The position numbers and the translations under genes were made by a program. A stretch of DNA of 32,914 nt, from the NCBI GenBank assembly GCA_011375345.1, contig DRLM01000052.1:1-32914 (forward strand), in the 5' to 3' direction. The DNA comes from Gammaproteobacteria bacterium (GTDB lineage: Bacteria; Pseudomonadota; Gammaproteobacteria; DRLM01). The notes under the pieces are model-generated. The model did not search any database, had not been told where the DNA came from, and saw only the letters and a program-made list of their open reading frames with translations. Position 1 is the stretch's first letter. Each line of letters starts with the position of its first letter. Positions 1-32,914 of this stretch are shown one piece after another.

Positions 1-305
1 ACCAGCAAGGCCAGGGTGCTGTCCCGGCACAATACATCGTGATCGTTCAGGTCTTCGTAGCCCAGCGCCAGACCATATACCCGCTGTGCCACCAGCTCCC
101 GTACGCTGTGCTCGATGCTCTCGGGGTTGCGGTAATCGGTAAAACACTCGGCCAGGCGATCCAGCAGGCCGATGCGATGATCCACCTCCCGCAGCAGCAG
201 TCCGACACCGTCCGAAGTGATGCGCCCACCGTCAAAACGACCGATCACTTCGCGTCGTCCCAGGGACTGAAATGCCAACTGTTCTGGTGTACACTCTGTT
301 TTCAC
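1..305 (-). CDS. IS1380-family transposase, N-terminal part (runs off window edge)
   Basis: Reading the minus strand from a GTG at 303-305 gives an open frame to the window edge: about 101 residues beginning VKTECTPEQLAFQSLGRREV and continuing through FDGGRITSDG, LLLREVD, ECFTDYRNPE and GLALGYEDLNDHD. This run is characteristic of the N-terminus of IS1380-family DDE transposases; the catalytic residues lie beyond the window. An AGAGG ribosome-binding site precedes the GTG. The element sits immediately downstream of the toxin gene of a toxin-antitoxin pair and is transcribed the same way. Whether the transposase is intact cannot be judged here. The family assignment rests on recognised sequence motifs, not on an alignment. 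Confidence 0.85.
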   Translation of the reverse strand, partial: MKTECTPEQLAFQSLGRREVIGRFDGGRITSDGVGLLLREVDHRIGLLDRLAECFTDYRNPESIEHSVRELVAQRVYGLALGYEDLNDHDVLCRDSTLALL

Positions 306-373
306 AGGCCTCTTTCTCTCGTTGCTGGTAAGTGCCTGTTAACCCTTACTTTATGCAACAAAAAGAGGCCTGT
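304..373 (-). promoter_or_regulatory. Foldback hairpin over the transposase start
   Basis: A perfect 12-bp inverted repeat (304-315 and 362-373, ACAGGCCTCTTT and its complement) is separated by 46 nt. On the minus-strand transcript the inner arm contains the AGAGG ribosome-binding site and runs into the GTG start. A weak internal promoter (TAGAAA, 17-nt spacer, CATAAA with the -10 at 350-355) would start transcripts inside the loop, omitting the outer arm. Only read-through transcripts from upstream would then fold and mask the start. The repeat is seen directly; the role is inferred by analogy with IS10 and IS50. Confidence 0.6.
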
Positions 374-400
374 TTCTATAGGGGTGGTGAGATATCCGGG

Positions 401-814
401 CTAATCCCAACCTTTCATAAGCTCGCGCGCGTTAAGCACCTGTTTGGGAAAGCGTTTTTTCAGACGATCATCAAAACTAATGAGCCTCGTTCCGCTGAGC
501 TCCGCGGCAGCCACGAACAAGGTGTCGTAGGCGGGATGATTGTGCCCCAGAGAAAGATCCAAGGCGCGCGCCCAGAGACGCTGACAAGCGATTGTGCCGG
601 TGATGAGCGCATCGGCATCAAACAATATGGCATGCGCGGTTGCTCTCTCCACACCTCCATGCTGGACCCACTGCCACAAAACATTGGTGAGTTCGGCGCG
701 CATGGAATCTGGGACAATGATGTCGTCGAGGGTTTCGAGAACGGCCATGGCTTCTTCGCCGAATTCCTCGACACCCAGCAGGGCATAGGCAAAGACCATG
801 GTGTCGACGACCAT
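401..814 (-). CDS. vapC: PIN-domain toxin, VapC/FitB type
   Basis: A 137-residue PIN-domain ribonuclease toxin, which in this family cleaves RNA through an acidic Mg2+ site. The first acidic residue is in MVVDTMVF (D4), the second in VPDSMRAEL (Glu), and the last pair is in AYDTLFVAAAELSGTRLISFDDRL. Length and motif order fit VapC. The ATG at 812-814 is preferred over a start 24 bases upstream because its A is shared with the antitoxin stop (TAATG), implying translational coupling. It is co-transcribed behind its antitoxin. An IS1380 element lies directly downstream. The RNA target cannot be predicted from sequence. Confidence 0.87.
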   Translation of the reverse strand: MVVDTMVFAYALLGVEEFGEEAMAVLETLDDIIVPDSMRAELTNVLWQWVQHGGVERATAHAILFDADALITGTIACQRLWARALDLSLGHNHPAYDTLFVAAAELSGTRLISFDDRLKKRFPKQVLNARELMKGWD

Positions 815-1038
815 TACCGCCGTCCCGTTTCCCGCCACCGACGCACTTCAGCCGCGCTGGTTTTCGGCAAGCGCTCCCAACGCTCCCGCGCCCGCTTCGC
901 TATTTCCGAGCGCTCGGCATAACGGGCCTGCAACAAAAGGCGCACTTCCTGCTCCATGGAGCAGCCATGGGACCGGGCGGACAGCTTGATCCTCTCCACC
1001 AAGTCGTCTGGCAAATTTCGAATGGTCACCGTGGCCAT
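814..1038 (-). CDS. vapB: Ribbon-helix-helix antitoxin, VapB/FitA type
   Basis: A 74-residue protein starting MATVTIRNLPDDLVERIK, the beta-strand and helix of an Arc/FitA-like ribbon-helix-helix DNA-binding domain. A basic, Arg-rich tail follows and probably wraps the toxin. The ATG at 1036-1038 is chosen because a GAGG ribosome-binding site lies 8 nt upstream; GTG and TTG codons just before it are in frame but poorly spaced. It overlaps the toxin start by 1 nt. A 9-bp palindromic operator overlaps its promoter, so it should repress its own operon together with the toxin. Confidence 0.88.
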   Translation of the reverse strand: MATVTIRNLPDDLVERIKLSARSHGCSMEQEVRLLLQARYAERSEIAKRARERWERLPKTSAAEVRRWRETGRR

Positions 1039-1074
1039 CACCAACACCTCGCTGCGTATGTGGGCCTACCCGGC

Positions 1075-1105
1075 AATGCTAGCAACGCGCTAGCATTTAG
1101 GTCAA
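1075..1105 (-). promoter_or_regulatory. vapBC promoter with palindromic autoregulatory operator
   Basis: On the minus strand a -35 TTGACC (1100-1105) is followed by an 18-nt spacer and a -10 TAGCAT (1076-1081). A perfect 9-bp inverted repeat, AATGCTAGC with a 5-nt spacer and GCTAGCATT (1075-1083 and 1089-1097), covers the -10 and much of the spacer. Its TGCTAGC half-sites resemble the TGCTATCA half-sites reported for FitA. Binding there would block RNA polymerase, the usual autoregulation of this toxin-antitoxin class. The predicted transcript start, near 1069, leaves a leader of about 30 nt before vapB. Confidence 0.72.
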
Positions 1106-1115
1106 TCTCTCCGTA

Positions 1116-2600
1116 TTATTTATGTGCCCCGTTCAAGCCCCGCTCCGCCAGCGCCACCGCCCGGAACACGGCGCGGCCTTTGTTGAGGGTCTCTTTCCAC
1201 TCGTAGCGGGGCACGGAATCGGCGACGATGCCGGCGCCGGCCTGGATGTGCAGCATGCCGTCTTTGATGACAGCGGTGCGGATGGCGATGGCGGTGTCGA
1301 GGTTGCCGTTCCAGGAGAGGTAGCCCACGGCGCCGGCGTAAATGCCGCGCTTGACCGGCTCCAGCTCGTCGATGATTTCCATGGCGCGGATCTTGGGCGC
1401 GCCGCTGACGGTGCCGGCGGGAAAGGTGGCGCGCAACACGTCCATGGGGCTGTGCCCCGGGCGGAGCCGGCCTTCCACGTTGGAGACAATGTGCATGACA
1501 TGGGAATAGCGCTCGATCACCATGTTTTCGGTAACCTTGACGCTGCCGGTTGCGGCGATGCGGCCCACGTCGTTGCGGCCCAGGTCAATGAGCATGAGGT
1601 GCTCGGCCCGCTCCTTGGGATCGGCCAGCAGCTCATCTTCCCAGGCCTGGTCTTCCGCCTCGGTGGCACCGCGGGGCCGGGTGCCGGCGATGGGGCGCAC
1701 GGTGGTGATGCCCTCTTCCAGGCGCACCAGGATTTCCGGCGAGGAGCCTGCGACGTGGAAATCCCCCAGATCCAGGTAGTACATATAGGGCGAGGGGTTG
1801 AGGCTGCGCAGGGCCCGGTAGACATCCAGCGGCCGGGCGCTTAAGGGCACGGACAGGCGCTGCGACAGCACCACCTGCATCACGTCACCGGCCGCGATGT
1901 ACGCCTTGCTGCGCTGCACCGCCCGCTCGAAACCCTCCTGAGTGAAACCGGAGACGAAATCCTGCTCCCCCACGGTGGTGGCGCGGACCTGGGGCCGGCG
2001 GGGGGTGGCGCCGGCCATGCGGCCCACCAGCCGGTCCAAGCGGGCCTGGGCCCGCTCATACGCCTCGGGCGCGGCGGGGTCGGCCTGGACGATGACGTAG
2101 AGCCTGCCCCGCAGATTGTCGAACACCACCACTTCTTCCGACACCATCAGCAAGATGTCCGGCGTCTGCAGGGGATCGTCTTTGGCGCAGCGGGCCAAGC
2201 GGGGTTCGATGTAGCGGATGGTGTCGTAGCCGAAATATCCCACCAGGCCGCCGGTGAAACGGGGCAGACCCTCCACCTGGGCCACACGGAAGCAGCGTTG
2301 ATAGCTTTCGATCCAGGCCAGGGGGTCGGCCACGCGGTGCTGCTCCACCTCCTCGCCGTCCCGGCGCACGCTCACTTCCCAGCCACGCACGCTGAGCACG
2401 GTGCGGCAGGGCAGGCCGAGGATGGAATAGCGGCCCCATTTTTCCCCTCCCTGCACTGATTCCAGCAAATAAGAATAAGGGCCGTCGGCCAGCTTGAGGT
2501 AGGCGCTGAGGGGCGTGTCCAAATCCGCCAGCACCTCGCGCATGAGGGGGATGCGGTTGTAGCCCTTTGCAGCCAGGGCCTGGAATTGGTCGCGGGTCAT
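1116..2600 (-). CDS. trpE: Anthranilate synthase component I
   Basis: A 494-residue chorismate-utilising enzyme making anthranilate from chorismate and ammonia or glutamine, the first step of tryptophan synthesis. The N-terminal domain has the LLES motif near residue 45 of the tryptophan feedback site. The C-terminal catalytic domain shows [54 protein letters not shown] and [10 protein letters not shown]. Length is normal. It follows gph and rpe on the same strand, a common gammaproteobacterial order. The glutaminase partner trpG does not follow: a vapBC pair and an IS1380 element occupy the downstream DNA. The upstream gap of 119 bp shows no Trp-rich leader peptide, so attenuation is not supported. 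Confidence 0.97.
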
Positions 2601-2719
2601 GGTCAGTACCTGCTGAATGAATCCGATGCGAAAGACAGCTTGTGTGAGGAGCAGCGTTCACACCCGCCATCGCCCCCTGCCACGACGCGCCCGGATTGTT
2701 CCCGCCGACCCCGCCACGG

Positions 2720-3397
2720 TCAGGCCGCGTCCGCCAGCAAGGACGGCAGCTCATCCAGACGGTCGATCACGGCATCGGGCCGGGCCAGGCGGATGTCCCG
2801 GCCGTGATTGTAGCCGTAGCTCACGCAGACGATGGCAAAACCGGCCGCCCGGGCCGCTTTCACGTCGCTGATGGAATCGCCCACCATAAGGGCCCGGACC
2901 GGGGCCACACCGAAAAATGCCGCCGCGTGCAGCAACGGCAGCGGGTCGGGTTTCTTTTTGGGCAGGCTGTCACCGCTGAGCACGATGCGAAAATAGTCAT
3001 GCACGCCCAGGTCCTTGAGCAGCGGCCGGGTATAAGCCGCGGCCTTGTTGGTGACACAGCCCAAAGGGCAACCGCCCTGGCGCAAGGCCTCCAGGCCCTC
3101 CCGCACGCCGGGGTAGAGACGGCTGCGCACCGAGACATTGTCCCGGTACAAGTCCATGAACACCGGCAGGGCGCGGGCCAGCAGGCCGGGCTCCGGCTCA
3201 CCTTCCAGATTGTTCACCAGGGCGCGCTTGACCAGGCGCTCGACCCCGTTGCCCACCCAGGTGCGGACCCTGGCCTCCCCGGCTGGGGGGCGGCCGATGC
3301 GTTTGAGCATTTCGTCCACGCACCAGGACAGGTCGGGCACGCTGTCCACCAGGGTGCCGTCCAGATCGATGAGGATCATTTCAGGTTTTTTGAGCAT
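2720..3397 (-). CDS. gph: Phosphoglycolate phosphatase, HAD superfamily
   Basis: A 225-residue HAD-family phosphatase that hydrolyses 2-phosphoglycolate to glycolate. Motif I is DLDGTLVDS (nucleophile Asp and acid/base Asp), motif II lies in CVTNKA, the motif III lysine in PKKKPDP, and motif IV in MVGDSISDVKAA. The helical cap between motifs I and II and the length match Gph. It lies between rpe and trpE on the same strand, 84 bp after rpe. Two in-frame ATGs lie six codons apart and neither has a clear ribosome-binding site; the first is used. Other small HAD phosphatases are an alternative, but the neighbours favour Gph. Confidence 0.93.
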   Translation of the reverse strand: MLKKPEMILIDLDGTLVDSVPDLSWCVDEMLKRIGRPPAGEARVRTWVGNGVERLVKRALVNNLEGEPEPGLLARALPVFMDLYRDNVSVRSRLYPGVREGLEALRQGGCPLGCVTNKAAAYTRPLLKDLGVHDYFRIVLSGDSLPKKKPDPLPLLHAAAFFGVAPVRALMVGDSISDVKAARAAGFAIVCVSYGYNHGRDIRLARPDAVIDRLDELPSLLADAA

Positions 3398-3481
3398 TTG
3401 CGCAAGGGTATTGATTGACTGCCGGAGACGCGCAGCGCACCACGTATTGGTTTGGGCCGTAAGCTGGATATTGAAAAGACC

Positions 3482-4168
3482 TTACCCGGCTTTGGCCAAC
3501 TCGGCCCGCATGGCCGCCACCACGGAGTCGTAGCGGTTGGGGTCGGACTCTTTGCCGGCACCGAAGATGGCGGAACCGGCCACGAAGGTGTCGGCACCGG
3601 CTTCGGCGATGGCGCGGATGTTGTCCACTTTCACCCCGCCGTCGATCTCCAGCCGGATCGGCAGGCCGCTGTCGTCGATGAGCTTGCGGGCCGCGCGCAG
3701 TTTGCCCAGGGTGGCGGGTATAAATTTCTGACCACCGAAACCGGGGTTGACCGACATCAGCAGCACCATGTCCACCTTGTCCAGGACATAGTCCAAGTAA
3801 TCCAGCGGCGTGGCGGGGTTGAACACCAGACCGGATTTGCAGCCCGACTCGCGGATCAGCGACAAGGAACGGTCAATATGCTCCGAGGCCTCGGGGTGAA
3901 AGGTGATGTAGCTGGCCCCGGCCCGGGCGAAATCGGGAATGATGCGGTCCACGGGCTTGACCATGAGGTGCACATCAATGTCGGCGCTGACACCGTGCTT
4001 GCGCAAGGCCTCGCACACCAGCGGACCGATGGTGAGATTGGGCACGTAGTGGTTGTCCATCACGTCGAAGTGGACGATGTCCGCGCCCGCCGCCAAAACC
4101 TGGTCCACTTCCCGGCCCAGACTGGCGAAATCCGCCGACAGGATGGAAGGTGCAATTTTGTAGTCCAT
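3482..4168 (-). CDS. rpe: Ribulose-phosphate 3-epimerase
   Basis: A 228-residue TIM-barrel enzyme interconverting ribulose 5-phosphate and xylulose 5-phosphate in the pentose phosphate pathway, or the Calvin cycle if the organism has one. Diagnostic runs are [13 protein letters not shown] at the N-terminus, [18 protein letters not shown] with metal-site His and Asp, [20 protein letters not shown], and LEIDGGV with the second catalytic Asp, then [12 protein letters not shown] for phosphate binding. Length is standard. It heads the rpe-gph-trpE run and is divergent from the DUF3530 gene across 170 bp. A GAGAG-like ribosome-binding site precedes the ATG. Confidence 0.97.
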
Positions 4169-4338
4169 GGAAACTCTCGCCTGTTGCTTGAAAACAAAAA
4201 TCCGGATGCCGGGGTAAACGCTCCATTTTAGGTGAGTACGCGCAATAATTCACGTTTCACTTTACCCCCACTGACCGTCAAGGGCTGGCCGGGCGGGGCC
4301 GATGGTAGTGTTGTTCCCGCTCCAATCCCCGGCTCAGC

Positions 4339-5181
4339 ATGAAACCGCCTCATCATTTCGCCTTGTTGCTCTGGGCGGCGGCGATGGCCGCTGCGATGAG
4401 CGCCCATTGCGCGCAAACGCCTGAGTGGGTGGCCGCCGCCGACCCGGCGACGGTGCTGCGCCTGGGATCCGGGTCGGCGCCGGTGTTCGCCTTGCAGCGC
4501 GAGGCCTCGACACGGCCCCGGGGGACGCTTGTTATTCTGCCCGATTGGGGCGTGCCGGCCAGCGCGTCGCCTGTGGCCCGCACCCTGGCCGAGGGCCTGG
4601 CCGGACAGGGCTGGACAACGCTGACCTTGTTCTGGCCCGCAGCGGGCACCCCAACACTGGAGTCCGCCCTGAACCAGGCCCGGGAAGCGCTGGAAACCAC
4701 GCTGGCCCATCTCACCGGCCAGGGGGTGAACAAGGTTCTGGTGCTGGGCCACGGCGCCGGCGGCGTGGCCGCCGCCGACTATTTCGCCACGGTGGCCACC
4801 ACAAGGGCCCAGGGCCTGATCCTGGTGAACGCCTCCCTCCCGGCGGGCCGGGTCAGCAGCCGCTACACGCCGGCCACCCTGGCGCGCATCACGCTGCCCA
4901 TGCTCGATATTTTCGGTGCAGCGGACCGCCGGACGGCAGCCGAAGCCGGGGCCCGGGCGGCAGCGGCAAGACAAGACGCGGAGGCGGATACCCGGGGGAC
5001 AAACATGCCGCAGGCGGCGGGTGCGGACGCCAGCACCCACATCCCGCCCGGCGAAACCCAGGGCCGCACCGCCTACCGGCAGGTGCGTGTCCCCGGTGCC
5101 GACCGTGATTTCACCGGGTTGGGTGCGGTGCTGCTCAAACGCGTCCGCGGCTGGCTGGCCAAACAGACGCGGCGCCGATGA
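4339..5181 (+). CDS. DUF3530-type alpha/beta-hydrolase-fold protein, probably exported
   Basis: A 280-residue protein with a hydrophobic N-terminal segment ending near AHCAQ, consistent with a signal peptide. The body follows the DUF3530 pattern: RGTLVILPDWG, then GWTTLTLFWP, VLVLGHGAGGVAAADYF, LPMLDIFGAAD, and a C-terminal YRQVRVPGADRDF followed by LLKRVRGWL. The nucleophile elbow reads GHGAG, with Gly where a serine hydrolase has its Ser, so classical esterase activity is doubtful. An Ala/Gln-rich, low-complexity insert lies around residues 195-235. It is the only plus-strand gene in this part, divergent from rpe and convergent with the c-di-GMP gene. No function is known to me. Confidence 0.75.
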   Translation: MKPPHHFALLLWAAAMAAAMSAHCAQTPEWVAAADPATVLRLGSGSAPVFALQREASTRPRGTLVILPDWGVPASASPVARTLAEGLAGQGWTTLTLFWPAAGTPTLESALNQAREALETTLAHLTGQGVNKVLVLGHGAGGVAAADYFATVATTRAQGLILVNASLPAGRVSSRYTPATLARITLPMLDIFGAADRRTAAEAGARAAAARQDAEADTRGTNMPQAAGADASTHIPPGETQGRTAYRQVRVPGADRDFTGLGAVLLKRVRGWLAKQTRRR

Positions 5182-5221
5182 AACGGTGATCAAAACTGCC
5201 GGCGCGGGAGAGAGGCGCGCA

Positions 5222-7612
5222 TCACGCCGGCTCGCCCGCCAGAGGACGGGGCTCGGCGATGGCATGGCCTTGCACGTAGTCGATACCGGTCTCGGTGATC
5301 AGCTTGACCAGCGCTTCGTTTTCAACGCGTTTCGCCACGGTGGCCACGCCCATGGCATCGGCCACTTGCTTGATCGCCCGCACGATGGCCCTGTCCGAGG
5401 CACTGTCCAGCATGCCGGTGGTGAACGTGCCGGCGATTTTGAAGTAGTCCACCGGCATTTTTTTCAGATAGCTGAAGGAGGCCAGGCCCCCGCCGAAATC
5501 ATCCACCGCCACCCGGCAGCCCAGCTCGTGCAGGCCGGCGAACAAGCGGCTGGCATGGTGGATATGATGCACCAGGGTGGTTTCCGCCACGTCGAAGCAC
5601 AGACGCTCCGGCGCCACCCGGTTTTGGGACAGGCCCTCCCCCACCACATCCAGCAGCGCATCATCCTGCAAGGCCCCGGCGGACAGATTGACCACCGCCC
5701 CCACCACCAGACCGTCGCCACTGCGCCCGGCCAGCCAGCGGAGGGTGCGGCGGATCACCCACCGGTCCACATCGGCCATGAGCCCGAACCGCTCTGCCGT
5801 GGGAATAAAGGCACCGGGCAACAGCATGCGGCCCCCGGCTCCCACCAGCCGCACCAGCATTTCGTGATAGGGAATACGGCCAAGCTGGGGCAGAAGGGGC
5901 ATAACAGGTTGATAAAATAAAGAAAATTTCTTACCGGCCAGTGCCTCCCGCAAGGCATTGAGGCGCAGCGGGCCGTCTTTGCGCGCGGCCTTGGGCGCGT
6001 CATCACCGGCCAGCAGATGAACGCGGTTGCGACCCAGGGTCTTGGCGGTGTAACAGGCCGCGTCCGCCTCCCGCAAGGCATGAGCCACATCGACGCTGTC
6101 AGCGGTAATGGGGACCACACCGATGCTGGCACCCACTTCGAATGAGCGCCCTTCCCACACAAAACGGTAATCGCGCACCGTCGCGACCAGGGTTTCGGCG
6201 ATGGTGAGCGCTTTGTCCACCGGGCAGTTGTCCAGCAACACGCCGAACTCGTCCCCGCCAAGCCGGGCCAGCGTGTCCCGTTCGCGCACCCCTTCCTGCA
6301 ACAACGCGGTGACCTGCTTGAGCAATTCGTCACCGGCCATATGACCGACGGTGTCATTGACCAGTTTGAACTGGTCCAAATCCAGGTAGCACAGGGCGTG
6401 GCGGGCGCCGTATTCCCGGCTGGAGGCCAGCATCTGCCCCAGGCGACGCTCGAATTCGCGGCGATTGACCAGGCCGGTCAAGGCATCGTGCTGAGCATGA
6501 TACGCCAGCTCCCGGGCGGTCCGCCGCTGGGCGCTGACATCACGAAACACAATGACGCTCCCCAGCTTGCGCCCGTGCCGCCCCCGTATGGGCGAGGCGG
6601 ACAGGTCAATGGCATAGTGCTGCCCGTGGCACCCCAGGAGCAGGCTGAACTGGGTGTACTTGATCACGCGGTCGTGGCGCAGGCAGTCAACAACAGGACT
6701 GGGCAGCGGTTTCAAGGTGTCTTCGTTGACCACTTTGAGCACGTCCATCAGGTCACGCCCCAGGGCTTCCTGCTCGGAATACCCCACCAGGGTTTGCGCC
6801 ACCGGGTTCATGGCCTCGATGCGGCCCCGGGCATCGGTGACAATGACCCCCTCGCCGATGGAGCGCAGGGTGACTTCCGCTTTTTCCTTTTCCTCCGCCA
6901 GCGCAATCTCCGCCAGCTTGCGCTCGCTGATCTCCCGCCCCAGGGCCGCAGTCCGCTCGCGCACGCGCATTTCCATTTCCTCATGGGCCTTGCGCAACAT
7001 TTCTTCGGCCTGGCGCTGGGCGGTGATGTCCTCGTGAATGAGGACAACTTCTTTGATGGTCTGCCCTTCGCGCACGGGATAGATGAAGGCGCGCACCCAG
7101 CGGGGGGCACCGGCACCCGCGCGGGTCTTCTTGGGATCGTATTGAATGGGTGGGATCTCGACAAACTCCCCGGCGAAACCACGCTCCAGGTAAGGCAAGA
7201 CGCCATGGCTGTCCAGTTGGGGATCCTGGAGGATGTTGTAATGGTCGGCGAACTCCGGCGGGCTCTCCCAGAGCCGCTCCCAGGCCTTGTTGACCGCTAT
7301 GCTTTCACCGTCGGAGGAAAAGATCTGAATACTGAAGGGAGAGTGTTCAAAAAGTGCGCGGTTGCGCAAGCGGGTTGCCTGCAGTTCTTTTTGCAAACCG
7401 GCGACGGCATCACTCTCCCCGGAGGAACCCCCGCCTGACTCACTGAGGGACAACTCCCAGGTCCCTTCATCACTAAAGCAGGAAAAGCGGTGACGGCCCC
7501 GCGGTGGGAAAAACTGATCTTCCGCAAAACCACCCCAGCGACTGTCCGGATAGCCGTTTGTTGCCCAGATCCGCTCTTGCCCCCCCTCGGCGGTATACGT
7601 GATAAAGCGCAT
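5222..7612 (-). CDS. PAS-PAS-GGDEF-EAL c-di-GMP signalling protein with degenerate EAL site
   Basis: A 796-residue cytoplasmic protein with no membrane segment. In order: an N-terminal stretch (1-80) of unknown type; a PAS/PAC sensor (about 85-205, ending EDITAQRQAEE); a coiled coil (205-245); a second PAS (about 245-360); a GGDEF domain with LGGDEF at 452-456 and an RERD inhibitory site at 443-446; and an EAL domain from about 550. The cyclase site looks intact. In the EAL domain, Glu584 (EML), the VNLS Asn, the AETTL Glu, the VDDFGGG pair, the YFKI Lys and the VQGH Gln are present. However, Lys761 (VAKRVE) replaces the Glu of the usual AEGVE, reported as the general base in RocR. A net diguanylate cyclase is predicted. 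It lies just beyond the act operon terminator but has its own promoter. Confidence 0.93.
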   Translation of the reverse strand: MRFITYTAEGGQERIWATNGYPDSRWGGFAEDQFFPPRGRHRFSCFSDEGTWELSLSESGGGSSGESDAVAGLQKELQATRLRNRALFEHSPFSIQIFSSDGESIAVNKAWERLWESPPEFADHYNILQDPQLDSHGVLPYLERGFAGEFVEIPPIQYDPKKTRAGAGAPRWVRAFIYPVREGQTIKEVVLIHEDITAQRQAEEMLRKAHEEMEMRVRERTAALGREISERKLAEIALAEEKEKAEVTLRSIGEGVIVTDARGRIEAMNPVAQTLVGYSEQEALGRDLMDVLKVVNEDTLKPLPSPVVDCLRHDRVIKYTQFSLLLGCHGQHYAIDLSASPIRGRHGRKLGSVIVFRDVSAQRRTARELAYHAQHDALTGLVNRREFERRLGQMLASSREYGARHALCYLDLDQFKLVNDTVGHMAGDELLKQVTALLQEGVRERDTLARLGGDEFGVLLDNCPVDKALTIAETLVATVRDYRFVWEGRSFEVGASIGVVPITADSVDVAHALREADAACYTAKTLGRNRVHLLAGDDAPKAARKDGPLRLNALREALAGKKFSLFYQPVMPLLPQLGRIPYHEMLVRLVGAGGRMLLPGAFIPTAERFGLMADVDRWVIRRTLRWLAGRSGDGLVVGAVVNLSAGALQDDALLDVVGEGLSQNRVAPERLCFDVAETTLVHHIHHASRLFAGLHELGCRVAVDDFGGGLASFSYLKKMPVDYFKIAGTFTTGMLDSASDRAIVRAIKQVADAMGVATVAKRVENEALVKLITETGIDYVQGHAIAEPRPLAGEPA

Positions 7613-7674
7613 TAGACCTGTCCTCTTGTTGGCACGGCGTGCCTGTTATTATTCTGTTCGCCCGCGTAACGCCG

Positions 7675-7703
7675 ATTATACCCCGATCCGGAACTGCAAA
7701 AAA
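7675..7703 (-). promoter_or_regulatory. Promoter of the PAS-GGDEF-EAL gene
   Basis: A perfect -10 TATAAT (7675-7680, minus strand) lies 17 nt from a run of T residues (7698-7708) at the -35 position. The -35 match to TTGACA is poor (TTTTTT), so the T-run may act as an UP-like or bent element. The same T-run is the tail of the upstream act operon terminator. The predicted start of transcription is near 7668, about 55 nt before the ATG, and an AAGAGGACAGG ribosome-binding region precedes the start codon. Confidence 0.6.
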
Positions 7704-7734
7704 AAAAAGAACGCCACCGCGATTGCGGTGGCGT
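7698..7734 (-). terminator. Intrinsic terminator of the act operon
   Basis: On the minus strand a perfect 10-bp GC-rich stem (7725-7734 with 7711-7720, ACGCCACCGC paired with GCGGTGGCGT) closes a 4-nt loop. After TC it is followed by an 11-nt T-run (7698-7708). It lies 27 bp beyond the actF stop codon, so it should end transcription of actABCDEF before the downstream signalling gene. Confidence 0.92.
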
Positions 7735-7760
7735 CCCCTGGGACGGACAGCAGCAACAAC

Positions 7761-8804
7761 TCAGGTTCTGATCAAACCCTTGCGGGTGAAGGCCCATTTG
7801 ACCGTGACCCACGCCACCACGATCACCGCCGCCGTCACCAGATAATCTGACAAAGACGACATCGGCAGGTGGTAGTATTCGGGCTCCACGGAGCCGGCAA
7901 TCCAGGTGTAACGCTCCAGCCAGGTCCCCAACACAATGCTGCCCGCCACCATCGCAATCACCGGCGGATTATGCCGGTTGGGCGTGATGGCCAGGGTGGT
8001 GAAGGGAATGATGAACTTCAAGGCCAGGAAGGTCCACCACAGCGGCGCGAAGTCGTGGTACATCATCGCGAAAAAGCGGTCCATATCCGATGGCAGCCGG
8101 CCATACCACATGATCAGGTACTGGGTGAAGTACAGATAAGTCCACAAGATGGTCATCGCCAACATGAACTGCGCCATGTAGTTGAAAATGTGCGGCTGAA
8201 TCGGTTTGACCAGCTTCTCACCCCGGTTCAGGAAGAACATCAGGAGGGTGAAGAACGCCAGGAAGAAATGGAAATTGCTCTGGAAATGGTAGAAGGCGTA
8301 ACTGGCGCTGTGCCATCCCGCCAACTGGGTCATTTCAAAGTCCCAGGCCACCATGCTGGCATACAGCACATACGCAAACGGAATCAACAACGCAATATTG
8401 CGAAAACGCCGCTGAGCCGCGTAGGACTTGTCCACCTCGCTCAGGGCCTGATACTTGATGAACAGGCTGTACATCCACCAGATGAAGAGGAAGCCGGCGA
8501 TCTGCCGCGCCACCAGGAAGGTGTAATTGTGCCAGCCGGGCAGGTGGTGACCGCCTTCGCCCTCCGCGCCGTGGGCGCTTCCCAACCAGGCGAAAGTCGC
8601 CTCCCCGTTTGCCAACAGGACCAGCAGCAGGACACCGGCAATGGGGAAAAGCACCGACAGCGCGCACGCAAGGTTGCGCACATCGAAACGCCATTTGCCG
8701 TTGCACAGATGCAGCACCGCCGACAGCGTTACGCCGTTCAACGCCAGGTACAGGATGATCAAAAAGTTGGTCGTCAAGATCGACCAGCTACCGAAGTTTT
8801 CCAT
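7761..8804 (-). CDS. actF: Alternative complex III subunit ActF
   Basis: A 347-residue integral membrane protein with about ten hydrophobic helices, including NFLIILYLALNGVTLSAVLHL, the ARQIAGFLFIWWMYSLF segment, and a conserved-looking core of HFQSNFHFFLAFF, LWTYLYFTQYLIMWYG and HDFAPLWWTFLALKFIIPF. This is the ActF pattern, an NrfD/PsrC relative of ActC thought to help form the quinol-oxidising membrane domain. It is the last gene of the act operon, 28 bp after actE, with an AAGAGGGG ribosome-binding site and a strong terminator beyond it. No actG-like gene follows. Confidence 0.9.
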   Translation of the reverse strand: MENFGSWSILTTNFLIILYLALNGVTLSAVLHLCNGKWRFDVRNLACALSVLFPIAGVLLLVLLANGEATFAWLGSAHGAEGEGGHHLPGWHNYTFLVARQIAGFLFIWWMYSLFIKYQALSEVDKSYAAQRRFRNIALLIPFAYVLYASMVAWDFEMTQLAGWHSASYAFYHFQSNFHFFLAFFTLLMFFLNRGEKLVKPIQPHIFNYMAQFMLAMTILWTYLYFTQYLIMWYGRLPSDMDRFFAMMYHDFAPLWWTFLALKFIIPFTTLAITPNRHNPPVIAMVAGSIVLGTWLERYTWIAGSVEPEYYHLPMSSLSDYLVTAAVIVVAWVTVKWAFTRKGLIRT

Positions 8805-8832
8805 GTCGCCCCTCTTAAAATTGTCTGCGCGC

Positions 8833-9402
8833 TTAGTGAGCAGCTTGGTCGTCGCTCGCCGCGGTCTTCACGTTGGCGGCCCCTTGGTCTTTCATCAGCC
8901 CGTGCTTGACATAGTTGACCACATGCCAACGCTCCTCCACCGACAAGTCGTTGGAGCCGCGCCGGTCTTCCCGTCCCTGCGGCATGCCGTAGGCGGGCAT
9001 GATGAAACTGCCAAACGTGATGGTGCCGAAGATCCAGCCCTCGGTGAGCTGCTTCTGGGCATAGTCGTCGTTCAAGGCGATGGCGCCGATTTTCGGTGAC
9101 ACCGGCGAGCTGGCGCCCCCGTCCCGGCCGTGACAGGCCGCACAGTAGATGCGGAACAAGGTCCTGCCCTTGTTCAAGGACTCTTCTGACACCGGTATCG
9201 GGTTGCGCAGATTCTTTGCCTCCTCCCGGTTGTGAATGGTGGTAGGAAAGCCCCCCACCGGCACCGAGCGCTTCGGAAAAGGCGTCATGACCCCTTCCTG
9301 CGGCTTGATACTCGGCTGATTCATCATATCCTGGGACCACGGCCAGGCCGCCACCACTCCCGGCAACAAAAGCCCGGCCAACAACAGACTTGCTTTTTTC
9401 AT
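8833..9402 (-). CDS. actE: Alternative complex III monohaem cytochrome c subunit ActE
   Basis: A 189-residue periplasmic cytochrome. It has a signal peptide (MKKASLLLAGLLLPGVVAAW), one CAACH haem site at residues 87-91, and candidate axial Met residues at 135 and 140 (FIMPAYGMP). The family role is to pass electrons from the ActA pentahaem subunit towards a soluble acceptor or oxidase. Its signal peptide carries no lipobox Cys, so it appears released or held by partners rather than lipid-anchored. The ATG overlaps the actD stop (ATGA), with a GAGG ribosome-binding site inside actD, indicating coupling. The VEERWHVVNYVKHG helix near the C-terminus is typical of class I cytochromes. Confidence 0.92.
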   Translation of the reverse strand: MKKASLLLAGLLLPGVVAAWPWSQDMMNQPSIKPQEGVMTPFPKRSVPVGGFPTTIHNREEAKNLRNPIPVSEESLNKGRTLFRIYCAACHGRDGGASSPVSPKIGAIALNDDYAQKQLTEGWIFGTITFGSFIMPAYGMPQGREDRRGSNDLSVEERWHVVNYVKHGLMKDQGAANVKTAASDDQAAH

Positions 9403-9926
9403 CGAGCGACCTCTTCCCGTATTTCCAACACCTTGTGCTGCTGAAACAGCGCTTTCACTGCATCAGCATTTTTCGCGTCGGTCTCAACGATCACACCCAC
9501 CTGATCCAAACTGACCATTTCGCTGTAGAGCGTATCACGCTTGCGAAAAAGCCGGGCTCCCACCAGGAAGCTGATGACGGTGAACAGCACGCTGAACAGA
9601 ATCAGCATTTCGTAGGTCAGCACGAAGTTGGATGGCAGAGGCACAACCGCCTTGCCCCCCTGGGGCTGCACGACGAAGGTGGCCTGAGCCGAAGCCAGGA
9701 ACAGAAAACCAAAGGTGATGCCAAAGGCGGCGCCCATCAGAGTGAACTTGGGCACATGCGCCGGGCGCTCGCCCAGCACCTCCTCCACTTCGGGGTGTTC
9801 GATTGGCGAGGACAGGGTCACGTCATCCAGCGTGACGCCGCTCACCTTGTCGCCACGAATATCCGCCACGGCGGCAAAGGCCTCATCAAAATCCCGGAAC
9901 AATCCCATCAAACGTTGTTTGCTCAT
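9399..9926 (-). CDS. actD: Alternative complex III subunit ActD
   Basis: A 175-residue membrane protein. A soluble N-terminal part (MSKQRLMGLFRDFDEAFAAV) resembles a ferredoxin-like regulatory fold. Two membrane helices follow (FTLMGAAFGITFGFLFLAS and MLILFSVLFTVISFLVG), then a C-terminal soluble tail. Size, two-helix topology and position between actC and actE match ActD, a cofactor-free subunit of the complex. The ATG at 9924-9926 has an AGGAAGGG ribosome-binding site; a longer in-frame reading would run into actC and is rejected. It is spaced 13 nt from actC and overlaps actE by 4 nt. Confidence 0.9.
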   Translation of the reverse strand: MSKQRLMGLFRDFDEAFAAVADIRGDKVSGVTLDDVTLSSPIEHPEVEEVLGERPAHVPKFTLMGAAFGITFGFLFLASAQATFVVQPQGGKAVVPLPSNFVLTYEMLILFSVLFTVISFLVGARLFRKRDTLYSEMVSLDQVGVIVETDAKNADAVKALFQQHKVLEIREEVAR

Positions 9927-9939
9927 AATCCAACCCTTC

Positions 9940-11343
9940 CTAAGAACTTGGTGTATCGGTCGCGGGCTGCGGGTCGGTGGAGCGACGATGCAGGCTGACA
10001 GCCAAGGGCTCCACATTTTCCCGCCGGCGCATGTAAATCATTTCCTTCACCTCGTACATGGACACCGAGGTGAAGATTTTCACAAACACCAAGAACAGCA
10101 GGCCAAACCAACCGAAGCTGCCAAACACAATCGCCCACTGCACCATGGAAGGCCACATCACGTTCCAGGCGAAGGGCTGATAAGCCATGGACAGGGTGGG
10201 TGTCACGATCATCCAGCGCTCCAGCCACATGCCAACATTCAACAGCAGCGACACCACAAACATGGTGGGCAGGTGCCGGCGCAGTTTTTCAAAGGCCAGC
10301 GTAAACGGCAGCACCGAGCCGAAGAACATCATCCCCCAGAAGAAGGGCGCGTACGGTCCGGTGAATTTGTCCCACAGCACCTCCTTGGACGGGACATCGT
10401 GGCCGTACCAGACCGAGGCAAACTCGATGAGGTTGAGGTAGGTCCAGACCATGGCAATGGCAAAGGTCAGCTTGCAGGTCTTCTCCAGGATGGGAATGGT
10501 CATGTAGTCCTCAAAGTAGAAGAAGTAGCGCAAGATGATGAACAAGGTGATGATGGCCGCACAGCCCGAGTACAAGGCACCCGCGACGAAATACGGCGGG
10601 AAGGTGGTCACATGCCAGCCCGGCATAATGGACATGGCGAAGTCGGAGGACACAATGGAGTGCACCGACACTGCCAGGGGAATCAAGAAACAGGCCATCA
10701 GGAGATAGGTTTTGCGGAAGTGCCGCCACTGCCGGTCAGTGCCCGACCAACCCAGCGACAGGGCGCCGTAGAGTTTCTTGCGCCAGCCGCGGGCATTGTC
10801 ACGACAGATTGCGAAATCCGGAATCATGCCTATGAACAGGAACAAGGCCGAAGACGTCAGGTAGGTGAAGATCGCAAAAGCGTCCCACACCAGGGGGGAA
10901 CGGAAGTTCGGCCAGATCCCCCGGTCCGTCACATAGGGCAACACCCAGTACATGTTCCACAAACGACCCAGGTGGATCACCGGGAACAGGGCTGCGGTCA
11001 TCAGGGAAAAGGTCGTCATCGCTTCCGCGAAACGGTATATGGGCTTGCGCCAGTCGGCATGGATAATATGCAAAATGGCCGACAACAAGGTGCCGGAGTG
11101 GCTCATGCCGATCCAGAAAATAAAGGTGGCAATGTAGAGATCCCACATGTGCGGCCAGTTGAGGTTGGCCGGCCCCATGCCGGTGTTGTACTGATAAATC
11201 TCCGCGACCACGGCACAGCCGATCATGGCCAGACAGGTCGCCACTGCCACCCAGTAGGCCGGGCGCGGATTCTCCATGCTCCGCAGCACGTCCTTGTTTA
11301 TCTGGGCCCAGCGTATATCTTCGTTGATATCTTTCGTTTGCAT
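9940..11343 (-). CDS. actC: Alternative complex III quinol-oxidising membrane subunit ActC
   Basis: A 467-residue NrfD/PsrC-type protein with about ten transmembrane helices. Typical stretches include FIFWIGMSHSGTLLSAILHI, ALFPVIHLGRLWNMYW, SSDFAMSIMPGWHVTTFPPYF, WTYLNLIEFASVWYG, PFFWGMMFFGSVLPF and LLLNVGMWLERWMIV. In the complex this subunit carries the quinol site and a proposed proton path; it faces the Fe-S subunit ActB2 encoded just upstream. It begins 57 bp after actB2. Length fits ActC. The related polysulfide-reductase PsrC is shorter, and the flanking act genes settle the identity. Confidence 0.94.
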   Translation of the reverse strand: MQTKDINEDIRWAQINKDVLRSMENPRPAYWVAVATCLAMIGCAVVAEIYQYNTGMGPANLNWPHMWDLYIATFIFWIGMSHSGTLLSAILHIIHADWRKPIYRFAEAMTTFSLMTAALFPVIHLGRLWNMYWVLPYVTDRGIWPNFRSPLVWDAFAIFTYLTSSALFLFIGMIPDFAICRDNARGWRKKLYGALSLGWSGTDRQWRHFRKTYLLMACFLIPLAVSVHSIVSSDFAMSIMPGWHVTTFPPYFVAGALYSGCAAIITLFIILRYFFYFEDYMTIPILEKTCKLTFAIAMVWTYLNLIEFASVWYGHDVPSKEVLWDKFTGPYAPFFWGMMFFGSVLPFTLAFEKLRRHLPTMFVVSLLLNVGMWLERWMIVTPTLSMAYQPFAWNVMWPSMVQWAIVFGSFGWFGLLFLVFVKIFTSVSMYEVKEMIYMRRRENVEPLAVSLHRRSTDPQPATDTPSS

Positions 11344-11399
11344 GTAGCACCCGATCGTATTGCGATAATTGCTAAAAACAGCCTTAAGCGACTACGCGC

Positions 11400-12251
11400 T
11401 TAAACCTCCCTGACCCGTTCCAGGTACATGATGCAAGGGTCGGTGTTGAGCTCTTCAAGCACGCGATAGCCGCGCAGGTCAGCATCGCGTTTTGTCTGCT
11501 TCGCCTTGCCCAGTTCGACTTCGTGATCACGCCACTTCCGGCTCACCTCGCTGGCCTGGTCCAGCAAATCACCGAAAACAATGGCGCCGGTGGGGCAGGT
11601 TTGCTGGCAAGCGGTCTGGAATTCACCGTCGATCACGCTGCGGTCTTCGCGCCGCGCCTTGTCTTTGGCAGCACGGATACGCTGCACGCAGAAGGTGCAT
11701 TTCTCCATCACCCCTTTGTCGCGCACCGCCAGATCGGGGTTCAACTGCATGTGCAAAGGCGCGGGCCAGGACGACTCGTAATAGGAGTAGAAATTGAAAT
11801 AGCGCAGACGGTAGGGGCAGTTGTTGGAACAATAGCGCGAGCCGATACAGCGGTTGTAAACCTGCGCATTCAGGCCGTCAGGGGTGTGATAGGTGGCGGC
11901 CACGGGACACACGGGTTCACAGGTTGCCGCATTGCACTGCTGGCAGTTGAAAGGCAGAAAATTCGCCCCTCTCTCCTGGAACTCGCCCGCCGCTCCGTCA
12001 TCATCAAGCCCGTGCTCATCCCAATAACGTTCCACCCGCATCCAGTGCATGGCCTGGTTCTTGGAGAAGCGCGCCTCGCCCACCACAGGCAGATTGTTTT
12101 CCGCGTAACAGGCCACGGAGCAGGCATTGCAGCCGATACATTTGTTCAGATCGACCGCCATGCCCCACATGTGTTCATACTCGTGGAAGCCACCCTCTTC
12201 GCGGCCCTTGCGGTATCGCGACCAGTTTTCAAGAATATTCTTCAGAGACAT
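11400..12251 (-). CDS. actB2: Alternative complex III Fe-S subunit ActB2, separate gene
   Basis: A 283-residue ferredoxin-like protein that corresponds to the C-terminal domain of a fused ActB. Cysteine groups are C38/41/44/48, C103/106/111/115, C135/141/145 and C185/188/215/219. The third group has Ser138 where a 4Fe-4S site would have Cys, as expected for the single 3Fe-4S cluster beside three 4Fe-4S clusters. It should wire electrons between ActC and the haem subunit. The ATG follows the actB1 stop after one base (TAA-G-ATG), in a different frame, so the split is real in this sequence. Confidence 0.93.
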   Translation of the reverse strand: MSLKNILENWSRYRKGREEGGFHEYEHMWGMAVDLNKCIGCNACSVACYAENNLPVVGEARFSKNQAMHWMRVERYWDEHGLDDDGAAGEFQERGANFLPFNCQQCNAATCEPVCPVAATYHTPDGLNAQVYNRCIGSRYCSNNCPYRLRYFNFYSYYESSWPAPLHMQLNPDLAVRDKGVMEKCTFCVQRIRAAKDKARREDRSVIDGEFQTACQQTCPTGAIVFGDLLDQASEVSRKWRDHEVELGKAKQTKRDADLRGYRVLEELNTDPCIMYLERVREV

Positions 12252-12252
12252 C

Positions 12253-14472
12253 TTATGCGCCCCCTTCCGTACGTCTGAAGACCTCGGCGGTCACACTTGC
12301 GACCAGCTTGCGCCCCATCTGGCTCTCGCTGCCGCCCATCTTGATCAGCTTCGCGCTGCGGCCGGTTTTGGTCAGCTTGACCCGGGTGCCGTACAAAGCC
12401 AGTTCCCCGGTTTGGCGCTCCGTGACCGCGTTCAGAATCTTGAGCGGGTTCACGCCACGCCCGGTGGCATAACGGCCGTAGTCCTCATGCCCCCGTCCCA
12501 TGGGCACGGCAACGACTTCGGGACGCACACCTTTGTACACGTAAACCTGGGTTTCAATGGTGCCGTTCTCGGACTCGATTTTGATGTAGTCACCGGTCTT
12601 CACACCCAGCTTCTCGGCCGTACGCGGGTGCAATTCCGCCCAGGAGTTCCACACCACTTTGCTGATCTGATCCGGGGCCTCCTGCAACCAGGGCAGGTTG
12701 GCATGACGCCCATCCCACATGCCCAGCCGGGCGGCCGGCACCAGATGATAGGGATATTCTTCGTCAGACCGGTATTCCGGCAGGTCAGGGGCAATGGCCT
12801 TGACCTGTGCCTGGCCTTCGGTGCGCGGCAGAGTGATCATTCCGGCGGCCAGGGCACGCTGCCAAAAGGCCTCGCTGCCCAGGCCCTGCTTGAGATTGGC
12901 GGGCATATTGTCAAAGGCTTCGCGCAGGTAAGCGTAGTAGTCACTGTAGGGGCCGAACTTTTCCGCCTCCTGCACTTTCAGCAGGTCCAGCATGACATCG
13001 CCAAAACCGCGGGTGGTGGGGTAGAGCGGCTCCATCACCGGCTGCTGGACACCGATCACCGTGTCATCCCCGCCCTGGTAGGCGACGACATGCGTGCCCC
13101 AGTCTTCGTAGGGGGACAGCAGCGGCAACACCACATCGGCCCGTTTGGTCGTCTCGTCCATGTATTGGGAAAACGCCACTTTGAATGGCACGTTGATCAG
13201 CCGGTCCGCCACGCTGACGCGGTCTGGGGAGGTGTACACCGGATTGCTGCCGTAGAAGAACACCACGTCGAGCTCGCGTTTGCGCAGCGCCTCGGAGAAG
13301 GCCAGCAGATCGGCGCTGTTGCCGTACTTGGCCGCCATCTGCGGGAAGGGAAACTCACCGCCCAGCTCAATGGTTTCACCGACGTTACCCAATATGATAT
13401 TGAGCAGCATGGCTGCGGCCGCCGACTGGTAGCCATGTTCCACACTTTCCGCCGACGTACCGGACAACACCAGGCTGGGCTCGCGCTCGGCCAACCACGC
13501 CGCCGTCTTGGCGATCAGCTCGGCGCGCACGCCGGTGGCCTCGGCCGCTTCCCCGGCGCTGTAGCGCCGGATCACGGCCTGCACCTGCGCCGGCAACATG
13601 CTCATGTCGCGCCGGTGACGGGTGACCAGTTCGCGGGCAATGCCCAGGGCCAGGGCCCCCTCGGTGCCCGGCCGAACAGCCATCCACAAATCGGCATTGG
13701 CGCCGGTCAGGGACATGCTCGGCTCCGCCACCGCCAGCACACCCCGGGGCGCTTCGCGGAAGGCGGCATACTGGTTGGCAAAGTGCACCGGGGAAATCCA
13801 GGCGCCGAGGAAATCCGCCCCCAGGGACAAGACGGCCTGCGCCTTGTCGAGACGATAGCGCGGCATGGCCACGCCCAGCATATCCCGGTTCACGGCCTGG
13901 CCCACCGCATTGTTCACCATCTCGTGGACGTAGTGCCGGCTGGCACCCAGCGCGGCCATGTAGGCGTCAATCAACACCGCCTGATGGCCACTGACGGTAC
14001 CCGTCACCCAGGCGAAACGATCACCGTCCAGGCCGGAATCCGGCCCCACCCGTTCATTGATCGCCGCCAGCGCCTCGTCCCAGCTCGCCTCCACCAGCTT
14101 CTTGCCCTTGCGCAGCAGCGGCCTGGTGAGGCGGTCGGGGTTGTAGTGGCCCTGCAAACCCGCCTGACCCATCTGGCACACTTTGCCCTTGTTGAGGGGC
14201 GAGTTGGGGTTACCCTCCACTTTCAACACCCGGCCTTCTCGGACGCGGCCGTGTATCCCGCAACCCGCCGGGCATTGCTGACATACCGAGGCGTAGTACA
14301 CCCCAATGCCGGGAATCACAAACTCCTCCGGCACGAGGTAGGCCACCACGTCTTCTTTACCTTCCTCAAGGGTCATGGTGGAGGGCACGTCGCAGCCGGC
14401 CAAGGCTGCGCCGGCACCGCCCCACCCCATGACCTTGAGGAAGTCTCTTCGGTTGATCTCGTTACCACTCAT
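12253..14472 (-). CDS. actB1: Alternative complex III molybdopterin-oxidoreductase-like subunit ActB1
   Basis: A 739-residue protein of the molybdopterin oxidoreductase fold without evident Mo chemistry. The N-terminus has a Tat motif (NRRDFLKVM) and a lipobox ending at Cys27 (LAGC), so it should be exported folded and lipid-anchored. A cluster motif C64/C67/C71/C99 (CQQCPAGC, then KVCQMG) is intact. The region where catalytic relatives carry a Mo-ligating Cys, Ser or selenocysteine reads VNNAVGQAV, with none of these. The C-terminal domain has GDYIKIES and PMGRGHEDYGRYATGRGVNP. It follows actA by 88 bp and is one base from actB2; usually the two are one gene. Confidence 0.93.
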   Translation of the reverse strand: MSGNEINRRDFLKVMGWGGAGAALAGCDVPSTMTLEEGKEDVVAYLVPEEFVIPGIGVYYASVCQQCPAGCGIHGRVREGRVLKVEGNPNSPLNKGKVCQMGQAGLQGHYNPDRLTRPLLRKGKKLVEASWDEALAAINERVGPDSGLDGDRFAWVTGTVSGHQAVLIDAYMAALGASRHYVHEMVNNAVGQAVNRDMLGVAMPRYRLDKAQAVLSLGADFLGAWISPVHFANQYAAFREAPRGVLAVAEPSMSLTGANADLWMAVRPGTEGALALGIARELVTRHRRDMSMLPAQVQAVIRRYSAGEAAEATGVRAELIAKTAAWLAEREPSLVLSGTSAESVEHGYQSAAAAMLLNIILGNVGETIELGGEFPFPQMAAKYGNSADLLAFSEALRKRELDVVFFYGSNPVYTSPDRVSVADRLINVPFKVAFSQYMDETTKRADVVLPLLSPYEDWGTHVVAYQGGDDTVIGVQQPVMEPLYPTTRGFGDVMLDLLKVQEAEKFGPYSDYYAYLREAFDNMPANLKQGLGSEAFWQRALAAGMITLPRTEGQAQVKAIAPDLPEYRSDEEYPYHLVPAARLGMWDGRHANLPWLQEAPDQISKVVWNSWAELHPRTAEKLGVKTGDYIKIESENGTIETQVYVYKGVRPEVVAVPMGRGHEDYGRYATGRGVNPLKILNAVTERQTGELALYGTRVKLTKTGRSAKLIKMGGSESQMGRKLVASVTAEVFRRTEGGA

Positions 14473-14529
14473 AGCAAACCATCCGTTTCAATCTGTTCTG
14501 TCTGGCGCTCGACACATCACGCCACCCCA

Positions 14530-14554
14530 CGCGCCGCCCGCCTGCCGCGGCGCG
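14530..14554 (-). promoter_or_regulatory. Intercistronic GC hairpin between actA and actB1
   Basis: A perfect 8-bp stem of CGCGCCGC and GCGGCGCG (14530-14537 and 14547-14554) closes a 9-nt loop inside the 88-bp actA-actB1 gap, starting 7 nt beyond the actA stop codon. No T-run follows on the minus strand, so it is not a standard terminator. It could stabilise the actA 3' end or partly attenuate read-through, setting subunit ratios. The structure is seen; the role is inferred. Confidence 0.55.
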
Positions 14555-14560
14555 CACCGT

Positions 14561-15202
14561 TTATTTGTGACACTTCCAGCAGTCACTGGGACCGCCGTTG
14601 GCTTTGTGGCATCTGACGCAGAACCCCATGTTCAGCGGTTTGACTTTGTGGGCCACGGTCCGCTGTGTCATATCACCGTGACAAAATGCGCAGACCTCGT
14701 ACACGTTCTCCACCTCCATTCCTTTGTTGTCAAAAACAAAGCGCTTGAGGTGCTTCTCATGAGTGAAATGCACAAAATCGGGGACATCATGCACTTTTTT
14801 CCAAACGGGCGGCTTACCCTTTTCCCAATATGAAGTCAGTTTTTTGATCCGTGCACGATCTGTCGCAATGACCGTATGACAACCCATGCACTTGCTGGTG
14901 GGCGGGATGCCCGCCACCTTGCTGCGCCGCGCGTAAGTGTGGCAGTACATGCAATTGATCTTGTTGATCTTGGTATGAATGTCGTGGGGAAACTCTATCG
15001 GTTGCGGGACAATTTCACCGTCATAGCTCCCTTTGGGCGGCACTGCGTTGGGCACCTCAGCATAAGCCGCCGGCACCGCGGCCAGGCCCCACAACACGAC
15101 CAGCGCCAGCACAACCAGCGGGAAGGCTATAGCGGCCAGCCCGGCCTGCGATCCCTTTTCCGGGCGTAGCCGCCCAAACAAACTACTCTCTAGAATTGGC
15201 AT
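14561..15202 (-). CDS. actA: Alternative complex III pentahaem cytochrome c subunit ActA
   Basis: A 213-residue membrane-anchored multihaem cytochrome. One hydrophobic helix (residues 21-47) is followed by five CxxCH haem sites at 84-88 (CMYCH), 105-109 (CMGCH), 171-175 (CAFCH), 195-199 (CVRCH) and 208-212 (CWKCH), with further His residues for bis-His ligation (HDIHTK, HFTHEKHL, VAHKV). Five haems and this length match ActA. The ATG at 15200-15202 has a GAGG site 6 nt upstream; a TTG four codons earlier is in frame but overlaps that site. It is the first gene of the act operon, with a long non-coding upstream region. Confidence 0.93.
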   Translation of the reverse strand: MPILESSLFGRLRPEKGSQAGLAAIAFPLVVLALVVLWGLAAVPAAYAEVPNAVPPKGSYDGEIVPQPIEFPHDIHTKINKINCMYCHTYARRSKVAGIPPTSKCMGCHTVIATDRARIKKLTSYWEKGKPPVWKKVHDVPDFVHFTHEKHLKRFVFDNKGMEVENVYEVCAFCHGDMTQRTVAHKVKPLNMGFCVRCHKANGGPSDCWKCHK

Positions 15203-15737
15203 CTTCATCCTCAATCGGCTTTCACCTGGGTTGATTTCGTTTGGTTAGTGAGAGTGACTCGCAAACACACATAAACACTTCCATCGCGAGCCCGGGCCCG
15301 CAATGAGCGTGTCCTGTCAGATGCTTTGGAGTTCCGCCATGACTACCGCGAACGCTGCGCCGGGCGCGAACGCCCGGCGAACCCGCTGCAAAGCAGGTTG
15401 CGGACTATTGGATAGAGTTCCAATGAACACCCCCCTGTCCCCCTTTGCTTACCTTAATCTCAGGCAAATCCACGCTTTCCGCAAAATCCCTAGATTTATT
15501 ATTGTTTGCAGCGGAAACCCCTAACTTTAATCCGCTTATCGCTGTCTTACTGTTGTTTTTCGTTGGGCATCGAATGCTAGTCCATTCTTCCGCGGGCTGT
15601 CAATGCTGGGGGAAAACATTACTAACCGTGAAAAAAAATGGATTTCCCGCATTAAACCGGGGTCTTGTCACTTTTCTGACGATTTACCCCGCTGCCCGGG
15701 GACCGCTCTGGACACCGATGTGTGTTGTTCGCCACAC
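15203..15737. other. 535-bp region without a credible gene, upstream of actA
   Basis: No reading frame here has a recognisable domain or a good ribosome-binding site. It holds a 9-bp perfect GC hairpin (15358-15366 with 15371-15379) whose minus-strand loop is TTCG, a very stable tetraloop. The right part (about 15420-15660) is noticeably more AT-rich than the flanking genes. It must contain the promoter of the act operon, but I see no convincing -35/-10 pair. The nif3-like gene ends at 15738, reading in the same direction, so a terminator for it may also lie here. Confidence 0.6.
15358..15379 (-). promoter_or_regulatory. Stable TTCG-loop hairpin upstream of actA
   Basis: A perfect 9-bp stem, CGCCGGGCG with CGCCCGGCG, around a 4-nt loop that reads TTCG on the actA strand. 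It lies about 155 bp before the actA start. No T-run follows on either strand, so it is not a classic terminator. A 5' UTR element or a REP-like palindrome are both possible. Confidence 0.45.
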
Positions 15738-16490
15738 TCAGGCCGGATTCCCGATATCGATAAAACGGTGCTCGACAGCATACTTTTCAGCAATATGCCC
15801 TCCCAAAGCGGCAACGCCGTAGCGCTCTGTGGCATGGTGCCCCGCGGCAAAATAGTGTATCCCCCATTCCCGCGCCGAATGGACCGTGGCCTCGGAAATT
15901 TCGCCACTGATGTAGGCATCCAGGCCCTGCGCCGCGGCGTGCTCAATGTATTTCTGGGCACCGCCCGTGCACCAAGCCACGCGACGTATGGGGTGTGCGC
16001 CGCCGCTGATCCACAGGGGGTTGCGCCCCAAAGCCCGGTCGATGCGGGTGGCAAAATCCTGCGGCGCCTGCGGCCCGGGCAACTCGCCGCGCCAGACCCA
16101 GGGCGGCGCCGGGGCCAGGCGCTGGGGCCTGGCAATGCCCAACACCCGGGCCAGCTGGACATTGTTTCCCAGCGTTTCATGATCATCCAAAGGAAGGTGA
16201 TAGGCCAGCAGGCTGATGTCATGGCGCAGCAGCGGCAGCAAACGGTTTTTTTTTATTTTATTGATGCAGGGGTCTTCCCCCCGCCAAAAAAAACCGTGGT
16301 GCACGATGAGGGCGTCAGCCCCGGCGGTCACGGCGGCGTCCACCAAAGCGCGGCTGGCCGTCACGCCGCTGACGATGCGGCGAACCTCATCGCACCCCGC
16401 CACCTGCAGGCCGTTGGGCGCATAGTCGGAATATGCTTCCACCTGCAGCAGCCCGCCGAGATAATCCACCAGTTCAGTCAGGCGAACCAT
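15738..16490 (-). CDS. Nif3/YbgI-type dinuclear metal-centre protein
   Basis: A 250-residue member of the Nif3 (DUF34/YbgI) family, toroidal hexamers with a two-metal site and proposed GTP cyclohydrolase-like or structural roles. Metal-ligand candidates are His-His in LIVHHGFFW, Asp in YHLPLDDH, and His and Glu in AAGHHATERYG near the C-terminus. The N-terminal YAPNGLQVAG is typical. Length matches the short form without an inserted domain. It is divergent from the algW-like gene across 91 bp, the same pairing seen in Pseudomonas. A GGGAG ribosome-binding site precedes the ATG. The biological role is unsettled in the family. Confidence 0.92.
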   Translation of the reverse strand: MVRLTELVDYLGGLLQVEAYSDYAPNGLQVAGCDEVRRIVSGVTASRALVDAAVTAGADALIVHHGFFWRGEDPCINKIKKNRLLPLLRHDISLLAYHLPLDDHETLGNNVQLARVLGIARPQRLAPAPPWVWRGELPGPQAPQDFATRIDRALGRNPLWISGGAHPIRRVAWCTGGAQKYIEHAAAQGLDAYISGEISEATVHSAREWGIHYFAAGHHATERYGVAALGGHIAEKYAVEHRFIDIGNPA

Positions 16491-16581
16491 GCAAGCTCCC
16501 TATTCATGCGTTACCATTCTTTAATCAGCCGGCCGAACCCGGGATTTCACCGCAATTCTCCAACGCGCAGGAGCGCACCCA

Positions 16582-17736
16582 ATGAACGTCCGCAAGCTCT
16601 TTGCCTTTGTTTACGAAGCCGCCGTTACCGGACTTGCGGTCGCTTTCCTCGCCCTGTTGATCCTGCGACCGGAAATATTATTCAAGTCGCGCGCCATCGA
16701 CGTCATCGAGGCACCCCCGCCTGCGGTAAGCCAAGGCGATGGCGGCACGCCCACCAGTTATGCCCAGGCGGTGCAAACCGCCGCGCCTGCCGTCGTCAAC
16801 ATCTATACCACCAAGGTGGTGACCCAACAACGCCACCCCCTGTTTTCCGACCCCAGTTTCCGGCGCTTTTTCGGGGACCGGTTCGGCATGCCCCGCCAAC
16901 GTCTGGAATCCAGCCTGGGCTCCGGCGTCATCGTCAGCCGCAAAGGCTACATTCTGACCAACAATCACGTCATCCGGGGGGCCGATGAAATCCAGGTCGC
17001 CCTGGCCGACGGCCGTGTCGGCCGGGCCAGGCTGGTGGGCGCCGACCCCGACACCGATCTGGCCGTACTCAACATTGACCTGCCCGATGTGCCCGCCATC
17101 ACCTTCGGCCGCTCCGACAGCCTGCGCGTGGGCGACGTGGTGCTGGCCATCGGCAACCCCTTTGGCGTGGGCCAGACCGTGACCCAGGGCATCATCAGCG
17201 CCACCGGCCGCAGCGAGCTGGGCATCAGCACCTTTGAAAACTTTATTCAAACCGACGCCGCCATCAACCCCGGCAACTCCGGCGGTGCCCTGATCAACAC
17301 CGCAGGGCAGCTGGTGGGCGTGAACACGGCCATTTTCTCCCGCTCCGGCGGCTCTCAGGGCATCGGTTTTGCGATCCCCTCCAGCCTCGCCCTGGCGGTG
17401 ATGGAACAAATCATAGAACAGGGCCACGTGGTGCGGGGCTGGCTGGGCATAGAAATTCAGGATCTGACGCCGGAGCTGGCCGAGTCCTTCGGCTTGCGCA
17501 CGCAGCAGGGCGCCGTGGTTGCCGGCGTGATGCGGGGGGGAGCCGGTGCCAAAGCCGGCCTGGTGCCCGGCGACGTGTTGGTGAGCGTGGCCAAGCAGGC
17601 GGTACCCAACGCCCGCGGCGCGCTCAACGCCATCGCCGCTCTGCCGCCCGGAAAAACCGTAACACTGGGAATCATCCGGGGCGGCCGGGAAATGGAATTG
17701 CGCGCCACTGTCGGCGAACGCCCCTCACCACGGTAA
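16582..17736 (+). CDS. algW: Periplasmic site-1 serine protease, AlgW/DegS type
   Basis: A 384-residue HtrA-family protease tethered by one N-terminal helix (about residues 12-30). The catalytic triad is His129 (TNNHVI), Asp159 (DTDLAVL) and Ser233 (GNSGG), followed by a single PDZ domain (about 270-370, including VRGWLGIEIQ and AGLVPGDVL). One PDZ domain and a membrane anchor point to DegS/AlgW rather than DegP. In that role it senses misfolded outer-membrane proteins and cleaves the anti-sigma factor RseA/MucA. An AGGAG ribosome-binding site lies 8 nt before the ATG. It is convergent with tatC. A variant linker at 80-105 is Arg/Phe-rich. The anti-sigma factor is not in the window. Confidence 0.92.
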   Translation: MNVRKLFAFVYEAAVTGLAVAFLALLILRPEILFKSRAIDVIEAPPPAVSQGDGGTPTSYAQAVQTAAPAVVNIYTTKVVTQQRHPLFSDPSFRRFFGDRFGMPRQRLESSLGSGVIVSRKGYILTNNHVIRGADEIQVALADGRVGRARLVGADPDTDLAVLNIDLPDVPAITFGRSDSLRVGDVVLAIGNPFGVGQTVTQGIISATGRSELGISTFENFIQTDAAINPGNSGGALINTAGQLVGVNTAIFSRSGGSQGIGFAIPSSLALAVMEQIIEQGHVVRGWLGIEIQDLTPELAESFGLRTQQGAVVAGVMRGGAGAKAGLVPGDVLVSVAKQAVPNARGALNAIAALPPGKTVTLGIIRGGREMELRATVGERPSPR

Positions 17737-17776
17737 GGAACCACCACCTCTCGTCACCGCCCCGCGGGAACAAGCC

Positions 17777-18571
17777 CTACCGCGGCCCGCCGCCTTCGTC
17801 CGGCGACGACGACATCGGCGCCTCTTCTTCTTCCGGCGCGGCCACATAGCGCGACATCACCAAACCCAGTTCAAACAACAGCCACATGGGCACCGCCAAC
17901 AGGGTTTGCGAGATGGCGTCGGGGGGCGTCAGCAACATGGCGATCACAAAGGCGCCGATGATGACGTAAGGCCGCTTGGCGGCCAGACTCGCGCGCGTGG
18001 TGATACCGGCCCAGACCACCACAATGGTCGCCACCGGCACCTCAAAGGCCAGGCCAAAGGCAAAGAACATCTTCAACACGAAATCGAGATACTTGCTGAT
18101 ATCCGTCATCACCGCCACGCCGTCCGGAGCGGTACCGATAAGAAAGCCGAACACCAGCGGGAAAACCACGAAATAGGCAAACACCATCCCCAGGTAGAAC
18201 AAGGCGATACTGGAGACCAGCAGGGGCAGGGCAATGCGCCTTTCCCGTTGGTACAGGCCCGGCGCCACGAAGCGCCACGCCTGGTGCAGCACATACGGCA
18301 TCACCAGGGCGAAAGACAACACAAAGGTGAATTTGAAGGGGGTCAGAAAAGGCGAGGCCACTTCGGTGGCGATCATGGTGGCGCCGGACGGCAAGGCCTT
18401 GAGCAAGGGCTCCGCCAGCAACGAGTAGAGCTCCTGGGCAAAAGGCACCAGCAGCAAAAACACCAACAGGGTGCTCCCCACGATGCGCAGCAGGCGGTCC
18501 CGCAGCTCCACCAGGTGGGCCATAAAAGGCTGGTCTTGCTGGGGCGTGTACTTAGGTTTTTGCCGCCTCAT
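17777..18571 (-). CDS. tatC: Sec-independent protein translocase TatC
   Basis: A 264-residue inner-membrane protein with six predicted helices, the receptor for twin-arginine signal peptides. Diagnostic runs are FMAHLVELRDRLLR at the N-terminus, with the conserved Glu for signal binding, then FKFTFVLSFALVMPYVLHQAWRFVAPGLYQRERR, FFAFGLAFEVPVATIVVVWAGI and FVIAMLLTPPDAISQTLLAVPMWLLFELGL. The Pro/Glu-rich C-terminal tail is acidic. The start overlaps tatB by 20 nt, suggesting coupling. It ends the long minus-strand array and is convergent with the algW-like gene. Confidence 0.97.
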   Translation of the reverse strand: MRRQKPKYTPQQDQPFMAHLVELRDRLLRIVGSTLLVFLLLVPFAQELYSLLAEPLLKALPSGATMIATEVASPFLTPFKFTFVLSFALVMPYVLHQAWRFVAPGLYQRERRIALPLLVSSIALFYLGMVFAYFVVFPLVFGFLIGTAPDGVAVMTDISKYLDFVLKMFFAFGLAFEVPVATIVVVWAGITTRASLAAKRPYVIIGAFVIAMLLTPPDAISQTLLAVPMWLLFELGLVMSRYVAAPEEEEAPMSSSPDEGGGPR

Positions 18572-18902
18572 TCTTGTTTCCGTCAGCGGGGGATGGGGAC
18601 GGAGCCCCGGAGCCGGTCACCGAAGCCTTGGCGGTCTCTTCGGCGCGCACCGCAGCGAAGCGTTTCTCGTCGAGAATTTTGTGCGCTTCCGCGATCCGGG
18701 CCTCCTCGGCGATGCGCTGCTTGATTTCTTCGGCCTTGTTGATTTCGGTCTCGAACTCGGTCTTCACCGATCCCACGAAGCGGCGCACCCTGCCCAGCAG
18801 GCGGCCGATGTTGCGCACCAGGGCGGGAAACTCCTGCGGCCCCACCACCAACAGCGCCACCACGGCGATGAGGGTGATTTCCCAAAAGCCGATGTCGAAC
18901 AT
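18552..18902 (-). CDS. tatB: Sec-independent protein translocase TatB
   Basis: A 116-residue single-helix protein that joins TatC in the Tat substrate receptor. It begins MFDIGFWEITLIAVVALLVVGPQEFP, with the conserved Glu8 and the hinge Gly-Pro after the helix. An amphipathic helix (LVRNIGRLLGRVRRFV) and a long charged coil follow (residues 45-90), then a disordered Ser/Pro/Lys tail. GPQEFP rather than the GAxK hinge of TatA, plus the length, separates it from TatA. It lies 12 bp after tatA. Confidence 0.94.
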   Translation of the reverse strand: MFDIGFWEITLIAVVALLVVGPQEFPALVRNIGRLLGRVRRFVGSVKTEFETEINKAEEIKQRIAEEARIAEAHKILDEKRFAAVRAEETAKASVTGSGAPSPSPADGNKNEAAKT

Positions 18903-18914
18903 CGACGCGGCCCG

Positions 18915-19184
18915 CTACGCCTTTTCTTTTGGTTCGCTCTTGGCGGCCGCCTCACCCTCCATGGTGGCGCCCCGGGCCGGGCCTGACGCCTGGCTCTCCA
19001 GTTGCCCGGCGGGCTTGGCGGCCGCGGCCGGTGCCTCGTCCCGGTCTTTGTCATCGCCCATGGCGTCCCGGAAGCCTTTCACTGCACCGCCCAAATCGCT
19101 GCCCAAACCGCGCAGCTTCTTGGCGCCAAACAACAACAGCACGATCAACAAAATAATCAACAACTGCCAAACACTGATACCCAT
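18915..19184 (-). CDS. tatA: Sec-independent protein translocase TatA
   Basis: An 89-residue protein starting [20 protein letters not shown], then [22 protein letters not shown]. This is the TatA pattern of a short helix, a FGAKKLR hinge and an amphipathic helix, with an Ala/Glu/Lys-rich acidic tail. It polymerises to form the translocation pore. The ATG at 19182-19184 has GGAG 8 nt upstream; a longer frame upstream is not credible. tatA follows hisE by 166 bp, the largest gap in the array below mlaB, so a separate promoter is possible although I see no clear one. Confidence 0.94.
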
Positions 19185-19350
19185 GTCTTCATCTCCGCTA
19201 AGGCCGCTCACGCGGCCCGGCCTGTGGCACAACACTGAACGCGGCGTTTGCCCACCGCGACGGAACGCAAGGCAATAACCCTGCAACTCAGCCGCAACCC
19301 CGGTGCACGCTCAGCGCTCTTCGCGATTCATTTAAACTTCGTATTGTACA

Positions 19351-19668
19351 CTACCCCTCACGGCGCGCCTTTTCCTCCAGGCCGGACAGACCAAAGCGCC
19401 GTTCCAGCTCCCGGAGCACATCGTCCGGCCCCAGGCCCTGCTGGGCCAGCAGCACCAGGGTGTGAAACCACAGATCGGCCATCTCGTGCACCAGCGCCTG
19501 CTGATCGTCCCCCTTGGCGGCAATGACGGTCTCGGTGGCCTCTTCGCCGATTTTTTTCAGTATCGTGTCCACGCCCCCGGCGTACAGGCTGGCAACATAG
19601 GAGCTGTCCGGCGCGGCGCCCTTGCGGCGTTCCAGCACCCCGGCCAGGCGCTGCAATACGTCGTTCAC
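19351..19668 (-). CDS. hisE: Phosphoribosyl-ATP pyrophosphatase
   Basis: A 105-residue MazG-like enzyme hydrolysing phosphoribosyl-ATP to phosphoribosyl-AMP, the second histidine step. Motifs are [30 protein letters not shown] and [21 protein letters not shown], carrying the acidic metal ligands. The start is GTG, overlapping the hisI stop by 4 nt (GTGA). HisE and HisI are separate proteins here, not the fused HisIE of enterobacteria. Confidence 0.96.
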
Positions 19669-20060
19669 GGTGCGCCTCCGTATATTTCAGCCGCGTCTTT
19701 GAGCACCGGGTCCGCCGGCTGCCAGGCCTGATCTTCCAGGCGCAAATAAAAACAGCTCTGGCGGCCGGTGTGGCAGGCGATGCCACCCCCTTGTTCAACG
19801 CTCAGCAACACGGTGTCGCCGTCACAATCGAGCCGCAGCTCACGCACGGTTTGCACGTGACCGGAACGCTCCCCCTTGCGCCACAGCCGGCCGCGGGAGC
19901 GGGACCAGTACACCGCGCGGCCGCTGGCGGCGGTCTCCGCCAGCGCCTCGCGGTTCATCCAGGCCAGCATCAAGACCCGGCCGCTGACGGCGTCCTGGGC
20001 GATGGCGGGCACCAGGCCGTCACTGTTCCAGCGCACCTGATCCAGCCAGGCGGGCGTCAC
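19665..20060 (-). CDS. hisI: Phosphoribosyl-AMP cyclohydrolase
   Basis: A 131-residue enzyme opening the purine ring of phosphoribosyl-AMP, the third histidine step. Diagnostic runs are [51 protein letters not shown] and [13 protein letters not shown], giving the conserved Zn-binding Cys and metal Asp residues. Length is that of monofunctional HisI. It starts with GTG, overlapping the hisF stop by 4 nt. Confidence 0.97.
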
Positions 20061-20833
20061 AAGCGCACCTCGATACCGCGCGCGGCCAGGTAACGCTTGG
20101 CCTCCTGCACGCTGTATTCACCGTAGTGAAAAATACTGGCGGCCAGGACAGCGTCGGCATGCCCTTGCCGGATTCCCTCCACCAGATGCTGCAGCGTGCC
20201 CACCCCGCCGGACGCAATGACGGGGATGGACACGGCGTCGCTCACCGCCCGGGTGAGGCCCAGGTCAAAGCCGTCTTTGGTGCCGTCCCGGTCCATGCTG
20301 GTCAGCAGGATTTCGCCGGCGCCCAGCGCTGCCACCTGTTGCGCCCACGCCACGGCATCCCGGCCCGTGCCCTTGCGGCCGCCGTGGGTGAAGACTTCCC
20401 AGCGGGGAGGCTCACCGGCTGCGGTTTTGACCTGCTTGGCATCGATGGCCACCACGATGCACTGGGCGCCAAAACGGGCGGCGGCTTCCCCCACCAGCCC
20501 GGGGTTCCCCACGGCGGCGGTGTTCATGGCCACTTTGTCGGCCCCGGCGCTGAGCATGCGGCGCACATCAGCGGGCGTGCGCACCCCACCCCCCACGGTG
20601 AGGGGGATGAACACCTGGCCGGCCACCGCGTCCACCACGTGGACCAGGGTTTCCCGCTCCTCGTGAGAGGCGGTGATGTCCAGAAACACCAGTTCGTCCG
20701 CGCCCTGTTCGTCGTAGCGGCGGGCGATTTCCACCGGGTCGCCGGCATCGCGGATGCCGAGGAACTTCACGCCCTTGACGACGCGGCCCTTGTCCACGTC
20801 CAGACAGGGAATGATGCGTTTGGCCAGTCCCAT
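20057..20833 (-). CDS. hisF: Imidazole glycerol phosphate synthase, cyclase subunit
   Basis: A 258-residue TIM barrel that uses ammonia from HisH to make imidazole glycerol phosphate and AICAR. The N-terminal [15 protein letters not shown] holds the first catalytic Asp and VVAIDAKQV the second. [16 protein letters not shown] and [15 protein letters not shown] provide phosphate binding and the C-terminal signature. Length is standard. It is separated by 2 nt from hisA and overlaps hisI. Confidence 0.98.
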
Positions 20834-20835
20834 GA

Positions 20836-21570
20836 TCAGCCCGCGTCGTCCACCAGTTGTTGCGCCTCGGCCAGGTCGATCTCGCCCTCGTACAGAGCGC
20901 GGCCCACCACCGCGCCCATCACACCGTCCCCGGCCAGTTCCGCCAGCTTGTGGATATCGTCCAGGCTGGCGATGCCGCCGGAGGCGATGACGGGAATATG
21001 AATGGCCTGGGCCAGGGCCCGCGTCGCCTCCAGATTCGCACCGCTCATCATGCCGTCGCGGCTGATGTCGGTGTAAATGATGGCGTCCACGCCCTCCCGC
21101 TCGAAACGCTGGGCCAGGTCGATGACATCGTGATTGGACAGCTTGGACCAGCCATCTATGGCCACTTTGCCGTCTTTCGCATCGAGGCCCACGATGATGT
21201 GACCGGGAAACTCCGAGCAGGCGTCGCCGACGAAATGGGGCACATTGACCGCATTGGTGCCCAGCACCACGTAGCTCACGCCCATGTCGAGATAGGTTTC
21301 GATGGTGTCATCATCGCGAATGCCGCCACCCACCTGAATCGGCACCTCGGGATGGGCCTCGCAGATCCGCCGGATCACCTCGGCATTCACCGGCCGCCCG
21401 GCGAAGGCGCCGTTGAGATCGACGATATGCAGCCTTTTCGCGCCGGCGCTCACCCAGCGGCCGGCGGTGGCCACGGGATCATCGGAGAAGACCGTATCCT
21501 CCTCCATCCGTCCCTGGCGCAGGCGCACGCATTTTCCGTCTTTCAAGTCGATGGCTGGAATAACCAACAT
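20836..21570 (-). CDS. hisA: ProFAR isomerase
   Basis: A 244-residue TIM barrel converting ProFAR to PRFAR. It begins [20 protein letters not shown] with the catalytic Asp, and continues with [41 protein letters not shown] with the second Asp, and [11 protein letters not shown]. The frame is open far upstream through the hisH 3' end, but the ATG at 21568-21570 gives the family's normal length. It is 25 bp after hisH. Confidence 0.97.
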
Positions 21571-21595
21571 GACGATTCCTCTTCCTCTCCGACGC

Positions 21596-22243
21596 TTAAA
21601 CACTACCGTCCCAGGCCACAAAATTGGCCAACAGGGCCAAGCCCGCGTGCTGGCTCTTTTCCGGATGGAACTGCACGGCGAACAGCTTTCCCCGCGCCAC
21701 CGCCGCCACGAAGGACTGGCCGTAAACCGTCGTCCCCGCCACCGACTCAGGCGCGGCGGGCTCGCAGTAGTAACTATGGACGAAATAAAAGCGGGTATCT
21801 TGGGCAATGCCCTCCCACAAGGGGTGGGGGCGGGTCTGGTGCACTGCGTTCCAGCCCATGTGGGGGACTTTGATGCGCTCCCCGCCGTCGTGACCCGCCG
21901 GGCCGGGCTGAAAGCGGCGCACCCGCCCCGCTAGGATCCCGAGACCCGCCGAGCCGCCGTTTTCCTCACTCCAGTCAAACAGGGCCTGCATGCCCACACA
22001 GATGCCGAGAAAGGGCCGGGTGGCGGCGCACTCTTTGAGCACCGCATCCAACTCCAGGCGCCGGAGTTCATCGACACAGTCTTTCATCGCCCCCACGCCG
22101 GGAAACACCACCCGGGCGGCTTTGGCGATCTCCTGCGGGTCGTAGGTCACCCGCACCGGCGCGCCCTGCCCCACCCGTTCCAGGGCTTTGGCCACGGAGT
22201 GCAAATTGCCCATGCCGTAATCAACCACTGCGATGGTGTTCAT
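21596..22243 (-). CDS. hisH: Imidazole glycerol phosphate synthase, glutaminase subunit
   Basis: A 215-residue class I glutamine amidotransferase delivering ammonia to HisF. It starts [17 protein letters not shown]. The nucleophile Cys is in [10 protein letters not shown] and the His-Glu pair in [21 protein letters not shown] and FYFVHSYY are HisH hallmarks. The ATG at 22241-22243 is chosen because an upstream in-frame ATG lies in the repeat-containing spacer. A weak AGGA site precedes it. About 100 bp separate it from hisB. Confidence 0.97.
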
Positions 22244-22259
22244 GCTGCTCGATATCCTG

Positions 22260-22326
22260 CCCCCCTCTTTGAAAAAGGGAGCCTGGAAGGAACTCTCCAA
22301 CACACCCCCCGGTGAAAAAGGGGGGC
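22260..22326. repeat. Paired C/G-run palindromic repeat in the hisB-hisH spacer
   Basis: Two similar imperfect palindromes sit in the 102-bp spacer between hisB and hisH. The first is CCC-TCTTTGAAAAA-GGG (22263-22279) and the second CCCCCC-GGTGAAAAA-GGGGGG (22305-22325). Both share a GAAAAAGGG core and look like the dispersed intergenic repeats seen in many gammaproteobacterial and metagenomic genomes. On the his transcript each could form a hairpin. It is not repeated elsewhere in this window. Confidence 0.6.
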
Positions 22327-22345
22327 ATCGTCACCTCAACCATTC

Positions 22346-22936
22346 CTACAAGGCACCTTTGGTGGACGGCACGCCGGGCATGCGCCCGTCCCGCTCCACG
22401 GCCATGCGCAGGGCCCGGCCGAAGGCCTTGAACACGGTCTCGGCGATGTGGTGGCTGTTACCGCCACGCAAAGCATCCACATGCAACGTCACCCGGGCAT
22501 GGTTGACCAGGCCCTGAAAGAACTCGCGAAACAAATCCACGTCGAAGTCGCCGATACGGGCCCGGGTGAAGGCCACCTCAAACACCAGGCCGGGCCGGCC
22601 GGAGAGGTCGATGACCGCACGTGCGAGGGCTTCGTCCAGGGGCACGTAAGCATGGCCGTAACGGCGAATGCCCGTTTTGTCACCCATGGCCTGGGCCAGG
22701 GCCTGCCCCAGGGTGATGCCGATGTCTTCCACCGTGTGGTGGGCGTCGATGTGCAAATCACCCTCCGCCTCGATGTCGAGATCAATCAGCCCGTGGCGGG
22801 CGATCTGCTCCAGCATGTGATCCAAAAAAGGCACGCCCGTGGCCAGCCGGCTGGCGCCGCTGCCGTCGAGGTTCACCGCCACGACGATACGTGTTTCCAG
22901 GGTGTCGCGCCGCACCGTGGCCTTGCGTTCGCTCAT
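22346..22936 (-). CDS. hisB: Imidazoleglycerol-phosphate dehydratase, monofunctional
   Basis: A 196-residue Mn-dependent dehydratase for the seventh histidine step. Metal-binding His clusters are [13 protein letters not shown] and [13 protein letters not shown] in the first half, and [19 protein letters not shown] in the second; [15 protein letters not shown] adds active-site residues. There is no N-terminal HAD phosphatase domain, so histidinol-phosphate phosphatase must be encoded elsewhere. Its ATG overlaps the hisC stop (ATGA). Confidence 0.98.
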
Positions 22937-24054
22937 CGCACAGCCTCCCGCAGTTCGTTGTCGGAAGCGGTATCGCCGGCCAGGGCCGCGGCCAGCGCCG
23001 CCAGAAAAGCCGAGTTTTCTTCCGGCCGTCCCACGGTCACCCGCAGGCAGTCGGCCAGCAGGGGATGGGCACCGTGCAGACGTTTGATCAGCACGCCCCG
23101 GGCTTTGAGGGCTTCAAACAAGGCCGGCGCCCGTCCCGCGGGCCCGCGGAACAGAATGAAATTGGCCTGGCTGGGAAACACCTGCACCCCGGGCAGGGCT
23201 GCCAGATCCTTGGCCAGGCGGTCGCGGTCGGCGCGGATGCGGCGGGTCTGCTCTGCCAGAACATCAAAGTGCGCCAGGGCAAAGGCGGCGCTGGCCTGAG
23301 TCAGCACATTGATGTTATAGGGCAGACGCAGCTTGTCCAGCTCGTGCAGCCAGGCCGGATCGCCCACCAGATAGCCCAGCCGCAAACCGGCCAGGCCCAG
23401 CTTGGACAGGGTGCGCAGCACCAGGAGATTGCCGTAGCGCCCCAGGCGACCGAGGAAACTGGCATCGCAAAAGGGTGTGTAGGCCTCGTCCACCACCACC
23501 AGGCCCGGCGCCGCCTTGATGACGGCCTCCATGGCCGCGGCATCGAACAGATTGCCGGTGGGGTTGCTGGGGTAGGCCAGAAACACCACAGCGGGCCGTT
23601 CACGCTCTATGGCCTCCAGCAGGGCGGGCAGGTCCAGGCGGAAATCCGCACTGAGGGGCACGCCGGTGAAACGCAGGCCCACGGTGGCACTGATGAGGCG
23701 GTACATGGAAAAGGCGGGCTCAGGAGCCAACACGGTGCGGTCCGGCCCCACCACTGCCATCAGAATCATCTGGATCAGTTCGTCGGAGCCGTTGCCCAGC
23801 AGCAGTTCCATGTCCTCGGGCAGCGCAAAGGCCCGCCGCAAGCCGGTTTTCAGGGCCCCAGCCTGGGGATCGGGATACCGGTTGAGGGAGACGCCTTTCA
23901 AGGTTTCCAACCAGGCGCCCACCAAAGACTCAGGCCAGCCGTAGGGGTTTTCCATAGCGTCCAGTTTAACCAGACCGGCGGCATCGGGCACGTGGTAGGC
24001 CTGCAAGCCCCGGATCTCGGGCCGCACCCAGCGGGATATCAATTCCTCAGCCAC
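22933..24054 (-). CDS. hisC: Histidinol-phosphate aminotransferase
   Basis: A 373-residue PLP-dependent fold-type I aminotransferase. The PLP lysine is in [19 protein letters not shown], the Asp contacting the pyridine in [10 protein letters not shown], and the substrate/PLP-phosphate region in [21 protein letters not shown] and a terminal [11 protein letters not shown] with the conserved Arg complete the pattern. It starts with GTG and overlaps hisD by 8 nt (GTGGCTGA), the same junction sequence as the candidate mlaC/mlaB start. Confidence 0.97.
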
Positions 24055-25363
24055 GGCCGCGCTCCACTTCGACCCGGTATTCCGCCGAGCGGGCGTGGGC
24101 GGTGAGCCCCTCGCCCCGCGCCAGCAGGGCGGCGGTCTCGCCCAGGGCCGCCGAACCTTGCGGCGAGCACATGATCAGGCTGGTTCGCTTCTGAAAATCG
24201 TACACCCCCAGCGGCGAGGAGAAACGCGCCGTGCGCGAGGTGGGCAGCACGTGATTGGGCCCGGCGCAGTAATCGCCGATGGCCTCCGCCGTGTAGCGGC
24301 CCATGAAAACGGCGCCGGCGTTGCGGATCTGTTTCATGAGCTCTTGGGGCTCTTCCACCGACAGCTCCAGGTGCTCGGGCGCAATGTGGTTGGCCACCCG
24401 GGCCGCCTCGGCCAGATCCTGCACTTGAATCAGCGCGCCACGGGTGCTCAAGGACTGGCGGATGATGTCGGCCCGCGCCATGGTGGGCAACAGGCGGTTG
24501 ATGCTGGCCTGCACCTCGTCCAGATAGGCGCCGTCAGGACTGAGCAAAATGGACTGGGCGTCTTCATCGTGTTCCGCCTGGGAGAACAAATCCATGGCGA
24601 TCCAGTCCGGCGACGTGCGGCCGTCACAGATGACCAGGATTTCCGAGGGACCGGCGATCATGTCTATGCCCACGGCGCCGAACACCATGCGCTTGGCAGT
24701 GGCCACATAGATGTTGCCGGGACCGACGATCTTGTCCACCTGGGGCACGGTCTCGGTGCCGTATGCCAGCGCCGCCACCGCCTGGGCACCGCCAAGCGCG
24801 AAGACCCGGTCCACCCCCGACAGGGCAGCGGCGGCCAGCACCAGGGCGTTGGTCTCGCCCCGGGGCGTGGGCACCACCATCACCACTTCCGGCACCCCAG
24901 CCACCTTGGCGGGAATGGCGTTCATGATGACAGAGGAGGGATAGGCCGCCTTGCCGCCGGGCACGTACAAGCCCACCCGGTCCAGCGCCGTGACCTGCTG
25001 GCCCAGCACGGTGCCGTCGGCTTCGGTGTAGGTCCAGGTGGCCTGCTTTTGGTGCTCGTGATAGGCGCGCACCCGTGCCACGGCGGTATCCAGCGCGGCG
25101 CGGGTGTCGGCCGGGATGTGCGCCAGCGCCTCTTGCAAGCTGGCGGCAGGGATTTCCAGCTCCGCCACGCTGGCGGCCTCCAGCCGGTCAAAGCGGCGGG
25201 TGTAGTCCAGCACCGCCGCATCACCCCGGCGGCGCACCTCGTCCACGATGGCCTTGACGGTGCCGTACACCGCTTCGTCAGAGACCGACTCCCAGGCCAG
25301 CAAGGCGTCCAGGGCCGGCCAGAAGTCAGTGGCGGCGCTGCTCAGTCGTTGGATGTCTGTCAT
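24047..25363 (-). CDS. hisD: Histidinol dehydrogenase
   Basis: A 438-residue Zn-dependent enzyme performing the last two NAD-linked oxidations to L-histidine. Diagnostic runs are [80 protein letters not shown] with catalytic and Zn residues, and [14 protein letters not shown]. The ATG at 25361-25363 is preferred to a TTG six codons earlier that overlaps the hisG stop. It follows hisG by 14 nt. Confidence 0.98.
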
Positions 25364-25377
25364 CGTACTCGCCCCGT

Positions 25378-26022
25378 TCAAACTGATTGGTTCCGTTCCA
25401 CCGCCTGCGCCAGGCGCCCCATCAGGGCCGTCACCGCGGCGTGCTGCATTTTCATGGCCGCCTTGTTGACGATCAGGCGGGCGCTGATGTCGGCGATGTG
25501 TTCCAGAGGCTCAAGGCCGTTGGCACGCAGGGTATTGCCCGTGTCCACCACATCGACGATGAGGTCCGCCAGGCCCACGATGGGGGCCAGTTCCATGGAA
25601 CCGTAGAGTTTGATGATTTCCACCTGCCGGCCCCGGGCGGCGAAATAGCGGCGGGTGGCGCTGACGTATTTGGTGGCGATACGGGGCCGGACCTCGCTGA
25701 TCCGGGTGCCCGGCGGCCCGGCGAGCATCAGCCGGCAGCGGGCGATGTTCAAATCCAGCGGCTCGTACAGGCCGCTGCCGTCATGTTCCATGAGCACGTC
25801 TTTGCCGGCCACACCCAGATCGGCGGCGCCGTATTCCACGAAGGTGGGCACATCGGCGGCGCGGATGACCACCAGTTTCACATCGGGGCGGCAGGTGTCC
25901 AGGATCAGCTTGCGGCTGGTCTCGGGATCGTGGCCGGGCACAATGCCGGCCGCGGCCAGCAACGGCAGCGTTTCTTTGTAAATGCGGCCCTTGGAGACGG
26001 CGATGGTGAGGAGCTGGCTCAT
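25378..26022 (-). CDS. hisG: ATP phosphoribosyltransferase, short form
   Basis: A 214-residue catalytic subunit condensing ATP and PRPP, the committed histidine step. It starts [22 protein letters not shown]. Substrate-binding stretches are [18 protein letters not shown] and the PRPP loop [15 protein letters not shown]. It lacks the C-terminal ACT-like regulatory domain, so it is the HisG-S form, which by family knowledge needs the HisZ partner. No hisZ is in the window. It follows murA by 22 bp, a conserved gammaproteobacterial pairing. Confidence 0.96.
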
Positions 26023-26044
26023 AGAACGCAACAACCGTTGAGGC

Positions 26045-27310
<1,266 letters not shown>

Positions 27311-27350
27311 TCACAAAACGGAGCTTGGGGGGACAAGCCACGAGAGCCTG

Positions 27351-27593
27351 CTAGCTGGATTGTGCCTGCTCCCATTGCTCGCGGGTATAGGTGCGCATAG
27401 ACAGCGCGTGGATATCGCCACCCATTTTGTCACCCAGCGTGGCATAGACCATTTTGTGCTGCTGCAACATGGTTTTGCCGGCAAAGTCGTCGTGGATGAT
27501 TTGCGCCTCGAAGTGGCGGCCGTCACCGGTGATGTGCACCTCGGCCCCGGGAAGGCCGGTTACGATCATGCGTTTGATATCGTCGACTAACAT
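27351..27593 (-). CDS. ibaG: BolA-family protein, IbaG type
   Basis: An 80-residue class II KH-like protein of the BolA family. VTGLPGAEVHITGDGRHFEAQIIHDDF and the helix KTMLQQHKMVYATLGD, followed by IHALSMRTYTREQW, fit IbaG, thought to work with monothiol glutaredoxins in Fe-S or envelope homeostasis. The conserved His in QQHKMVY is a candidate cluster ligand. The ATG at 27591-27593 is chosen over a long upstream frame through the spacer. Its place between mlaB and murA matches the Pseudomonas and E. coli order. Confidence 0.94.
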   Translation of the reverse strand: MLVDDIKRMIVTGLPGAEVHITGDGRHFEAQIIHDDFAGKTMLQQHKMVYATLGDKMGGDIHALSMRTYTREQWEQAQSS

Positions 27594-27666
27594 TTGAACC
27601 ACCGTCAAAGAACCCGGCGTTGCAAGCGGGAAAGGGGGCACAGGATACCTGCTTATGGCTTTTTTT

Positions 27667-28044
27667 TTAACCCTGGCGGGTTTCGGCCGCGGGCGGAGCG
27701 CCACACCCCGGGGAGGCGGCTGCCGGTGCCGGCGCCGCTTCTATGTCCAGGGACAGTATTTTCTCCACCCCCGCCACCCGGGCGATGGCCAGCACCTGCG
27801 CCGGAACGGCGACGAAACGCACGCCCCCCCCGGCGGCGCGCGCCGCGCGCAGACACTCCAGCATCAGCGCCACGGCGGCGCTGTCGGCGCGCTCCACCCC
27901 CGCCAGATCGAGAGTGGTGACGCCGGCGGTCGTCACCGCCTGCGCAAGGCGGGGCCAAAGTGCGGGAACACTGTGGAACGTGACCGCGCCGCACAAGCGC
28001 ACACGCCCATTGTCCAGTGCCTCGATCCGGGCCTCCTCAGCCAC
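27667..28044 (-). CDS. mlaB: STAS-domain protein MlaB
   Basis: A STAS-domain cytoplasmic subunit of the MlaFEDB phospholipid ABC transporter, about 125 residues. The fold is visible in VRLCGAVTFHSVPALWPRL, then VTTLDLAGVERADSAAVALMLECLRAARAAGG, with DSAAV at the conserved loop near the MlaF contact, and FVAVPAQVLAIARVAGVEKIL. An Ala/Pro tail follows. The GTG at 28044 is chosen because it overlaps the mlaC stop as hisC overlaps hisD; a GTG at 28059 is also possible. Identity relies mostly on position, as STAS sequences are weakly conserved. Confidence 0.87.
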   Translation of the reverse strand: MAEEARIEALDNGRVRLCGAVTFHSVPALWPRLAQAVTTAGVTTLDLAGVERADSAAVALMLECLRAARAAGGGVRFVAVPAQVLAIARVAGVEKILSLDIEAAPAPAAASPGCGAPPAAETRQG

Positions 28045-28654
28045 CGCGGCCGCTTTCACGCTGGTTGCGGTCCGCGAGATCAGCGATCAGTTTGTCCAGC
28101 CCCCCACGGCGCACCTCGCTGGCGAAAGTGCTGCGGTAATTGGTCACCAGGCTGACGCCGTCTATGACCACATCGAACACTTTCCAGCTGCCGCCCTGCA
28201 AATACAGGGAGTAATCAATGGGAATGGGAAACCCACCGGCCTGCTCCACCTCGGTGCGCACGGTCACTTCTTCCGCACCCGGCCTGCGGCGCAAGGGCAG
28301 GTACTCGATCTTGTTGTCTGTGTACTCGGCCAGGGATTTGGCATAGGTCCGCACCAACAGGCTGCGAAACTCGGCCACGAAGCGGCGTCGCTGCTGCGGG
28401 CTGGCGCGACGCCAGTATTTGCCCAGCACCCAGCGCGACATGCGCTCGAAGTCAAAATGAGGCAGGACGATTTCGTTCACCAGCTGGTAGAGCCGCCGGG
28501 GATTGTTGTCGATGGCGGCACGTTCCTCCCGCACCTTGCCCAGAATCTCCTCGGACGTTTTCTGCACCAGTTCCAGCGGATCCTGCACGGCCGCCGCCAC
28601 ACCGCCGGCCCAGGCCAGGGTCAGGACCATCACAGCCGCCCAGGTTTGTTTCAT
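28037..28654 (-). CDS. mlaC: Periplasmic phospholipid-binding protein MlaC
   Basis: A 205-residue periplasmic protein with a signal peptide ending near GGVAAAVQDP. It carries lipid between the outer-membrane MlaA complex and inner-membrane MlaFEDB. Family runs are VNEIVLPHFDFERMSRWVLGKYWR, FVAEFRSLLVRTYAKSLAEY and DGVSLVTNYRSTFASEVRRGGLDKLI. Its ATG overlaps the stop of the TolC-like gene by 4 nt (ATGA), coupling the two. No mlaA gene is in the window. Confidence 0.95.
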   Translation of the reverse strand: MKQTWAAVMVLTLAWAGGVAAAVQDPLELVQKTSEEILGKVREERAAIDNNPRRLYQLVNEIVLPHFDFERMSRWVLGKYWRRASPQQRRRFVAEFRSLLVRTYAKSLAEYTDNKIEYLPLRRRPGAEEVTVRTEVEQAGGFPIPIDYSLYLQGGSWKVFDVVIDGVSLVTNYRSTFASEVRRGGLDKLIADLADRNQRESGRGG

Positions 28655-30015
28655 CGTTGCTCTCCAAGAGGGTCCGCGCCGATGGCGCGTTTGAGCTGCG
28701 CCACCTGCATGTTGTAGTCGTACACGGTTTTCAGATAATCACTGTGGGCCAGAACATAGCCTTGAAAAGCGGTCACCACCTTGCTCGCCTCCTCCAGGCC
28801 TGCCTCGAAATCCACAAAGCTGGCGATCATCCAGCGCCGCGCTGAGCGGCTGGCATCTTCCATGGCCGCCACCGCCTGTCTCCCCGCCGCAGCCTGGTGA
28901 TAGGCCTCAGCAACCTGATAGGGTATGCCCTGGCGGGCCAGGGCGGCCTTGGCGATCATGGCATTGAGTTCCGCCTCCGCCCGCGCCACCCGCGCCGCCT
29001 GCACACCGTGACCCCACTGCCATTGCAGTCCCACCATGGGGGTGGCGCCGTAGTCGTTGAAGGGGTCGGTAATATGGGGGTTGTCCACCTTGTCGCGGTT
29101 GGGCGAATAAGACACCAGACCCGCCACCCCGGCGTAGAGACTGGGCCTGGCATCCGCCTTTTTGGCAGCCACCAGCTCACGCCGCGCGGTGAGACCCGCC
29201 GCGACTTGCGCCATTTCCGGGCGTTGTTGCAGCGCCCGCTGCTTGAGTTCCGCCAGGCCCTGCTGCGGCAACGGTACGGGCCGCAGCCGGGAATCGGCCA
29301 CTTCCAGGGGCTGATCCTGAGCCGCGCCGGTCAACACTTTGAGACTGGCGAGCGCCACGTGTTCCAGGCCCTCGGCCTGAAAGAGGTAACGCCGGACCAG
29401 GGCGGCACCGGCATCCAGGGCGTACAAATCAGACTGGCGCACCCCTCCCTCGCCCTGATCCAGCCACTCCCGGGTCAGGTCGCGGGCGGCGTCCAGCCGT
29501 TTTTGCACATCGGTGAACAGCAAACGGGTGTCCCGCGCCGCAAGATAGCCGTAATATGCGCGTTGCACGTCCAGTGCGGTGCGGCTCCGGCGCAGGCGGA
29601 TGTCCTCCTGCTTGACGGCCAGATTGGCCTCGGCGGCCTGTGCGTAGTGCTCAATCTTGCCGAAAGTGTACAGGGGCTTGATCAAAGCGAGCTGGAAACG
29701 CAGCCACACCGAGGCGCCATGATTCTCGTAGCGGTCGCTGCGCAGCCGGCAGCTGCCCGCCTCGCAACTGCCCGCTTCGAACAGGCCCCCGCCCACGGCG
29801 GGCGACAGGCCCACGAAGGTGTTCAAATCCACCCGCAAGTCGCCGCTGGCCCGGGCCTCATCCACCCAGCTGCGGGCGGCCTCGGCCAGATGCACCACTT
29901 CGTCGATGCGCGGGTCGTGGTCCAGAGCACGGCTGATGGCCTCCTCCAGGGTGAGCGGCTCCGCGGCGGCGGTGCAGGTCATCAGGGTCAGACCGGCGAG
30001 GGCGGCGGCCTTCAT
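28651..30015 (-). CDS. TolC-family outer-membrane channel protein
   Basis: A 454-residue outer-membrane efflux-type protein. A signal peptide (MKAAALAGLTLMTCTAAAEP) is followed by LTLEEAISRALDHDPRI, the usual TolC start, and two long alpha-helical halves with heptad-like Ala/Glu/Arg content. FQLALIKPLYTFGKIEHYAQAAEANLAV is the TolC first-half signature, and a repeat of the pattern is near VGLQWQWGHG. A tandem EAGSC-EAGSC pentapeptide at about residues 80-89 adds two cysteines in a loop. It sits between mlaD and mlaC, overlapping both (TGATG and ATGA), so it belongs to the operon; this is unlike the enterobacterial mlaFEDCB. Start ATG 30013-30015, with a GGGGGG site. A GTG one codon earlier is possible. 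Confidence 0.9.
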   Translation of the reverse strand: MKAAALAGLTLMTCTAAAEPLTLEEAISRALDHDPRIDEVVHLAEAARSWVDEARASGDLRVDLNTFVGLSPAVGGGLFEAGSCEAGSCRLRSDRYENHGASVWLRFQLALIKPLYTFGKIEHYAQAAEANLAVKQEDIRLRRSRTALDVQRAYYGYLAARDTRLLFTDVQKRLDAARDLTREWLDQGEGGVRQSDLYALDAGAALVRRYLFQAEGLEHVALASLKVLTGAAQDQPLEVADSRLRPVPLPQQGLAELKQRALQQRPEMAQVAAGLTARRELVAAKKADARPSLYAGVAGLVSYSPNRDKVDNPHITDPFNDYGATPMVGLQWQWGHGVQAARVARAEAELNAMIAKAALARQGIPYQVAEAYHQAAAGRQAVAAMEDASRSARRWMIASFVDFEAGLEEASKVVTAFQGYVLAHSDYLKTVYDYNMQVAQLKRAIGADPLGEQR

Positions 30016-30485
30016 CACTGCCCCCCCTCGGCGGCCTTGCTGAACAACACCCGGCCGATCACTTGTTCCAGTATCAGCGCCGACTGCGACAGCCGGATAC
30101 GGTCCCCGTCCTTGAGGTAACGCTCCTCCCCGCCGGGCTCTATGCCCACATATTGTTCACCCAACAGGCCCGACGTGAATATGCTGGCGCTGGAATCAGC
30201 GGGAATCCGGCGGTAGCGCTGCGAGACGTTCAGGGTCACCACTGCTTCATAGCTTTCATCGTCATAGGTGATGTCAGTCACGCGACCGACGCGTACGCCC
30301 CCCATGGTCACCGGAGAGCGCACTTTCAAACCGCCGATGTTGTCAAAGCGGACGGTGAGTTCATAACCTTGTTGATGAGTCAGCGCGGTGATGTTGCTGA
30401 CTTTCATCGCCAGCACGAACAAGGCCGCCAGACCCGCGGCAACGAACAGACCGACAGCGATTTCCAAGCGGGTGGAGTTCTTCAT
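30015..30485 (-). CDS. mlaD: MCE-domain inner-membrane protein MlaD
   Basis: A 156-residue single-pass protein: a helix (LEIAVGLFVAAGLAALFVLAM) then one MCE domain (about residues 39-115) with YELTVRFDNIGGLKVRSPVTMGGVRVGRVTDI, ending in a helical region (ALILEQVIGRVLF). It should form the hexameric ring that accepts lipid over MlaE. The ATG at 30483-30485 has an AGG site 6 nt upstream; the TTG at 30501-30503, overlapping the mlaE stop, is the alternative. One MCE domain excludes the multi-MCE PqiB/LetB proteins. Confidence 0.95.
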   Translation of the reverse strand: MKNSTRLEIAVGLFVAAGLAALFVLAMKVSNITALTHQQGYELTVRFDNIGGLKVRSPVTMGGVRVGRVTDITYDDESYEAVVTLNVSQRYRRIPADSSASIFTSGLLGEQYVGIEPGGEERYLKDGDRIRLSQSALILEQVIGRVLFSKAAEGGQ

Positions 30486-30499
30486 TTTCAGCCTGACTT

Positions 30500-31279
30500 T
30501 CAAACCTCGTTGAACATGAGCGCGGTCAAAACGAAATCCAGGCCCAGCACCGCCAAAGCGGTGTGCACCACCGTCCGGGTGGTGGCGCGGCTGACCCCTT
30601 CGGAGGTGGGCACGGTGTCATAGCCTTCAAACACGGCAATCCAGGTCCCGACAAAACCGAACACCACGCTTTTGATCATGCCGTTGACGATATCGTCGTA
30701 AAAATCGACTTTGTTTTGCATCTGCGACCAAAAGGCGCCCGAGTCCACCCCCAGCAACCCGACGCCCACAAAGTAACCACCCAACACGCCCACCGCAATG
30801 AAAATGGCTGCCAGCAAGGGCATGGCGATGAGGCCCGCCGCGAAGCGCGGGGCGATCACCCGGCGCAGCGGATCCACCGCCATCATCTCCATGCCGGACA
30901 GTTGCTCGGTGGCTTTCATCAAACCGATTTCCGCGGTGAGCGCCGAACCGGCCCGCCCGCCGTATAACAAGGCGGCCACCACCGGCCCCAGTTCCCGCAC
31001 CAGCGACAGCGCCACCATCACCCCCAGGGACTCTTCGGCGCCGAAGTCCACCAGAATATTGTAGCCCTGCAGCCCCATCACCATGCCCACAAACAAGCCG
31101 GACACGACAATGATCACCAGGGACAACACGCCCACCGCATAGACTTGTTGCACCACCAGGGACAGGCGGAAAACCAAGCCGGGCAGACCCAGCACGATCT
31201 GCAAAAGAAAGAGATGACCGCGGCCCAGGCGCTCGAACAGGGACAAGCCCCAGCGGCCCAGCTGTGCCAGCTTGTTCAT
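30500..31279 (-). CDS. mlaE: ABC transporter permease MlaE
   Basis: A 259-residue MlaE/Ttg2B-type permease with about five or six helices. Family runs are [61 protein letters not shown] and [18 protein letters not shown], the last being the typical cytoplasmic coupling loop to the ATPase. Within MlaFEDB it forms the lipid path. It starts 3 nt after the mlaF stop. Confidence 0.97.
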
Positions 31280-31282
31280 TAG

Positions 31283-32146
31283 TTATTGCCGCTCCGCCAA
31301 CAGGTCTTGGGCGTAGTCGGGGGCCGGGTAGTGAAAGGGCACCGGACCGTCCGGCAGGCCGTTCATGAACTGCTCCACCCAGGCCGAGGCGCTGCGCCCC
31401 AGCGCCTCCGGCGTGCCGTGACTGATGACCTTGCCGCCGGCGATTATGTAAATATAGTCGGAGATGGCCGCGGTTTCTTGCACATCGTGGGAGACCACCA
31501 CGCTGGTCAGTGCCATGGCCTCGTTCAGATGATCAATGAGGGTGACGATGGCGGCTTTGGAAATGGGATCCAGGCCGGTGAACGGTTCATCGTACATGAT
31601 CATCATGGGATCCAGGGCAATGGCCCGGGCCAGGGCCACCCGCCGCGCCATGCCGCCCGACAGTTCGCTGGGGCTGAGGTCGCGGGCGCCACGCAAGCCC
31701 ACGGCGTGCAACTTCATCAACACCAAGTCACGAATCATGGCTGCCGGCAGCCGGGTGTGCTCACGCAGCGGAAAAGCGACATTGTCGAAGACGTTGATGT
31801 CAGTGAGCAGCGCACCGCTTTGAAACAACATGCCCATGCGTTTGCGCAACGCATACAACTCACGGCGGGGCAGCCGGTGCACCTCGCGGCCGTCCACTTT
31901 CACGGTGCCCGCATCGGGACGCAACTGACCGCCGATCAACTTGAGCAGGGTGGTTTTGCCCGTGCCACTGGGGCCCATGATGGCGGTGACCCTGCCCCGC
32001 GGGATGTCGATGTCCACACCGTCGAAAATCACCCGCCGGCCACGGCTGAAATGCAGGCCGCGTATCTCCACCACGTTGTCAGTTGCTGCCGCCGTCACCC
32101 CTGCTGAACCCCGATAGTACCGTTGTCTGCGACGCCCAAAATGCAT
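31283..32146 (-). CDS. mlaF: ABC transporter ATP-binding protein MlaF
   Basis: A 287-residue ATPase powering MlaFEDB. Walker A is GPSGTGKTT (about residue 58), the Q-loop lies in MLFQSGALLTD, the signature is LSGGM, Walker B is MIMYDEPFTGLDP and the switch His is in VVSHD. The C-terminal tail (FMNGLPDGPVPFHYPA) fits the MlaF extension. The start is uncertain. The first ATG would leave only about a 10-nt leader from the predicted promoter and lacks a ribosome-binding site; a GTG at 32098 (VTAAATDN) is an alternative, giving 271 residues. Confidence 0.94.
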   Translation of the reverse strand: MHFGRRRQRYYRGSAGVTAAATDNVVEIRGLHFSRGRRVIFDGVDIDIPRGRVTAIMGPSGTGKTTLLKLIGGQLRPDAGTVKVDGREVHRLPRRELYALRKRMGMLFQSGALLTDINVFDNVAFPLREHTRLPAAMIRDLVLMKLHAVGLRGARDLSPSELSGGMARRVALARAIALDPMMIMYDEPFTGLDPISKAAIVTLIDHLNEAMALTSVVVSHDVQETAAISDYIYIIAGGKVISHGTPEALGRSASAWVEQFMNGLPDGPVPFHYPAPDYAQDLLAERQ

Positions 32147-32162
32147 GCCTCAAGGCTGAGGG

Positions 32163-32191
32163 ATACTAAAGCTCAAACTGACCAAGCACAA
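32163..32191 (-). promoter_or_regulatory. Candidate promoter of the mla-ibaG-murA-his array
   Basis: On the minus strand a -35 TTGTGC (32186-32191) and -10 TAGTAT (32163-32168) are separated by exactly 17 nt. It lies in the 170-bp gap between pmbA and mlaF. The predicted start near 32156 is about 10 nt before the annotated mlaF ATG, which supports a later start for mlaF. No operator-like sequence is evident. Confidence 0.55.
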
Positions 32192-32316
32192 CATGCGCCT
32201 TGTAATAAAACATTTAACATCACCTGGCCGTCCGCTGACGGAATACCGCGGCGGCCCCGCTATTGGCCCGGCCATCAAACAGGCCTTCCCGATCACACCG
32301 TTGCCGCCATCAGCGC

Positions 32317-32914
32317 TCACTGGCCGGCAACCGTCATGCGCCCGATCATCACCGATCCGGTGCGGATGTTGCCGCGCAAGTCCACGTCCCGGCCCACCGC
32401 CACAATGTCTTTGAACATGTCCCTCAGGTTGCCGGCGATGGTGATTTCTTCAACCGGATACTGCACCTCGCCTTTTTCCACCCAGTAGCCGGCCGCACCG
32501 CGGGAGTAGTCGCCGGTGACGATGTTCACCCCCATGCCCATCAGTTCGGTCACCAGCAGGCCGGTGTCCATCTGCCGCAACAACGCTTCGAATTCCAGTT
32601 CACCGGCTTCGATGGTGAGGTTGTGCACGCCGCCGGCGTTGCCCGTGGTCTCCATCCCCAGTTTGCGGGCCGAATAGCTGTCCAGAACGTAGCCGCGCAG
32701 GATACCGTCGCTGACCAGGTCGCGGGCCCGGGTGGCCACACCTTCATTGTCAAAAGGCGCAGAACCCAATGCGCCACGCAAATGGGGCTGTTCATGGATA
32801 CGCATGAAAGAGGGAAACACCGGCGTGTCCAGGGCATCCAGCAGGAACGACGCCTGGCGGTACAGGCTTTCGCCGCGCACCGCCCGGATGAAATGAGAAA
32901 ACAAGCCCCCCGCC
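32317..32914 (-). CDS. pmbA: PmbA/TldE metalloprotease-like protein, C-terminal part (runs off window edge)
   Basis: The last 198 residues of a PmbA (TldE) protein, continuing past the right edge. GGLFSHFIRAVRGESLYRQASFLLDAL, DNEGVATRARDLVSDGILRGYVLDSYSARKLGMETTGNAGG and NIRTGSVMIGRMTVAGQ at the C-terminus match the family. With TldD it forms a protease implicated in microcin and CcdA processing; PmbA is the non-catalytic-looking partner. The stop codon is at 32317-32319, 170 bp before mlaF on the same strand, but mlaF has its own candidate promoter. Confidence 0.93.
   Translation of the reverse strand, partial: AGGLFSHFIRAVRGESLYRQASFLLDALDTPVFPSFMRIHEQPHLRGALGSAPFDNEGVATRARDLVSDGILRGYVLDSYSARKLGMETTGNAGGVHNLTIEAGELEFEALLRQMDTGLLVTELMGMGVNIVTGDYSRGAAGYWVEKGEVQYPVEEITIAGNLRDMFKDIVAVGRDVDLRGNIRTGSVMIGRMTVAGQ

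Follow-up and report, generated by a model that had tools for sequence, protein, structure and literature searches.

The Mla system of Escherichia coli comprises the MlaA-OmpC complex, MlaC and the MlaFEDB complex, and the direction of its transport is debated (PMC10212509). Two relatives of this system that lack MlaA have been described. In Veillonella parvula, a tolC homologue directly follows mlaEFD in an MlaEFD-TolC-TamB cluster that has neither MlaA nor MlaC, and MlaD is a long trans-envelope protein with its own barrel (PMC10665443). In that work, TolC features solely as a neighboring gene and as an outer-membrane control (PMC10665443). The Mpc system of Brucella, an Mla-Pqi chimera, has a different outer-membrane partner, a PqiC-like lipoprotein, and contains neither MlaC nor TolC (PMC12436622).

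The locus described here lies in a 32,914-nt window (the whole stretch of DNA that was analyzed). It has MlaF, MlaE, MlaD, MlaB, MlaC and the downstream ibaG-murA order in common with E. coli, but it lacks MlaA and carries a TolC-family gene, referred to here as mla-TolC, between mlaD and mlaC. V. parvula is the nearest precedent, with the same mlaEFD-tolC adjacency and absence of MlaA, whereas in the arrangement described here MlaD is short and MlaC is retained without exception. The system resembles Mpc in being an Mla relative with another outer-membrane partner in place of MlaA, but differs from it in having both TolC and MlaC. No description of a proteobacterial mlaD-tolC-mlaC arrangement was found in the literature searched, which is not in itself proof of novelty. 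The genes form a minus-strand operon in the order mlaF-mlaE-mlaD-TolC-mlaC-mlaB-bolA-murA, which, the TolC insert aside, matches the murA-ibaG-mlaB-mlaC-mlaD-mlaE-mlaF order of E. coli. The features of the locus are as follows:

31283..32146, minus strand: mlaF, ABC ATPase (Pfam ABC_tran; best NCBIfam match PRK11831 MlaF, 397 bits, below the model cut-off of 441)
30500..31279, minus strand: mlaE, permease (PF02405, 8.5e-72; NF033619 above cut-off)
30015..30503, minus strand: mlaD, short single-MCE form of 162 aa without a C-terminal extension (TIGR04430 above cut-off)
28651..30015, minus strand: mla-TolC, TolC-family outer-membrane channel from its ATG, between mlaD and mlaC (PF02321, 2e-30; conserved position)
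28651..30018, minus strand: mla-TolC from an alternative GTG start, 455 aa
29419..29463, minus strand: periplasmic tip 1 of mla-TolC, residues 186–200, where GEGGVRQSDLYA replaces the ordinary VGLVAITDV (joint alignment)
29056..29106, minus strand: extracellular loop 2 of mla-TolC, residues 305–321 counted from the GTG, with the family signature RDxLDNPYIxDPFN
28768..28839, minus strand: periplasmic tip 2 of mla-TolC, residues 394–417, where RRWMxxxxxDFEAGLExxDK replaces VGTRTxVDVL (joint alignment)
28037..28654, minus strand: mlaC, periplasmic lipid carrier, the sole MlaC in the genome (PF05494, 8.3e-62)
27667..28059, minus strand: mlaB, STAS protein (PF13466, 1.5e-18; NF033618 below cut-off)
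27351..27704, minus strand: bolA/ibaG-like gene, a conserved downstream neighbor as in E. coli (PF01722)
26045..27304, minus strand: murA, a conserved downstream neighbor (sequence reading and high identity to genes at the murA position of syntenic loci)

The Mla components MlaF, MlaE, MlaD, MlaC and MlaB are thus all encoded in one operon according to Pfam and NCBIfam, and no adaptor or pump gene was found in it. The window also contains hisG and hisD; these two names and that of murA come from sequence reading and synteny rather than from a family scan. The stop codon of mlaD (TGA, 30017–30015) overlaps the TolC start (ATG, 30015–30013) by 1 nt in the sequence TGATG, and the TolC stop codon overlaps the mlaC ATG by 4 nt (ATGA). 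Genome-wide, there is one MlaC, one MlaD and one MlaE, so mla-TolC belongs to the single Mla system that the cell possesses. Four TolC-family proteins are encoded in total, mla-TolC and three others, which leaves other TolC copies for ordinary export. No match to the MlaA family PF04333 was found across the whole 2.68-Mb assembly, which is 99% complete, and the same model does match control genomes.

The product of mla-TolC contains two stretches of the Pfam OEP family (PF02321, 2e-30), and it matches the NCBIfam TolC family TIGR01844 with 3.9e-19 and 69 bits, below the cut-off of 225. A sequence-only search of the PDB with the TolC profile gave no relative, so a comparison of folds was needed. 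The AlphaFold2 model (pLDDT 87.6, 43 sequences) aligned in VIA-align with E. coli TolC (1EK9) over 396 residues with a Z-score of 27.8, an rmsd of 3.2 and 17% identity. Z-scores of ~25–30 were obtained for 26 solved TolC/OprM-type entries; matches with Z below ~8 (ferritins, rhodopsins) were regarded as generic helix matches and ignored. A Foldseek search with an earlier model agreed with the TolC fold. Each protomer of the model has four strands (residues 62–73, 102–117, 293–304 and 322–332) and long coiled-coil helices. The whole fold is therefore shared with the TolC/OprM efflux and type I secretion factors at an identity of about 16–17%, but mla-TolC lacks their R367, D371 ring, VGL/VGT tips and adaptor gene, and has a loop 2 of fixed length.

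The sequence differences were apparent in a joint alignment of 93 mla-TolC and 16 ordinary TolC sequences. The diversity of the two sets is unequal (mean identity of 53% in a subset of the mla-TolC family and 40% among the ordinary proteins), and the contrast may in part reflect divergence. The VGL/VGT stretches, which we take to be the adaptor-docking motifs of TolC, are replaced in mla-TolC by a conserved pattern of QSDL and RRWM...DFEAGLE. The position of R367, a primary-gate residue that is arginine in 16 of 16 ordinary TolC proteins, is occupied by glutamate (E409) in 87% of the 93 mla-TolC sequences, and the position of D371, a residue of the acidic ring (D in 14 and E in 2 of the 16), by lysine or arginine (position 413) in 85%. 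R367 locks TolC (PMC8277102), and the docking motif on the side of the adaptor is the RLS motif (PMC3391258). The span of loop 2 is fixed in 92 of 93 mla-TolC sequences, compared with seven different lengths among the 16 ordinary proteins, and within it R308 is conserved in 100% and D318 in 98%. By analogy to the topology of TolC, this loop would lie outside the cell, and its fixed length and sequence suggest that it has a conserved function there. A role of mla-TolC in an ordinary efflux pump was rejected based on the missing gate and tip motifs and on the composition of the operon. In summary, mla-TolC belongs to the TolC fold family though not to its subgroup of ordinary efflux proteins, and the Mla system in which it is encoded has no MlaA.

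The arrangement is conserved well beyond this genome. A close mla-TolC orthologue is carried by 9 genomes among 56 relatives (with ~50–62% identity in the other eight), and the gene order is identical in the orthologous loci of every nearest relative in which the sequence reaches both flanks. In a named genome collection, 171 relatives were found; the 80 loci kept from them are gamma- and betaproteobacterial and include those of Thiobacillus thioparus DSM 505 and Sulfuriferula multivorans TTN. The same order was observed in 71 of the named loci; mlaC directly follows mla-TolC in 78 of the 78 in which the contig continues, and the next Mla gene upstream is mlaD in 73. In a class-wide sample of 369 Gammaproteobacteria genomes (the GTDB class, which includes the Betaproteobacteria), 45 genomes from 21 families carry mla-TolC, and all 20 further loci examined from other families in this sample have mlaF-E-D-TolC-mlaC. 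One exception, L188, contains two extra genes between mlaD and TolC, as does L095 from the same genome. The recurrence of the order across the nearest relatives, the 71 named loci and the 20 further ones indicates that the arrangement is not due to chance. The recognizable host names belong mostly to sulfur-oxidizer lineages, judging by record titles (Thiobacillus, Sulfuriferula, Hydrogenophilales, Chromatiales and Thiotrichaceae; L055–L134). A separate observation is that the TolC operons of Betaproteobacteria and of some Gammaproteobacteria contain a second ABC ATPase, a distant relative of MlaF, between mlaB and bolA (L041, L042 and Thiobacillus/Sulfuriferula loci such as L118 and L127).

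The presence of mla-TolC nearly excludes that of MlaA. Among the 56 relatives, MlaA is found in none of the nine genomes with the orthologue, and none of the 41 other relatives that have MlaA carries mla-TolC. In the class-wide sample, MlaC is present in 45 of 45 mla-TolC genomes and MlaA in only 4 of them, compared with 277 of the 297 MlaC-bearing genomes without mla-TolC (Fisher value of 4e-33, which treats genomes as independent and ignores their relatedness). Poor assembly was rejected as the reason for overlooking MlaA, as it is also absent from TolC genomes that consist of a single contig (G039, G322 and G415). Together with the genomes that have both proteins in the named set (9 of 50), the four in the class sample indicate that TolC is not always a replacement of MlaA. 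The nine named genomes fall among relatives without MlaA, which fits a period of overlap followed by repeated loss, in a tree that cannot separate gain from loss. In two genomes (G277 and G161), it is MlaA itself that fills the gap between mlaD and mlaC. Twenty MlaC-bearing genomes in the class-wide sample, such as G021 (97% complete), gave neither MlaA nor mla-TolC, owing either to assembly gaps or to a third outer-membrane partner. One genome from the same family as that of the window (G003, 83% complete) has MlaA and gave no match to MlaC, MlaD or mla-TolC.

An operon tree built from MurA, HisG, MlaE and MlaF contains 10 changes of TolC and 12 of MlaA; a tree based on MurA only had too weak a resolution. 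In ten independent closest pairs from the operon tree, MlaA changes opposite to TolC in seven and in the same direction in none. Five of the ten pairs are on well-supported branches (median p of 0.125), and the TolC-negative members were picked as MlaA-positive, which tilts the test. The survey bears out most of an earlier note on this DNA, which had described a TolC homologue between mlaD and mlaC with overlaps of 1–4 nt that is co-translated with its neighbors, and an absence of mlaA from the window: the sequence and the Pfam/NCBIfam neighbors confirm the former, mlaA is missing from the entire genome as well as from the window, and the linkage is conserved in 21 families. Two outcomes that the note had set as refuting, a lack of conserved linkage in relatives and the presence of a normal mlaA, were contradicted by the data. 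Similar arrangements, which the note thought possible in some other Proteobacteria, occur in at least 21 families; the novelty, rated as moderate, was underestimated, as the pattern is one of a swap of TolC for MlaA and not a local oddity.

The favored interpretation, which we consider probable, is that this Mla system has a TolC trimer as its outer-membrane part, in place of MlaA and its porin, with MlaC shuttling lipid between the trimer and MlaFEDB. The computed results that support it are the TolC fold, the co-translated slot, the near exclusion of MlaA, the retention of MlaC, the persistence of TolC-MlaC without MlaE, the loss of gate and tip motifs, and the fixed loop. Several of these concern the identity of the partner of TolC. 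Four genomes (G066, G085, G089 and G093; loci L075, L105, L109 and L117) keep the TolC-mlaC pair with its 4-nt overlap, with no mlaF, mlaE or mlaD beside the pair and no MlaE or MlaA genome-wide (MlaD was checked at the locus). The retention of the pair after the loss of MlaE and MlaA makes MlaC the likeliest direct partner. The pairwise distances of TolC and MlaC are correlated with an r of 0.86, the highest of ten gene pairs and above those of TolC with MlaD, MlaE or MurA. In MlaC proteins from TolC operons, E. coli position 144 tends to be F and position 169 tends to be D; F144 tracks TolC in six of the ten pairs and D169 in five, with none against in either case, although these are the best of ~200 positions and the values are uncorrected. 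Both are surface positions of MlaC, and the signal is no more than suggestive. Position 169 is near V171, which is a site of MlaC crosslinking to MlaA (PMC10719372), and in E. coli the surfaces of MlaC that bind MlaA and MlaD overlap (PMC10245069). A mirror case is provided by G007 and G030 (99–100% complete), which keep MlaA and MlaC and in which MlaD and MlaE were not found genome-wide, so the MlaA-MlaC pair may also function independently of the MCE transporter.

The earlier note had suggested that TolC may give the MCE transporter a direct route across the outer membrane, or serve as an accessory export route; its conserved membership in the Mla operon stands. A direct route of this kind would be a trans-envelope machine in which an MlaD hexamer is placed tip-to-tip on a TolC trimer, with the 6:3 symmetry of MacAB-TolC, and the ABC transporter exports lipid or some other hydrophobic cargo through TolC, with MlaC as an accessory. 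The symmetry of a hexamer and a trimer fits, TolC adjoins mlaD in nearly all loci and serves elsewhere as an export duct, and the direction of Mla transport is debated. However, the tail of MlaD is of equal length in TolC-type and MlaA-type genomes and so short that MlaD falls short of the outer membrane, which, given the known width of the periplasm, would leave the gap unbridged. A trans-envelope MlaD with a long helix and C-terminal barrel that acts without MlaC was rejected for the 162-residue, unextended protein, which occurs together with MlaC. Furthermore, the ordinary adaptor-facing tip motifs are lost, TolC-mlaC remains coupled where mlaE is gone, and in two rearranged loci (L095 and L099) TolC stays with mlaC and not with mlaD. 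We therefore consider docking of MlaD on TolC unlikely and less probable than shuttling by MlaC.

Both of these rearranged loci carry, immediately upstream of TolC-mlaC, a gene resembling 3-hydroxyisobutyrate dehydrogenase (L099:2543-3373 and L095:4037-4900), and mlaFED lies two genes off or elsewhere. One of the two loci also has a LysR gene between the dehydrogenase-like gene and mlaFED. Such neighborhoods, the survival of TolC-MlaC without MlaE, the nine named genomes that keep both MlaA and TolC, and the many sulfur-oxidizing hosts would fit a TolC-MlaC pathway with a separate function (e.g. to deliver or secrete a hydrophobic metabolite) that only shares the operon, in which case the loss of MlaA would reflect disuse of retrograde Mla transport. 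This is improbable, as mlaFED is intact beside TolC in most genomes, and most have a single MlaC, which must then also be the carrier for MlaFEDB wherever this complex occurs. It is very improbable that mla-TolC is an ordinary efflux outer-membrane factor fixed by chance in a conserved operon: TolC-family genes are common, with four in this genome alone, but the slot is kept in 21 families with coupled translation, near exclusion of MlaA, a family-specific tip and loop, and no adaptor or pump gene alongside.

In the mechanism that follows from replacement of MlaA by TolC, a TolC-type trimer would stand in for the MlaA-porin complex, and MlaC would dock at its basic periplasmic tip and exchange lipid with it there. 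At the inner membrane, MlaC would exchange lipid with the MlaD ring of MlaFEDB. The cargo is presumably phospholipid, the anionic headgroups of which might be favored by the basic ring at the tip (K/R413), and the conserved outer loop may act at the outer leaflet, from which lipid would have to pass the barrel. We are not aware of any route by which lipid passes through a TolC trimer or along it. Retrograde transport would be the most likely direction, because TolC fills the place of MlaA. Whether the trimer is itself the lipid port of the Mla system, taking up or delivering phospholipid of the outer leaflet and exchanging it with MlaC, we regard as an even proposition.

The exchange of MlaA for TolC in many environmental, often sulfur-oxidizing Gamma- and Betaproteobacteria suggests that a protein family otherwise associated with the export of drugs and toxins was recruited for the handling of membrane lipids. 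If true, this would give the TolC superfamily a lipid-transport function, widening the roles of TolC-like channels beyond drug and protein export, and would constitute a non-homologous replacement of MlaA that was repeated in Proteobacteria. It would also provide a likely function for a gene that family models label merely as an outer-membrane efflux protein. As both the outer-membrane end of Mla and the direction of lipid movement are contested, the swap of MlaA for a structurally unrelated channel, the anatomy of which is well known, offers a clean comparative test of the job required of the outer-membrane partner and of what MlaC recognizes.
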